From Tessaracoccus sp. MC1865 (GTDB lineage Bacteria > Actinomycetota > Actinomycetes > Propionibacteriales > Propionibacteriaceae), in the NCBI RefSeq assembly GCF_017815535.1, contig NZ_CP072596.1, forward strand, positions 1,116,001-1,180,000: a DNA stretch of 64,000 nucleotides, given 5' to 3'. The notes under the pieces are model-generated. The model made no database searches. It was not told the origin of the DNA and was given only the letters and a program-made list of their open reading frames with translations. Numbering within the stretch: the stretch's first letter is position 1; each line of letters starts with the position of its first letter. Position numbers and translations under genes: made by a program. Below are positions 1 to 64,000 of this stretch, piece after piece.

Positions 1-797
1 GTGCTGAACTCGGTGGCGCTGTAGGTGGGCGGCCATTCGCCCGGGTACGTGTAGTAGTGCAGCGAGATGGCGTCGAAGAAATGACGGGGGTTGCAGCCGC
101 AGCCCAGGTCGCCGAGGGTCTTCATCAGCGTCTCGGTCCAGTGGTAGTCGTCCACGTTGGCGCCGCCGGCGATCTTGTAGAGCTTGTTGCCGTCGTGTTC
201 GCGGCAGTAGGTCGAGTACTGGCGGGCCAGGTCGGCGTAGTACTCGGCGCGCATGTTGCCGCCGCAACCCCAGGACTCGTTGCCCACGCCCCAGAAGGGG
301 ATGCGCCACGGTTCGTCGCGCCCGTTCTTGCGGCGCAACTTCGACATCGGGGCGTCGCCGGAGCGGGTGAGGTACTCCACCCAGTCAGCCATCTCCTGCA
401 CGGTGCCGGAACCGACGTTGCCGCAGATGTACGGCTCGGTGCCCAGTTGGTCGCACAGGTCCATGAACTCGTGGGTGCCGAAGGAGTTGTCCTCCACCAC
501 GTTGCCCCAGTGGGTGTTGACCACGGTGGGGCGCTGGTCCCGGGGGCCGACGCCGTCGCGCCAGTGGTACTCGTCGGCGAAGCAGCCGCCGGGCCACCGG
601 AGATTGGGGATGTCCAGGGCCTTCAGCGCCTCCACCACATCCGTGCGCATGCCACGGGTGTGGGGGATCTGGGAATCGTCGCCGACGAAGATCCCCTCGT
701 AGATGCAGTGGCCGAGGTGCTCGGCGAAGTGCCCGTAGAGGTGTCGGCTGATCCTGGGGCCGGGGACGTCGAGGTTGATGACGGCGGTGGTGAGCAT
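1..797 (-). CDS. alpha-L-arabinofuranosidase, GH51 (C-terminus outside window)
   Basis: Releases terminal alpha-L-arabinofuranosyl residues from arabino-oligosaccharides; no signal peptide, so cytosolic. About 265 residues are visible and the reading frame stays open to the window edge, so the C-terminal half with the nucleophile is missing. The N-terminus ([10 protein letters not shown]) runs into the GH51 pattern: YGHFAEHLG near residue 21, NLRWPGGCF near 65 and [10 protein letters not shown] around 168-177, where Glu174 of the N-E pair is the predicted acid/base. The ATG at 797 is preceded by AAGGAG. It is the third gene of a minus-strand operon, 8 bp after the GH43 stop, and is a diverged paralog of the GH51 gene at 1810-3306. 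Two GH51 enzymes suggest different linkage or chain-length preferences, which is inference. Confidence 0.9.
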
Positions 798-805
798 GGG
801 TCTCC

Positions 806-1813
806 TTACTTCGTGGTCTCGGACTCGGTCCGGAGGATCGGCCAGCCGTCGCGCCAACCGAAGGTGCGGATGGCCAGCTGGAAGTCGCCGCCGAGGTCGG
901 CGTCGTAGTAGTGGTAGGCGATGTGGTCGCCCGAGACGGACTGGCCGCCGGGGCCGATGCGGTTGTCGACGATTTCGAGCAGCAGCGTGCCGCCGCCCTC
1001 TGCGAGATCGACCCCCTCCGCGTCCAGGTAAGGCCCCTCGGGTGACCTGGCGCGCCCGACGTTGATGTTGTAGCTGCTGGCCGTACCCCGGCAGCACGAG
1101 TCGAACGAGACGAACAGGTAGTACCAGCCGTCGCGGTACAGCAGCGCCGGCGCCTCGATGGCGTTGGTGGCGGTCTGGCGACTGGCAATGGTCACCGGTT
1201 CGGCTCCCTCCGCGACCGTGCCGGAGGGGAGATCCAGCGGCACCAACTGGATGCCGCCCCAGAACGACCCGAACGCCATCCAGCCCTGGCCCTCCTGGTC
1301 GACGAGCACGGCCGGGTCGATGGCGTTGTAGTCCTTGGATCCGTCGGACGAGACCACCTCGCCCCGGTCGGTCCAGCCCGTCGACGGATCCTCGGCATCG
1401 AGCTCCTCGTTGGTCATCAGGCCGATGGCCGACGTGTTGGAGCCGAACGTGGAGGCGGAGTAGTAGAGGTACCAGGTGCCCTCGTGCTCCACCACCTCTG
1501 GAGCCCAGAAGTTCTCCACGCCGGCGATCTTCTCGACGGCCCACTGGGGCGCCGTGTCGGGCCCCCACGCCTCACCGGCGTAGCGCCATTCACGCCCGTC
1601 AGCGGAGGTGCGGACCTGGATGGCGCCTTGGGCGACGCGGGGGTCGCCGGTGGAGAACACGAACCACGGGTGGTCGTCGTTGCCGACGACGAGGCCCGGA
1701 TCGTGTGTGCGGAGGTCACCCGACACGTCGAGTTCCTCCGCCACGGGGGAGCCCGCCTGACAGCCTGCCACCAGGAGGGCAGCCACCACGCCCGCGACCC
1801 ACCTGACGGTCAT
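806..1813 (-). CDS. Arabinan endo-1,5-alpha-L-arabinosidase lipoprotein, GH43
   Basis: Predicted to cut the alpha-1,5-arabinan backbone outside the cell. The 335-residue protein starts with a short hydrophobic signal and a lipobox (LVAGC, Cys18), so it should be anchored to the outer face of the membrane. GH43 five-bladed propeller landmarks are present: Asp38 in THDPG (base), Asp166 in NAIDPAV (pKa modulator) and Glu220 in AIEAPAL (acid). NFWAPEV and YYSASTFGS are typical of the endo-arabinanase branch. Its ATG overlaps the stop of the upstream GH51 gene (ATGA at 1810-1813), so the two are translationally coupled. It would generate the oligosaccharides imported by the divergent ABC transporter. 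The exact linkage is inferred from family resemblance. Confidence 0.9.
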
Positions 1814-3306
1814 CCGGCGAACCTCACCATCGTCCAGGAGATCGGCGGAAGTGAGATCTCCAGGGAGCCGTCGGTCAGCGTGGCGCTCTCGTTCGGGCGC
1901 GGTGCCACGGTGGTGTCGTCGTCAACGCCGGCCTGCCACCGGGGGTCGGTGTGGTGCAGGGTGACGGCCTCGGTCAGGGACACGCCTGCGGGGACATCGA
2001 CCCCCACCTCGATGGTCTCGCACTCGGAGCGGTTGACGAGGAACAGCGCACCGGCCGACTCGTCCCACGTCGCGACGGCGTCCACCGCGGGGACGACGCC
2101 GAACGCGTGGCTCTCGATCGTGGGGGAGTCGATGACGACGCGGAGCACTTCGCCCCGGGCGTACCTGGAGGTGAGCGCGAACGGGTGGAAGGTCGTCTGC
2201 TTCCAGACGGGGCCGTCGGGCTCGCTCATCACCGGCGCGATGACGTTGACGAGTTGCGCCAGGTTGGCCGACCACACCCTGTCGGTGTGGCGCAGCAGCG
2301 AGATGAGCAGGTTCCCGAAGACGACGGCGTCGGCCACCGAGTAGTTGTCCTCGAGCAGTCGGGGTGCCACGGGCCAGTCGTCGCCGGTGGGCGGCCTCGA
2401 CGGCGTGCGGTCCTGGTACCAGATGTTCCACTCGTCGAAGGAGATGCCGATCTTCTTGTCACTCTTCCGGGCGGCGCCGACGGCGTCGATCGTCGCGCCC
2501 ACCTGGCTGATGAAGCGGTCCATGTCTTCGGCGGACACGAGGAACTCCTGGAGACCGTGCTCGCCCTCCCAGTAGTAGGCGTGCGCGGAGATCATGTCCA
2601 CGTGGTCCCAGGCCTCTGTGAGGACGACGCGCTCCCACTCACCGAAGGTCGGCATGGAGCGCTGCGAGGAGCCACACGCGACCAGCTCGAGGGAGGGGTC
2701 GATCATCCGCATGGCGCGGGCCGTCTCGGTGGCGATGCGGCCGTACTCCTCGGCTGTCTTGTGACCGATCTGCCAGGGACCGTCCATCTCGTTGCCGAGG
2801 CACCACATCCGGACCCGGTACGGCTCGTCAGCGCCGTTGGCCCGACGCTGCTCCGCGAAGTGGGACGTGCCGGGCACGTTGCAGTACTCCAACAGGTCGA
2901 GGGCCTCTTGCGTGCCACGCGTGCCGAGGTTGACCGCCATCATCGGCTCGATCCCGGCAAGCCGCGCCCAGGCCATGAATTCGTCGGTGCCGAACGTGTT
3001 GGGATCCGAGGAGTGCCAGGCGAGATCCAGCCGGTGCGGCCGATCCTCGACGGGCCCCACGCCGTCCTCCCAGCGGTACCCGGAGACGAAGTTGCCGCCC
3101 GGGTAGCGCACGGTGGACACCCCGAGCTCACGCACCAGGTCGAGGACGTCGCCCCGGAACCCGTTCTCGTCGGCCGTCGGGTGCCCCGGCTCGTAGATGC
3201 CGGTGTAGACGCATCGTCCGAGGTGCTCGACGAACGAGCCGAATGTCCGTCGGCGCACCGGGCCGACCCGGAACGCTGGATTGATGACCACATGGGCATG
3301 ATGCAT
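1810..3306 (-). CDS. abfA: Alpha-N-arabinofuranosidase, GH51
   Basis: Cytosolic exo-enzyme trimming alpha-L-arabinofuranosyl residues from imported oligosaccharides. The 498-residue length is usual for GH51. Visible motifs are FGSFVEHLGRCVYTGIYEP near residue 22, VRYPGGNF near 66, WCLGNEMDGP with acid/base Glu173, and ISFDEWNIWYQD with nucleophile Glu292. The start is set at ATG 3306 because AAAGGGG lies just upstream; an open frame extends 50 codons further back, but that stretch crosses the presumed promoter and operator. First gene of the minus-strand arabinan operon, coupled to the GH43 lipoprotein gene by ATGA. A CATCGAT operator-like site lies about 30 bp upstream of the start codon, implying LacI-type repression. 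Confidence 0.93.
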   Translation of the reverse strand: MHHAHVVINPAFRVGPVRRRTFGSFVEHLGRCVYTGIYEPGHPTADENGFRGDVLDLVRELGVSTVRYPGGNFVSGYRWEDGVGPVEDRPHRLDLAWHSSDPNTFGTDEFMAWARLAGIEPMMAVNLGTRGTQEALDLLEYCNVPGTSHFAEQRRANGADEPYRVRMWCLGNEMDGPWQIGHKTAEEYGRIATETARAMRMIDPSLELVACGSSQRSMPTFGEWERVVLTEAWDHVDMISAHAYYWEGEHGLQEFLVSAEDMDRFISQVGATIDAVGAARKSDKKIGISFDEWNIWYQDRTPSRPPTGDDWPVAPRLLEDNYSVADAVVFGNLLISLLRHTDRVWSANLAQLVNVIAPVMSEPDGPVWKQTTFHPFALTSRYARGEVLRVVIDSPTIESHAFGVVPAVDAVATWDESAGALFLVNRSECETIEVGVDVPAGVSLTEAVTLHHTDPRWQAGVDDDTTVAPRPNESATLTDGSLEISLPPISWTMVRFAG

Positions 3307-3328
3307 GCCTGAGCCCCTTTGCTGAAAC

Positions 3329-3342
3329 TGTACATCGATGGA
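3329..3342. promoter_or_regulatory. Candidate LacI-family operator, arabinan operon (minus side)
   Basis: TGTACATCGATGGA lies 23-36 bp upstream of the GH51 start. On the minus strand it sits just downstream of a possible promoter (TTGACC at 3372-3377, with CATGCT about 18 bp on), a position where bound repressor would block initiation. It shares the CATCGAT core with sites at 3450-3463 and 9709-9723. Binding by the LacI-type protein at 8599-9633 is inferred. Confidence 0.5.
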
Positions 3343-3449
3343 AATCCAGCATGTCACCTGGCGCGGTGGAAGGTCAAGGCCTGGCCGCAACTGTAGTTTC
3401 TGAGCGTAGGGAGTCCTGCAAAGGTCACGATTCGATAACGGCGGTTGCG

Positions 3450-3463
3450 TGTACATCGATGTA
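3450..3463. promoter_or_regulatory. Candidate LacI-family operator, arabinan ABC operon (plus side)
   Basis: TGTACATCGATGTA contains a perfect 12-base palindrome (TACATCGATGTA, 3452-3463). It falls in the 17-bp spacer between a possible -35 (TTGCGT, 3445-3450) and -10 (TAGTTT, 3468-3473), about 100 bp before the binding-protein start. A 9-bp direct repeat (TGTAGTTTC at 3392-3400 and 3466-3474) also lies in this divergent region. Regulatory role is inferred from position and from the matching core at two other sites in the locus. Confidence 0.5.
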
Positions 3464-3564
3464 AGTGTAGTTTCCTGGCTACCAGTTCCAGGGTGGGAAC
3501 GTGACGCCTCTCAACGACCGAGGGTGCGTGGGTCCCGGCCCCCAAAGAGACGAAAGGGCCAGAA

Positions 3565-4908
3565 ATGTTTGGCAACTTCAACCGCCGCAACTTCCTTATC
3601 GGCGCCAGTGCAGCCCTCGCAGCCCCCACGCTCGCCGCCTGCGGAGGCAGCGACGACCCGGCTTCCGGCTCAGGCGGCAACGGCGGGAGCTCCGGCTCCG
3701 GCGTCGAGCTCACCTACATGTTCCGTGGCGGTGAGGACGAGCGCAAGGCATACGACCAGGCCATCAAGGCCTTCGAAGACGAGACTGGCGCCAAGGTGAA
3801 GGTCATCGTGACCGACGCCGACTCGTACCGCACCAAGCTGCAGGCAGCCATCACCGGCAACCAGACGCCGGACGTCTTCTACCTCGAACAGGGCGCTGTG
3901 ATGGCGTTTGCGAAGAACGGCGTCGTCAAGGACATCACCGCCGACATCGAGACCGCCGGCATCGAGGTGGACAAGGTCTGGAAGTACGGCGTGGACTCCT
4001 ACCGCTTCGACGGGTCCAAGGTGGGCGAAGGCGCCCTCTACGGGCTGCCCAAGGACATCGGCCCCTTCTCCTTCGGCTACAACAAGACGATGTTCGAGAA
4101 GGCCGGCATCGCGCTGCCCGACAAGGACACCCCCTACACCTGGGCGGAGTTCCGCGACGTCGCCAAGCAACTGACCACGGGCGAACAGTGGGGCACCGGC
4201 CTCAACGTCACCTGGAACCTCCAGGCGTGGGTGTGGTCCAACGGCGGCGACTGGGCCGATGCTGACCGCCGGAAGGTCGCCGTCGACACCCCCGAGTTCG
4301 CAGAAGCCTTCCAGGATTTCGCCGACATCCAGCTGGTCGACAAGTCCACGCCGTCGGTCGAGCAGGCCCAGACCATGGACACCTACCAGCGGTGGATGCG
4401 CGGCCAGATCGGCTTCTTCCCCGTCGGCCCCTGGGACGTCTCCACCTACGCGAAGCTGCCCTTCGACTGGGATCTCATCCCCTACCCGGTGGGTTCCACC
4501 GGCAAGACCGCCACCTGGGTGGGTTCGCTCGGCATCGCGGTGTCGTCGAAGACGAAGAACTCCGAGCTCGCGGCCCAACTGGCGATGTTCCTCTCCGCCA
4601 ACGAGGAGACCCAGCGCCAGCTGTACAAGGCCGGCGTCCAGATCCCCAACCTGGTGGACATGGCCCACGGCGAATACGCCGAGTCCGAGGGCATGCCCGA
4701 GAACAAGATCGAGTTCGTCCAGATCGCCGAGGAGTACGGCCGCGCCCTGCCCGCCGCCACCACCTGGTCCGGCGAGTGGTACGACGAGTTCTGGGTGGGC
4801 ATCCAGCCGGTGCTCGACGGGAAGATCAGCGCGGCGGACTACTGCAAGGACGTCCAGCCGCGCATGCAGCAGAAGCTCGACGCCGCCAACCAGGCCGCCG
4901 GTATCTGA
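3565..4908 (+). CDS. Sugar ABC transporter substrate-binding lipoprotein (arabino-oligosaccharide, probable)
   Basis: Extracellular solute-binding protein of the MalE/UgpB type, 447 residues. The N-terminus has a twin-arginine motif (NRRNFLIGA) followed by a hydrophobic stretch and lipobox LAAC, so it looks like a Tat-exported lipoprotein, and a Ser/Gly-rich linker follows. The body shows the usual family features such as YGLPKDIGPFSFGYNK and TWVGSLGIAVSS. GACGAAAGG precedes the ATG. It heads the plus-strand operon with two permeases and a cytosolic GH43. Arabinan fragments are the probable substrate purely from the flanking GH51 and GH43 genes. No ATPase gene is in the locus, so a shared MsiK-like ATPase elsewhere is assumed. 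Confidence 0.88.
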   Translation: MFGNFNRRNFLIGASAALAAPTLAACGGSDDPASGSGGNGGSSGSGVELTYMFRGGEDERKAYDQAIKAFEDETGAKVKVIVTDADSYRTKLQAAITGNQTPDVFYLEQGAVMAFAKNGVVKDITADIETAGIEVDKVWKYGVDSYRFDGSKVGEGALYGLPKDIGPFSFGYNKTMFEKAGIALPDKDTPYTWAEFRDVAKQLTTGEQWGTGLNVTWNLQAWVWSNGGDWADADRRKVAVDTPEFAEAFQDFADIQLVDKSTPSVEQAQTMDTYQRWMRGQIGFFPVGPWDVSTYAKLPFDWDLIPYPVGSTGKTATWVGSLGIAVSSKTKNSELAAQLAMFLSANEETQRQLYKAGVQIPNLVDMAHGEYAESEGMPENKIEFVQIAEEYGRALPAATTWSGEWYDEFWVGIQPVLDGKISAADYCKDVQPRMQQKLDAANQAAGI

Positions 4909-4919
4909 TCACCTTCGAC

Positions 4920-4949
4920 GGTGGGGCGGGGCTCCTGCCCCGTCCCACC
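4920..4949. other. Intergenic stem-loop between binding protein and permease genes
   Basis: Two 13-base arms (4920-4932 and 4937-4949) pair with one G-U and a 4-base loop. There is no T-tract. It follows the binding-protein stop by about 10 bp. Such hairpins commonly stabilise the upstream message or attenuate read-through so that the binding protein exceeds the permeases; that role is inferred. Confidence 0.65.
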
Positions 4950-4968
4950 CCCATGACGGGAGAGCACT

Positions 4969-5898
4969 GTGCACACCAGCGTCAACGTTGCCGGCCACAA
5001 GGCCCGCACGCGAAAGAGCCATCTGTACCGACGGGAGCACTGGGTCGCCGCAGCCTTCATCGCCCTGCCTCTGCTCGGCTTCCTGGTGTTCGCCATCGGG
5101 CCGTTCCTGTACGCGGTGTATGCGTCGTTCACGAACTGGAACATGCTCAGCGACCCCCAGCCTGTCGGCCTGCAGAACTACGTCACCGCCTTCAACGACC
5201 CCTACTTCCTCACGTCGCTGGGCAACACCTTCTTCTACATGATCGGCATCCCGATCGGCCTGGTGCTGGCCCTGACCCTCGCGCTGGCCATGAACCGGCG
5301 CATGCCCGGCCGGGCGCTGTTCCGCTCGATCTACTACGTGCCCGTGGTCAGCTCGCTCGCGGCCGTCTCGATCCTGTGGCAATGGGCCTACAACGGTGAC
5401 TTCGGCCTCGTCAACCAGGTGTTGGAGCTCATCGGCATCGACGGCCCCAACTGGCTGCAGAACACCGCCACCGTCAAGCCTGCCCTCATCATCATGGCCG
5501 TGTGGAAGGGCCTCGGTTACTCGATGCTGCTCTACCTCGCCGCGCTGCAGAGCGTGCCGGCCTCGCTGATGGAGGCGGCTGAACTCGACGGCGCCGGTTC
5601 CTTCCGCAGGTTCTGGCACATCACGCTGCCCATGGTCCAGCCCGTGACCTTCTTCCTGGTTGTCACCGGCGTCATCGGCGGCTCCCAGATCTTCACCGAG
5701 ATCAACATCATGACCCCCACGGGCGGCCCGGAATATTCGTCGGCGTCGATCGTCTGGTACATCTGGCAGAAGGCCTTCGCCAACCTGCAGATGGGCTACG
5801 CGTCGGCGATGGCGGTCCTCCTCGGCCTGCTCGTCTTCATCATCACGGCCCTGCAGTTCTGGTTCAACGCCAGGCACGGCCACGAAGGAGCTGAGTGA
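4969..5898 (+). CDS. Sugar ABC transporter permease (MalF/UgpA type)
   Basis: Inner-membrane permease of 309 residues starting at GTG 4969, preceded by GGGAGAGCA. A cytosolic basic N-terminus leads into about six membrane spans; the first is around residues 25-48. The conserved EAA loop is visible as MEAAELDGAGSFRRFWHITLP near residue 202, the contact site for the ATPase. It forms a heterodimer with the next permease, the two genes being separated by a single base. Substrate is inferred from context to be arabino-oligosaccharides. Length and topology are normal. Confidence 0.9.
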   Translation: MHTSVNVAGHKARTRKSHLYRREHWVAAAFIALPLLGFLVFAIGPFLYAVYASFTNWNMLSDPQPVGLQNYVTAFNDPYFLTSLGNTFFYMIGIPIGLVLALTLALAMNRRMPGRALFRSIYYVPVVSSLAAVSILWQWAYNGDFGLVNQVLELIGIDGPNWLQNTATVKPALIIMAVWKGLGYSMLLYLAALQSVPASLMEAAELDGAGSFRRFWHITLPMVQPVTFFLVVTGVIGGSQIFTEINIMTPTGGPEYSSASIVWYIWQKAFANLQMGYASAMAVLLGLLVFIITALQFWFNARHGHEGAE

Positions 5899-5899
5899 C

Positions 5900-6748
5900 A
5901 TGGCGTCGACAGCCAAGACCCGCTATCGCACCGGCAACATCATCGTCGCGGTACTGCTACTGATCGGCGGCATCGTGATGGTGGCTCCGCTGCTGTGGAT
6001 GGTGTCGACCTCGCTGAAGACCCAGGACGGCGTCTTCTCCCTCCCTCCGGAGTGGATCCCGCCACTGCCGCAATGGCAGAACTACCTGCGGGTGTGGGAT
6101 GCCGGCCCGTTGGCCAGTGGCATCAAGAACTCGCTGATCGTGTCGCTGACGGTGACCATCGTGGGCTCGATCACCTCGACGCTGGCGGCGTTCGCCTTCA
6201 GCAAGCTCCGCCTCCCCGGGAAGAACGCGATCTTCCTGTTCATGCTCGCCGGCATCATGATCCCGTTCCCCACCCTGATGATTCCCCAGTTCGTGATGTT
6301 CTCGAAGCTGGGTTGGATCGACACCCTGCTGCCGCTGATCATTCCGGGCCTGTTCGGCAACATCATGATGATCTTCTTCCTCCGCCAATACCTGCACAGC
6401 GTGCCGGATTCCCTCATTGAGGCCGCCAAGATTGACGGCGCCGGTTATCTGCGGATCTTCGGCTCCATAGTGCTGCCTCTTATTCGGCCCGCTATCGCCG
6501 CGCAATTCATTCTGTGGTTCATGGCGGTGTGGAATGACTATCTGGCGCCGATCATCTACCTCAACAGCCCGGAGAAACAGACGCTCCAGGTGGTCATTGC
6601 CAACTTCAATGCCAATTACGCCATTCAGACCGACTATCCGTTGATCATGGCCGCTTCGGTGATTGCACTTGTGCCGGTTTTCGTGATCTTCGTCACCTTC
6701 CAGAAGCAGATCATCGAATCCGTCGCACTCACCGGGACGAAGGGCTGA
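5900..6748 (+). CDS. Sugar ABC transporter permease (MalG/UgpE type)
   Basis: Second permease subunit, 282 residues, partner of the 4969-5898 product. It has an N-terminal membrane span (IIVAVLLLIGGIVMVAPLLW), about five more spans, and the EAA loop IEAAKIDGAGYLRIFGSIVLP near residue 172. GAAGGAGCTGAGTGAC precedes the ATG. The stop is followed after one base by the GH43 gene, so the operon is compact. The second half uses more A/T at third positions than its neighbours (for example near 6470-6700), a mild local composition change with no visible break in the frame. Confidence 0.9.
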   Translation: MASTAKTRYRTGNIIVAVLLLIGGIVMVAPLLWMVSTSLKTQDGVFSLPPEWIPPLPQWQNYLRVWDAGPLASGIKNSLIVSLTVTIVGSITSTLAAFAFSKLRLPGKNAIFLFMLAGIMIPFPTLMIPQFVMFSKLGWIDTLLPLIIPGLFGNIMMIFFLRQYLHSVPDSLIEAAKIDGAGYLRIFGSIVLPLIRPAIAAQFILWFMAVWNDYLAPIIYLNSPEKQTLQVVIANFNANYAIQTDYPLIMAASVIALVPVFVIFVTFQKQIIESVALTGTKG

Positions 6749-6749
6749 C

Positions 6750-7982
6750 ATGGGACCCGACTACCTGGCTGTGAAGGCCGTCTCCCACACCGATCCCGGT
6801 CTCTGGGGCGCCCATGACCCCACCGTCGTCCGGGCCCGGGACGGCCGGTGGCTGATGATGTCCACGGACACCGCGGTGGCCGGCGCTCCCGGTGCCGGCG
6901 TCCAGATCCGGCAATCCTGGGATCTGGAGACCTGGAGCTGGTTCGGGCACGCCTTCGACGGGGTGCCCGGTCCCGCCGCCGAGTGGTCGGGTGCCCACGG
7001 CATCTGGGCCCCGGAGGTCATCCGGCGTGGCGAGGAGTACCGCATGTACTACTCGGCCAGTTCCTTCGGCTCCCGCACCTCGGCGATTGCGCTGGCAACG
7101 GCCCCTGATGCCACCGGTCCTTGGGAACACCGGGCCCTCGTCGTGTCGACGCGGCACGACGCCGACGACGTCAACGCCATTGACGCCGGGGTGACCACCG
7201 ATGCCGACGGCACCGACTGGCTGCTGTACGGCTCGTTCTTCGGTGGTCTGCGGATCCTCCCGCTGGACGAGGCGGGGTTCCCGCTGGAACCCGGTGATCT
7301 GGGGGAGCCCGTCGTGCACCGGGCCGCGTCGATCAACGGTGCCGTCGAGGGCGGCCACATCATCGCCGCACGGGGGCGGTATTTCCTGGTGTGCTCGTTC
7401 GACTCGCTCTTCGACACCTACAACGTTCGCGTCGCCGCCTCGGATTCGATCACCGGCCCGTACGTGGACGCCACCGGAGCCGGCCTCATCGACGACTCGG
7501 AGCCGCCTGCTCAGGTCGGGACCCTGATCCTGACGAGCTACGAAGCGCCGGACGGCACCATCTGGGCTGCGCCCGGCCACAGTTCGCACCTGGTGACGTC
7601 CTCGGGGCTGGTCCTCGTGCACCACGTCCGCGACGGCGTTGACCCGACCCGCCACACGGCGCACCTCCGGGCGCTGAAGTGGACCGCCGGTGGCTGGCCG
7701 GTGGCCAACCCGCTGCCTGCACCCGGGCACGACGTGCCCGAGGACGCCGTGTGGGCGGGCCACTGGCTCGTCTACCGGCTGGAGGCGTCGGCCCCCATTC
7801 CCGTGCGCCCCACTCGGGTGGAGCTCAACGGTGCAGATCTAGCGGCACTCGCCACGGCTGGCCGCGGGAGCGTGTCGCTGGCGGGGCAGGTCGTCGACGC
7901 CGTGTGCTTCGCCCATGACGGGGAACTCGCGTTCGCGGGAATCGACGAGCAGGGAGTGACGGTGTGGGGCATCAAGGCGTGA
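6750..7982 (+). CDS. Cytosolic GH43 family glycosidase (arabinanase-like)
   Basis: A 410-residue GH43 protein without a signal peptide, expected to process imported arabino-oligosaccharides in the cytosol. Asp23 in AHDPTV, Asp145 in NAIDAGV and Glu200 in AVEGGHI match the catalytic triad of the lipoprotein GH43 at 806-1813, but the surroundings differ: the usual Pro after the second Asp is Ala, and the Glu is followed by Gly-Gly instead of Ala-Pro. The propeller core ends near residue 320, and a C-terminal extension of about 85 residues looks like the small beta-barrel found behind some arabinanases. The gene starts one base after the permease stop. Product specificity (exo or endo) cannot be told from sequence. 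Confidence 0.82.
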   Translation: MGPDYLAVKAVSHTDPGLWGAHDPTVVRARDGRWLMMSTDTAVAGAPGAGVQIRQSWDLETWSWFGHAFDGVPGPAAEWSGAHGIWAPEVIRRGEEYRMYYSASSFGSRTSAIALATAPDATGPWEHRALVVSTRHDADDVNAIDAGVTTDADGTDWLLYGSFFGGLRILPLDEAGFPLEPGDLGEPVVHRAASINGAVEGGHIIAARGRYFLVCSFDSLFDTYNVRVAASDSITGPYVDATGAGLIDDSEPPAQVGTLILTSYEAPDGTIWAAPGHSSHLVTSSGLVLVHHVRDGVDPTRHTAHLRALKWTAGGWPVANPLPAPGHDVPEDAVWAGHWLVYRLEASAPIPVRPTRVELNGADLAALATAGRGSVSLAGQVVDAVCFAHDGELAFAGIDEQGVTVWGIKA

Positions 7983-8656
7983 AGCGGTCGCCTCGCACGG
8001 GCGGCGGGTGGGCGGAGACAGCGATGCGCTGGCTCGGCACCGGCACCCAGGTGGTGGAGGTCAGCCTCGCCTGGTGGGTGGCGACCCTGCTCGGCCTGAT
8101 CCTGTTCGGCCACCTGCCCGCCAGCGTGGCCGCCGTGTCGGTTCTCGGCAGGCTGGGCACCGACGACGCCAGCACCCGTCCGCTCGGTGACTTCGTCCGC
8201 GCCTGGCGCGCCACCCTGGTCCGCAGCACCGTGGTCGGCTGGCCGGCGACGCTTGCCCTCGTCGTCCTGGGCTTCAACGGCTGGGTGCTGAGCCTCGGCG
8301 ATGAGCCGTGGATGGCCCCGATGTTCGTGGTCACGGTGGGCGTCGCCGCGTGCCTGTCGCTGGGGCTGGCCTACGTCGTGCCCATGCTGGCCGACGAGCG
8401 CGGCCGTCGCGTCCCCGTGCTCACGCTGTGGCGTGCCGCGCTGGGCGTCTGCCTCGTGTCGCCGGCGACGGCGGCTGCCTGGGCGGTCAGCGCCGCAGGC
8501 CTGGCCGTCGTCGCCTGGCGCTTCCCGATCCTGGTCCCACTGGCCGTGCCGGGGTTGGTGGCGCTGCTCACCGCGTGGTTGATGCGCCGCCGCCTGGATC
8601 AGACCGGGGTCTTCGCCCCGGAGGACTCACGCTCGACGATGGTGAAGTCTGCATAG
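7979..8656 (+). CDS. DUF624/YesL-like membrane protein
   Basis: Predicted integral membrane protein of about 225 residues with five hydrophobic spans, resembling the YesL/DUF624 family that often accompanies sugar ABC transporters and glycosidases. Function is unknown. I place the start at GTG 7979, whose GTGA overlaps the stop of the GH43 gene; a GTG at 7964 with GGGAG upstream is an alternative that adds five residues. It ends the plus-strand arabinan operon and its 3' end overlaps the 3' end of the convergent lacI gene by 58 bp. A role in sensing or assisting transport is a guess from context. Confidence 0.65.
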   Translation: MKRSPRTGGGWAETAMRWLGTGTQVVEVSLAWWVATLLGLILFGHLPASVAAVSVLGRLGTDDASTRPLGDFVRAWRATLVRSTVVGWPATLALVVLGFNGWVLSLGDEPWMAPMFVVTVGVAACLSLGLAYVVPMLADERGRRVPVLTLWRAALGVCLVSPATAAAWAVSAAGLAVVAWRFPILVPLAVPGLVALLTAWLMRRRLDQTGVFAPEDSRSTMVKSA

Positions 8657-9633
8657 AGGTGGCGCACGGGCAGCCGGTCCTTCAGGGGAGTGGCTGCCTC
8701 ACGGACGCGGTCCTCCAGCATCGCCACCGCCACCCGGGCGATCTGCTGGCGTCCCGGAGATACGGTGCTGAGGGTGGGGCGCGTGAAGGCGGCATCCTCG
8801 ATGTCGTCGAAGCCGATGACCGCCACCTGGCTGGGCACGTCGATCCGGTGTGAATGCAGGGAGTGCAGCACGCCCAGCGCGAGCGTGTCGTTCAGGGCGA
8901 CGACGCCGTCGAATTCCGCGCCGGACTCGATGAGTTCATCGGTCGCCTCGGCTCCGGTGTTGCGGTGCCACAGCCCCGTGGGCCGGATCAGTTCCTCCCG
9001 GACGGGCAACCCGGCCTCGCCCATGGCCCGGCGGAACCCGCGCTCACGCAGTGCTGCGGACCCGACCACCTCGCCGGGGTGCGCGCCGACGACGGCGATG
9101 CGGGTCCGACCCTGCTCGATGAGGTGCCGGGTGGCCGCCGCGGCCGCGTCCACGTTGCTCATCGTGATGTGGTCGTTCGGAGAACCGAAGACACGCTCGC
9201 CCAACAGGACGAGTGGGAAGTCGACGGTGAACAGCCTGATGTCCTCCGGCCCGAGGGCCAGCGGCGAGAAGATGGTGCCGTCGGTCATGGTGCGGAGCGG
9301 ACCGTGCAGGACGTCGATCTCGCGGTTCCGATCCGAGTTGGTCTGCTCGATCAACACGCGCAGGCCTGCCTTCTCAGCTTCCACGATGACGGAATCAGCG
9401 AGTTCCGCGAAATAGGGGAGCTTCAATTCGGGCAGTGCCAGTCCAATGAGGCCCGTCCGTCCACGACGGAGGTTCCGGGCGGTGAAGTTCACCTCATAGC
9501 CGAGCTTTTCGATGGCATTCTCAACCCGCTTGCGGGTCTCGGGACGCACATGTGGGAATTCATTGACGACGTTGGAAACGGTCTTGACCGAAACGCCGGC
9601 AAGCTTCGCAACATCCTGCATCGTAGCGGCCAC
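8599..9633 (-). CDS. LacI-family transcriptional regulator
   Basis: Sugar-responsive repressor of 344 residues. The N-terminal helix-turn-helix (MQDVAKLAGVSVKTVSNVVN from residue 5) and hinge lead into a periplasmic-binding-protein-like effector domain, including GVVALNDTLALGVL and VAVIGFDDI. The start is GTG 9633, with AAGGA six bases upstream; an in-frame ATG further upstream would overrun the putative operator at 9709-9723. The gene is convergent with the arabinan ABC operon. CATCGAT-core sites in its own leader and between the two arabinan operons suggest that it controls the locus and itself; the inducer is presumably an arabinose-containing sugar. Regulation is inferred. Confidence 0.9.
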   Translation of the reverse strand: MAATMQDVAKLAGVSVKTVSNVVNEFPHVRPETRKRVENAIEKLGYEVNFTARNLRRGRTGLIGLALPELKLPYFAELADSVIVEAEKAGLRVLIEQTNSDRNREIDVLHGPLRTMTDGTIFSPLALGPEDIRLFTVDFPLVLLGERVFGSPNDHITMSNVDAAAAATRHLIEQGRTRIAVVGAHPGEVVGSAALRERGFRRAMGEAGLPVREELIRPTGLWHRNTGAEATDELIESGAEFDGVVALNDTLALGVLHSLHSHRIDVPSQVAVIGFDDIEDAAFTRPTLSTVSPGRQQIARVAVAMLEDRVREAATPLKDRLPVRHLYADFTIVERESSGAKTPV

Positions 9634-9708
9634 TTCGAGTCCTTCCCCGCGGTGATTCTGCTCTGGAGGAGCGGATGAATTCAACGCAACTTCATTGTTC
9701 CACACGCA

Positions 9709-9723
9709 TTCCATCGATAGGAA
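9709..9723. promoter_or_regulatory. Candidate autoregulatory operator upstream of lacI-type gene
   Basis: TTCCATCGATAGGAA is a nearly perfect inverted repeat located about 76 bp upstream of the regulator GTG and just downstream of the nei2 stop. Read in the opposite orientation, the 3329 site has the same TTCCATCGATG pattern. Autoregulation is inferred. Confidence 0.45.
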
Positions 9724-9736
9724 AGCGACGGCCCCG

Positions 9737-10567
9737 CTATGGCGCGGGCTGGCAGGTGGGGCACCACCAGATGACGCGCTGCTGGTCCACGTCGGCGTCG
9801 GCGACGGACCTGCCGCCGCCCAGTTCCGAGGCCTCGATCAGCGTGCCGCATCGGCGACATGGGCGGTGCCGGCGCCCGAACACGAACGTGTTCTCTCCTC
9901 GCCGGTGGATTCCGGTGAATGTCCGGACGGGGTTCGTGAGGTTCCCGCGCATCAGTTTCGCGGCCAGGTCCACGACGGCGGGGACGTCGCACAGGGCCAC
10001 CGACGTCGTCGGGTGGAGGCCCTGCAGGAAGCAGACTTCGACGCGGTACTCGTTGCCGAGGCCCGCCAGGTTGCGTTGGTCCAGCAGCGCCTCGCCGATG
10101 GTCCGCTCGGGGCGCGACGACACCCGGCGGACCGCCTCGTCGCGCCCCGTGGGGTCCCAGCGGCCGGGGGAGTGCCAGTCGCTGGCGAGCACATCAGGGC
10201 CGAGGTGGGCGGTGCGTCGGTCGTACTCCCCGGCGGGCCAGAGCTCGACGACGCCGAGCCAATGCCCCACCAACTCGACCCCGCCGTCGACCCGGATCAC
10301 CAGGCGGGCGGTATGGGCGGGCGCCGACCATTTCGCCCCCACCGCATGGATGCGCCAGGTGCCGTCCATGCGGAGGTGCGTGTGCAGGATGCGGTCCGCG
10401 CACTGCCAGTAGAGGTGCTTGCCGTAGGGCCAGATGCGGTCGATCGTGGTGCCCACCAAGGACTGAGTCGCGAGCGCGGGCACGCGGAAGTCGCTGTGCT
10501 CGATGATCCGCCCGACGAGGGGCTGGAGCCGCTGCGACAGTTGCCAGACGGTGTCGCCCTCAGGCAC
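9737..10567 (-). CDS. nei2: Fpg/Nei-family DNA glycosylase (Nei2-like)
   Basis: Base-excision repair glycosylase/AP lyase for oxidised bases, 276 residues. The N-terminus PEGDTVWQL supplies Pro2 (nucleophile after Met removal) and Glu3. YGKHLYW and HTHLRMDG follow, then the H2TH helix region around LAGLGNEYRVEVCFLQG. A C-terminal zinc finger has CRRC and, further on, CPTC. The start is GTG 10567, overlapping the lhr stop by 8 bp. Mycobacterial genomes also place a nei gene next to lhr, which supports the Nei2 assignment. It is the last gene of the gnd-lhr-nei2 operon. A second Fpg/Nei homolog lies at 35045-35872. Confidence 0.9.
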   Translation of the reverse strand: MPEGDTVWQLSQRLQPLVGRIIEHSDFRVPALATQSLVGTTIDRIWPYGKHLYWQCADRILHTHLRMDGTWRIHAVGAKWSAPAHTARLVIRVDGGVELVGHWLGVVELWPAGEYDRRTAHLGPDVLASDWHSPGRWDPTGRDEAVRRVSSRPERTIGEALLDQRNLAGLGNEYRVEVCFLQGLHPTTSVALCDVPAVVDLAAKLMRGNLTNPVRTFTGIHRRGENTFVFGRRHRPCRRCGTLIEASELGGGRSVADADVDQQRVIWWCPTCQPAP

Positions 10568-13500
10568 GGGGCGCCTCCACCGTGATGCCCTTCGGCGTGA
10601 GCCGTGCACCGGCGGCCAGCAGCGTGGCCTCGAGACCCGACGCCCCCACACGTTCGCCGTCGACCTCTTCGATGCGGAGCCGGCCCATCCTTCCCTCACC
10701 CACGGCGCGCACGAGGGCGTGGATGACCAGGGTGGCGTGGCGTTCGCGGTGCTCGGAGCCGCCGAAGAGGGTGAGGATGCGGCCCCCGCGGGTGAGGTGT
10801 GCGAGGCAGCCGCCGTCGCCCAGCACGACGAGGGCGCCGGCCGCGCGCGAAGGGCGGGCCGTCGGGTGCGCGGGCCAAGGGAGGATCGAGCCGTACGGGT
10901 TGGCCGGGTCGAGGGCGGCCAGGACCTGGAGGTTACGAGGCCCCTCCACCGCCGACCCTTCGGGAACGGCTGGGACCCGATTCTCGTGCGAGCGAAGCTG
11001 CTCGATGAGGTCCGGCGTGCTGAACTGCGCGCCGCCCAGGCCTTCCACGAGGTAGCCGCGCAGCATCTTGCCGGCTTCCTCCAGCTTGGACAGCAGGCGA
11101 TAGGCGGCGGCGAAACCGCCGGGCGTGCCGTCAGCCGTCACCCCACCGCGCGTGATCACGCCGAAGCGCTCGAGCCACGAGGACGCCAACGCCAAGGCCG
11201 CCTCAGCTGGGGTGGGCTGGGTGTCCCGCACCCGGTACCACCGGCCCGAGACCTGCGGTGGGGTGAGCGATCCCTGCCCGCTCAACAGCGCGCGAGACGG
11301 GCGGGGGAGGCGGGCACGCCGTCGGGGCGAGGGGCGGCTGGCCTTGTGCGCTCCCCGGGCGGCGCCGCCGATCCGGGCCCGCACGGGAGCCATCGACGCC
11401 GGGGCGATCGCGCCCTCCTCCGCCGCGCGCCAGAGTGCGTCCGCGAGTTCCACAGCGGACTCAGCGCCGTGGATCGACGCGAACGTACCGTCGCCCTCCG
11501 CGAGCCGGTCGGCCACGGCGAGCGCCTCCTCCGACGGCGGCTGATCCGGTGGCCCGAGCAGGTCGAGGTCGTCCGCCGGGACCAACGCCACCAGCGGGTC
11601 GTTCGGCCCCGCGGAGCCACGCAAGCGGACCACCACCTCGCCCTCGGCGAGCAGCGCGTCGAGGTGCGCTGCCTGGTAACCCGCCAGACGGGCGGGCAGC
11701 ACGTGGGTTTCCCAGGCGCTGGCGGGGAGCGCCGCTCCGGCGAGCCGTTGCAGGGCGAGCAGCACCTCGTCGGGGCTGGACACCGGCCGGTCATCGACGT
11801 GGTGTGATGCCGCCAGGAAGCGTGCGAAGCCCTCCTGCGAGACGGGCTGCAGCTCCGAGCGCGCCTTGTAGAGCGAGCGGCTGCGCAGCCGGCGGAGCAC
11901 CTCCGGGTCCACGAATTGGGGCTCCGTGGCGGTGAACCGCCCGGCCACCAGGCGCTTTGCCACCCGCTCCCGCTCCACCACCAACCCGACGGTGGCCACC
12001 CCCAGGCCGAACGCGTCGGCCACCTCCTGCGCACTGAACGGGCCGTGGGTGCGGGCGTAGCGGGCGATGAGCTGGGTCAGCGGGTCGCGGCCCTCCACCG
12101 GGGGCGCGGCGTGCCCGGCGGGTACCGGGATCCCGAGCGCGTCGCGCAGCAGGGCCAGATCCGAGACCGCCACCAGGTGCGGGCGCCCGGCCAGGTTGAG
12201 CACCACCACGTCGTTGAGCCGCTCCGCCACGGTGGCTCCGGAGGCGGCCCACCACTCAGGCGACACCTTCCCCTCGAGCTCGACGAGGGGAACCGGTCCC
12301 AGTTCCCGCGGCAGCGCGGCCACCGCGTCGTCGTGGCCGGCCCGTCGGTTCGACGCGGTGCGCTGCAGCTCGGCGACCACCTCGGCCACGACGTCCGGGT
12401 CGAGCACCTCGCGCAGGTCCAGCGTGCCCAGGGCGGCGGCCAGGAGCTCCGGGTCCATGGCGAGCAGGGCGGCGCGGCGCTCCGCGAGCGGCGCGTCGCC
12501 GTCGTAGATGAAGGCCCCGGGATAGCGGAACAGGAGCGTGGCCGCGAACGGGCTGGGTTGATCGGTGACCACCTCCACGAGCCGCACTGCCCCGGAGCGC
12601 AGCCCGCGCATGAGCTCGACGAGGCCGGGCAGGTCGTAGGCGTCCTGCGTGACCTCGCGCACCGTTTCGATGATGATCGGGAACCTCGGGTGGTGCCTGG
12701 CCACCTCCAGGAGTTGGGCCGAGCGCTGCCGCTGCTGCCAGAGCGGCGCGCGCCGGCCCGGGTTGGGCCGGGGGAGGAGCAGCGCCCGGGCGGCGCACTC
12801 GCGGAAGCGCGCGGCGAACAGGGCGGTGCCGCCCACCTGCTCGACGACGATGCGGCCCACGTCGTCGGGGTCGGTCAGGAGGAGTTCGGGGAGGCGCTCG
12901 ACGAGATCCGAATCCGGGAGGCGCAGCACGATGCCGTCGTCGCCGGCCACGGGCACGACGTCGATGCTGACCTCCCGCGACAGCGAGTCCGCGATGATGA
13001 GCGACCATGCCCCCAGCACCCGTCGGCCGAGCGGCGAATGGACCACCACGCGCCAGTCGCCCAGCTCGTCGCGGAACCGCTCCAGCACGACGGTGTGCTC
13101 GTCCGGCACCGACCCCGTCGCCGTGCGCTGCTCAGCCAGGTAGCGCTCCAGGTTGCGGCGGGTGTTCCTGTCCAGGAAGGGGCGGTCCAGCCGCTCCGGA
13201 TTGCGCGAGGCCTCCCGCTGGAGGCGGCCGATGTTCCTGCCCAACTCCGCGGGCCGCCCCTCGTCCTCTCCGCGCCAGAACGGCAACCGGCCGGTGTTCC
13301 CCGGGGCCGGCGTGACGAGCACCCGGTCGCGCGTGATCTCCTCCACGCGCCATGACGACGCGCCCAGCGTGAAGACGTCGCCCACCCGTGATTCGTGGAC
13401 CATCTCCTCGTCGAGTTCACCCACCCGCCGGGCACCCGCCTCCTCGCCGGCGAGGAACACGCCGAACATCCCCCGGTCCGGGATGGTGCCGCCCGAGGTG

Positions 13501-15125
13501 GCGGCCACCCGCAGTGCGCCCGGCCTGGGGTAGAGCCGGTTGTCCTCGCCCATCGCCAGCCTGGCGCGCAGGTTGCCGAAGTCGGCTGAAGGGTAGGCGC
13601 CCGTGAGCAGTTCCACCACGGAATCGAGCAGCGACCGGTCCAGATCCGAGTAGGGCCGTGAGCGCGTGACGGCGGTGAACCACCCGTCGACGTCCAGCCC
13701 CTCGTCGCCCTCTGCGGCCGTTGCGGCGACCGTCTGCTGGGCCAGCACATCCAGCGGATGCTGGGGAATGTGGAGTTCCTCGATGTCGCCGGCTAGCATC
13801 CGCTCCGTCGTGACGACGGCCGAGGCGAGGTCGCCCCTGTGCAACGGGAAGACCTGGCCCACGGACGTGGCTCCCACGATGTGCCCCGCGCGACCGATGC
13901 GCTGCAGGGCGCTGGCCACCGACGGGGGAGAGGCGACCTGGAGGACCCGGTCCACCGCCCCCATGTCGATGCCGAGCTCGAGCGAGCTGGTGGCCACGAC
14001 GCACTTGAGCTCGCCGGATTTCAGCGCGCCCTCGATCTCGGCGCGCTGCTCCTTGCTGACCGAGCCGTGGTGGGCGCGCGCGATGACCAGCGGTGCACCG
14101 CGGACCGTGTCCACGGGTGCCATCACCTGGGCGGGCGGGCGTGCCGGGATGGGTGGGAGCGTGTCGGGATCGTGCTCCTCCGCCCACATCTCGTTGAGCC
14201 GGCCGGTGATGCGCTCGGCCGAGCGGCGGCCGTTGGTGAAGATCAGGGTGGAGCGGCCCTGTTTGACGGCGTCGTAGAGTTCCCGCTCCACATGCGGCCA
14301 GATCGAGCCGTTCGTGGCCGGGCCGCTGCGCAGCAGGTCCAGCAGGTCGCCTGCAGTGCCGTCGCCTGCGTCGGGATCCGGGATGTCGGTGAGGTCCTCC
14401 ACCGCGGTGCGCACAGTCACGTCCCACGACTTGTGGGCGGGCGGGGCCACCACCGTGACGGCCCTGTCGCCGCCGAGGAACGAAGCGACCTGCTCGATGG
14501 GGCGCACGGTCGCGGACAACGCCACGCGTTGGACGTCGCGTCCCACCAGCATGTCCAGCCGTTCGAGGGACAGGGCCAGGTGCGAGCCACGCTTCGTACC
14601 CGCCACGGCGTGGATCTCGTCCACGATCACGGTCTCGACGGAGGTCAGCGTGCGCCGGGCCGAACTCGTCAGCATCAGGTACAGCGACTCGGGCGTGGTG
14701 ATCAGGATGTCGGGCGGCCTCCGGATAAGGGCGGCGCGCTCCCGCTGCGGTGTGTCGCCGGAGCGCACGCCCACCGACACCTCGCTCCACGGGACGCCGA
14801 GGCGCTCAGCGGCCAATCGGGTGCCGGTGAGTGGCGCGCGCAGGTTGCGTTCAATGTCGACGCCCAGCGCCTTGAGCGGCGAGACGTACACGACGCTGGT
14901 CCCGGCCGTCGGGAGCCTCTCGGGCCGCGTCGCCAGGCCGTCGATGGCGGAGAGGAAGGCCGACAGCGTCTTGCCGGAGCCGGTGGGCGCGACGACGAGC
15001 GCATGCTCGCCCCGCGCGATCGCCGTCCAGGCCTCGGCCTGGACTGCGGTGGGGGCCGAAAACACGCTGGCGAACCACTCGCGCGTGGGAGCGGAGAAGT
15101 TCGCCAGCGGGTCAGGTGTGGTCAT
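10560..15125 (-). CDS. lhr: ATP-dependent helicase Lhr (large helicase-related)
   Basis: Superfamily 2 DNA translocase/helicase of 1521 residues, the full length of the Lhr family. Near the N-terminus are Walker A (APTGSGKT, Lys52), the DEIH box at 169-172 and motif III (LSATVRP); motif VI reads QRIGRAGH. The second RecA domain is followed by the winged-helix and Lhr core segments, then a long C-terminal domain of about 600 residues. Its ATG shares one base with the gnd stop, and its 3' end overlaps nei2 by 8 bp, so all three genes are translationally coupled. The partner glycosylase suggests a role in repair of damaged DNA, consistent with what is known of mycobacterial Lhr. Confidence 0.95.
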   Translation of the reverse strand: MTTPDPLANFSAPTREWFASVFSAPTAVQAEAWTAIARGEHALVVAPTGSGKTLSAFLSAIDGLATRPERLPTAGTSVVYVSPLKALGVDIERNLRAPLTGTRLAAERLGVPWSEVSVGVRSGDTPQRERAALIRRPPDILITTPESLYLMLTSSARRTLTSVETVIVDEIHAVAGTKRGSHLALSLERLDMLVGRDVQRVALSATVRPIEQVASFLGGDRAVTVVAPPAHKSWDVTVRTAVEDLTDIPDPDAGDGTAGDLLDLLRSGPATNGSIWPHVERELYDAVKQGRSTLIFTNGRRSAERITGRLNEMWAEEHDPDTLPPIPARPPAQVMAPVDTVRGAPLVIARAHHGSVSKEQRAEIEGALKSGELKCVVATSSLELGIDMGAVDRVLQVASPPSVASALQRIGRAGHIVGATSVGQVFPLHRGDLASAVVTTERMLAGDIEELHIPQHPLDVLAQQTVAATAAEGDEGLDVDGWFTAVTRSRPYSDLDRSLLDSVVELLTGAYPSADFGNLRARLAMGEDNRLYPRPGALRVAATSGGTIPDRGMFGVFLAGEEAGARRVGELDEEMVHESRVGDVFTLGASSWRVEEITRDRVLVTPAPGNTGRLPFWRGEDEGRPAELGRNIGRLQREASRNPERLDRPFLDRNTRRNLERYLAEQRTATGSVPDEHTVVLERFRDELGDWRVVVHSPLGRRVLGAWSLIIADSLSREVSIDVVPVAGDDGIVLRLPDSDLVERLPELLLTDPDDVGRIVVEQVGGTALFAARFRECAARALLLPRPNPGRRAPLWQQRQRSAQLLEVARHHPRFPIIIETVREVTQDAYDLPGLVELMRGLRSGAVRLVEVVTDQPSPFAATLLFRYPGAFIYDGDAPLAERRAALLAMDPELLAAALGTLDLREVLDPDVVAEVVAELQRTASNRRAGHDDAVAALPRELGPVPLVELEGKVSPEWWAASGATVAERLNDVVVLNLAGRPHLVAVSDLALLRDALGIPVPAGHAAPPVEGRDPLTQLIARYARTHGPFSAQEVADAFGLGVATVGLVVERERVAKRLVAGRFTATEPQFVDPEVLRRLRSRSLYKARSELQPVSQEGFARFLAASHHVDDRPVSSPDEVLLALQRLAGAALPASAWETHVLPARLAGYQAAHLDALLAEGEVVVRLRGSAGPNDPLVALVPADDLDLLGPPDQPPSEEALAVADRLAEGDGTFASIHGAESAVELADALWRAAEEGAIAPASMAPVRARIGGAARGAHKASRPSPRRRARLPRPSRALLSGQGSLTPPQVSGRWYRVRDTQPTPAEAALALASSWLERFGVITRGGVTADGTPGGFAAAYRLLSKLEEAGKMLRGYLVEGLGGAQFSTPDLIEQLRSHENRVPAVPEGSAVEGPRNLQVLAALDPANPYGSILPWPAHPTARPSRAAGALVVLGDGGCLAHLTRGGRILTLFGGSEHRERHATLVIHALVRAVGEGRMGRLRIEEVDGERVGASGLEATLLAAGARLTPKGITVEAPRA

Positions 15126-16567
15126 CAGCCAGCGGTGTCCGCGGGCTCCTCGGTGCCGTCGGTGCTCCAGTTGATGTGGAAGGCACCCTCAGCATCGATG
15201 CGGCGGTAGGTGTGGGCACCGAAGTAGTCGCGCAGGCCCTGGGTGAGAGCCGCGTTGAGACGGGGTGCGCGCGCCTGGTCATAGTGCGCCAGGGCTGCCG
15301 CGAAGCCGGGAACGGGGACGCCGGCCTTGACGGCCACCGACACCACCTCGCGCCACGCGTCCTGCGTGCTGGCCAGGCCCTCAGCCACGGAGGGCGCCTC
15401 GAGCAGCGTGGCGAGCTTCCTGTCCGCGTACTCCGAGCGGATGCGCTCGAGCAGCTTCGCGCGGATGATGCAGCCGGCGCGCCAGATCTTGGCCACCTCG
15501 CCGACGTTGATGTCCCAACCGTATTCGGCCCCGGCCATGCGGATCTCGTCGAGACCCTGCGCGTAGGCGACCACCTTGGAGGCCCACAGCGCCTGGCGGA
15601 TCTGCTCGACGAACGCCTCGCGGTCCGCCACCTGGATCTTCGCGTCGGGACCCTGCAACGCGGCCTGCGCCGCTTGGCGCAGTTCAGGGGCCGACGAGAT
15701 CGCGCGGGCGAAGACGGACTCGGCAATGGTGTTGACCGGGGTGCCCAGGTTGAGGGCCGACTGCACCGTCCAGGTGCCGGTGCCCTTCATGCCGGCGGCG
15801 TCGACGATCACCTCGACGAGGGGGCGGCCGGTGCGGGGATCCTTCTTGCGCAGAACCTCTGCGGTGATCTCGATGAGGTAGGAGTCCAGGTCGCCGGTGT
15901 TCCAGGTGGCGAACACGTCGGCCATCTCGTCGTGCGAGAACCCCACGGCCTTCAGGAGTTCGTACGCCTCGCCGATGAACTGCATGTCGGCGTACTCGAT
16001 GCCGTTGTGCACCATCTTCACGAAGTGGCCCGCGCCATCCGGCCCGATGTAGGTGCAGCAGGGTTCGCCGTCGACCTTGGCGGAGATGGATTCGAGGATG
16101 GGGCCGAGCGCTTCGTAGGACTCGGGAGAGCCGCCGGGCATGATCGAGGGGCCTTCGAGCGCGCCCACCTCGCCACCGGAGATGCCGGCGCCGACGAAGT
16201 GGAGGCCCAGTTCGCGCAGCTTGAGCTCACGCCTGCGGGTGTCCTCGAAGTGGGCGTTGCCGCCGTCGACGACGATGTCGCCCTCGTCGAGCAGCGGGAC
16301 CAACAGGTCGATGGTGGAATCCGTGGGGGCGCCGGCCTTGATCATCAGGATCATGCGGCGCGGGCGCTCGATCGAGGCGACGAAATCTGCCAGCTCGACG
16401 GCGGGGACGAAGTCGCCCTCGTGGCCGTGCTCGGCGACCAGCTCGTTGGTGCGTTCCGGGCTGCGGTTCCACACAGCTACGCGATGGCCGTTGCGTGCCA
16501 GGTTCCGGGCCAGGTTCGAGCCCATCACCGCCATTCCGATGACGCCGACAGCTGCCAGATTGCTCAT
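15125..16567 (-). CDS. gnd: 6-phosphogluconate dehydrogenase (NADP+, decarboxylating)
   Basis: Oxidative pentose-phosphate enzyme converting 6-phosphogluconate to ribulose 5-phosphate, CO2 and NADPH; 480 residues, the long dimeric type. The N-terminal Rossmann motif is GVIGMAVMGSNLARN. The substrate site includes GAGISGGEVGALEGPSIMPGG and GHFVKMVHNGIEYADMQ (catalytic Lys). The start is ATG 16567 with GAGGAG upstream; an in-frame ATG five codons earlier has no better ribosome site. First gene of a three-gene operon with lhr and nei2, an unusual grouping for a carbon-metabolism enzyme, and divergent from the second sugar ABC operon. Confidence 0.95.
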   Translation of the reverse strand: MSNLAAVGVIGMAVMGSNLARNLARNGHRVAVWNRSPERTNELVAEHGHEGDFVPAVELADFVASIERPRRMILMIKAGAPTDSTIDLLVPLLDEGDIVVDGGNAHFEDTRRRELKLRELGLHFVGAGISGGEVGALEGPSIMPGGSPESYEALGPILESISAKVDGEPCCTYIGPDGAGHFVKMVHNGIEYADMQFIGEAYELLKAVGFSHDEMADVFATWNTGDLDSYLIEITAEVLRKKDPRTGRPLVEVIVDAAGMKGTGTWTVQSALNLGTPVNTIAESVFARAISSAPELRQAAQAALQGPDAKIQVADREAFVEQIRQALWASKVVAYAQGLDEIRMAGAEYGWDINVGEVAKIWRAGCIIRAKLLERIRSEYADRKLATLLEAPSVAEGLASTQDAWREVVSVAVKAGVPVPGFAAALAHYDQARAPRLNAALTQGLRDYFGAHTYRRIDAEGAFHINWSTDGTEEPADTAG

Positions 16568-16876
16568 GGAAGTTCTCCTCACGTTCGTTCCCCTTGAGCC
16601 TAGTGGTGCGGGGCTAGTAGGAGGAGCCCGTCTGCGCCGCCGCGCCCAAACCGCTCCAGATATTCCTTGACGTCAAGATGTCTTCGTGTCACTCTGCGGC
16701 CGCTCACGCTCACCGATGAAGGCTTGGTCACGGAATGATTACGGATCGCTCACCTTAACCGTTCAATCAGTCGTTCGCTATGAGCGTTAACGCGTCCAAA
16801 TGGTGGGGCGCGGAATGAGCGAGTGTACGGTCTGTCCCTAGGAATAGCTCCTGCTCGAAGTAGATCCGGAGGATTA
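16568..16876. promoter_or_regulatory. Divergent intergenic region between gnd and the second sugar ABC operon
   Basis: No gene is seen in these 309 bp. Three dyads stand out: CTTGACGTCAAG at 16666-16677 (perfect 12-base palindrome), TTAACCGTTCAA at 16755-16766 (imperfect, central CG as in LacI-type operators) and GCGTTAACGC at 16784-16793 (perfect). The last two are nearer the binding-protein gene (84-122 bp upstream of its start) and are candidate operators for it. No regulator gene is adjacent. Confidence 0.4.
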
Positions 16877-18250
16877 ATGACTTTCAAGCGTTACATGAAG
16901 GCCGGCGCAGTGCTGGCCGTCGCAGCCCTGGGCCTGAGTGCCTGTGGCACCGGCACCACCGAACCCGCCGCTGAGGAAACCCCCGCTGCCAGCACCCCTG
17001 CACAGGAGACCACCCCGGCCGAGGAGAGCACGCCCGCTGAAGAGCCCGCCGGCGAGCCCGTGGAGATCCAGTACCTCCACCGTCTCCCCGACGGCGAGGG
17101 CATGACCCCGGTCAGCGAGATCGTTCAGCGTTGGAACGACGAGAACCCAGACATCCAGGTCACCGCCACCAAGTTCGATGGCAAGGCCCAAGAGATGATC
17201 ACCAAGCTCGAGACGGACGTCAACGCGAACAACGCTCCCTGCCTCGCGCAACTCGGTTACGCCGAAGTTCCCGAGATGTTCGTCAAGGGCCTGGTCGAGG
17301 ACGTCACTGAAGAGGCCAAGAAGTACGAGGGTGACTTCGGCGGCGCGTTCGGCCAGATGTCGGTCGGAGGCACCATGGTCGGCCTGCCGCAGGATTCGGG
17401 CCCGCTCGTCTACCTGTACAACGAGGCTGAGTTCGAGAAGCTCGGCATCGAGGTCCCGACCGACTCCGCGTCGTTCGTCGAGGCCGCCAAGGCCGCCGCG
17501 GCTAAGGGCAAGTACATCGCTGACTTCACCCCTGACGAGGCGCAGTACTGGCTGTCCGGCCAGGCCGCCGGCGCCGGCGCCGTCTGGTACGGGGCTGAGA
17601 ACGATCAGTGGGTCGTGAAGACCGACACCGCGGAATCCCAGGCCGTCGCTGCCATGTGGCAGGAACTGCTGGACAACAAGGCCGTCCTCACGCACGACCG
17701 GTGGGGCGACGCCTACGGCGCAGCCCTGGTCGACGGCAGCCTCATCGGCAACATCGCCGCCGCCTGGGAGACGGGTTTCGCACTCGATGCCCTGGACGGG
17801 ACTGCCTTCGAGGGCCAGTGGCGCGTCGCTCAGATGCCCGCCATCAACGGTTCCGAGCTGACCGGCCCGAACGGCGGCTCTGGCGTGGCGGTCATGAAGG
17901 GCTGCGCCAACCCGGCTGAGGCCATGGAGTTCAACGCCTGGTTCAACACCCAGGTCGATGACCTCGCGCAGCAGGGCCTCGTTCCCGCCGCCACCGCCGT
18001 GGCCGCGACGCCCGAGAAGATGAGCCGCCAGTTCGGTGGCCAGGACGTCATGGCTGAACTGGTGAAGGCCAACGAGCGCATGAGCACCGAGTTCGGCTAC
18101 ATCCCGGGCTTCTCCGCCGTGGGTCCGAAGATGGCTGAGGCAGCTGCTGCCGCCGCCAACGGTTCCGGCAAGGTCGCTGATGTGTTCGTGGCTGCGCAGG
18201 CCGCATCCATCGCTGCCCTGCAGGATGCTGGTCTTTCGGTTGCCAGCTGA
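16877..18250 (+). CDS. Sugar ABC transporter substrate-binding lipoprotein
   Basis: Extracellular solute-binding protein of the MalE/UgpB type, 457 residues from ATG 16877 (CCGGAGGATTA upstream). A Sec signal ends in lipobox LSAC, then a Glu/Ala/Thr/Pro-rich linker of about 45 residues precedes the binding domain (VEIQYLHRLPDGEG onward). It leads a three-gene importer operon lacking an ATPase. The convergent secreted beta-galactosidase gene (20603-26201) suggests a galactoside or oligosaccharide ligand, but this is only a neighbourhood argument. The linker contains many acidic residues, unlike the Ser/Gly linker of the 3565 protein. Confidence 0.88.
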   Translation: MTFKRYMKAGAVLAVAALGLSACGTGTTEPAAEETPAASTPAQETTPAEESTPAEEPAGEPVEIQYLHRLPDGEGMTPVSEIVQRWNDENPDIQVTATKFDGKAQEMITKLETDVNANNAPCLAQLGYAEVPEMFVKGLVEDVTEEAKKYEGDFGGAFGQMSVGGTMVGLPQDSGPLVYLYNEAEFEKLGIEVPTDSASFVEAAKAAAAKGKYIADFTPDEAQYWLSGQAAGAGAVWYGAENDQWVVKTDTAESQAVAAMWQELLDNKAVLTHDRWGDAYGAALVDGSLIGNIAAAWETGFALDALDGTAFEGQWRVAQMPAINGSELTGPNGGSGVAVMKGCANPAEAMEFNAWFNTQVDDLAQQGLVPAATAVAATPEKMSRQFGGQDVMAELVKANERMSTEFGYIPGFSAVGPKMAEAAAAAANGSGKVADVFVAAQAASIAALQDAGLSVAS

Positions 18251-18270
18251 TCGTCGATGATCCAGTGGAC

Positions 18271-18307
18271 CCGGGCCTGGGAGCGGAGCCTCCGCACCCA
18301 GGCCCGG
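18271..18307. other. Intergenic stem-loop between binding protein and permease genes
   Basis: Perfect 11-base arms (18271-18281 and 18297-18307) enclose a further short stem (GCGGA and TCCGC), giving one long hairpin 20 bp after the binding-protein stop. No U-tract beyond TTT. Same placement as the hairpin at 4920-4949 in the other ABC operon, consistent with differential expression of binding protein over permeases. Confidence 0.65.
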
Positions 18308-18339
18308 TTTCCGTCCGCACAAGATGTATAGGAGAGAAT

Positions 18340-19287
18340 ATGTCCTCGCCCAGCACTACAGCTGAGCCGAAACGCAGAAGGTGGAGCCGACAGGCTAGGC
18401 ATCAGGCGATCAGCGGTTGGGCGTTCGCACTGCCGTTCTTCCTGGCGTTCTGCCTCGTCTTCATCGCTCCCATCGTCTCGTCCGCCCGCTCGGCCCTGTT
18501 CACCATGAAGGCGAGCGGGGGACTTTACGGTGGTGGCACGATGACGGAGCAGTTCGTCGGTCTGGAGAACTTCCGGGTCGCGGCGTCGAACCCTGCATTC
18601 TGGGAAGGTGTCGGACGCGTCATGCTGTTCGGCCTGGTGCAGATTCCCGTCATGATCGGAGTCGCGCTCCTCCTGGCGCTGCTCCTCGACTCGTACCTGG
18701 TTCGCCGCCCCGGCTTCTGGCGCCTGTCCTACTTCCTGCCCTACGCCATCCCGGGCTTGATCGCCGCCATCGTGTGGGGATACCTCTACATCCCCGAGGT
18801 GTCGCCCTTCGCGGATGCCTTCGGCAGCGTCCAGGGATCCCCCTTCTTCCTGTCGCCCCCTGTGGTGCTGTGGTCCATGGCCAACATGACCACGTGGACC
18901 TACACGGGCTACAACATGCTCATCTTCCTGGCTGCCCTGCAGGCGATCCCCGGAGACCTGTACGAAGCTGCCCGCATCGATGGCGCCTCGGGTTGGAAGA
19001 TCACCACGCAGATCAAGATCCCCATGGTGGGCAGCGCAGCGCTGCTGGCAGTGCTGCTGTCGATCATCGGCACGGTGCAGTTGTTCAACGAGCCCGCAGT
19101 CGTGCAGACGTTGGCCACCTGGATGCCCAACAGCTACACGCCGATGATGATGGCCTACAACACGATGATGGGTCAGATCACCCCGAGCGGCGCTGGAATG
19201 GCATCCGCCATCTCCATCCTGATGGCCCTGATCGCCGGCTCACTCGCCATCGTCTACTTCCTCGCGCAGCGGAGGCTTCAGAAGTGA
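18340..19287 (+). CDS. Sugar ABC transporter permease (MalF/UgpA type)
   Basis: Permease of 315 residues from ATG 18340, with GGAGAGA just upstream. A basic N-terminal tail (KRRRWSRQARHQ) precedes the first span near residues 31-51, and about six spans are visible. The EAA loop is YEAARIDGASGWKITTQIKIP near residue 207. It pairs with the next gene, whose start overlaps this stop. Together with the binding protein it forms an importer that must borrow an ATPase encoded elsewhere. Substrate unknown; galactosides are suggested by the neighbouring beta-galactosidase gene. Confidence 0.9.
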   Translation: MSSPSTTAEPKRRRWSRQARHQAISGWAFALPFFLAFCLVFIAPIVSSARSALFTMKASGGLYGGGTMTEQFVGLENFRVAASNPAFWEGVGRVMLFGLVQIPVMIGVALLLALLLDSYLVRRPGFWRLSYFLPYAIPGLIAAIVWGYLYIPEVSPFADAFGSVQGSPFFLSPPVVLWSMANMTTWTYTGYNMLIFLAALQAIPGDLYEAARIDGASGWKITTQIKIPMVGSAALLAVLLSIIGTVQLFNEPAVVQTLATWMPNSYTPMMMAYNTMMGQITPSGAGMASAISILMALIAGSLAIVYFLAQRRLQK

Positions 19288-20213
19288 TGTTCACCAGGGT
19301 CAAGAACCCCAAGACGAAAACCACTCCGGACGGGTTGGTGTACCGCCCGTCGATCGACGGTCTGCCCCCGCGTGCCATCGCGCCGAGCAAGACGGCCCGC
19401 AACCTCACGACGGTGGTCCTCGCCCTCATCGGGTTGTATTTCCTCCTGCCCATTGTCTGGGTGATCTTCGCGTCGTCCAAGACCAAGGGTGACCTTTTGG
19501 GCACCTTCGGCTTCTGGTTCGGCAACGACGTCAGCTGGGGGGCCAACTGGAGCGCCCTGATGTCGTGGACGCAGGACCTGTTCCCCCGCTGGGTAGCGAA
19601 CTCGGTGTTCTACTCCACGGTGTCCGCAGCAGTCGGGACGCTCATCTCGGTGGCCTGTGGCTATGCGCTGGCCAAGTTCAGGTTCCCGGGTCGAGGCATC
19701 ATGCTGGGCGCCGTCATGACCGGCCTGCTGATGCCGGTGGCGCTGCTCACGGTTCCGATGTACCTGTTGTTCACGCAGATGGGAATCACCAACACCATCT
19801 GGTCGATTCTCATCCCGTGCATGGTGTCCCCCTTCGGCGTCTTCCTCGGCAACGTGTACGCCGCCACGTCGGTGCCCACGGAGTTGCTCGAAGCCGCCCG
19901 CATCGACGGCGCCGGCGAGGCCCGCATCTTCTTCACGATGGTGTTGCGTCTCCTCTCACCCGCAATGGTGACGGTCTTCCTGTTCATCTTCGTCGCCACC
20001 TGGAACAACTTCCTCCTGCCGTTGATGATGATCAGTTCCGCGGAGCTGAAACCCGTCACACTGGGTCTCTACGGGATGATGAGCTACTTCGACCCCAACC
20101 GGGGTGCCGTCATGCTCGGGTCACTCCTGGGCGTCATCCCGCTGATCGCCCTGTTCCTGTTCCTCCAGCGCTTCTGGAAGGCCGGCTTGGCAGCTGGTTC
20201 CGTGAAGGGCTGA
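19287..20213 (+). CDS. Sugar ABC transporter permease (MalG/UgpE type)
   Basis: Permease of 308 residues. The start is ATG 19287, overlapping the previous stop (TGATG); GTG 19284 is an alternative that sits better behind the GGAGG at 19271-19275. After a polar 40-residue N-terminus come six spans, the first being VVLALIGLYFLLPIVWVIFA. The EAA loop LEAARIDGAGEARIFFTMVLR lies near residue 200. Last gene of the importer operon, followed by a strong hairpin at 20231-20267. Confidence 0.9.
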   Translation: MFTRVKNPKTKTTPDGLVYRPSIDGLPPRAIAPSKTARNLTTVVLALIGLYFLLPIVWVIFASSKTKGDLLGTFGFWFGNDVSWGANWSALMSWTQDLFPRWVANSVFYSTVSAAVGTLISVACGYALAKFRFPGRGIMLGAVMTGLLMPVALLTVPMYLLFTQMGITNTIWSILIPCMVSPFGVFLGNVYAATSVPTELLEAARIDGAGEARIFFTMVLRLLSPAMVTVFLFIFVATWNNFLLPLMMISSAELKPVTLGLYGMMSYFDPNRGAVMLGSLLGVIPLIALFLFLQRFWKAGLAAGSVKG

Positions 20214-20230
20214 TCCACCACCGGATCATT

Positions 20231-20267
20231 CGACGCGGGGTCGGGCATTGCGCCCGGCCCCGCGTCG
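20231..20267. terminator. Terminator-like hairpin after sugar ABC operon
   Basis: Sixteen-base arms (20231-20246 and 20252-20267) pair with one G-U and a 5-base loop, 18 bp after the permease stop. The trailing sequence TTGTG is only weakly T-rich, as is common in high-GC genomes. Confidence 0.75.
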
Positions 20268-20494
20268 TTGTGCATGGCGGGTGGGTGCTGGGTTTGATGC
20301 GGTCCTGGGCATCAACTCCAGCAGTGAACAGCCAGCCCCGTTTCACTGCTGAGTGTGGCGCCGTCGGCAGCGCCGACCCAGCAGGAATCGCAGCTCCATC
20401 GCCGGACGACGGCGGGCCCACCCCGCTCGCGCGTTGGCTGCCTTCGCCCACGGGGTGCACCAGAGGCCGAGAGCAGCAGCGCACACGCGAAGAA
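20268..20494. other. Non-coding stretch between convergent genes
   Basis: No convincing gene. It contains one more inverted repeat, CAGCAGTGAA paired with TTTCACTGCTG (about 20319-20353), between the two terminator-like hairpins. Confidence 0.4.
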
Positions 20495-20533
20495 CCCCCG
20501 GGCTTCCAAGCAGGTTGCCTGAAAGCCCGGGGG
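20495..20533 (-). terminator. Terminator-like hairpin after beta-galactosidase gene
   Basis: Perfect 11-base arms (20495-20505 and 20523-20533) with an inner CAGG/CCTG stem. On the minus strand it lies about 70 bp after the stop at 20603 and is followed by TTCTTCG. Confidence 0.65.
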
Positions 20534-20602
20534 TCCACTTCAGCGGAGAGTCACCTCACCGCCCCTTCGACCGGGCACTGCGCGCCCGGCCCAAGGAACG
20601 GA

Positions 20603-23600
20603 TCAACGCTTCTCCGGTCCTCCGAACATCACGATGTTGTTGAACACCCACTCGTTGCTCTGCGAGAAGGAATACCCACCCGCAGCCTTCGCCGTGGCGG
20701 CGTAGACCGTCGTCCAGGTGTAGGAGCGGCAGGCACCCCTGCCCGTGGCGGCGGTGTCGCACTCGGTCTTCCACTGCCGACCGGCCGACGTGAACACGCC
20801 GTTCGTGGTGGAGCCCAGGTCACCGAGGGGGTTGCCCTTCCAGGCCTGACGCGTCATGTACGGCAGGTAGGTCAGGTTGTTGAAGGCCCAACCCGACTTG
20901 CGGACGAACGTGCCGTCCTCGACCTTGACCACGGTGGCCCAGATCTCGGTGCGGCAGCGCTCGGTCTGCGAATACGGTTCGCAGATGGTCATCCACTGAC
21001 GGCCGTTGAAGTCGTGCGTGCCGGGCTCGGTGTAGGGCGCGGTCCGGACGAACGTGTCGGACGGCTTGGTCGGGGTCGCCGACGGCTTGACCGAAGGCGA
21101 CACCGAGGGCTTCACCGAAGGCGACTTCGAGGGGCTCGGCGACACGCTCGGCGAAGGCGACACCGACGGGCTAGGCGAGGCAGTGGCGGTCTTCGCCACG
21201 CTCAGGGTGAACGTGGTGGAGCCGCTGAGCCCGGTCCCGTCCGTCACAGACACCATCACGGGGAACGCCCCGTCCACGGTGGGGGTGCGGTGATGAGACC
21301 CGTGGTCGTGTTGATCGTCACGCCGGTGGGCAGGCCGCTGGCGCTCCAGGTGAAGGGAGCGGTGCCGGTCACCGTCGGTTGGATGGACACCGCGGTGCCC
21401 ACCTTGCCCGACTGGTTGGTGATGGCGGCGAGGGTGGGGGCCACCGCCACCGGAGCATCTCCGGAGACGGTCAGTTCCGCCACAGTCGTCCAGTTGTGCC
21501 CCGCAATCAGGGGGTGTACCGCGACGAACTTCACGTAGCGCGCCTCGACGGGGCCGTCGGGGATCTCGACCGTCTTCAGACCCAGACCGTCGCTGAACGT
21601 ACCCTCGGCCACCTTGGTGTACTGGACACCGGCCGGCTCGGGGTACGCCATCTGCTTGAGCTGCTCGTCGGTGCGGACGCCGAAGTCGCCCGCGGCGGCC
21701 ACGTGGACCTCGTACTCACCGATGAGGCCGTTGGTGCTGCTCTGGCGCGGAAGGTAGGTCAACGAGGCGATGTCCTTGACCTCGCCCAGGTCTAGCACCA
21801 CGTAGTGCGGGAAGGGCGTGGTGCCGCCGCTCCAGCGGGTGTGCCAGTACGTGTTCGGGTTGCCGTCTGCCAACGCCGTGACGTAGCCGCTGCCGCCGCC
21901 TTCGTTCGGTTCGGCGGAGTTCCACGCCACGATGCCGGCGATGTCCAGGACCGACGGGTCGATCAAGCGGATCGCGGTGGAGACGCTGGCGGTGCGACCG
22001 TCCGCGAGCCTGGCCACCGCTCGGATGGTGCCCGAAGTACCGTCCAGCGGGGCCTTCACCGTCACCGACGCGGTGTCACCGGTGGTGGTCTGCGTCGCAG
22101 GCGTCACCGTCCAGCCCGCAGGGGCGTCGACGGTGAACGTGCTGCCCGCAGGCACGTTGGTCATGGCGAAGCTGACGGTGCTGCTGGCGCCCCAGGTCAG
22201 TTCGGCCGGGGCCGAGGTGACCGTCATCGACGGCGCGGTGAGGATGCCGCTCAGGTACTGCGCCTGGTTGGCGGCGGGATAGGGCTGCCAGTCCGCCGGG
22301 GCGCCGGTGGTGGAGTGCACCGGGACCAGACGGATGGTGGTGGGGCCCTGGCCAGCAGACTTCGCGACCACGGACACGGCGATCTCGTTCTCGCCGCGCG
22401 GGTTCAGCCATCCCGCCGGGATGGTGAACTCGGACTGCGGGCCGACGTCGCCGATGAACACGCCGGCGTTCCAGCCGTTGACGTACAGGTCGACCTGGCT
22501 GCCGTTGGTGCGCGTGGCGGTGGTGCCGCCGAAGTTGTCGGCGTCGATGACCAGGCGCCAAGCGGTGTCCTGGCCCTCGGGCACGTTGAGGTCGGCCTCG
22601 GTCCGGTACCAGGTGGTGCCGGCCTCGGTGGCCTCCATCGTGGACGCGGGGGTCCAGCCAGTGGTGTCGACGCCCGGTAGGTGCCAACCCTCGAGCTCGC
22701 CGATCTTGCCGCCGGTGTTGTACATGCCACGCATGGCGTCGGACTGGCCGAACGCATCTGCGGAGCCCTGCAACTTCCAGGTCTCGGTGCCGGCCTTCGA
22801 ACCGAGGTTGGCTTCGAAGAGACCACGGTTCTGTCGCGACAGGCCGTCATCCGACCAGTCGAGGTTCAGACCCAGGTTGTTGGCCAGCACCGTGACGACG
22901 ACTTCCTGGCCGCCGACGATGGACCCGGCAGGCACCGGGACGCTCTGGGTGGAGCCGTTGAGGGTGCGGGCACCGGCGTACTGGCCGTTGACCCAGACCT
23001 GGAAGAAGCCCGGCGCCTTGCGCTGCGCGCCGTACGTGCCGGCGTTACCGCGGAACGACAGGCTCGTCGGTGCGGTGTCGGCTGCCGTGTACTCGGCGCG
23101 GTACCAGACGGAACCGTTGTGGAAGCCGTAGCGGTTCGAGTCGAGCACCACACCATTGGTGCCGGGGCCCTGCTGTGAGTTGAGCGGGGTACGGGCGTTG
23201 GCGACGGTCCAGTCGGAGTCGTCGTAGTCGACTGCGACGGGCAGGGGCTCGGCCTTCTTCACCCAGTTGAGGGCTGGCGTCGCAACGGCTGCGGGAGACG
23301 GGGCGTTATTGCCGGTCAGTGTCTGGCCGTTCCAGGTGTAGGAGGTGATACCTGCTGGCAGGGTCACGTTGAGGGTGCCGCTCTGAGCCATGGAACCGGT
23401 CAGGTGGGCGGTGGTGCCCTCAAACTCGACGGTGCGCACCAGATACGCCCCGTGCACTGCGACGGTGTCGTTACCGTCGCCACGGATGCCTTCAATGTGC
23501 CAGGTGGTGGCAGCGGTCTGGCGATCGAGGACCCGCAGGATCAGGATCTTCCCGTCAGCACGAGTGACCTTGATGTCCTGCGCGGTGGCACCGTGGGTGT

Positions 23601-26201
23601 AGTTGAGGCGCAACTGCTGCGTGGCAGCGTCGTAGTCCTGCGTTACGCCCGCGGGCGCGTTGACGGAGTAACCCGCCGGCACGCGCAGCACGGTCTCGCC
23701 GGCGTCGGCACGGTGGCCCACCAGCGTCTGGATCATTCCTGCGTCAGTGATCAACGGCTCGTCGAACAGCTGGGAGGTGGTGTAGTACAGGTCGTGGACC
23801 CCGCCGAGCTTCACGTCTGCGGTGATCATCAGTGCGTCACGGCCGTGCAGGGCCAGCTTGGTGTCAGCCTTCTGGGGCACTCGCGGCCAGACGATCTCGC
23901 CCGACGGAACCTCCGGATCGACGGTGGCGTCACCGGTGTGAACGCGCACGGCGTCGACCGAGAAGTAGACACCGCGTGGGTCCTGAGCTCCTGGGAAGAA
24001 CACACCCTTGTGCACGAGACGCACAGTGTGTTCGCCATCGGACAGGTCCTTCTTGGAGAAGATGACCTGCTGGGGAACAGCGTTCGGGGTCACGTCCTCC
24101 TCGGTCTGGCCCACAAGGACGTCGTCGATGTAGACATCGGCCGGGCCGTGGTTGCTGGAGTGGGCGGCGATGACGTCGAAGCCCGTGCCGGTGAAGGTGA
24201 ACTCCACCGAGTCCCCGGCGGTGCGGGTGTAGGTCTCGTCGCCGCTGATGTTCCCGGACGTCCAGCGGTGACCCGACGCCTGAGTCCAGTTCGCGGCTTC
24301 CGCGCCGGACGTAGGAGTGAAGACCACTGGGGCGGGGGTGAAGGTGAAGAAATCCGTGTCCGAGTTGTTGTACACGGTGCTCGTGGAGCCGGTGCTGGCG
24401 CCGAGCACGTTGAGCGCGTCGATGGCGAAGGCAGTTCCGGTGGCGTTGGCGCCAGCCTGACCGGTCACGGTGATCGTGGCGGTGTGGGTGCCCTGCGTCA
24501 GACCCTCGACGCGGCCACGAACCTGCTGCACAGGGGCGTTCTGATTGGTGTTGTAGGAGGCGTCCATCTGAACGGGGGTGCCACCGTCGACGGTCAGCGT
24601 TGCCTTGCCGTAATCAGGACCAGTGGGCACGATGACCTCAAGTCCGGTTCCGGTGAACGTGAACGCTGCGGTTGACCCCGCCGTCGAAGAGCGGCTCAGG
24701 GTGCTCTTGTACGCCGAGGTGTCGGCAACCTGGGTCCAGCCACTGGAGTACGTGATAGTGGCCGAACGGTCGTCGTTGGTGTAGGCGTCCGCTACCGGAC
24801 CAGTGGGCTCGCCGAGGCTCAGCGGGAACGTGAACGAGGTCTCGGTGGTGTCATTCGAATTGCTCAGGCGCGCAGCGATGTAGCGCGGGCCGTTGCCGCT
24901 GACGGAGAGCGCCTTGTGTTCCTGATCGGTGGCGACGCGCTGGTAGATGTTGACGTTGCCGCCAGTGCGCTCAGTAGCGGTGATGCGCGGTGCTGGCGCC
25001 ATCGAGGTGAGCTGAGGGAAGCCGCGCTGGTAGTAGCCCAATTCCTTCTGCACAGCGAGCTTCGGAGTGATGGTGCGGTCCTCGTTGAGGGCAGCACCGT
25101 AGTCGTAGCTGGTGAAGCCGGAGCCGGGAGCCCGGTGTAACCCCAGTTCGTACCGCCGATGATCATGTAGTAGTTGAAGGCAGTGATGCCCTGACCGATG
25201 TTGTTCGCACCCCACTGACGGGTGAACGCCGGGTCTGCGAACTCCTTGCACTTGTCGTTCTCGGTCCAGAGTGCGCCCCAGGGGGAGAATGCTCCGCCCT
25301 GAGCTTCCGTGATGAAGTGCGGCGTGTCCTGGGAAATGTTGCGGAAGCCCTGTTCCTGATCGTTGATCGCGTTGCGGCCAGCGTCGCAGGAGAAGCCCAG
25401 CGGGTACTGGTCGTAGGCGTAATAGTCGAGGCCGAGGTTCTCCACGTCCGAGAAGCGGCCGCCCATGCCCCAGTCATTGTGAAAGAGGGGCACATCGATG
25501 CCGTCTGCAGCGATGTGCTCCGCCAGCGTCTTCAGGAAGGCGCGACGGTTGGTGTCTTCAGTGATGAGCTCGTTCTCAACCTGGTACATGATGATGGAAC
25601 CGCCACCGTCGGTGATCTGGTGCTCCCGAGCGATCTCGTTGAAAGCGGAGAGCCATTCCTTGGAGGGCTCCAGCACCGAAGCATCGGTGGAGCGCAGGGA
25701 GCCGGCAGTCTTGTTGACCATGTACGCGGGGAGGCCGCCCATGGACACCTCGGCGTTGACGTACGGGCCAGGTCGCGCGATGACGTAGAGGCCCTCCTCA
25801 GCGGCGAGAGTCAGCAGCTTGTCGAGATCACGGGGACCGGAGAAATCAAAGGGGCCACCCTCCTCGTTCTGGTGGAATCCCCAGAAGAAATAGAGAGACA
25901 CTGCGTTGAAGCCCGCAGCGCGCAGCTTCTGGAAGACGTCACGCCATCCGTCCTCGTGCGGTACCCGCCAATGGTGGAGTTCGCCGGACCAGATGACGAG
26001 GCGCTCTCCGTCGATCTTGAACGAATGGCCGTCCCAGGAGACGGCATGATCCTGGCCATCGTTGCCGGGGAACGTGATCTTGTTGCCCTGGTGGGCAGGC
26101 GGGTCGACGGCCTTCGCCGTGCCGGGTGCTACGAAGCCGGTGATCGCGAGGGCGATCACGGCGAGGATGGCAAGAACTCTTCTTGACAAGCGGTTATTCA
26201 C
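20603..26201 (-). pseudogene. Secreted multidomain beta-galactosidase, GH35, with two frameshifts
   Basis: Read through two breaks this is one protein of about 1,866 residues. Starting at GTG 26201 (GGAAGG upstream) it has a Sec signal cleaved near residue 31, then a GH35 barrel with acid/base Glu211 (YQVENE) and nucleophile Glu299 (FITEAQ). Beta-sandwich and jelly-roll domains follow, then an F5/8-type C module (around 21.7-21.95 kb), a putative Ig domain, a Ser/Pro/Lys/Val-rich linker and a C-terminal domain built from two similar halves. Frame is lost near 25120-25135 in the conserved LPAPGFTSYDYG segment and near 21275-21290 in the Ig domain; each is explained by one missing base (CCC to CC, GG to G). 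It is therefore a pseudogene as written, or carries two base-call errors. Transported galactosides may enter by the convergent ABC system. Confidence 0.85.
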
Positions 26202-26285
26202 GCTGGGGGGCCTTCCGTGCGACAGTGCAGGTGCGGTGAGTGTCGCAAGGCGGAGCGTTCAGGTGCAAAGAATTCTGACGATCAC

Positions 26286-26312
26286 GCGTTCTCAACGAGC
26301 GTTTGAGAACGC
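26286..26312. promoter_or_regulatory. Inverted repeat upstream of beta-galactosidase gene (operator or terminator)
   Basis: Perfect 10-base arms, GCGTTCTCAA at 26286-26295 and TTGAGAACGC at 26303-26312, separated by 7 bases. It lies 85-111 bp before the beta-galactosidase start and 37-63 bp after the pyrC stop on the same strand. No T-run follows on the minus strand, and TTGAGA within it could be a -35 element, so an operator is slightly favoured over a pyr terminator. Confidence 0.5.
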
Positions 26313-26348
26313 CCCGGCCGGATCAGGGCCCCCCAGCGCGGGGACCCC

Positions 26349-27623
26349 TCAGGAATCGGTGCGCGCGAAGGTCTGGCGACCCCTCAGGAAGGTGGCCTCC
26401 ACAGGGTCCGGCAGGGTGCGTCCGTGGTACGGGTTGTTGCGGCTCAGCGACCTCGACTGAGCCCTGTCCACCGTCGCGGTCCGATCAGGGTTGGCCAGCA
26501 CGATGTTGGCGGGCTCGCCCACCCGGAGCGGGCGCCCCTGATCCGCCAGGGACGCCAGCCGGGCGGGAGCGTGGCTCATCCGCTCGGCCACCTGGGCCCA
26601 GGTGAGACGCCCTGGCTTGACCATGGTCTCGATGACGACGGACAGCGCCTGCTCCAGACCCAGCATGCCGGGCCTGGCGTCGACGAAGGCATGGTCCTTG
26701 TCCTGCGGCGCATGGGGCGCATGGTCCGTGCCCACCACGTCGATGGTGCCGTCCTCCAGCGCGGCGCGCAGTGCTTCGATGTGCTCGGGGGTGCGCAACG
26801 GCGGGTTCACCTTGTAGACGGTGTCGTAGCCGGTGAGTTCCTCGGTGCCCAGCAGCAGGTGGTGGGGCGTGACTTCAGCCGTGATCTGCACGCCGCGCTG
26901 CTTGGCCCACCGCACCACTTCGACGCCCTCGGCGGTGGTGATGTGGCACACGTGCAGCCGGGAACCGGTGGCCTCAGCCAGCATGGCGTCGCGGGCGATG
27001 ATCGTCGACTCCGCTACGGGCGGCCAGCCGCCCAGGCCGAGGCGCCCGGACAACTCGCCCTCGTGGCAGCAGGCGCCGGGGCCGGCCAGGAACGAATCCT
27101 GCGAGTGCTGGGCGACCACGCCGTTGAAGGGGCGCACCCACTCCAGCGCGCGGCGCATGAGTTGGGGGTTCATCAGGCACATGCCGTCGTCGGAGAACAT
27201 CGTCACGCGGGCGCGGGAGCGGTTCATCAGGCCCAGTTCGGCGAGTTCCTCTCCCTTGAGGCCCTTGGAGATGGCGCCGATCACGACGACGTCCACCAGG
27301 CCGGCGTTGAGGCCCAGGTCGAGCACGTGCTCGGCCTTCTCTGCTGTGTCGGTGACGGGCTGGGTGTTCGCCATGGCGCACACTGCCGTGAACCCGCCGC
27401 GCGCGGCGGCCTCAGTGCCGCTCAGCACCGTTTCGGCGTCTTCACGGCCCGGCTCACGCAGGTGGGTGTGGGGATCGACGAGGCCCGGCAGCGCGATGAG
27501 CCCGTGGCAGTCCACGATCCGCGCGTCGGCCGGTGCTGACTCGGTGATCACGCCGTTGGCAAGGTGGAGGTCGGTGCGGGTGCCGTCCGGCAGTTGCACC
27601 CCGTGGAGCGTGGTGGCGGTCAT
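26349..27623 (-). CDS. pyrC: Dihydroorotase
   Basis: Third step of pyrimidine synthesis: carbamoyl-aspartate to dihydroorotate. The 424-residue length and motifs fit class I dihydroorotases: LPGLVDPHTHLREPG with metal ligands His52 and His54, MANTQPVTD, FSDDGMC with the Asp characteristic of class I, HVCHITTAEGVE, and VGTDHAPH. The ATG at 27623 lies 3 bp after the pyrB stop, so it is the third gene of pyrR-pyrB-pyrC. The operon ends here; carAB and the remaining pyr genes are not in the window. Confidence 0.95.
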   Translation of the reverse strand: MTATTLHGVQLPDGTRTDLHLANGVITESAPADARIVDCHGLIALPGLVDPHTHLREPGREDAETVLSGTEAAARGGFTAVCAMANTQPVTDTAEKAEHVLDLGLNAGLVDVVVIGAISKGLKGEELAELGLMNRSRARVTMFSDDGMCLMNPQLMRRALEWVRPFNGVVAQHSQDSFLAGPGACCHEGELSGRLGLGGWPPVAESTIIARDAMLAEATGSRLHVCHITTAEGVEVVRWAKQRGVQITAEVTPHHLLLGTEELTGYDTVYKVNPPLRTPEHIEALRAALEDGTIDVVGTDHAPHAPQDKDHAFVDARPGMLGLEQALSVVIETMVKPGRLTWAQVAERMSHAPARLASLADQGRPLRVGEPANIVLANPDRTATVDRAQSRSLSRNNPYHGRTLPDPVEATFLRGRQTFARTDS

Positions 27624-27626
27624 CTA

Positions 27627-28556
27627 CTACTTTTCCTCTCCGGCAAGCAGGTGGTAGAGCACGCTCATCCGCACCGCGACACCGGCCGAGACCTGGTCGA
27701 GGATGATCGAGCGCGCGGCGTCGGCGGCCGCTGACGAGATTTCGAGGCCCCTGTTCATCGGGCCGGGGTGTGCGATGCAGGCGCCGTCCTTCAGCATCCT
27801 GAGGCGTCGGGGGGTGAGGCCGTAGGCGTCGATGTATTCGCGCTCTGAGGGGAAGAACCCGCCCTGCATGCGCTCGCGCTGGACGCGCAGCATCATGGCC
27901 ACGTCGACCTCCGGCAGCACCTCGTCGAAGGTCGCGGTGGTCTCGACGCCCCACGTCTCCACGCCGGGCGGCATGAGCGTCGGGGGAGCCACCAGGACCA
28001 CGCTGGCGCCCACCTTTCCCCACAGGAGCACGTTGGAGCGCACCACGCGGGAGTGCAGGAGGTCGCCGGTGATGGCGATGCGCTTGCCCTTCAGGTCGCC
28101 CAGATCGTTGGCGCGCAGGTGCCGACGGATGGCGTGGGCGTCCAGGAGCGCCTGGGTGGGGTGTTCGTGCATGCCGTCGCCGGCGTTGATCATCGACGCG
28201 CGGACCCAGCCGGCCGCCTGCGCCACCGAGCCGGAGCCGGCGTGCCGCATCACGATGGCGTCGACGCTCATGGCGTCGAGGGTCTGCAGCGTGTCCTTCA
28301 TGGACTCGCCCTTCGACACCGACGACCCCTTGGCCGCGATGTTGATGGAATCTGCCGACAGCCATTTGGCCGCCAACTCGAAGGACGAGCGGGTGCGCGT
28401 CGAGTCCTCGAAGAACAGGTTGACGATGGTGCGGCCGCGCAGGGCGGGCAGCTTCTTGATGGGGCGCGACTGGATGTCGTGCATCTCCTCGGCCGTGTCG
28501 AGGATGGTCCAGATCTCTTCTGCGCTGAGATCGGCGATGCCGAGGAGATGCTTCAC
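27627..28556 (-). CDS. pyrB: Aspartate carbamoyltransferase catalytic subunit
   Basis: Condenses carbamoyl phosphate with aspartate. It has 309 residues from GTG 28556, whose GTGA overlaps the pyrR stop. Carbamoyl-phosphate site STRTRSSFE is near residue 54; HPTQALLD, RVQRERM and AHPGPMNRG complete the signature. No regulatory subunit gene (pyrI) is nearby, as expected for Gram-positive bacteria using PyrR control. Translational coupling to pyrR and close spacing to pyrC show a single transcription unit. Confidence 0.95.
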   Translation of the reverse strand: MKHLLGIADLSAEEIWTILDTAEEMHDIQSRPIKKLPALRGRTIVNLFFEDSTRTRSSFELAAKWLSADSINIAAKGSSVSKGESMKDTLQTLDAMSVDAIVMRHAGSGSVAQAAGWVRASMINAGDGMHEHPTQALLDAHAIRRHLRANDLGDLKGKRIAITGDLLHSRVVRSNVLLWGKVGASVVLVAPPTLMPPGVETWGVETTATFDEVLPEVDVAMMLRVQRERMQGGFFPSEREYIDAYGLTPRRLRMLKDGACIAHPGPMNRGLEISSAAADAARSIILDQVSAGVAVRMSVLYHLLAGEEK

Positions 28557-29086
28557 TGGCCGCTCCGTTCGATGGTGATGAGGTCTTGGCCGTCGGTCTC
28601 GGTGAGGTTCACGCGGACCCGTTCGTCGCGGGCGGTCGGGATGTGTTTGCCGACGATGTCCGCCTGGATGGGCAGGTCGCGTCCACCGCGGTCGATGAGT
28701 GCCACCAGTTGGATGGAGCGCGGCCGGCCCAGGTCTGCCAGCGCAAGCAGCGCGGCCTGGATAGTGCGTCCGGAGAACAGCACGTCGTCCACCAGCACCA
28801 CGACCTTGTCGTCGATCTCCTCCGGCAGGACGGTGGGGCTGGGCATGCGGGTGGGGTTGCGGCGCAGGTCGTCGCGGTACATCGTGATGTCCAGTCGCCC
28901 GACAGGGATCGTGTGCCCTTGCGCCTCGGCGATGGCGGCGATCCGCTCCGCCAGAGGGGCGCCGCGTGTGATGATGCCCAACAGGATCACGTCGGCACTG
29001 CCGTGGTTCTTCTCGAGGATCTCGTGCGTCATGCGGTTCAACGCCCACTGCATCTCGTCGCCATCTACTACGGCGCGTGGCTCCAT
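28553..29086 (-). CDS. pyrR: Bifunctional pyr operon regulator / uracil phosphoribosyltransferase
   Basis: UMP-sensing RNA-binding regulator with uracil phosphoribosyltransferase activity, 177 residues. The PRPP loop is VVLVDDVLFSGRTIQAAL, and LGIITRGAPLAERIA and PTVLPEEIDDKV are typical of PyrR. GGGAGGA precedes the ATG. As first gene of the operon it probably controls pyrB and pyrC through the leader RNA. The leader is short, and I could not draw a convincing antiterminator/terminator pair, so control may be translational as proposed for other actinobacteria. Confidence 0.93.
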   Translation of the reverse strand: MEPRAVVDGDEMQWALNRMTHEILEKNHGSADVILLGIITRGAPLAERIAAIAEAQGHTIPVGRLDITMYRDDLRRNPTRMPSPTVLPEEIDDKVVVLVDDVLFSGRTIQAALLALADLGRPRSIQLVALIDRGGRDLPIQADIVGKHIPTARDERVRVNLTETDGQDLITIERSGQ

Positions 29087-29163
29087 GGTTCCTCCCGTGG
29101 TCGGCTCAATCTACCGTACGGACTGACTCCTCTCCCACGCCAGTTCCGTATAGAGTGCCTGCC

Positions 29164-29373
29164 ATGAACCTGCTCCCACTCGAGGTCCTGCCGGGCTGGC
29201 CCCAGCCGGAGCCCGTCTCTGACATGCTCCTGATGTTCCTGATGGTGCTTGGCCCGCTGGGCTTCGGCGTCATCGTGGCTCTGCTCTACTTCGGCCCCAA
29301 GCTGGCGCGCGAACGCCGCGAGCGCGAGCTGAAGGCCAGCAGCACCGAACTGGAGAACACCCGTCCGAACTGA
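29164..29373 (+). CDS. Small single-span membrane protein, function unknown
   Basis: A 69-residue protein with one hydrophobic segment (residues about 19-41, DMLLMFLMVLGPLGFGVIV) followed by a charged cytosolic tail (KLARERRERELK). It is divergent from pyrR and convergent with pepN, and a very strong hairpin follows its stop. TATAGAGT about 12 bp before the ATG could be a -10 element of a nearly leaderless message; no good ribosome site is visible. I do not recognise the family. The regular topology and following terminator support a real gene. Confidence 0.65.
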   Translation: MNLLPLEVLPGWPQPEPVSDMLLMFLMVLGPLGFGVIVALLYFGPKLARERRERELKASSTELENTRPN

Positions 29374-29382
29374 CCGCACCTG

Positions 29383-29431
29383 AACGACGAAGGGCCGCCG
29401 GGCATTGTTGCCCGGCGGCCCTTTCGTCGTT
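29383..29431. terminator. Bidirectional terminator between small membrane protein gene and pepN
   Basis: Arms of about 21 bases (29383-29403 and 29410-29431) pair almost perfectly with a 6-base loop. Converging stops lie 10 bp and 3 bp away, so it can serve both strands. CTTTCGTCGTTGTT on the plus side gives partial T-richness. Confidence 0.85.
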
Positions 29432-29433
29432 GT

Positions 29434-32028
29434 TCAGGACGCGTCGAGGCGGCTGCGCTCCTGGGCCCTCAGCGAGCGGCGTGCCTCGTCGAGGCGTTCA
29501 GTGACGGAGCGGCGGACCTGTTCGCTGGGCTCGTTGTCGTCGAGCCACGCCTGGATGGTGGCCACCAGCGACTCCGTCACCAGCGGCGTCGGGAACAGCC
29601 AACGCAGCGCGGTGCCGACGGTGGCGTAGCCCCTGTCGGCCCACGTGCCCTCGCGGCGCGAGATGCGGCCGAGCAGGTCCAGGTAGGCGGCCGGGTAGGG
29701 CTCCAGCACCTCGTCCTGGCCGTAGCGCCAGAAGCCCATGCAGATGGACCGGTGGGTCTCATTCGGCACGTCCGGGTCGTCCGTGGCCAGCGCCCACGCC
29801 TGCGACTTGGAGTCCACGTCCGGGAGCGCGGCCCCCGCGCCGGCGGCCTGTTCGGCGCCGGCGGAGGTGTTGTCGCGGTCCAGTTCGGCGGAGATCTCGT
29901 CGTGGCCGATGGCGCCCAGCTTGGCCAGGGCCGCCGTGATCGCCCAGCGCATGCCGGTGTCGATGACCAGCCCCTGGGGCACTTCTTCGCCGTGGAGCCA
30001 CCCGCGGATGAGCTCGATGCCCTCCGCGGTGCGCACATTCCCGATGAGCGCCTTGGCGATCAGCACCTGCTTGTCCGAGCCCGGCTCGGTCTCCTTGAGG
30101 AGCTGCGCCAGCCCCGCCACCCAGCGGGTGTTGAGGTCGTCGCGCAGCTCCGGAGCAGTGAAGGCGAGGGCGGCGTTGCTGGCCTGAGCCAGCAGCGTCG
30201 AAGCGCCAGCCATGTCGTTCTCCGAGGGGAGCGCGGCCTGCACCAGGCGCTTGTACTGCTGTGCCGGGAACTCCGCGTCGCGCGTCATCTCCCAGAAGGC
30301 GGTGAGCGAGACGGCGCGGGCCAGGGGATCTGTCAGCGCGCCGATGTGCTCCACGAGCGCGGCGGCCGAATCGTCGTCGAAGCGCACCTTGGCGTAGGTG
30401 AGGTCGCCGTCGTTGAGGAGCACGACGTCGCCGCGGTGCACCCCCACCAGGTCCTCGATGGCGGTGCGCTCGCCGTCCACATCGGTCTCGACGTAGTGGC
30501 TGCGGGTGAGCAGGCCGTCCTCGCCGAGGCTGTAGACGCCGATGCCCAGGCGGTGCGTGCGCAGCGTCGGCCAGTCCGCGTGTGCCGTCTGCACGACATC
30601 GAAGCGGGTGAAGCGGCCCTCCTCGTCGAGGTCGAAGCTGGCGGCCAGCGTGTTGACACCGGCCGTCTCGAGCCACTGCGTGGAGAACCACGACAGGTCG
30701 CGGCCGGAGGCCGCTTCCAGTTCAACCAGGAGGTCAGAGAGCTCCGTGTTGCCCCACGCGTGCTTCTGGAAGTACTCGTGCACGCCGGCGAGGAACGCCT
30801 CGCGGCCGACGACGGAGACCAGCAGCTTCAGGACGGAGGCGCCCTTGGCGTAGGTGATGCCATCGAAGTTCTGCTCGACCTTCTCGAGGTCGCTCATGTC
30901 GGCGGCGATGGGGTGCGTCGTGGAGAGCTGGTCCTGCAGGTAGGCCCAGGCCTTGCGCTCGTTGCTGAACGACGCCCAGGAGTTGGTGCCGGTGTCGTAG
31001 CGCTTCGAGATCTCGTCGTTGGCGTAGTGCGAGGCCCATTCGGCGAAGGATTCGTTGAGCCACAGGTCGTTCCACCAGCGCATGGTGACGAGGTCGCCGA
31101 ACCACATGTGGGCCAGCTCGTGGAGGATCGTGTTGTCGCGGGCGTCCAGTTCACGCGACGTCACCCGCGAGCGGAACAGGTACTCGTCGCGGAAGGTGAC
31201 GCAGCCGGCGTTCTCCATGGCCCCGGCGTTGAACTCCGGCACGAAGATCTGGTCGTAGGTGGAGAAGGGGTAGGGCACGCCGAAGGAGTCCTCGAAGACC
31301 TCGAAACCGCGCTGCGTGGTGGTGAGGATGCGGTCCGCGTCCAGGTACTGGGCCAGGGAGCGGCGGCACGCTACCGACGCCGGAATCTCCTTGCCGTCGG
31401 TGGTGATGGTGCCCTCCACCACGTGGAACTCGCCGCAGACCAGCGCGGTGATGTAGGTGGAGACCGGCGGTGTGGGCTCGTGCTCGAAGCGGCCGAAACC
31501 GTCGCCGATGTCGTGCGGCTCCACGCGGGCCGAGTTGGTGAACACCACCCATTCGCTCGGGGCCAGCACGGTCAGCTGGAAGGTGGCCTTCTGGTCCGGC
31601 TGCTCGGCGTTGGCGAACATGCGGCGCGCGTCGGCCGTCTCGAACTGGGTGTAGAGGTACGCCTTGTCGTCGGCGGGGTCCACGAAACGGTGCAGGCCCT
31701 CGCCCGTGTTGGAGTAGCGGCACGTGGCCACGACCTGCACCTCGTGCTGGCCCTCCAGGAGTTCGGGGAGGGGGAGGCGGTAGCCGTCGAAGGCCGAGGT
31801 GTCGAACGCCTCACCGTCGAGGGTGGCCTCACGCACGTCGTCGGCGATGAGGTCGAGGTAGGTCGAGCCGCCCGCGGAGGAGAAGGTGAGGTGCGTGGTC
31901 GAGACGAACTGCCGGGCGGGCTGTTCGACCTCACGACCGGTGAGGTCCACGAGAACACGGTAGGCCTCGGTGGTCATGATCTGGGACCGTGCGACGGCCT
32001 CGTCGCGCGTGATGTTCGCCGTAGCCAT
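29434..32028 (-). CDS. pepN: Aminopeptidase N (M1 family)
   Basis: Cytosolic zinc aminopeptidase removing N-terminal residues from peptides; 864 residues, normal for the family. The substrate-binding GAMENAG motif is followed by the zinc site HELAHMWFGD with His303, His307 and Glu326 (in LNESFAEW) as ligands and Glu304 as catalytic base. The C-terminal helical domain is complete. AGGAGA lies about 13 bases before the ATG, rather far. The gene stands alone, divergent from ligA and ending on the shared hairpin with the small membrane protein gene. Confidence 0.95.
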   Translation of the reverse strand: MATANITRDEAVARSQIMTTEAYRVLVDLTGREVEQPARQFVSTTHLTFSSAGGSTYLDLIADDVREATLDGEAFDTSAFDGYRLPLPELLEGQHEVQVVATCRYSNTGEGLHRFVDPADDKAYLYTQFETADARRMFANAEQPDQKATFQLTVLAPSEWVVFTNSARVEPHDIGDGFGRFEHEPTPPVSTYITALVCGEFHVVEGTITTDGKEIPASVACRRSLAQYLDADRILTTTQRGFEVFEDSFGVPYPFSTYDQIFVPEFNAGAMENAGCVTFRDEYLFRSRVTSRELDARDNTILHELAHMWFGDLVTMRWWNDLWLNESFAEWASHYANDEISKRYDTGTNSWASFSNERKAWAYLQDQLSTTHPIAADMSDLEKVEQNFDGITYAKGASVLKLLVSVVGREAFLAGVHEYFQKHAWGNTELSDLLVELEAASGRDLSWFSTQWLETAGVNTLAASFDLDEEGRFTRFDVVQTAHADWPTLRTHRLGIGVYSLGEDGLLTRSHYVETDVDGERTAIEDLVGVHRGDVVLLNDGDLTYAKVRFDDDSAAALVEHIGALTDPLARAVSLTAFWEMTRDAEFPAQQYKRLVQAALPSENDMAGASTLLAQASNAALAFTAPELRDDLNTRWVAGLAQLLKETEPGSDKQVLIAKALIGNVRTAEGIELIRGWLHGEEVPQGLVIDTGMRWAITAALAKLGAIGHDEISAELDRDNTSAGAEQAAGAGAALPDVDSKSQAWALATDDPDVPNETHRSICMGFWRYGQDEVLEPYPAAYLDLLGRISRREGTWADRGYATVGTALRWLFPTPLVTESLVATIQAWLDDNEPSEQVRRSVTERLDEARRSLRAQERSRLDAS

Positions 32029-32153
32029 GGGGTGTCTATTCTCCTGTGTCGATGTTGTCCGCCCTCGTCAGGGTTTCCTGCATTGTTCTACTGAACTGCC
32101 CTGGGCGGTGGGATTTAGGGCGCTCCCGGGAGCAAATGATTCCGCCACCGTAG

Positions 32154-34277
<2,124 letters not shown>

Positions 34278-34284
34278 TTGACCC

Positions 34285-34731
34285 ATGCGAATCCACATTG
34301 CCACTGACCACGCGGCCTTCGAGTTGAAGAACTACCTCGTCGAGCGGCTTCAGGAGGACGGCTTCGAGGTCGTCGACCACGGCGCGCACGAGTACGACGC
34401 GCTGGACGACTACCCTCCCTTCGTCATCCCCTGTGCAGAGGCAGTCGTCGCGGAGGACGGTTCCCTGGGCGTCGTGCTGGGCGGCTCCGGCAACGGTGAG
34501 CAGATCGCGGCCAACAAGGTGAAGGGTGTGCGCGCGGCGCTGGCCTACAACGTGGAGTTGGCCAGGCTGGCGCGCGAGCACAATGACGCCAACGTCATCT
34601 CACTGGGCGGCCGGATGCAGTCGCTGGAAGAGTCCTACGACATCGTCAAGACCTTCGTCACCACGCAGTTCCCGGGGGAGGACCGGCATCAGCGCCGCAT
34701 CGACCTCATTTCGGAATACGAGAACCGCTGA
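34285..34731 (+). CDS. rpiB: Ribose-5-phosphate isomerase B
   Basis: Interconverts ribose 5-phosphate and ribulose 5-phosphate in the pentose-phosphate pathway. The 148-residue protein has IATDHAAFELK at the N-terminus (Asp and His of the phosphate/ring-opening site) and GGSGNGEQIAANKVKG, the pattern of actinobacterial RpiB, where a Glu substitutes for the catalytic Cys used in E. coli. It lies 7 bp after ligA and may be co-transcribed. Family members acting on other sugars (LacAB, allose) are possible but less likely. Confidence 0.88.
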   Translation: MRIHIATDHAAFELKNYLVERLQEDGFEVVDHGAHEYDALDDYPPFVIPCAEAVVAEDGSLGVVLGGSGNGEQIAANKVKGVRAALAYNVELARLAREHNDANVISLGGRMQSLEESYDIVKTFVTTQFPGEDRHQRRIDLISEYENR

Positions 34732-34850
34732 GCCTTAGAGAGTGCGCCCTTGGTCGGGTCGTTCGGAGACATGAGCAGAGTCTATGCGCAGTTTGCCCAG
34801 GAACCTCGGGCGTCCATCTGTGCGGACGCCCTAGTCACACCGTTGATCGC

Positions 34851-35012
34851 TCAACTTCCCTGGGCGTTGCGGTTCCGGAGCCGCTGGTGCTTCTGCTGGT
34901 CCTCGGTGCTGCGGTCCCGACGCGGGAGCAGCTTGGCCCGAAGGGCCCGCTCCCGGTCCACCAGGCCGGACACGCCGTCGCGCCCGAACTCACGCCGCTG
35001 CTCTTCGCTCAT
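34851..35012 (-). CDS. Small charged protein, 53 residues, function unknown
   Basis: A complete frame of 54 codons from ATG 35012 to TGA 34851. The product begins MSEEQRREFGRDGV and is rich in Arg, Glu, Gln and Asp, with a helical amphipathic look and no membrane span or Cys. It is divergent from the Fpg/Nei gene (32 bp between starts) and convergent with rpiB. Codon third positions are mostly G or C and there is no frame interruption. I do not recognise a function. No clear ribosome site is seen, so it could be leaderless. Confidence 0.55.
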   Translation of the reverse strand: MSEEQRREFGRDGVSGLVDRERALRAKLLPRRDRSTEDQQKHQRLRNRNAQGS

Positions 35013-35044
35013 GGGCCGAGTCTACGGCCGGCTAAGGTGGCGAA

Positions 35045-35872
35045 ATGCCTGAGGGTCACGTCATTCACCGGCTCGCTTCCGAATACACCGCCACCTTCGG
35101 CGGGGTCGAGGTCTCCGTCACCTCCCCGCAGGGCCGTTTCGACGCGACACCGCTCGACGGCTCCGTGTTCAACCACGGGGAAGCCGTCGGCAAGCACCTC
35201 TTCCTCGACTTCGCCACGGGCGACGTCGTGCACATCCACCTGGGGTTGATCGGCAAGATCCGCTTCGAGCCCCTGGCCCCACCTGTCGGCGAGGTGCGGC
35301 TGCGCATCCACAACGGCGTCACCGTCGCAGATCTGCGGGGGCCGCAATGGTGCCGCATCATCACCCCGGAGGAGCGCGACGCGGTGGTCGCCTCGAGCGG
35401 TCCCGATCCGCTGCGCGCCGACGCAGACCCGTCGCGGGGTTTCGAACGAGTGCGGCGCTCCGGCAAGCCGATCGCCGCCCTGTTGATGGACCAGCGCGTC
35501 GCCGCAGGGGTGGGCAACATCTTCCGCGCTGAGGTGCTCTACCGGCACCGACTCGACCCCGCGATACCCGGCCGTGACATCGACCGCCGCACCTGGGACG
35601 CCATCTGGGCGGATCTGGTCGAGCTGATGCACTACGCCGTCGGCGCCGGCCGCATCGACACGGTGCGCGAGGAGCACGGCCCGGAGGCCCAGGGCCGCGA
35701 CCCGCGGGTCGACCGGCACGGCGGGGAGGTCTACGTCTATCGCCGGGCCGGGCAGCCGTGCCTGGTCTGCGGCTCCGAGATCCGCACCGCCATGCTGGAG
35801 GGTCGCAACATGTACTGGTGCGGTCGCTGTCAGCGCCGGAAGCGGGTCGGTCGCTCAGCACCGGCGCGGTAA
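35045..35872 (+). CDS. Fpg/Nei-family DNA glycosylase
   Basis: Oxidised-base glycosylase/AP lyase, 275 residues, starting MPEGHVIHR with the catalytic Pro2-Glu3 pair. VGKHLFLDF and HIHLGLIGKI, the H2TH region AAGVGNIFRAEVLYRHRLDP, and a terminal zinc finger (CLVCG and CGRCQ) are present. Starts with H at the fifth position (PEGH), as in the actinobacterial Nei1-like branch; substrate preference cannot be fixed from sequence. AAGGTGG precedes the ATG. It is a paralog of the nei2-like gene at 9737-10567. Confidence 0.9.
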   Translation: MPEGHVIHRLASEYTATFGGVEVSVTSPQGRFDATPLDGSVFNHGEAVGKHLFLDFATGDVVHIHLGLIGKIRFEPLAPPVGEVRLRIHNGVTVADLRGPQWCRIITPEERDAVVASSGPDPLRADADPSRGFERVRRSGKPIAALLMDQRVAAGVGNIFRAEVLYRHRLDPAIPGRDIDRRTWDAIWADLVELMHYAVGAGRIDTVREEHGPEAQGRDPRVDRHGGEVYVYRRAGQPCLVCGSEIRTAMLEGRNMYWCGRCQRRKRVGRSAPAR

Positions 35873-35930
35873 ATACCGGGACCGGCCTCGCATCCGCTCG
35901 GCGGCCGCCAGCGCCGCATAGGGTGGGCCC

Positions 35931-36644
35931 ATGGAGTGGAGCGACTACCAAGCAGTCCTGTTCGACCTCGATGGAGTGATCACCCCAACCGCTGAGGTGC
36001 ACATGCACGCGTGGGCCGACATGTTCAACGGCTTCCTCAGTACCCGCAGCGGCCAGTTGCCGTACACCGACGACGACTACTTCGCCTTCGTGGACGGTAA
36101 ACCGCGCTACGACGGGGTGCGCGACTTCCTCCTGTCCCGCGGCATCGTGTTACCGGAGGGCCGGCCGACGGACGACCCGAGCCAGCTGACGGTGTGCGGG
36201 CTCGGCAACCGGAAGAACGAGGCCTTCAACACCATCATCGAGCGCGACGGCGTGGCCCCCTATCCCGGCTCGAAACTCCTGGTCGAGCAGCTCGCGGCCG
36301 GCGGTTTCAAGCTCGCGGTGGTGTCGTCGTCGAAGAATGCGCCGGCCATCCTCCGCGCCGCGGGGCTCGCCCCCTACTTCCCCGTGGTGATGGACGGCAA
36401 CGTCGCCGCCCGGGCGCACATCGCCGGCAAGCCGGCTCCGGACACCTTCATCCACGCCGCCCAGATGCTCGACGTGCCCACCCGCAGCGCCGTCGTCGTG
36501 GAGGATGCGATCTCGGGCGTGGCCGCGGGCGCGGCGGGCGATTTCGGCCTGGTCATCGGGGTGGACCGCGGCGTCGGGCACGAGGCGCTGCTCGTCGCCG
36601 GCGCCGACGTCGTCGTCGACGACCTCCGGGAGCTGACGGCATGA
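35931..36644 (+). CDS. Beta-phosphoglucomutase family HAD hydrolase/mutase
   Basis: HAD-superfamily protein of 237 residues. The nucleophile motif FDLDGV gives Asp12 and Asp14; VVSSSKNA is the motif II Ser region, GKPAPD holds the motif III Lys, and VVEDAISGVAAG is motif IV. A helical cap after residue 20 is of the beta-phosphoglucomutase type. It overlaps the GH65 gene by ATGA, so the likely role is conversion of beta-glucose 1-phosphate, released by the phosphorylase, to glucose 6-phosphate. A plain sugar phosphatase is the alternative. Confidence 0.85.
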   Translation: MEWSDYQAVLFDLDGVITPTAEVHMHAWADMFNGFLSTRSGQLPYTDDDYFAFVDGKPRYDGVRDFLLSRGIVLPEGRPTDDPSQLTVCGLGNRKNEAFNTIIERDGVAPYPGSKLLVEQLAAGGFKLAVVSSSKNAPAILRAAGLAPYFPVVMDGNVAARAHIAGKPAPDTFIHAAQMLDVPTRSAVVVEDAISGVAAGAAGDFGLVIGVDRGVGHEALLVAGADVVVDDLRELTA

Positions 36645-39148
36645 AGACCCGGGAGATCACCAGCGACCCGATGAACCGCTCGCGCTTCCCGGTGGACCCG
36701 TGGCGGTTGGTGGAGGTGGAACCCAGCGCCAAGGACGTGGGCACCACGGAGTCACTCTTCGCCGTCGGCAACGGCTACCTCGGCATGCGCGGGAACCCTG
36801 AGGAGGGGCGCGTCAGCTACGCCAACGGCACGTTCATCAACGGCTTCCACGAAACGTGGCCCATCGAGCACGCCGAGGCCGCCTACGGGTTCGCCCACAC
36901 CGGCCAGACGATCGTCAACGTGCCGGACGCCAAGCTGCTCAAGGTCTATGTCGACGACGAGCCGCTGACGCTCACGGTGGCAGACCTCGACGATTACGAG
37001 CGGGTCCTCGACCTGCGCTCCGGCTGCCTCAAGCGCAAGGTGGTGTGGCGCACGCCGTCAGGCAAGGTGGTGGAGATCAGGAGCAGCCGCATGGTCTCGT
37101 TCACCGACCGTCACCTTGCCCTCATGCAGATCGAGATCACACTGCTTGAGGGTGGTGAGGCCCCCATCGTGGTCAGTTCGCAGATCGTCAACCGGCAGGA
37201 CGGGTACTCCGATTACCGGGCGACCGAGCAGGCGGAGGGCTTCGACCCGCGGCGCACGAGCACGTTCCAGGAGCGGGTGCTCAACCCGGAACTCAACTGG
37301 AGCAAGGGCGATCGCATGTTGCTCGGCTTCCAGACGGCGCGCTCCGGCATGACGCTCGCGGTGGCGGCAGACCACTACCTGGAGACGGAGAACCGGTACG
37401 AGGCGGTGATCTCCACCACCGAAGACGTGGGCAAGCAGGTGTACCGCTTCGACGCGAAGCAGGGCGAGCCGATCAGGATCTCGAAGGCCGCGGTCTACCA
37501 CAGCTCGCGTGGGGTGCCGGTGGCCGAACTGTCGGACCGCTGTCGCCGCACGCTCGACCGCGTCCGCGACAAGGGTTTCGACTACTTCTACGACCAGCAG
37601 CGGCACTGGCTGGACAACTTCTGGCGCGACTCCGACGTGGTCGTCGAGGGTCAGCCGGCCATCCAGCAGGCCGTGCGCTGGTGCCTCTTCCAACTGGCGC
37701 AGGCGTCGGCCCGCGCGGACCAGTTGGGCATCCCCGCCAAGGGCGTGACGGGCTCGGGCTACGAGGGCCACTACTTCTGGGACACGGAGATCTACCTGCT
37801 GCCGTTTCTCACGTACACCTCGCCGCGGGCGGCCCGCAACGCGCTGCGCTCCAGGGTGATCATGTTGCCGCAGGCCCGTGACCGGGCTGCGGTGCTGTCG
37901 CAACGCGGCGCGCTGTTCCCGTGGCGCACGATCAACGGTGAGGAGGCGTCGGCGTACTACGCGGCGGGCACCGCCCAGTACCACATCGATGCCGACGTGG
38001 CCTTCGCCTTCGAGAAGTACCGCGACATCACCGGAGACCAGAGGTTCATGTACCGCGACGGTGCCGCCGTGCTGGTGGAGACCGCACGTATGTGGGCAGA
38101 TCTCGGTTTCTGGCGCACCGACGCCGAGGGCGCCAACAACTTCCACATCCACGGCGTCACCGGGCCGGACGAGTACACCGCGGTGGTCAACAACAACCTC
38201 TACACCAACGTCATGGCCCGCGCGAACCTCAACTACGCGGTCTCCCTCATCCGCGAGATGCGCCACATGGACGAGGCGGCGTACCAGCGCGTGGTGGAGG
38301 AGCTGGGCCTGACCGACGACGAGGTGCTCGAGTGGGAGGCCTGCGCCAAGGGCATGGTGATCCCCTTTGACGAGACCTTCGGGATCAACCCGCAGGACGA
38401 GAAGTTCCTCTACTCGGAGATGTGGGACCTGGAGAACACCCCTGACAACAAGCGGCCGCTGCTGCTGAACTACCACCCGCTGGTGATCTACCGGTTCCAG
38501 GTGTTGAAGCAGGCCGACGTGGTGTTGGCGATGTTCCTGCAGGGTGACCAGTTCACGGCGGAGCAGAAGAAGGCCAACTTCGAGTACTACGACCCCATCA
38601 CCACCGGCGACTCCACCCTCTCCAGCGTGGTGCAGTCCATCCTCGCGGCGGAGGTGGGGTACCAGGACATGGCCATGGAGTACTTCACGTCCGGCCTGTT
38701 CGTGGATCTCGCGGACCTGCACTCCAACGCCCGCGACGGCGTGCACATCGCGTCGACCGCCGGCGTGTGGAAGGCGCTCGTGCACGGCTTCGGCGGCTTG
38801 CGCGACCACGACGGGCAACTCACGTTCGACCCACGCCTGCCCCAGGACTGGCCGTCGCTGACCTTCTCCATCACCGTGCACGGGTCGCGCCTGCGCGTGC
38901 GCCTTGAGCGCACCTCGATCGCCTTCGACGTGGAGGAGGGCGGACCGGTCGAACTGGCCGTGCGCGGGAGGCCGTTGACGGTGCTGCCCGGAAGTCCGGT
39001 GGCGGTGCCGCTCGACGGGCAGGGTCCCCTCCTGCCATCGTTGGAGGGGAGTCACCCTCTGGTGGGCGGGCGTCGCAAGGACGGTTCCGTCGTCCAGGCG
39101 GTGCTGCCGGAGTCGCACCCGCAGGAGATCGCCGAGGAGACATCATGA
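36641..39148 (+). CDS. GH65 family disaccharide phosphorylase
   Basis: Inverting phosphorylase splitting an alpha-glucoside disaccharide with phosphate into beta-glucose 1-phosphate and glucose; 835 residues, cytosolic. An N-terminal super-sandwich domain (LFAVGNGYLGMRG) leads to the (alpha/alpha)6 barrel with acid Glu511 in HGVTGPDEYT; TTGDSTLSSVVQS near residue 650 is the phosphate site. GH65 members act on maltose, trehalose, kojibiose or nigerose, and the sequence alone does not tell me which. The start is ATG 36641 (GGGAG upstream), overlapping the HAD stop. The HAD mutase and an unknown protein, coupled on either side, form one operon. Confidence 0.92.
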   Translation: MKTREITSDPMNRSRFPVDPWRLVEVEPSAKDVGTTESLFAVGNGYLGMRGNPEEGRVSYANGTFINGFHETWPIEHAEAAYGFAHTGQTIVNVPDAKLLKVYVDDEPLTLTVADLDDYERVLDLRSGCLKRKVVWRTPSGKVVEIRSSRMVSFTDRHLALMQIEITLLEGGEAPIVVSSQIVNRQDGYSDYRATEQAEGFDPRRTSTFQERVLNPELNWSKGDRMLLGFQTARSGMTLAVAADHYLETENRYEAVISTTEDVGKQVYRFDAKQGEPIRISKAAVYHSSRGVPVAELSDRCRRTLDRVRDKGFDYFYDQQRHWLDNFWRDSDVVVEGQPAIQQAVRWCLFQLAQASARADQLGIPAKGVTGSGYEGHYFWDTEIYLLPFLTYTSPRAARNALRSRVIMLPQARDRAAVLSQRGALFPWRTINGEEASAYYAAGTAQYHIDADVAFAFEKYRDITGDQRFMYRDGAAVLVETARMWADLGFWRTDAEGANNFHIHGVTGPDEYTAVVNNNLYTNVMARANLNYAVSLIREMRHMDEAAYQRVVEELGLTDDEVLEWEACAKGMVIPFDETFGINPQDEKFLYSEMWDLENTPDNKRPLLLNYHPLVIYRFQVLKQADVVLAMFLQGDQFTAEQKKANFEYYDPITTGDSTLSSVVQSILAAEVGYQDMAMEYFTSGLFVDLADLHSNARDGVHIASTAGVWKALVHGFGGLRDHDGQLTFDPRLPQDWPSLTFSITVHGSRLRVRLERTSIAFDVEEGGPVELAVRGRPLTVLPGSPVAVPLDGQGPLLPSLEGSHPLVGGRRKDGSVVQAVLPESHPQEIAEETS

Positions 39149-40440
39149 GCCTGGAACTCACGGGGGTCGCCAGCGAACACTTCGAGACGCGCCCCCGGGC
39201 GGACGGTTTCGAGATGAGCGGGGACGGCCGGCTGCGGCACCTGAGCGTCGAATTCGGTGACGGCTGGACCCTGCTCGACGACACCGTCGACGATGCGGGG
39301 GCCGAGCTGCGGCACACCTCGGGCGTGACCGGCTCGGTGCGGCTGTCGTCCGGCCCGCGCCTGCGGCTGCAGGTCAACCTCACCTCGGAGATCGACGACA
39401 CCGTCACCGTCCCAGGCCCCCTGCTGCGGGTGGTGGGGGAGCAGGCCCCCATCTGCTGGCTGGCCGAGGCGTCGGGCGAGATCGTCCTCCCGTCGGAACA
39501 CGGCCCTGGGCTGCTCACGCAGCGACGCGGGCTGTGCAGCGACGGCCCCGAGCCTGGCACCGCATACCTCCTGGAGGCGGAGCCGCTGCTGCGGCCGAAG
39601 AGCATCCTGTCGTCGGCGTGGACCTATGAGGCCCTCGAGGGCGACATTCTGGACATGCCGCTGGAGCCGTCGTGGTTCCCGTTCGACCGCTATCCCGGCG
39701 TCGGGCACGGCGTCGAGTTGAGTGTCCCCGACGGCCTGGTGGTCGCCGATGAGAGCGTCCGGGTGACGGACACCGACGGGGAGTTCGAGCTGTACCCGCC
39801 GCCCGGGCTGTCGACGGTGGGGGTATGGGGCCCCGGCGGCCGGACGTTGCTGGAGATCGGCTCCCACCTCGACCCGGCGCAGCTCCGCGAGAAGCTGGCC
39901 GCTGAGCGTCTGGTGGACGACGCCTGGGCCTATGTCGCCGTGCGGCACATGATGGAGAGCTGGACCCCGGATGACTTGGTGGACCGCGTCGACTTCGTGC
40001 TCGGGCAGGTGCTCGAGAAGCCTACGGCGTGGGGCGCCGTCGCCGCGCACCTCGCCACCCAGCTCGGCCTCCCGCTGGAGCAGGAGGCGCAGGAGGCGGC
40101 CACCCAGGTGCTGTCGCGGGGCCGCGTCGACGAGGTGATCGTGCTGACGATGCACGGCATGGTGCCCATCGACCTGGCCGGCGGAGCCTGGCCGGTCGGC
40201 AACTTCCGGGAACTGGGGATCGAGGCGATGTCGCGCATCGGCTACGGCCGGGTCCGCTCGGCGGGTGCTCCGATGAGGGGCCGTGACGTGGCGGTGGCCA
40301 AGTTGTTCGCCGCCGGGCTGGGGGAGACGGAGCAGGGGCTGCGCGCCTCGTCGTGCGCGATGATGGCCGAGCACCGTCTCCTGTGCTGGTTGTCGGCGCA
40401 GCAGTCGCCGGTGGATCTGGCCTGGCTGTCCGTCGGTTGA
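39145..40440 (+). CDS. Unknown protein in the GH65/beta-phosphoglucomutase operon
   Basis: A 431-residue protein with no signal peptide or membrane span. Its ATG overlaps the GH65 stop (ATGA at 39145-39148). The first about 250 residues look beta-rich (alternating hydrophobics, many Gly/Asp turns, WTLLDD, VRLSSGPRLRLQV), possibly a sugar-binding sandwich. The last about 180 residues look helical (LREKLAAERLVDDAWAYVA, AAHLATQLGLPLEQEAQEAA). I do not recognise a family or catalytic motif. Tight coupling suggests a role with the phosphorylase, as accessory enzyme, regulator or scaffold. A divergent glycoside-processing enzyme is also possible. Confidence 0.75.
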   Translation: MSLELTGVASEHFETRPRADGFEMSGDGRLRHLSVEFGDGWTLLDDTVDDAGAELRHTSGVTGSVRLSSGPRLRLQVNLTSEIDDTVTVPGPLLRVVGEQAPICWLAEASGEIVLPSEHGPGLLTQRRGLCSDGPEPGTAYLLEAEPLLRPKSILSSAWTYEALEGDILDMPLEPSWFPFDRYPGVGHGVELSVPDGLVVADESVRVTDTDGEFELYPPPGLSTVGVWGPGGRTLLEIGSHLDPAQLREKLAAERLVDDAWAYVAVRHMMESWTPDDLVDRVDFVLGQVLEKPTAWGAVAAHLATQLGLPLEQEAQEAATQVLSRGRVDEVIVLTMHGMVPIDLAGGAWPVGNFRELGIEAMSRIGYGRVRSAGAPMRGRDVAVAKLFAAGLGETEQGLRASSCAMMAEHRLLCWLSAQQSPVDLAWLSVG

Positions 40441-40664
40441 TGACAGATGTCATTCCAGAGTGGTGACATCGCCTACTGGCGCCGCGCGGTGCCAGCCGTG
40501 AAGCTGGGGCAGGTCCATTCGTCGTCGCGGCGTCGGTGATGTAGTGCCACACGGCCCTTGGGGGCATGACCGGCTCCGCGATGATGGTCTGACGCGTTGC
40601 GCCCTGTGGACTCGGCTACGGTCATGCTGTGCGCAGGTCGCACCCCGACCCCTGAAGGTTGTAG

Positions 40665-41891
40665 ATGGATAGCGTTCTCGACGAAAGCCGGGCCCCGGCC
40701 CACCAGCCGGCGGCAGACGGTTTGCCGTGGTACCGGCGCATGGTGATGCAGGGCGGCCTGTACATCGCGCCCGGTGCCGCCTTCGTCCTCATCCCCATCG
40801 TGTTCGCCTCCGGGGCGCCGCTGCACATCTGGCTGTTCGTGGTGGCGACTTCCCTGCTGCTCGGGTTCCTCGTGGTGGGTTCCACCGCCATTGCCCACTG
40901 GAATGCACGCGGCCGATGGCTCTGGATGGCGGCCGTCCTCGGCACCGTCGGGCTGATGGCGCTGTCGCCAGGGCACACGATGCCCATCTACCAGGTGCCC
41001 TACATCACCACCACGGCCGCCGTGCTCCTCCCATTCCGGCATTCGCGTGTCGTGATCCTCGTGACCACAGCGGTCGCCATCCTGACGGCACTGGTCGAGC
41101 GGAACCTGCAGATCGTGGTGATGGGTGCCCTGGGGCTGGCTATGGGCCTGGTGATCGCGCTGGCGCTGGAGACGAGCCGCACCCGCGACAGGCTGCGGCT
41201 GTCGGAGCAGCGCACCGCGGTGCTGGCGGTCGCGGCGGAGCGGGAGCGGATCGGACGTGATCTCCACGACATCCTCGGGCACTCGCTGACTGCGGTGGCG
41301 GTCAAAGCGGACCTGGCAGAACGCCTGATCGACCGCGACGCCACTGCCGCCCGCGCGGAGGTGGCCGAGTTGGCCCAGATCGCCCGACAGGCCCTCGCCG
41401 ACGTCCGGGCGACTGCCTCCGGGATGCGCAAGGTGCGCCTCGCGAGCGAGATCGCCTCGGCACGCTCGGTGCTGACCGCAGCCGGCATCGAGGCGGTCAT
41501 CCCGACGGCCCTGCCTGCCCTGGACGACCGGACGTCGGAACTGCTCGGCTACGTGGTACGGGAGAGCGTGACCAACGTCGTGCGGCACGCCGAAGCGTCC
41601 ACCTGCACCATCTGTTACAGCGACGGGGTGCTGACCGTCTCTGACGACGGCCGTGGGATCGGGGACCGGGAGCGGAACGGCACCGGCCTGAGCGGCCTGC
41701 GCGCCCGCGTGGCGGAAGCCGGAGGGCGGCTCGAGGTGGTGGCCGACGGAGTGGGCACCACCGTGGTGGCCTCCACCGGGGTGTCCTCCACCGGGTCCGG
41801 CGCGTCGCTGCGATCGTCCTGCCTGTCGAAGATCGAGTCCTATTCGCAGTCCCGCAGCGGGGCGCCGGCCGTGCCGGAGGGCGCCGCATGA
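40665..41891 (+). CDS. Sensor histidine kinase, NarL/DesK type (HisKA_3)
   Basis: Membrane histidine kinase of 408 residues. Five or six hydrophobic spans fill residues about 27-168, with very short loops, so the sensor is within the membrane as in DesK. The dimerisation box ERERIGRDLHDILGHSLT carries phospho-acceptor His201. The ATPase domain shows VRESVTNVVRHA (N box), VSDDGRGIG and GTGLSGLRARV. A Ser-rich tail of about 35 residues after the ATPase domain is unusual. It overlaps the response regulator gene by ATGA. The stimulus is unknown. Confidence 0.93.
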   Translation: MDSVLDESRAPAHQPAADGLPWYRRMVMQGGLYIAPGAAFVLIPIVFASGAPLHIWLFVVATSLLLGFLVVGSTAIAHWNARGRWLWMAAVLGTVGLMALSPGHTMPIYQVPYITTTAAVLLPFRHSRVVILVTTAVAILTALVERNLQIVVMGALGLAMGLVIALALETSRTRDRLRLSEQRTAVLAVAAERERIGRDLHDILGHSLTAVAVKADLAERLIDRDATAARAEVAELAQIARQALADVRATASGMRKVRLASEIASARSVLTAAGIEAVIPTALPALDDRTSELLGYVVRESVTNVVRHAEASTCTICYSDGVLTVSDDGRGIGDRERNGTGLSGLRARVAEAGGRLEVVADGVGTTVVASTGVSSTGSGASLRSSCLSKIESYSQSRSGAPAVPEGAA

Positions 41892-42508
41892 CCACGTTGC
41901 TGATCGCGGATGACCAGACGCTGATCCGGACGGCGCTGGCCACCATGCTCGCGCTGGAGGAGGACCTGCAGGTGGTGGGTCAGGCCAGCACGTGCGCAGA
42001 GGTGGTGCAGCGGGCGTTGGAGACCCAGCCCGGGGTCATCCTCCTCGATGTGCAGATGCCCGACGGCGGGTTGGGCGTCGACGACGGCATCGAAGCCATC
42101 CCGCACGTGCTCGACGTCGCCCCCAAGAGCAGGATCATCGTGGTGACCACCTTCGGCCGTCCGGGCTACCTCCGCCGGGCGCTGGAACGGGGAGCGGTGG
42201 GATTCTTGGTGAAGGACACCCCCGTCGACAGGCTCGTGGAGTCCATCCGGCGGGTGTCCGAGGGGCTCCGCACCGTGGACCCGGAGTTGGCGGCCGCCTC
42301 GCTGAGCATCGGCCGCTCGCCGCTGACGGAGAAGGAGGCCCTGGTCCTGGCCGCCTCGGCCGGCGGCGCGACCACGGCCCAGATAGCGCAGAGCGTCTAC
42401 CTGTCCGAGGGGACGGTGCGCAACTACCTCAGCTCCACCATCGGCAAACTCGGCGCCCGCAACCGCGCTGAGGCGCTCCGCACCGCCACCGACAACGGCT
42501 GGCTCTGA
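41888..42508 (+). CDS. Response regulator, NarL/LuxR type
   Basis: Partner of the preceding kinase; 206 residues. The receiver domain has the acidic pair DD at 8-9, phospho-acceptor Asp54 in ILLDVQMPD, Thr and Lys in VVTTFG and LVKDT. The C-terminal LuxR helix-turn-helix is LTEKEALVLAASAGG through IAQSVYLSEGTVRNYLSSTIGKLGARNRAEA. Translation is coupled to the kinase. A long inverted repeat begins just after its stop. Confidence 0.95.
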   Translation: MTTLLIADDQTLIRTALATMLALEEDLQVVGQASTCAEVVQRALETQPGVILLDVQMPDGGLGVDDGIEAIPHVLDVAPKSRIIVVTTFGRPGYLRRALERGAVGFLVKDTPVDRLVESIRRVSEGLRTVDPELAAASLSIGRSPLTEKEALVLAASAGGATTAQIAQSVYLSEGTVRNYLSSTIGKLGARNRAEALRTATDNGWL

Positions 42509-42512
42509 CCGC

Positions 42513-42588
42513 GAGCAATTCGATGGGGTCACGGCACCTGTAACGCTGTTCGTCGGCGTGTCGCCACCGTGACCCCATCCAATTGCTC
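42513..42588. repeat. Long imperfect inverted repeat after response regulator gene
   Basis: Two arms of 22 bases (about 42513-42534 and 42567-42588) are reverse complements with a single mismatch, separated by 32 bases. The left arm begins a few bases after the stop codon and the right arm ends about 60 bp before the next start. There is no T-run, so it may be a terminator, a protein-binding dyad or a small mobile repeat. Confidence 0.7.
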
Positions 42589-42648
42589 ACGGTAAACGCC
42601 CCGTCGGGGTCCTTCCGGACGTCGCCGAACCCACGTAGGGTCGGTGGC

Positions 42649-43392
42649 ATGAAGATCTGCATCATCGGTGGACACGGAAAGATCGCTCTGCTCCTGCACC
42701 CCCTCCTGGTGCAGGGCGGCCACGAGGTCGCGGCGTTGATCCGCAACCCGGCCCAGGTGAGCGACGTGGAGGAGACGGGGGCCCGCGCTGTGGTGGCCGA
42801 CGTGGAGAACCTCGACACCGACGGCCTGGCAGCCCAGTTCGACGGCTTGGACGCCGTCATCTGGTCGGCCGGCGCCGGCGGCGGCAATCCCGAGCGTACC
42901 TACGCCGTCGACAGGGACGCGGCCATGCGCGCGGTCGACGCCGCCCTGCAGGCGGGAGTCTGGCGGTTCGTGATGGTCTCCTATGTGGGCTCCGGCGTCG
43001 ACGACGTCCCCGAGGACAACCCCTTCCACCACTACGCGGTGGCGAAGGCCGACGCCGACCAGCACCTGAGGGCGTCGTCGCTGAACTGGACGATTGTCGC
43101 GCCCGGCCAACTCACGGAGGAACCGGCCACGGGGAAGATCGAGTACGGCGACCACGTGCTCTCGGGCGAGACCTCCCGCGGCAATGTCGCCCAGCTGGTC
43201 GCTGCCGTCGTCGGCCGGGCGGATCTACCCGGCATCACCATCAGGTTCCGCGACGGCGTGCATCCCGTCGGGCTGGCGCTGGACTCGCTGGTGCGCCGGA
43301 ACAGCGGCCAGACGGTGAACGCGCTCACGGAGGGGGTGGGCCCGCAGGGTCCGTTCCTGCAGGGGGTCGACGAGGACGTGCCGCATGACTGA
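42649..43392 (+). CDS. Atypical SDR / NAD(P)-binding oxidoreductase
   Basis: A 247-residue protein with an N-terminal Rossmann fold, IIGGHGKIALLL, then a second motif around VIWSAGAGGGNPERTYAVD and a hinge VMVSYVGSG. This matches the atypical SDR group that includes YwnB/NmrA-like proteins, which bind NAD(P)H and often lack a standard Tyr-Lys catalytic pair; I see YxxxK-like HYAVAKAD near residue 130. The start is ATG 42649 with a weak TAGGG upstream. Single gene following the two-component pair; the substrate is unknown. Confidence 0.82.
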   Translation: MKICIIGGHGKIALLLHPLLVQGGHEVAALIRNPAQVSDVEETGARAVVADVENLDTDGLAAQFDGLDAVIWSAGAGGGNPERTYAVDRDAAMRAVDAALQAGVWRFVMVSYVGSGVDDVPEDNPFHHYAVAKADADQHLRASSLNWTIVAPGQLTEEPATGKIEYGDHVLSGETSRGNVAQLVAAVVGRADLPGITIRFRDGVHPVGLALDSLVRRNSGQTVNALTEGVGPQGPFLQGVDEDVPHD

Positions 43393-43527
43393 TGGGCTCC
43401 AGGCATGGGGCGCGGAGACCGGTTAGGGCATCTGCCCGATGCGACGGGGTGTCCCTCCGGCGGACAGTTAGACCTGTCAGCAATAGCGCGGATCCGGAGC
43501 AGGGTCCGCGAGACCGGGGGGACCACA

Positions 43528-43740
43528 ATGTACGACTACCACGTTCCATACGCGATCCACCAGGAACGCGCAGCGGAGCTCGAGCGGGAGGCCACCCTCC
43601 GACGCCTTGAGCTTGAGCGACCACAATCGCCGACCGAGCCGAAGCGCTCCTTCGCTTCACTGATCACCTACTTCATCCGACGCGTCCACAGCGGCGCCCT
43701 GCCGCCCGTCGCGCCCCGCCCCTCGGGTGGGTATGCGTAG
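43528..43740 (+). CDS. Small protein, 70 residues, function unknown
   Basis: Begins MYDYHVPYAIHQERAAELER and has an amphipathic, Glu/Arg/Leu-rich helix in its first half, then a Pro-rich tail ending PSGGYA. A good ribosome site (GGGGGGA) stands before the ATG, and a perfect terminator hairpin follows, which together support a real gene. No membrane span. I do not recognise a family. Confidence 0.6.
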   Translation: MYDYHVPYAIHQERAAELEREATLRRLELERPQSPTEPKRSFASLITYFIRRVHSGALPPVAPRPSGGYA

Positions 43741-43760
43741 TCGTTGGCCGGCACAGAACC

Positions 43761-43797
43761 GATGGACCCCGAAGCGGAGAACGCTTCGGGGTCCATC
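43761..43797 (+). terminator. Rho-independent-like terminator
   Basis: Perfect 16-base arms (43761-43776 and 43782-43797) with a 5-base loop, 20 bp after the stop of the 70-residue gene. No strong T-tract follows (GTCGTGTG). Confidence 0.8.
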
Positions 43798-43811
43798 GTC
43801 GTGTGGGTGGG

Positions 43812-44067
43812 TTACGGGACGACGACCGTGGCGGTGTTCGACCACGGCGACTGGATCGTGTTGGTGAACGCGAGGACCCGGTAGTAGTAGGTCTTCGCGG
43901 CGGTGCCGGCTGGCTGAACGACGTGATGTTGGGCCCCACCGTCGCGTTGACCACGCCTCGTGAAGGTGACGTTGTCAGCCCTCTGGATCAGGAAGCCGAC
44001 CTCCGGTTCCCACCGTCGCCGGGGGGCCGTTGGCATAGTTGGGATGGCCGAATAGTTGGCTGCGAGC
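43812..44067 (-). pseudogene. Decayed C-terminal fibronectin type III remnant of a secreted protein
   Basis: On the minus strand, pieces in different frames join into the end of an FN3 domain: SGGTGGTGEARSQLFGHPN, then EVGFLIQRADNVTFT, then VVNATVGPNITSFSQPA, and finally GTAAKTYYYRVLAFTNT ending in NTATVVVP and a stop at 43812. The joins need two single-base removals and one single-base addition. YYYRVLAFTNT and WSNTATV are typical of the last strands of FN3 modules in actinobacterial secreted enzymes. No 5' part of the gene exists: the sequence before it belongs to the upstream region of the YihY gene. A truncated, frameshifted relic. Confidence 0.6.
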
Positions 44068-44280
44068 TTCGCCGGTGCCGCCCGTGCCGCCGGAGGAGGA
44101 TCCGGCGCAGGGTAGGCGGGGGACAGGGAAAGGTCCGGTCGGGACGCTTACTGTCAGCCATTCCATAGTCAAGGGTTGGCCGTTACGATGTGAGACCTGG
44201 CCACGAGTTCCCACCTTCCCGGTGGAATCGGGGCATAGCACTCGACTCCTCGCGACTGGCCCGGCGGAAGGAGCAGCACG

Positions 44281-45378
44281 ATGCCCAACCACGCAGCCGA
44301 ACATGCCTCACAACCAGAGTCAGTGGAGCAGACCCGGGACAAGGCGGCCAGCGCCCCCGGGCCCAACGACGGGCGTAAGCCGGACTCTCCCCCGGACCTG
44401 CACAAGCCATCCTGGAAGTACGCCTTCACGAGGGCACTGTCCGAGTTCTCGAAAGACCACGTGACGGACCTGGCGGCGAGCCTCACCTACTTCGCCGTCC
44501 TGTCGATGTTCCCCATGCTTCTGGCGCTGGTGTCCCTGCTGGGCGTCTTCGGACAGGGGGAGCAGTCGGCGCAGGGCATCCGGACCCTCATCGAGCAGTA
44601 CGCCCCCGAGGAACTCGCCGGGCTGTTGGGAGACACCGTCAGCGGGTTGGCGGAGCAGACGGGCGCCGGCTTTGCGCTGGTGACCGGCCTTGTCCTGGCG
44701 TTGTGGGCGGCTTCTGGGTACGTGGGGGCGTTCTCGCGGGCGATGAACCGGATCTATGAGGTTGAGGAGGGCCGCCCCTTCTGGAAGCACAAGCCACAGA
44801 TGCTGCTGCTGACCCTCGTCCTGGTGATCATCCTGGCCGTCATGGTCTTCGCCATGGTCCTGTCCGGGGACCTGGCGCAGTCGGTGGGGGACCTGATCGG
44901 CCTCGGAAGCACCGCGGTGCTGGTGTGGAACATTGCGAAGTGGCCGGTGATCGTGGCCTTGGCGGTGCTGGTCATCGCGATGCTGTACTACTACACCCCC
45001 AACGTGAAGCAGCCCAGGTTGCGCTGGATCAGCGTCGGCGCCGTGCTGGCCCTCGTGGTGGCCGCCGTGGCGGTGGCAGCCTTCTCGATCTACGTCTCCA
45101 ACTTCGCGTCCTACAACGCCACCTACGGCATCATCGGCTCGTTCATCGTCCTGCTGCTGGGCCTGTGGATCGTCAACAATGTGCTGTTGTTCGGCGCTGA
45201 GGTCGACGCGGAGATCGAGCGTGGGCGGCAACTCCAGGGTGGAATCGAGGCGGAGGAGACGATCAAGCTGCCCCCGCGCGACACCCGTGCGTCCGAGAAG
45301 CTTGCCGACAGGCACAGCAGACTCGTCACGCGGGGCAGGGAGTTGCGACTCGAGAACGACCGCTCCACGGATCGCTGA
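44281..45378 (+). CDS. YihY/BrkB-family membrane protein
   Basis: Inner-membrane protein of 365 residues with six predicted spans in the core (residues about 65-320) and polar tails: a Pro/Ser/Asp-rich N-terminus and a charged C-terminus rich in Arg and Glu. The family signatures DLAASLTYFAVLSMFPMLLAL and the NATYGIIGSFIVLLLGLWIVN segment are present. Formerly annotated RNase BN, the family is now considered a membrane protein of unclear function, possibly a transporter. AAGGAG precedes the ATG. Monocistronic, facing a convergent VOC gene. Confidence 0.88.
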   Translation: MPNHAAEHASQPESVEQTRDKAASAPGPNDGRKPDSPPDLHKPSWKYAFTRALSEFSKDHVTDLAASLTYFAVLSMFPMLLALVSLLGVFGQGEQSAQGIRTLIEQYAPEELAGLLGDTVSGLAEQTGAGFALVTGLVLALWAASGYVGAFSRAMNRIYEVEEGRPFWKHKPQMLLLTLVLVIILAVMVFAMVLSGDLAQSVGDLIGLGSTAVLVWNIAKWPVIVALAVLVIAMLYYYTPNVKQPRLRWISVGAVLALVVAAVAVAAFSIYVSNFASYNATYGIIGSFIVLLLGLWIVNNVLLFGAEVDAEIERGRQLQGGIEAEETIKLPPRDTRASEKLADRHSRLVTRGRELRLENDRSTDR

Positions 45379-45383
45379 GGGCT

Positions 45384-45872
45384 TCAGGCCCGCGCGGCGG
45401 CCCGCTCGATCTCCGCGACGTCGATCCTCTGCATGGTGAGCATCGCGGCGAACGCGCGTTCCCGCACGCCTGCATTCTCGGATTCCAGGGCGTCGGTCAG
45501 GGCTCGGGGCGTGATCTGCCATGACACTCCCCAGCGGTCCTTGCACCAGCCGCAGGCGCTCTCCTGGCCGCCGTTGCCGACGATGGCGTTCCAGTAGCGG
45601 TCGGTCTCCGCTTGGTCGTCCGTGGCGATCTGGAAGGAGAAGGCTTCACTCTGGGTGAACTCAGGCCCGCCATTGAGTCCCATGCAGGGGATGCCGCAGA
45701 CGGTGAAATCCACAGTGAGGACGTCCCCTTCTTTGCCGCTGGGGTAGTCGCCCGGGGCCCGGTACACAGCCCGCACCTCGCTGTCTGGGAAGACAGAGGC
45801 ATAGAACTCTGCTGCGGCCTGTGCGTCCTGGACGAACCACAAGCAGATCTTGTTTTTGGGGGTTGCCATCAT
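45384..45872 (-). CDS. VOC-superfamily (PhnB-like) protein
   Basis: A 162-residue glyoxalase/bleomycin-resistance-fold protein of the PhnB-like (formerly 3-demethylubiquinone methyltransferase-like) group. KICLWFVQDAQAAAEFYASVFPDS, GLNGGPEF and CGWCKDRWGVSWQI are the family landmarks. Two tandem ATG codons exist; the second (45869) is better spaced from AAGGAG. A C-terminal tail of about 45 residues, AFAAMLTMQRIDVAEIERA, is also usual. Substrate unknown. It ends 5 bp from the convergent YihY gene. Confidence 0.85.
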   Translation of the reverse strand: MMATPKNKICLWFVQDAQAAAEFYASVFPDSEVRAVYRAPGDYPSGKEGDVLTVDFTVCGIPCMGLNGGPEFTQSEAFSFQIATDDQAETDRYWNAIVGNGGQESACGWCKDRWGVSWQITPRALTDALESENAGVRERAFAAMLTMQRIDVAEIERAAARA

Positions 45873-46127
45873 CGGCTCCTTCGATGTCGACTGAACGTCA
45901 CGTTAACCCTGCTCTCCATCCGCGGCAATAGCTGACCAAAGTGGCTGCACTGGGGGCGAGACCGCGCTCCGTGAATCAGATTCCACCATCCCCTGTGACG
46001 TGATAGTTGCCGATCATGGGCTCCAGGTAGCCGCCTGTTGTCAGGATTTCGTGCGGGAAAAGTGCTGGTCAGGCACAATGTGGCCAAAGCGCTGCCAGGG
46101 GGGAGCGCTGTCCTACCTGGGGGAATC

Positions 46128-48457
46128 GTGAGAGATACTTGTTTACAGCGCTCTGCCGTGGCGTTCGCCACGGCGCTCCTCATGCTGGCGGCTCCATTGG
46201 CGGGCCACGCCGACAACACGGTCGTCGCAGCCGGAGACTCCACCACCGTCATCTCGGGCTCCACGATCGATTTCGGGACGGTCTGCCTGGGCTCAGCTGC
46301 CCAGCGCACAGTCAATGTGGCAATCAAGCGGAACGGCAATTACGACAACTCGAACGTCTTCAAGAACGAAACGACAGCGGTGGTCACCGCGGATGTCTCC
46401 GGTGCCGGCTACACCTCGTCCTTCGACGTCGGCAACGAGATTGCTATCCCTGACGACTGGCGGAACGTCGACAACAACGTCCTGACAGCCGCCGTGACCT
46501 CGCTCATCACTCTCGATGCCTCCGTTGTCGGGCCCAGTACCGGTTCCGTCACTTTCACATCCACGGGAACAAAGCCAACGGCTCGGGGCTTACCGTGAAG
46601 AGCGATCCGATTGCACTGACCGCAAGCGTCATCTCCTGCGACGAGGGGCCCAGCATCACGGTGGACGACGTGACGCTGGAGGGCAACACCCTGGGGGGTC
46701 GCACGCTCGAGTTCGGGGACGTGGGCGTGGCCAGCGACGCGGAAAGCACTCCGGCGGTGACCTGCGCCCCAGCCATCGGATCTCTCCTTTCCCTCGGCAC
46801 GACAGATGTGACGTGCACCGCCACGGATTCCGCAGGCCAGACGACGGATGACTCGGGCAGCGTCACGATCGTCGACACGACTCCACCGGTGATCACCGGG
46901 ACGCCCGACAGCGCAACGGTGGAGGCCACCTCAGGGGCGGGTGCGTCGTATAGCTGGACTAGCCCCGCAGCTTCTGACGTCGTTTGGGGGAGCCTTTCAG
47001 TGGATTGCTCACCTGCCTCCGGCAGCACCTTCGCGCTAGGCGCAACGTCGGTCATCTGTACTGCGACGGACGGCTCGAACAACAGCCAGACAACCCAATT
47101 CCAGATCAACGTGGCGGACACCACAGCTCCGGAGCTCACCGTGCCGGGCAGCATCACGGCAGAGGCCACCTCGCCGTCGGGTGCGGTCGTCTCCTTCACG
47201 GCCACCGCGACTGACGCGGTGTCCGTCCCGGTCGTCACGTGCAGCCCGGAGTCGGGCGACATCTTCCCGCTGGACACCACGACGGTGACCTGCACGGCCA
47301 TCGATGATGCGGGTAACGCCTCCGCTGCCCAGACGTTTACCGTCACCGTGGAGGACACCACACCTCCGACGCTGGAGAGCATGCCCGAGAGCTTCACCGT
47401 CGAGGGCAACACACTGGGTGGCGCACTCACCTCGTTCACCATGCCCACGGCGACTGACACGGTGGACGCGGAACCGCTGGTCACCTGCGACAACCCCAGC
47501 TTCTATCCGGTGGGGGAAACCGTCGTGATCTGCACCGCCGAGGACGCTTGGGGCAACCGGTCGACCGCCAGCTTCACCGTCACCGTGGTGGACACCACGG
47601 CACCTTCGATCTCCTGGCGGAGCACCGAACCCGTACCCAATGCGCACGGGTGGTACAACGATGACGTCACGGTGGTGTGGGAGTGTCTCGACATCGTCGA
47701 TGGCGAATGGACCGTCGAGGAGACGGTGACGGGGGAGGGCAGTTCGCTGACCGCCACCGGAACCTGCGCGGACGGGTCGCTCAACGCGACCTCCGACACG
47801 AAGTCCGGGATCATGATCGACCGCACGGCGCCGCTGCTCGACGTCAGCGGCCCGGCTGACGGTGCCACGGTCGACCTCTGCACCGCAGGCTCGACGACGA
47901 AGCCGACCTTCGCTCCCAGCGACGTCCTTTCCGGGGTGGATCCGGCCACCATGAGCGAGGCGTGGGCCGAGCCGTCAGCGGCCTCCGGGGTGGGTACCTA
48001 TAGCTACACCGCCTCGGCGAGAGACAAGGCCGACAACACGGCATCTGAGACCCGCACCTACGACGTGGTGTACGGCTCCGGCGCGTGGGGCGGCTTCCGA
48101 CAGCCCATCAACATGGATGGACTCAGCAGGTTCAAGCTGGGCAGCACCGTCCCGGTGAAGTTCCGGTTGGACTGCGACGGCACGCCGATCTCGACGGCGG
48201 TTGCGAAGCTCTACGTGAAGAGGGCGGATGGCGTCCCGAACGCCGGGGTGGATGAGGCTGTTTCGACTGCGGCTTCCACCACGGGCAATCTCTTCCGGTA
48301 CAGCGACGGGCAGTACATCTTCAACCTCAGCACCAAGGCGGGCTACACCAACCCGGGCTCCAGCACGGTGACGGCATTCACGACTGGTACGTGGACGCTG
48401 ACCGCCGTCCTCGACGACGGGTCCAAGCACTCCGTCACCGTCCAGTTGGCCAAATAG
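46128..48457 (+). pseudogene. Secreted HYR-repeat and PxKF-domain protein with one frameshift
   Basis: Starts at GTG 46128 (GGGGGA upstream) with a Sec signal cleaved after GHA near residue 28. An N-terminal beta-rich domain of about 120 residues is followed by about four HYR modules, seen by repeating SGxxF(P)xGxTxVxCTAxDxxGN, then a divergent Ig-like stretch and a C-terminal PxKF domain (FKLGSTVPVKFRLDCDG through YIFNLSTK). The frame breaks near 46565-46580: one added G in ACGGGAAC restores the reading TGNKANGSGLTVKSDPI. It is therefore an inactivated surface or adhesion-type protein as written, or carries one base error. A hairpin follows the stop. Confidence 0.8.
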
Positions 48458-48478
48458 ATCGGCCCTGAATAGCACATC

Positions 48479-48515
48479 AGCAGTGCCCGGCCCCGGCATA
48501 TGGCCGGGCACTGCT
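48479..48515 (+). terminator. Terminator-like hairpin after HYR/PxKF gene
   Basis: Perfect 14-base arms (48479-48492 and 48502-48515) with a 9-base loop, 21 bp after the stop codon. No T-run. Confidence 0.75.
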
Positions 48516-48678
48516 CGTGTGCGGTCAGAGGCTCCAGGGCGGTCCATGGGCGGCCTGTCAATGCTGGTCGTGACCGGCGCCTCCACCGCTGGGGTACTCC
48601 GGCACGTTGATCTCAACCGTGGCCGGGCCGGCCGCAGCACATCCACGGCCACACCTGGGGGCTCCCAGGGAGCGGGGG

Positions 48679-48989
48679 TTACGCAAAGACACGGTGTTGC
48701 TGACTCCGATGCAGACCCTCGAACTGGACCTGCTCACGGATCACCCCGGCGACTGGATACTGCCAGTTCGCGAGAGGGCCACTCGGCGCGCGATGCCTTG
48801 ATCCTCACCGCCACGATGGCGTCCGATTTCGCTGCGTGTCATCAATAGTCTCGTAGAAGACCCGTCCACCTGTATGGCCACCGTGGCAGGGGGGAGCGTC
48901 TGGGCCCCGGGGGAGGGGGGAGACGCCGAAGGCGAAGTCGCCGCGCAGCCGGTCAGGATCAGCGCGAGCTTGAGAACAAGCCTCTTCAT
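48679..48989 (-). pseudogene. Decayed small lipoprotein gene
   Basis: ATG 48989 is preceded by AAGGGG and opens a lipoprotein signal, MKRLVLKLALILTGC, then a Ser/Pro-rich linker and PPATVAIQVDG. From there the plausible protein continues only by changing frame: VFYETIDDTQR, then SDAIVAVRIKASRA, then SGPLANWQYPVAGVIREQV through HRVFA and a stop at 48679, about 103 residues in all. At least three single-base changes are needed. Each segment alone has normal codon usage. The family is not recognised. Its ATG overlaps the TGA of a short upstream frame (48986-49174). Confidence 0.5.
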
Positions 48990-49174
48990 GGGACACGCCC
49001 CTTCGTAGCGGTTTGAGACGTCGAGTCTGCCGAATAGTGCGGGCACCAAGTCATGTTGTAGTCCTTGCACGCCATATCAGAAGGTCGCAGATGGGCGGCG
49101 GCAACGATCGCCAGCTGGGCGGAGGCGGTGTCCGGTGCTGCGAAGAGGCCCAACCCGTGCAGGTAATTAGTCAA
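48986..49174 (-). pseudogene. Possible gene remnant upstream of the decayed lipoprotein
   Basis: About 60 codons, including GLFAAPDTASAQLAIVAAAH and CKDYNMTWCPHYS, end in a TGA that overlaps the lipoprotein ATG (ATGA), a coupling arrangement used throughout this window. No ribosome site or standard start is visible, only TTG, and the 5' end runs into the MarR operator region. I read it as the truncated tail of an older gene; it could be chance. Confidence 0.25.
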
Positions 49175-49208
49175 TCACAATTGACATTTCGGGCCGTTGA
49201 AGTAATAT
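49170..49208 (+). promoter_or_regulatory. Promoter and MarR-type operator of the marR-mmpl operon
   Basis: TTGACA (49181-49186) and TAATAT (49203-49208) with a 16-bp spacer make the most canonical sigma-70 promoter in the window. A perfect inverted repeat, GTCAAT-CACA-ATTGAC at 49170-49185, overlaps the -35. The downstream gene encodes a MarR regulator, so autorepression from this site is likely, though inferred. Confidence 0.7.
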
Positions 49209-49230
49209 TCATACCGACGAAAGGAAACCC

Positions 49231-49701
49231 ATGGCGCAGGCCTACCATCCCGATGCGTATGCGATGCAGGCGATCATCGCCCTGTCGAACGGCCTTGAGC
49301 GGGAACTGGCGCGGCTGCTCGGATTGAACGCAACCGATTACCGGGCGCTCTCCACCCTCCAGCAGCTCCCTCGCGACAAGGCCGTCACCCTGGGCGACCT
49401 TGGGGGAGCCCTCGGCACTTCCGCCGCCACGACCTCCGCTCTGGTGGACAGGCTCGAGCGCGCGGGCTACGTAGTGCGACGTCGAGGCGAGGTCGACCGT
49501 CGTCAGGTGACCCTCGAAACCACCCCTCTCGGCTGGACCAGGATCATGGCGTTGATGCGGCCGCTCATGGACGCCACCGACGACCACCTGAAGGCGCTCA
49601 ACGCCGATGAAGTGCGAGCCGTGAGCGCGTTCCTCCGCTTCATGAACACCTGCCTGGCTGAGCGGCTCGAATCGCTCGCCACCCTCGAATCCGCCCAGTG
49701 A
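49231..49701 (+). CDS. MarR-family transcriptional regulator
   Basis: Winged-helix regulator of 156 residues. NATDYRALSTLQQL leads to the recognition helix region LGTSAATTSALVDRLERAGYV and the wing RRGEVDRRQVTLETTPLG, the MarR hallmark. AAAGGA precedes the ATG. It is followed directly by an MMPL exporter gene and preceded by a promoter whose -35 overlaps a perfect dyad, so it probably represses its own operon until a toxic or lipophilic ligand binds. Confidence 0.92.
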   Translation: MAQAYHPDAYAMQAIIALSNGLERELARLLGLNATDYRALSTLQQLPRDKAVTLGDLGGALGTSAATTSALVDRLERAGYVVRRRGEVDRRQVTLETTPLGWTRIMALMRPLMDATDDHLKALNADEVRAVSAFLRFMNTCLAERLESLATLESAQ

Positions 49702-49751
49702 CCCCCACGTCATATCGGCCACTCAGCCGCCAACCAGCTCAGGAGACCACC

Positions 49752-51962
49752 ATGTCCATCCCCTCCCTGTACATCGGAAGAAGACGCTCGTGGATCGTGG
49801 CGATCTTCTTCGTCCTCCTCGCAGGCCTTGTCGTCGGCCTCGTCCCAGAGGCTGAACGAGACGCCTCACCGACCGACTCCCTGGCCCAGGGATTCGACAG
49901 CACCCGCGTGGTGGAGTTGTCCGAGCAGTTCCCGCAGGAGGGGGACGCCACAGCCCTGATCCTGTGGACGTCCACGGATGGGGGGAAGCTGACCGAACAG
50001 CAGATCGCCTCCGCCCGCGAGTCTCTCCTCAGCCGCCTGTCCGGGGACGCGGGTTTCGCAGAGCCGCAGCCCGGCGAGGGCGCTCCGGACGGCGCCGGGC
50101 CGCCTCCCGGCGTCACCGGCTCTGACGCCGGCGCTGCTGGGGGGCCACCTTCGGGGCCTCCGCCCCTGCCCCTCGTGAGTGAGGACGGCACAGCCGCCTT
50201 CGGGACGATCAGCGTCGAGGCGGACTCCGCCACCGAAAATCGCGACGATGTCGAGGTGTTGCGCGCGGAACTCCGCGACGAGGCCGCGGAGGGCGTCGAC
50301 GTGCAGGTGACGGGGCCCGCGGGCATCCGCGCGGACCTGGGAGCCGTCTTCAGCGGGGCGAACTTCCGCTTGCTCGCCGCTACCGCCGCGGTGGTCGCCA
50401 TCCTCCTGCTGCTGACCTACCGCAGCCCGGTGCTGTGGATCATCCCGTTGGTCGTCGTGGGCCTGGCTGACAGGCTTGCCGCCATCCTGGCCACGCACAC
50501 CCTGCGCCTGACCGGCGTCCCGTGGGACGAATCCACCATCGGCGTGTTGTCCGTATTGGTGTTCGGCGCGGGCACCAATTACGCCCTCTTGTTGATCTCG
50601 CGCTACCGCGACGAACTCCGGAGCAGTGAGGACCGCTTCCAGGCCATGCGTACGTCACTGCGACACTCCGGCGAGGCCGTACTCACGAGCGCGTCCACGG
50701 TCGTGCTGGGCGTTCTGACGCTGCTCTTGTCGGTCTTCCCGGCCACCCGGGGCCTTGGTCTCGCCAGCGCGGTCGGCATCGTCATCGCGGCCGGTTATGC
50801 ACTCGTCGTGCTGCCATCGGTGCTCGTCCTGTTCGGCCGCTGGGTCTTCTGGCCACTCGTTCCCCGTGTGGGGCAACCGGCACTGGTCGACAGCGGCCGC
50901 TCCGTCTGGGCGCGGGTCGGGGCCCAGGTGGCCCGCCGCCCCACTGTTTTCGTGCTGGCCAGCGTCGCGCTGCTCGCTGTACTCGGTGCCGGGCTGTTCC
51001 GGATCGAGACCGGCCTCGGCCCGTCGGACCAGTTCCTCCGCAAGCCGGAGGCGATCGTGGCGCTGGAGCGCCTCGGCGAGTCGTTCCCGGCGGGCCAGTC
51101 CGACCCCGCGATCGTCATCACAGAAGAGGACGCCACGCGCGTGGCAGAAGTTGCTGAGGGCGTCCCCGGGGTGGTGTCTGCCACTCCTGCAGGGACCGCA
51201 GAGAACCTCGCCCAGCTGCGCGTGGTGCTCGAACCCGAGCCTGGAAGCGACGAAGCGCGTCAGGTCGTTCGCGACCTGAGGGTGGCTTTCGAGGGCCTCG
51301 CGCCGACCTTCGTCGGCGGAACGGAGGCCCAGTCCGTCGACAGTCTGGACGGGGCCGCCGAGGACCAACGCACGATCATCCCGCTCATCCTCGCGCTGGT
51401 GCTGGGCATCCTCTTCGTCCTTCTCAGGTCCGTGGTCGCACCACTCGTGCTCGTGGCGACCGTCGTCGGCACGTACGTCGCGGCGCTCGGTGCCTCATGG
51501 GTGCTCTTCGTGGAGGTGCTGGGCTTCGAACGACTGGACTCCAGCGTGCCGCTGCTGACCTTCCTCTTCCTGGTGGCGCTCGGCATCGACTACAACATCT
51601 TCCTGGTCACGAGGGCCAGGGAAGAAGGCAGGCACCACGGCAGCAGGCGCGGAATGCTGAGGGCTCTGACGGCCACCGGTGGCGTCATCACCAGCGCAGG
51701 GATCCTGCTCGCCGCAGTCTTCGCGGTGCTGGGCGTTCTCCCGCTGGTGGTGCTAGCCCAGATCGGTGTCGTCATCGGGGTCGGCGTCCTGCTGGACACG
51801 TTGCTCGTGCGCACTGTCCTGGTCCCCGCGATTGCGGTCCTCCTCGGTGACGCATTCTGGTGGCCGCGGCGGACGCGATCACCTCACCCGGCGACCGCCC
51901 CGGCGGACGTCAGTGGCCAGGTCGACTCCATGAAGCCGAGGGAACCGGAAATGGTGGGCTGA
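49752..51962 (+). CDS. MMPL-family RND transporter
   Basis: Twelve-span RND-superfamily exporter of 736 residues. The first span (SWIVAIFFVLLAGLVVGLV) is followed by a large extracytoplasmic loop with a Gly/Pro-rich insert (about residues 100-140), then five more spans; the pattern repeats in the second half. GAGTNYALLLISRYRDEL and LGIDYNIFLVTRAREEG are the paired MMPL motifs that contain the proton-relay Asp/Tyr region. The start is ATG 49752 (AGGAGA six bases upstream); GTG 49698 overlapping the marR stop is an alternative. Likely exports a lipid or drug under MarR control; the substrate is unknown. Confidence 0.9.
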   Translation: MSIPSLYIGRRRSWIVAIFFVLLAGLVVGLVPEAERDASPTDSLAQGFDSTRVVELSEQFPQEGDATALILWTSTDGGKLTEQQIASARESLLSRLSGDAGFAEPQPGEGAPDGAGPPPGVTGSDAGAAGGPPSGPPPLPLVSEDGTAAFGTISVEADSATENRDDVEVLRAELRDEAAEGVDVQVTGPAGIRADLGAVFSGANFRLLAATAAVVAILLLLTYRSPVLWIIPLVVVGLADRLAAILATHTLRLTGVPWDESTIGVLSVLVFGAGTNYALLLISRYRDELRSSEDRFQAMRTSLRHSGEAVLTSASTVVLGVLTLLLSVFPATRGLGLASAVGIVIAAGYALVVLPSVLVLFGRWVFWPLVPRVGQPALVDSGRSVWARVGAQVARRPTVFVLASVALLAVLGAGLFRIETGLGPSDQFLRKPEAIVALERLGESFPAGQSDPAIVITEEDATRVAEVAEGVPGVVSATPAGTAENLAQLRVVLEPEPGSDEARQVVRDLRVAFEGLAPTFVGGTEAQSVDSLDGAAEDQRTIIPLILALVLGILFVLLRSVVAPLVLVATVVGTYVAALGASWVLFVEVLGFERLDSSVPLLTFLFLVALGIDYNIFLVTRAREEGRHHGSRRGMLRALTATGGVITSAGILLAAVFAVLGVLPLVVLAQIGVVIGVGVLLDTLLVRTVLVPAIAVLLGDAFWWPRRTRSPHPATAPADVSGQVDSMKPREPEMVG

Positions 51963-51963
51963 C

Positions 51964-52455
51964 CTAGGAGTTGCGGCGGCGGATCTCCGCGGTGAGGAAT
52001 GTCGCGAAGCTGCACCACGCCGCGTAGGGCGCCAGCGCGGCCATCCGGCTGCTGCCGGATGGCCCTGCTCGGCGGGCCAGGTCCCACGAACTGGCAGCCA
52101 GGAGCCCGGCCAGAACGGTCGCGGAGCCCAACCTGTGGGCCCGGAAGAACGCCCAGCTCCACCCCTGGTTGAGGGCGAGGTTGAGCACCAGGGCGTTTCG
52201 GTATCGATCCGCGGACGCAGGGTCGCCCTGGGCCTCAAGGTCTTCGATGACCTTTGCGCTGGTCAGCGCGATGTCGGTGTAGAGGGCGGTCCAGACGATG
52301 GGGAACACCCAGCTCGGGGGTTTCCACCCGGGCTTGTCCAAGGCTCGATACCAGGCCGAGCCGGGGTCGGTCGCGAGCGACCCGGAGAGGGCGGTGACGG
52401 CCGTCAGTGCGCTGGTCAATGCCAGGGGTCGTTCGAACCATTTCCTCGTCGCCAT
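51964..52455 (-). CDS. TspO/MBR-family membrane protein
   Basis: Tryptophan-rich sensory-protein family, 163 residues, five predicted spans. WYRALDKPGWKPPSWVFPIVWTALY is the conserved TspO signature, in two parts here: DKPGWKPPSWVFPIVWT and NLALNQGWSWAFF. The family binds porphyrins and is linked to stress or tetrapyrrole handling. ATG 52455 has GGAAGGA upstream; a further ATG nine codons earlier lacks a better site. It ends 1 bp from the convergent MMPL gene and its 5' side borders the insertion sequence. Confidence 0.88.
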   Translation of the reverse strand: MATRKWFERPLALTSALTAVTALSGSLATDPGSAWYRALDKPGWKPPSWVFPIVWTALYTDIALTSAKVIEDLEAQGDPASADRYRNALVLNLALNQGWSWAFFRAHRLGSATVLAGLLAASSWDLARRAGPSGSSRMAALAPYAAWCSFATFLTAEIRRRNS

Positions 52456-52617
52456 GAATGTCCTTCCGGAGGGGCCCGGCATGCCTCAGTGGAGCACCGT
52501 GGCTGGCCGTGGCCGCTGCCTCCACCCTACCGTCGGGTCGCTCTGCCACCGTGCGGAGGCAGACCAACGAGCTTGCGCTCGCGTCGAGGGAGGGTCGTCG
52601 ATTTCCTGAGACAACAC

Positions 52618-52633
52618 ATGGTCGGGGCGACAG
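52618..52633. repeat. 16-bp direct repeat, left of IS481 element
   Basis: ATGGTCGGGGCGACAG, identical to 53956-53971, where it covers the tRNA-Pro acceptor end and CCA. Immediately before it, 52604-52617 (TCCTGAGACAACAC) resembles the right IS terminus (53941-53955), so a trace of a second IS end may be present. Confidence 0.75.
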
Positions 52634-53955
52634 TGTGTGATCTCAGGACATCGGAATAGGGTGTCTCGGGTCATCGGAATACCCCTGTCTCAGGTCATCG
52701 GAATGGCTCTGCGAGTCTGCGTGGATGGCAGCAGCGAAGCGCAGATTGGTGATTGAGGCGGTCTTGGCGGGGATGTCCCAGTCCGAAGCAGCCCGCCGGT
52801 ACGAGGTCTCCCAGGGCTGGATATCCCGGTTGATGAAGGCCTATCGCCGCGAGGGTCCTGCCGTGTTCGAACCGGCCTCGAGAGCCCCGAAAACGATCGC
52901 CAACGCCACCGACCCGACCGTGGTGGAGATGATCCTGGCCCTGCGCGCAGACCTCGCCACTCAAGGACTCGACGCCGGCGCTGAGACGATCGGCTGGCAT
53001 CTGCAACGCGCACCGGCATCACCGTCAGCCGCGCCACGATCCACCGGATCTTGAACCGCCACGGCCAGGTCACACCCCAACCCCGGAAACGGCCCCGCTC
53101 TTCCTGGATCCGGTTCCAGGCCGAGCAGCCCAACGGCTGCTGGCAATCCGACTTCACCCACTACCGCCTGGCCTCCGGCCACGACATCGAGATCATCTCC
53201 TGGATCGACGACTGCTCCCGCTACGCGCTACACATCTCAGCCCACCGCCGCATCACCGCGGCGATCTCGGCCGCAACCTTCACCCAAGCCGCTGACAAGT
53301 ACGGATACCCCGCATCCACCCTCACCGACAACGGCATGGTCTACACCGTCCGCTTCGCCACCGGCCGAGGTGGCCGCACCCCGCTGGAGGAACTCCTGGC
53401 CGAACACCACATCATCCAGAAGAACTCCCGACCCAACCACCCCACCACCTGCGGCAAAGTCGAACGCTTCCAACAGACCATGAAGAAATGGCTCGCCGCG
53501 CAACCCGACCAGCCCACCACGATCGCCGAGCTCGACACCCTCCTCCACACATTCGTCGAGGTCTACAACCACCACCGCGGGCATCGCTCCCTGCCCCACC
53601 ACGCCACCCCGGCCACGGTCTACACCACCACACCCAAAGCCAGCCCAGACCCCACCCAGCCCGGCAGGCCCCACGACCGGGTCCGCCTCGACCACGTCGA
53701 CACCCAAGGCGTCGTCACCCTGCGCCACGCCGGCCGCCTCCACCACATCGGCATCGGCCGCACCTACAAGGGAACCTGCATCAAACTCCTCATCCAGGAC
53801 CTCGACATCACCATCATCAACGCCACCACCGGCGAGATCCTGCGCGAGCTCACCCTCGACCCCCACAAGGACTATCAACCCATCGACCCGAAAAAGAAGA
53901 AGCCCGAACCCTCACAATGAGGGTTCAGGCTATTCCGATGTCCTGAGACATCACA
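52634..53955 (+). mobile_element. IS481-family insertion sequence
   Basis: About 1,322 bp bounded by inverted ends: left from 52634 and right to 53955, sharing the 19-base core TCTCAGGACATCGGAATAG with a divergent outer 7 bases that keep TGTG. A 16-bp direct repeat (52618-52633 and 53956-53971) abuts both ends and looks like a target duplication. The right copy belongs to the 3' end of tRNA-Pro. Inside the left end the core recurs as TGTCTCGGGTCATCGGAAT (52662-52680) and TGTCTCAGGTCATCGGAAT (52686-52704), probable transposase-binding repeats. The transposase frame is broken near 53005. Confidence 0.85.
52725..53920 (+). pseudogene. IS481-family transposase, frameshifted
   Basis: The N-terminal part (from ATG 52725) has the helix-turn-helix ESEAARRYEVSQGWISRL-like region (QSEAARRYEVSQGWISRLMK). 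The C-terminal part, in another frame, has the integrase core: CWQSDFTHYRL, WIDDCSRYAL, TLTDNGMVYT and KVERFQQTMKKWL supply the D-D-E residues. The natural joining sequence, RTGITVSRATIHRILNRHG, is found in the second frame from about 53008, so one base is missing near 53003-53010. IS481 transposases are normally a single frame, so I treat this as inactivation or a base error, not programmed frameshifting. The tail is Lys/Pro-rich (DPKKKKPEPSQ). Confidence 0.8.
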
Positions 53956-53956
53956 A

Positions 53957-54032
53957 TGGTCGGGGCGACAGGACTCGAACCTGCGGTCTCCTGCTCCCAA
54001 AGCAGGCGCGCTAGCCACTACGCTACGCCCCG
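53957..54032 (-). tRNA. tRNA-Pro (UGG)
   Basis: Folds as a 76-nt cloverleaf including an encoded CCA. Acceptor arms are CGGGGCG (54026-54032) and CGCCCCG (53961-53967) with discriminator A. Anticodon stem CCTGC/GCAGG encloses the loop TTTGGGA, giving anticodon UGG with G at position 37. T-arm AGGTTCGAGTCCT is normal. The insertion sequence ends 1 bp beyond the CCA, and the last 15 tRNA positions are duplicated on its other side. Confidence 0.95.
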
Positions 54033-54085
54033 TGAACAGGGAAGCACCTAGCCGGAAGCTTCCGGCCAGGTGGATCTCTGCATCG

Positions 54086-54156
54086 AGCGGATGACGGGAA
54101 TCGAACCCGCGTAGCTAGTTTGGAAGACTAGGGCTCTACCATTGAGCTACATCCGC
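54086..54156 (-). tRNA. tRNA-Gly (UCC)
   Basis: Folds as a 71-nt cloverleaf without an encoded CCA. Acceptor GCGGATG/CATCCGC, D-arm AGCTCAATGGTAGAGC, anticodon stem CTAGT/ACTAG with loop CTTCCAA giving UCC, T-arm CGGGTTCGATTCCCG. Located 53 bp upstream of tRNA-Pro on the same strand and probably co-transcribed. Confidence 0.95.
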
Positions 54157-54206
54157 AGAACCGCAGACGATTGTATCAGCGATCTGACCGAAGCCTGGAA
54201 ACCTGC

Positions 54207-55118
54207 TCATCGGCCACCGTCTCCGGCGCCCTCCAGGCCCAGGAAGTCCCGGATGGCGTCCAGTTCGCGTTGGGTCTGTTCCCGGGCCGCGTCGAGGACT
54301 GAGCGCAACACCGGGACCCGACGCTCGGAGTTACTGATCGGCATCCGCTCCGGGAACACCAGGTAGGCGCGCCCCTGCCGTTCGAGCTCGAACAATTCCC
54401 CGAGGGTGCGGTTGTAGTTGGCGGGCCGCTCCAGCACTCCGTGGGCGATGGACGGATACTGGCGGAACAGCCGGCGGTAGCCGTGGGGGAACCGGGCCGG
54501 CGGCTTGCGGTACCCGCGGGTGCGGGTCATGACGACGAGGAACTTCTCGAAGCCGGCCGCCTTGGCAGCATCCAGGGCGAACCCTCCGGTGGGGCCGAGC
54601 GCGCCGTCGCAGTAGACCTCGCCGTCGACGGTGGCCAACGGCATGAAGAACGGCATCGTCGACGAGGCGCGGACACGCTTCATCAGGTCATACATGCGAT
54701 GGATGTCCTCGCGACCCCAGTAGACCATCTCGCCGTCGTGGCAGCGCATCGCCCCGATCGCCACGCGCGCCGGGTTCCCCTGGAACGTCTCCCAGTCATA
54801 GGGGAGCGCCTGATGGGGGAGGGAGGTGCGCTCGTAGATCCATTCGGCGTTGAACATGCCCTTGCCCTGCAGCCAGGTTCGCCAGTTGCCGAACTCGGGC
54901 TCGGCCGCGAAGTCGACGAAGGATTTCTCGGCGCGCGGGGCGTCGCGCGAGACGTAGTTGGCCACGCAACTCGACCCAGCGGAGATCCCGCCCACCCAGT
55001 CTGCGTGGATCCCGGCCTCCAGCAGGACGCTCACGACCCCTGAGGAGAACGATGCGCGCATGCCGCCGCCTTCGAAAATGAGGGCGGTGTCGGTCACGTT
55101 GCTGGTCAGCTCGCTCAC
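54207..55118 (-). CDS. Patatin-like phospholipase family protein
   Basis: Predicted cytosolic acyl hydrolase of 303 residues with the Ser-Asp dyad of patatins. From GTG 55118: oxyanion loop EGGGMRASF (16-24), nucleophile Ser46 in GISAGS, and Asp171 in CDGALG. The arrangement is like YjjU-type patatins. The start codon has only a weak GGGG upstream; the region before it is non-coding and shared with tig on the opposite strand. The natural substrate is unknown, membrane phospholipids being usual for the family. Confidence 0.88.
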   Translation of the reverse strand: MSELTSNVTDTALIFEGGGMRASFSSGVVSVLLEAGIHADWVGGISAGSSCVANYVSRDAPRAEKSFVDFAAEPEFGNWRTWLQGKGMFNAEWIYERTSLPHQALPYDWETFQGNPARVAIGAMRCHDGEMVYWGREDIHRMYDLMKRVRASSTMPFFMPLATVDGEVYCDGALGPTGGFALDAAKAAGFEKFLVVMTRTRGYRKPPARFPHGYRRLFRQYPSIAHGVLERPANYNRTLGELFELERQGRAYLVFPERMPISNSERRVPVLRSVLDAAREQTQRELDAIRDFLGLEGAGDGGR

Positions 55119-55221
55119 GGCCCCGACTTTAGCCGGGCGCGGGAGCCCGCGTGTTGGTGGCCGGAGCATCGACCGATAGACTGACGCGCGATTCGAAAAT
55201 TGACACCTCAGGAGTCCACTC

Positions 55222-56574
55222 GTGCCCAGCACCGTTGAGAAGCTGAAGCCCACCCGGGTAAAGCTCACCGTCGAGATCCCCTTCGCTGATCTCAAGCCCT
55301 ACCTTGACAAGGCTTACAAGGAGATCGCCGAGCAGGTGACGATCCCCGGCTTCCGTAAGGGGAAGGTGCCCAACACGGTCATCGACCAGCGGTTCGGCCG
55401 CGGCATGGTCCTGCAGGAGGCCATCAACGAGGCCATCCCGGACACCTACAACCAGGCCATCGACGAGCACAAGATCTACCCCATGGCGCAGCCCGAGGTG
55501 GACATCACCAAGCTCGAAGACAAGGACGTGGTGGAGTACACCGCCGAGGTGGAGATCCGCCCCGAGGTCGAGCTGCCGGACTTCAACACCATCGAGGCCA
55601 CCGTCGAGGGCGCGTCCTCCGTCGACGAACTCGTCGAAGAGCGCATCGAACTGCTCCGCAAGCGCTTCGCCACCACCACCGAGGTGGAGCGCGGCGCCGC
55701 CGAGGGTGACCTGCTGAAGATCGACCTCAAGGCCACCAAGGACGGCGAGGAACTCGACGACGCCACCGCAGAAGGCATCGCCTACGTGGTCGGCGACGAC
55801 CAGGGCATGCTCGACGGCCTGGACGAGGCTGTCACCGGCCTGAAGGCCGGCGAGTCCAAGACCTTCACCTCCACCCTCGTGGGCGGCGCCCACCGCGGCG
55901 AAGAGGCCGAGATCGAGGTGACCGTCGTCACCGTCTCCGAGCAGGAACTGCCGGAGGTCGACGACGACTTCGCACAGCTCATCTCTGAGTTCGACACCGT
56001 CGAGGAGATGAAGGCCGACCTGCGTTCCGGCGCCGAGCAGCAGGTGAACGCCGACCAGATCGCCGACGCCCGCGACAAGGTGCTCGAAGCCATCCTCGAG
56101 AAGGTCGACTTCGAACTGCCCGAGAACGTCCTCAAGAAGGAACTCGAAGCACGCCGTGCCGACATCGAGCGCCAGCTCGCCCGCGGCGGCATGACGGTCG
56201 ACCAGTACCTCGAGCAGACCGAAGAGGAAGAGGCCGAGACGGTCGAAGAGTTCTGGGCCGAGATGGACAAGCGCGCCACGGATGCGCTGCGCGCCCAGAT
56301 CGTGCTCGACGTCTACGCCGAGGCCAACTCGATCGACGTCTCCCAGCAGGAGCTCACCGAACTCATCTTCCGCAAGGCGCAGCAGTCCGGCTCCTCGCCC
56401 CAGGATGAGATCAACCACATGATGGAGCACAACCACATGCCCGAGTGGATGAACGAGATCCGCCGCGGCAAGGCCCTGGCCTCGATCTGCGCCGCGGCCA
56501 CTGTGAAGGATGCCGAGGGCAACGCCGTCGACACGTCGCTCGCCTCCGTGGAGACCGAGGACGCCGGGGAGTGA
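55222..56574 (+). CDS. tig: Trigger factor
   Basis: Ribosome-bound chaperone and peptidyl-prolyl isomerase acting on nascent chains; 450 residues. The ribosome-binding signature GFRKGKVP lies at 43-50, the FKBP-type isomerase domain at roughly 155-240, and the helical C-terminal arms fill the remainder, ending in an acidic tail. The start is GTG 55222 with CAGGAG upstream. First gene of the tig-clpP1-clpP2-clpX cluster, but a hairpin follows it, so the clp genes likely have their own promoter. Confidence 0.96.
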   Translation: MPSTVEKLKPTRVKLTVEIPFADLKPYLDKAYKEIAEQVTIPGFRKGKVPNTVIDQRFGRGMVLQEAINEAIPDTYNQAIDEHKIYPMAQPEVDITKLEDKDVVEYTAEVEIRPEVELPDFNTIEATVEGASSVDELVEERIELLRKRFATTTEVERGAAEGDLLKIDLKATKDGEELDDATAEGIAYVVGDDQGMLDGLDEAVTGLKAGESKTFTSTLVGGAHRGEEAEIEVTVVTVSEQELPEVDDDFAQLISEFDTVEEMKADLRSGAEQQVNADQIADARDKVLEAILEKVDFELPENVLKKELEARRADIERQLARGGMTVDQYLEQTEEEEAETVEEFWAEMDKRATDALRAQIVLDVYAEANSIDVSQQELTELIFRKAQQSGSSPQDEINHMMEHNHMPEWMNEIRRGKALASICAAATVKDAEGNAVDTSLASVETEDAGE

Positions 56575-56605
56575 TCCCAGCCGCCTTGCGATGAGCGTGA
56601 CGCCG

Positions 56606-56637
56606 ACGCCGCCGGTCCCGCAGGGGACCGGCGGCGT
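56606..56637 (+). terminator. Terminator-like hairpin after tig
   Basis: Perfect 14-base arms (56606-56619 and 56624-56637) around GCAG, followed by TGCTGTT, 31 bp after the tig stop. Confidence 0.75.
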
Positions 56638-56718
56638 TGCTGTTCCCGCCGGTGCACGCTGTGCGCGAACAGGCCGCGCTTCGCTTCGGTTGTCTGAATC
56701 ACCCGGTAGGTTATTGGT

Positions 56719-57345
56719 GTGACTCAAACTCCAATCCACCCGATCCGGATGGCCGGGCCCGCAGGCGCCGGCCTCGGCATGACAGACAACGTGTATTCCT
56801 CGTTGCTGGCCAACCGCATCATTTTCCTCGGTTCCGAGGTGCGCGACGAGAACGCCAACGCGATCTGCGCGCAGATGCTGCTGCTCAACGCGGAAGACCC
56901 CACCCAGGACATCTACCTGTACATCAACTCGCCCGGCGGGTCGGTGGACTCCGGCATGGCGATCTTCGACACCATGCAGTGGATCAGCAACGATGTGGCC
57001 ACCGTCGCCATGGGCCTGGCCGCTTCGATGGGCCAGTTCCTGCTCTCGGCGGGCACCCCCGGCAAGCGCTTCGCGCTGCCGCACAGCCGCATCATGATGC
57101 ACCAGCCCTCGGGTGGTCTGGGCGGCACCGCCTCAGACATCCGCATCCAGGCGGAGCAGTCGCTGCACATCAAGAAGACCATGGCCAACCTCATCGCTGA
57201 GCACACGGGTCAGAGCATCGAGCAGATCGAAGCTGATTCAGACCGTGACCGCTGGTTCACCGCCGAGCAGGCGCTCGAGTACGGCTTCATCGACCACGTG
57301 TATGAGCGCGCGTCGCAGATCCAGACGGAGGCCCCCAACCAATGA
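56719..57345 (+). CDS. clpP1: ATP-dependent Clp protease proteolytic subunit 1
   Basis: Serine protease subunit of the Clp barrel, 208 residues. Ser103 in GLAASMGQ, His128 in MMHQP and the downstream Asp form the triad. [19 protein letters not shown] is typical. The start is GTG 56719; no strong ribosome site is seen (TTATTGGT). It overlaps the second clpP gene by ATGA, so both subunits should be made in equal amounts for the mixed ClpP1P2 barrel known in actinobacteria. A possible -10 (TAGGTTAT) is close to the start. Confidence 0.95.
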
Positions 57346-57992
57346 TCAACAACACGTTCGCCCTGCCCCAGGGCGCGGCCCCCGTCGGCCCGGACATGAA
57401 CTACTTCATCCCGCAGTGGGAGGAGCGCACCAGCTACGGCATCCGCCGCGTGGATCCGTACACGAAGCTCTTCGAGGACCGCATCATCTTCCTCGGCACC
57501 CCCATCAACGACGACGTGGCCAACGCGGTCATGGCGCAGCTGCTGGTGCTCCAGTCGATGGACCCCGAGCGCGACATCTCGATCTACCTCAACTCGCCCG
57601 GCGGCTCGTTCACCGCGCTGACCGCCATCTACGACACGATGCGCTACATCAAGCCCGACATCCAGACGGTGTGTCTCGGCCAGGCGGCTTCGGCCGCCGC
57701 CGTGATCCTCGCCGCCGGCACCAAGGGCAAGCGCCTCGCGCTGCCCAACTCGCGCATCCTCATCCACCAGCCGGCCACCGAGGGCGGCTACGGACAGTCC
57801 TCGGACCTGGAGATCCAGGCCCGCGAGATCCTGCGCATCCGCTCCCTCATGGAGGAGATGCTCGCCGTCGACACCGGCCAGGAAGTGGCAAAGGTCAGCA
57901 AGGACATCGAGCGCGACAAGTACCTGACCGCCCAGGAGGCGATCGAGTACGGCATCATCGACGACATCCTGCCCTCGCTGAAGGGTCTCTGA
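57342..57992 (+). CDS. clpP2: ATP-dependent Clp protease proteolytic subunit 2
   Basis: Second ClpP subunit, 216 residues, with Ser117 in GQAASAAAV and His142 in [25 protein letters not shown] and the N-terminal extension [16 protein letters not shown] match actinobacterial ClpP2. The ATG overlaps the clpP1 stop. It partners ClpP1 in the barrel and is driven by ClpX (next gene) or ClpC. A branched hairpin follows before clpX. Confidence 0.95.
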
Positions 57993-58007
57993 CAGCTCGG
58001 ACCGGGC

Positions 58008-58048
58008 CCGCCGGGCAACTGGGTCAATGCGACCCGGATGCCCGGCGG
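58008..58048 (+). terminator. Terminator or attenuator between clpP2 and clpX
   Basis: Outer arms of 10 bases (58008-58017 and 58039-58048) and an inner GGGTC/GACCC stem form a stacked hairpin, followed by TTCGCTCTTCTC. Read-through to clpX would be reduced but is likely not abolished. Confidence 0.6.
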
Positions 58049-58131
58049 TTCGCTCTTCTCCCGCCCCGCCTGCCGGGTAGGGTGGTTAAACAAGGCAAAC
58101 AATCAGGAACTGTTGATGGGAGGTGGACGTC

Positions 58132-59412
<1,281 letters not shown>

Positions 59413-59464
59413 TCGGCTGCGGCGGAAGCTCTCAGGAATCCGCAGGGCCAGTAAGGTTGGGCGG

Positions 59465-62400
59465 GTGAGCCGAGGTTATCGACGTTTCCCGCACCTGCAT
59501 CAGGACGAGGTCGTCTTCGTCGCAGACGACGACCTGTGGTTGGGGCCGCTTTCGGGCGGCCGCGCCGCACGCATCACGGTGGCGGAAGGCACCCCCCGCA
59601 GCCCACGGTTCTCCCCGGACGGGTCGAAGGTCGCCTACGCGGCCACGACCCACGGCCGGTGGGACGCCTACGTCGTCGACCTCGACGGCGGCACCCGCAG
59701 GCTCACCTGGCTGGGGACGCGCAGGCTGGTCATCTCAGGGTGGCTGGATGGCCAGCACGTCCTCCTCAGCTCGGACCACGAGGGGCTCCACCGGGTCGAC
59801 ACCTACATGTATTCGCTCTCGCTCGACGGTGAGCTGACCCGGTTGCCCTGGGGCGGCGCCACCTCGGCGACCGTGCACAGCAGCGGCAGGGTGGCCGTCG
59901 CGTCCATCAACCACCGCGATCCCTCGGGCTGGAAGCGCTACCGCGGCGGCATGGCCGCGCGCCTCCACATAGGCGACGGCCAGGGCGACTGGATCCGGGT
60001 CCTGCCGGAGATCGAGGCAGGCCTGCACCACCCCACCTGGGTGGGCGACCGCCTCGTCTTCACCTCGGATCTGGGAGAAGCGCCGGACGTGCAGGCGCAG
60101 GTGTGGTCGGTGGATCTGAACGGCACGGATCTGCGCAACCACACCACCCACACCGCAGAGGACGGCTACGTCCGCGACGCCACCAGCGACGGCCAGGGCG
60201 TCGTCTACCACTCGCGCGGCCAACTGTTCCACCTCGTCAGCCTGAAGGCTGAGCCCCAACTCATCGAACTGACCACCGGCATCGGGGCGCCGTCGCCGGT
60301 GCAGGTGCATCCCACGGACAGGCTCGAGGCGATCGTGCCGGACAACGGCGGCGACGGGTCGCTGCTGGAGTGGCGGGGTGCAGCCTACTACCTCACGCAC
60401 CGCGGTGGCCCTGCCCGGGCCCTCGCGGACAACGCCGGCGTTCGGGTCAGGGAGCCGCGCTTCCTCGACCACAAGGGCGGCAAGGCGGTGTGGGTGACCG
60501 ACGCGGAGGGCGAGGACGCCCTCGAGATCCGCCTGCTGGAGGGCGGCGACAAGGCCCGCCGCATCGGAGCGGGCCGCCTCGGCCGCGTCATGACGCTGGA
60601 GCCCAACAAGCAGGGCACCCGGATCGCCGTCGGCAGCCACGACGGCACGGTCTACCTCGTCGACGTGGCGCGCGGCAACGTCAAGGACATCGGCCGGTCC
60701 ACCGTCGGCGAGGCATCCGGCTTCGCCTGGTCTCCGGACGGCCGCTACCTCGTGTGGCGCAACGCCATCGCGCAGGAGGGGATGCTCGGGCAGCTCGTCG
60801 GCTACGACGTCACCGAGAAGCGAGCGTTCACGCTGACCAGGGGCCAGTTCAACGACTTCTCGCCGGTCTTCACCGCCGACGGCAAGTACCTCGTGTTCCT
60901 GTCGAGCCGCACCATCGACCCCACCTACGACGAGTTGACGTTCGACCTCTCCTTCACCAACACCGTGCGTCCGTGGCTGGTGCCACTGAGCGCGGCAGAG
61001 CCCGCCCCGTTCGGCCCGTCGCCGGACGGCTGGGTCATCAGCGAAGCCGATGAGGACGACGAGAAGGACGACGACTCAGGGAAGCCGGCCAAGGAAGGCA
61101 AGAAGGGCAAGGACGGCAAGGAGCCCGAGCAGGTCTCGGTCGCCTTCGACGTCGGGGGAGTGGAGGACCGGATGGTCCCGTTCCCCGTGCCGTCGGGCCG
61201 CTACGTGCACCTCCAGGCGACCAAGCACGGGTTCGTGTGGCAGTCGCTGCGTTCCGCCGGCGAGCTCGGCGCGCTGCGCGCCGGGGTCGAGGGCGAGGTC
61301 AAGGATGTCGTGGAGCACTTCTCCCTGAAGACCCGCAAGGTCACCACGGTGGTCGAGGGGTGCGACGGGGCCGGCGTCAGCGGCGATGGCGAGCGTCTGG
61401 TCGTCCGCAACGGCGACGAGGTCTGGGTGCAGAGCGCCGAGCAGGCCCCCGGTGACGACGAGGACGCCCGGGTCGCCGTCGACCTGGGCCGGCTGCGGCG
61501 CGAGATCGATCCCCGCGCCGAGTGGCGGCAGATGTTCGAGGAGAACTCCCGCTTGATGCGCGACCACTTCTGGCGGCCGGATTTCGACGGCACGGACTGG
61601 GCTGCCGCGGTGGCGCGCTACCGGCCGCTGCTCGACGTCGTGGCCACGCACGACGACCTCCTCGACGTGCTGTGGGAGACCGTCGGCGAGCTCAACACCT
61701 CGCACGCCTATGTGTCGCTTCCTGACGACGACGGTCCCTCTGTCGGCTACCTGGGCGCCACCTTCACCCGCAACGCCAAGGGCGAAGTGGTCATCGCCGA
61801 CATCCTGCCCGGCGAAACGTCGGACCCCACGGCGCGGTCGCCGCTGAGGGCGGCCGGCGTCGCCGCTGAGCCCGGCGACGTCATCGTCGCCGTCGACGGC
61901 AGGCCCACCGCCGACGCGCCGCACATCGGAGCGCTGCTCCAGGGCGCGGCGGAGAAGGTCGTCGAGTTGACCCTGGCCAGGGGGCGCCAGAAGCGTCGGG
62001 TCGCCGTCGTGCCCACGAGCAACGAGTCGCCGCTGCGCTACCACCAGTGGGTGACCAGCCGCGTGGAGTACGTGCGGGAACGCTCCGGCGGACGCATCGG
62101 CTACGTGCACGTACCGGACATGGTGGCCCGCGGCTGGGCGGAGTTCCACCGGCTCATCGACGCCGCGATGGCGTGTGACGGGGTGGTGGTGGACGTGCGC
62201 TTCAACGGCGGCGGCCACACCTCAGAGCTGGTCATCGAGCGGCTGACGCGCCGGGCCATCGGCTGGGTGGGCGCCCGTCACCACGACGGGGCGAGCACCT
62301 ACCCCAGCCAGGCCGCGCGCGGTCCCGTGGTGTTCCTCACGAACCCGTTCGCCGGCTCGGACGGCGACATCGTGACCGCCGCCGCACAGAACCTGGGCCT

Positions 62401-62692
62401 CGGCCCGGTGGTGGGCGAACGCAGTTGGGGCGGCGTGGTCGGCATCGACGGCCGGTTCACCCTGGTGGACGGCACCGAGGTGACACAGCCGCGCTACTGG
62501 ATCGCCTTCGACCAGCACGGCTTCGGGCTGGAGAACCACGGCGTCGACCCGGACATCGTGGTGGAGGTGGGACCGGCTGATTGGGAATCCGACGGCGACA
62601 AGCAGCTCGACGCGGCGGTGGATGAGGCGTTGCTGCGCCTGAACGGCACTCCGGCAGCGGTGGCGCCGAGCTTCCCGCCGCCGCGCTTCTGA
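59465..62692 (+). CDS. Tricorn protease homolog (S41 family)
   Basis: Large cytosolic peptidase of 1,075 residues that trims peptides, possibly downstream of ClpP or proteasome. Two beta-propeller domains occupy the first about 670 residues (repeated [10 protein letters not shown]-like strands); a PDZ domain (about 770-850) precedes the S41 core with His747 in NTSHAYV and nucleophile Ser965 in [17 protein letters not shown] near the end holds the acidic specificity residue region. A Lys/Asp/Glu/Gly low-complexity insert lies near residues 530-560. The start is GTG 59465. It follows clpX by 52 bp with no clear terminator. Confidence 0.92.
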
Positions 62693-62703
62693 GCGGGTGA
62701 GAG

Positions 62704-62737
62704 GAAGGCCTCGGAGTCGTGGGACTCCGAGGCCTTC
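62704..62737. terminator. Bidirectional terminator between tricorn and valS
   Basis: Perfect 15-base arms (62704-62718 and 62723-62737) with loop GTGG between converging genes; GTCGTTT follows on the plus side. Confidence 0.8.
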
Positions 62738-62754
62738 GTCGTTTCAGGGAACTA

Positions 62755-64000
62755 TCACCCGGCGACGGGCGCCAGCTCGATGTCGGCGACGATGTGCTGG
62801 CCGTCCTCGACCCACTCCACGTCGCCCACCAGACGGCCCACGGCGCGCAGGTCCGGCTCGATGGTCTTCAACCGCTCGACGGAGCCGGCCGGCCCGCGGA
62901 AGACGGCCTTCGCCACCTCTGCCCGCATGGAGACCTTCGCGTTGGACTTCGCGCCGCGGATGGCGATGAGCGCTTCCGCGAGATCTGCCAGCAGCGCGGC
63001 GTCGCCGTCGATCGACAACTCCTCCGCGGTGGGCCAGGCGGAGCGGTGCACGGACGAGTCGTTGGTCCAGCGCCACACCTCTTCCGCCACGAACGGCAGG
63101 AAGGGTGCGAACAGGCGCACCTGCACGCTCAGCGCGATGGCCAGCGCGGCCTGCGCCGACTTCTTGCCCTCGTCGCTGCCGGTGTAGGCGCGTTCCTTGA
63201 CCAGTTCCAGGTAGTCGTCGCAGAAAGACCAGAAGAACGTCTCCGTGGCCTCGAGCGCGCCGCTGTAGTCGAAGTCTTCGAACTCCTCAGTGGCCTTCTC
63301 CACGACGACGGCCAAGCCGCGCAGCAGCGCCTTGTCCACGGGGTTCGTCACGGCGTCCAGCGTGGCGGGCGCGTCCTGCATCGAGAGCACGAACTTGCCG
63401 GCGTTGAGGATCTTCATCGCGAGGCGACGGCCCACCTTCATCTGGGTCTCGTCGAACGGTGAATCCTGGCCGGGACGGGCCATGGCGGCGCGCCAGCGCA
63501 CGGCGTCCGAGCCGTACTTGACGAGGATGTCGGTGGGCACCACCACGTTCCCCTTCGACTTCGACATCTTCTTGCGGTCCGGGTCCACGACGAAGCCCGA
63601 GATGGTGGCGCGCTTCCAGGGGAGCGTGCCGTTCTCGAAGTGCGCGCGCACCACGCGGCTGAACAGCCAGGTGCGGATGATGTCGTGGGCCTGGGGGGCC
63701 ATGTCCATGGGGAACGTGAGATTGAACAGCTCCTCATCGCGCTCCCAGCCGGTGGCCAGGTGCGGGGTGAGCGACGACGTCGCCCAGGTGTCCATCACGT
63801 CGGGGTCCGCCATGAAGCCGCCGGGCTGGTTGCGCTGCTCCTCGGAGAAGCCCTCCGGGGTGTCGGTCATGGGGTCGATGGGCAGCGAGGCCTCGTCCGC
63901 CACGAGGGGGCTCTCGTACCGCGGCTCACCGTCGGCGTCCAGCTCGTACCAGACGGGGAACGGCACGCCGAAGAAGCGCTGGCGCGAGATGAGCCAGTCG
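62755..64000 (-). CDS. valS: Valyl-tRNA synthetase (C-terminal part; N-terminus outside window)
   Basis: About 415 C-terminal residues of a class I synthetase, open to the window edge. DWLISRQRFFGVPFPVWY, TWATSSLTPHLATGW and the KMSKSKGNVV signature (ATP binding) are followed by an anticodon-binding helical domain. PHLATGWERDEELFNLTFPMDM is typical of the actinobacterial valine enzymes, and I see no signature of the isoleucine enzyme. The usual C-terminal coiled-coil arm of longer ValS proteins is missing or very short. The stop at 62755 lies next to the shared hairpin with the tricorn gene. Confidence 0.93.
   Translation of the reverse strand, partial: DWLISRQRFFGVPFPVWYELDADGEPRYESPLVADEASLPIDPMTDTPEGFSEEQRNQPGGFMADPDVMDTWATSSLTPHLATGWERDEELFNLTFPMDMAPQAHDIIRTWLFSRVVRAHFENGTLPWKRATISGFVVDPDRKKMSKSKGNVVVPTDILVKYGSDAVRWRAAMARPGQDSPFDETQMKVGRRLAMKILNAGKFVLSMQDAPATLDAVTNPVDKALLRGLAVVVEKATEEFEDFDYSGALEATETFFWSFCDDYLELVKERAYTGSDEGKKSAQAALAIALSVQVRLFAPFLPFVAEEVWRWTNDSSVHRSAWPTAEELSIDGDAALLADLAEALIAIRGAKSNAKVSMRAEVAKAVFRGPAGSVERLKTIEPDLRAVGRLVGDVEWVEDGQHIVADIELAPVAG

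Follow-up and report, generated by a model that had tools for sequence, protein, structure and literature searches.

A one-gene clade of IS481 insertion sequences that very probably inserts site-specifically at the T-arm of tRNA genes

The window, a stretch of 64,000 nucleotides of the genome of Tessaracoccus sp. MC1865, carries an IS481-type insertion sequence of 1322 bp on the plus strand (52634-53955), recognised by its terminal inverted repeats, an exact flanking duplication and transposase family matches. Its right end faces an intact tRNA-Pro(tgg) gene on the minus strand (53957-54032, ARAGORN), the insertion target. The IS ends are TGTGTGATCTCAGGACATCGGAATAG on the left and TGTGATGTCTCAGGACATCGGAATAG on the right, and both begin with TGTG, a TGT start being typical of IS481 ends. 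The right terminal inverted repeat TGTGATGTCTCAGGACATCGGAATAG occupies 53930-53955, and the same sequence was found at tRNA 3' ends at three further loci (L002, L003 and L004). At the left end (52634-52706), three tandem TGTCTCAGG(A/T)CATCGGAAT-like motifs were read from the sequence; they are putative transposase binding sites.

An rve/DDE transposase is the only gene content of the element. In the window copy it is frameshifted into two frames, which correspond to the two halves of the NCBIfam model NF033577 (transpos_IS481). Part 1 (52725-53054, plus strand, 109 aa, from the list of open reading frames) contains the HTH, ends early, and matches HTH_28 and NF033577 positions 2-89. Part 2 (53051-53920, plus strand, 289 aa) lies in the other frame, contains the DDE/rve core and the C-terminal domain, and matches rve, rve_3 and NF033577 positions 102-284. 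The two pieces scored 51 and 149 bits against NF033577, which has a cut-off of 224 bits; the related copies L033 and L012 scored 245.7 and 254.7 bits, and L010 and L005 were slightly under the cut-off with 223 and 223.5 bits. In relatives, the transposase is a single open frame of about 400 aa. The window copy is thus a frame-split, degraded member and, because its transposase is divided between two frames, is probably dead. The genes in the 1322-bp element include no Cas1-type integrase, the mark of a casposon, and the one-gene element has no TnsC ATPase, TniQ or guide RNA, the marks of Tn7-like elements and CASTs. There was also no integrase gene inside it, and its duplication is bounded by the IS termini rather than being a tyrosine-integrase att site.

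The duplication is a 16-bp repeat, ATGGTCGGGGCGACAG, with one copy to the left of the IS (52618-52633, corresponding to tRNA nt 62-77) and an exact match on the right (53956-53971). The right copy consists of nt 62-76 of tRNA-Pro(tgg), including CCA, plus one base. The sequence-only reading had placed an IS481 element flanked by a 16-bp repeat at the tRNA-Pro 3' end and had proposed that the repeat covers the acceptor end and CCA, and both proposals agree with these coordinates. A chance origin of the repeat was rejected; it is exact and occurs just twice in the window. The same reading had noted that IS481 duplications are normally up to about 15 bp. Target duplications in this family do usually reach up to about 15 bp, and 15 bp is normal in this IS481 group, so a duplication of 16 bp is not in itself unusual. 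Since nt 62-76 were duplicated by the insertion, the tRNA stays whole, and all 76 nt of the gene were 100% identical to the uninterrupted gene of several genomes of the same genus. At 26 other tRNA-Pro(tgg) loci in this genus, the IS was absent throughout, and none had a second copy of the 16-mer in the stretch examined; the double 16-mer that a pre-existing repeat would have left in empty sites was therefore not found.

Outside the left copy of the duplication there is a further trace, TCGATTTCCTGAGACAACAC (52598-52617, plus strand), which was identified by local alignment to the right end CGATGTCCTGAGACATCACA with a score of 15, while the maximum score of 19,917 random 20-mers from the window was 10. 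This bears out the earlier observation that the outer sequence resembles the right IS end. No IS sequence beyond the trace was detectable in the window. The order of older right end, duplication and newer left end beside a tRNA was found at nine sites, the window included, and the outer copies were better preserved at the other eight (L009, L010, L034, L072, L075, L102, L122 and L218); L009 and L034 contain two elements in tandem. Each new insertion enters next to the tRNA and leaves the earlier copy on its far side, so that the outer end stems from the earlier event. From the sequence, two insertions at this site with subsequent loss of one copy had been suggested. Repeated insertion is supported by the nine sites, and the roles of the copies have to be assigned differently, as the newer copy is the tRNA-proximal one and the outer trace is what remains of the older copy. 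The repeat unit of about 30 bp described in that reading is explained by repeated hits at the same site. The best explanation of the outer terminus in the window, judged from these alignments, is that it is the decayed right end of an older copy at the same tRNA.

The insertion displaced the native 3' flank of the tRNA by about 1.3 kb. On the minus strand, the right end of the IS contains a terminator-like hairpin followed by a T-rich stretch in the tRNA sense (53888-53931), with AGCCTGAACCCTCATTGTGAGGGTTCGGGCTTCTTCTTTTT lying 3' of the tRNA. Most right ends of the surveyed copies have long hairpins, with a mean of 13.5 bp compared to 7.0 bp in shuffled sequences, and the T content after the hairpin is 4.7 per 10 nt compared to 2.7 (tRNA sense). 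The hairpin may replace the native terminator of the tRNA. The part of the hairpin at 53901-53931 holds GAACCC...GGGTTC, which resembles the T-arm motif of the target; this resemblance is not universal in the clade.

The right end was matched at three further places in the complete genome, each directly 3' of a tRNA gene, namely tRNA-Pro(ggg), tRNA-Pro(cgg) and tRNA-Arg(tct). Right ends therefore lie 3' of four of the 45 tRNA genes, comprising all three tRNA-Pro genes and tRNA-Arg(tct). When the 3' flanks were compared with the 26-base IS end, these four matched at 25-26 of 26 positions, and the other 41 matched at 12 or fewer. L002, L003 and L004 are old remnants in this genome in which just the tRNA-proximal end with its hairpin is kept.

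Other copies were searched for in 199 genomes of the family, with the protein and the 68-bp right end as queries, and in overlapping sets of 393, 395 and 396 genomes at the levels of order, class and phylum, with a profile of seven transposases. In total, the survey covered about 1,000 genomes as well as collections of plasmids and viruses. After duplicates were removed, 109 distinct junctions between a right end and a T-arm were obtained, always in one orientation, and the close transposase relatives had their right end at a T-arm wherever they were found. The span from nt 62 to the IS end was 15 bp in 62 junctions, 16 bp in 44, 17 bp in two and 18 bp in one. The left cut lies at nt 61|62, and junction positions are constant to within about 1 bp. 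At 71 sites the span recurs next to the left end of the IS, and at 64 of these the repeat is perfect over 15 bp. ARAGORN identified 79 complete tRNA targets across 14 isotypes (Pro, Arg, Ser, Ala, Leu, Met, Lys, Thr, Tyr, His, Val, Gln, Glu and Gly); about 30 of the 109 targets were not scored as complete tRNAs, and many of these resemble 3' fragments. One genome (G748) has several copies at different tRNAs (Arg, Tyr, Ala and Ser). The sole plasmid match was on an Arthrobacter megaplasmid, at a T-arm fragment and with a 15-bp duplication, and the sole IMG/VR match (L218) was a tandem arrangement at tRNA-Pro(tgg). The phage records searched contained no match to the element. A scan of genome contigs with ORF2 yielded one close relative, L005, in a Cellulomonas MAG, in which a tRNA T-arm follows the right end close to where the contig stops. 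The possibility of site-specific targeting of tRNA 3' ends, which had been raised for the window locus, is thus supported by 109 junctions, which span many genera and 14 isotypes and have their cuts within about 1 bp, and random targets were looked for among the other copies and not seen. Targeting and repeated insertion therefore both apply.

These junctions bear on whether the IS copies could be passengers, brought in by prophages or integrative elements whose att sites lie in tRNA genes, with the repeats being att cores. The targets that ARAGORN did not score as complete are in keeping with such an origin, as many start near the anticodon loop like integrase att sites. However, the IS ends form the exact boundaries of the repeats, which start at nt 62 and measure 15-16 bp, relatives that are not at tRNAs make duplications of the same size, and at 79 targets the IS lies directly against a complete tRNA. 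As the element itself also lacks an integrase, we rejected the passenger reading as a general cause and consider it highly improbable.

In a tree of 118 transposases, the copies at T-arms fell into one clade of 88 members (SH-aLRT 100). Within this clade, 79 of the 80 assessable copies were at T-arms, one was not, and eight were not assessable, whereas none of the 28 assessable relatives outside the clade was at a T-arm. Two changes account for the T-arm trait over the whole tree. The clade trait, as defined here, consists of a right end at T-arm nt 76/77 and a left junction at 61|62, and the window copy has both. Several apparent exceptions were examined: L120, L172, L174 and L018 have a tRNA or T-arm, L074 and a second match of L075 adjoin another IS, L080, L086, L097 and L110 are cut off by the end of a contig, truncation accounts for L119 and L140, and L108 retains only a piece of the size of the duplication. 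Relatives outside the clade have duplications of about 15 bp at unrelated sites, which suggests that the stagger is likely older than T-arm targeting and that the choice of target is what changed in the clade. The sister element L171 (genome G590), outside the clade, is not at a tRNA.

The one off-target copy in the clade, L130, is not in a tRNA; its insertion site, GGTTCGTATG, lies in a palindrome. This copy has a 15-bp duplication, the same spacing as at tRNA sites, and shares GGTTCG with them. This site points to recognition of a DNA sequence, GGTTCRANTC; the T-arm is conserved in all tRNAs anyway, which confounds inferring the motif from the targets. A different route to the same pattern is that targeting is real and proceeds via RNA or a host factor of tRNA processing or transcription, not by direct recognition of T-arm DNA. 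The targets are transcribed, structured genes, and there is a precedent in the tRNA-associated yeast retrotransposons, which use Pol III factors. We nevertheless regard this route as unlikely, because tRNA fragments also serve as targets, the site of L130 was used outside any tRNA, with its shared GGTTCG and spacing, and the left junction is constant to single-base precision.

It could also be supposed that insertion is random and that copies survive only at tRNA 3' ends, where they are harmless or supply a useful terminator. The three remnants in the Tessaracoccus genome, which retain just the tRNA-proximal hairpin end, fit this idea and suggest that this end is sometimes kept. Selection of this kind would not, however, fix the junction to 1 bp or to one orientation, nor would it retain copies on T-arm fragments that do not work, and related IS481 elements persist elsewhere, so we find survival after random insertion barely credible.

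The reading that we prefer, and hold to be very probable, is that a one-gene IS481 clade has a transposase that inserts site-specifically at tRNA T-arm DNA, with a duplication that preserves the tRNA. The target, cut positions, orientation, duplication, restriction to the clade and repeated insertion were established by comparison. In the proposed mechanism, the transposase would read the conserved T-arm GGTTCRANTC (nt 52-61) as DNA. The left end would be joined between nt 61 and 62 and the right end 15-16 bp further on, just past the CCA position, in constant orientation. Repair of the stagger would then duplicate nt 62-76/77 and keep a complete tRNA 3' end, and the hairpin of the right end with its T-rich tail would stand in for the displaced native terminator. 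As the T-arm would be restored after insertion, the site would be open to further insertion, and repeated insertion would give tandem arrays with the newest copy adjoining the tRNA. We infer that DNA recognition needs only the transposase, that tRNA transcripts end at the hairpin, and that clade copies with an intact gene are active.

A structure of the transposase was predicted from 54 sequences with a mean pLDDT of 84. Its N-terminal part is helical and contains HTH domains, and there are a DDE core and, at the C-terminus, a beta domain. The nearest solved folds were TnsB of ShCAST, IstA and MuA, and the fold also resembles retroviral integrases. Residues kept in the clade and not outside it were H144, E159, K238 and R293 by the catalytic core and R324, D328 and H346 in the C-terminal domain (numbering of L010). 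These seven residues are candidates for governing target choice.

tRNA genes are classic landing sites, used by phages and islands via tyrosine integrases and by Tn7-like elements via targeting proteins or guide RNAs. With the IS481 family (NF033577) the clade has in common an HTH and an rve DDE domain in one ORF, TGT...ACA ends, a length of about 1.3 kb, and the 15-bp duplications of neighbouring groups. The published IS481 members covered here have other targets than the tRNA T-arms used by the clade: ISLxc2 inserts at NCTAGN (PMC2516522), and in P. fluorescens SBW25 IS481 insertions lie in REP sequences (PMC11708052). Casposons, which are Cas1-solo transposons, also use tRNA 3' ends, with 14-15 bp duplications and a target reaching into the tRNA gene, and in M. 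mazei the duplication includes just the final 4 bp of the tRNA (PMC6977970). In contrast to the clade, casposons are large, multigene elements that use a Cas1 integrase. Tn7-like elements and CASTs use tRNA genes as safe sites (PMC11406308); they share TGT/ACA ends with the clade, and their TnsB is a structural relative of its transposase. Their targeting depends on TniQ proteins or guide RNAs, whereas elements of the clade carry one transposase gene and lack accessory genes. The eukaryotic DDE transposons called Dada insert inside tRNA and snRNA genes, also in tandem (PMC3706591). Their transposase is unrelated, their duplication is 6-7 bp, and each family uses one type of multicopy gene, while the clade hits many isotypes and single-copy genes that remain intact. 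No earlier description of a tRNA-targeting IS481 element was found in the open-access literature, a scope that does not extend to ISfinder, TnPedia and subscription journals.

We consider it probable that one IS481 transposase, unaided by helper proteins or a guide RNA, reads universal T-arm DNA and inserts in one orientation, that its stagger rebuilds the tRNA and its own end serves as the terminator, and that the system is autonomous and occurs across Actinomycetota. An insertion sequence that has a single DDE transposase gene, inserts with single-base precision into single-copy tRNA genes and leaves them whole would be a simple route to a safe, universal site. As close relatives form an equal duplication of 15 bp at other sites, the clade is a compact system in which to study how one transposase chooses its target. 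It also suggests that the 3' flanks and terminators of tRNA genes are replaced time and again by insertion sequences, and it may provide a one-protein tool for inserting DNA at tRNA genes in a defined orientation.

Several further observations were made on individual copies. The targets of L071, L073, L079, L092, L131-L133, L138 and others are tRNA 3' pieces alone, many of them beginning near the anticodon loop, and resemble att-site remnants of integrative elements; insertion may sometimes have come before or after other elements integrated at att sites in tRNAs. At L060, 3' of tRNA-Leu(caa), there is a derivative of about 220 bp with the IS right end and a 16-bp duplication on each side, which can be read as an internally deleted or MITE-like copy. 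Copies of the sister element in genome G590 (L233-L236) lie within a palindromic repeat, GATTTCGGTGCGC...GCGCACCGAA, with an apparent 15-bp duplication, and may represent another type of targeting to a specific sequence. In genome G022, members of a more distant IS481 group (L244-L247) are inserted in alike repeated sequences, GGAGAATCGACCACTG...CGATTTTC, which suggests that this group prefers a repeat as its target.
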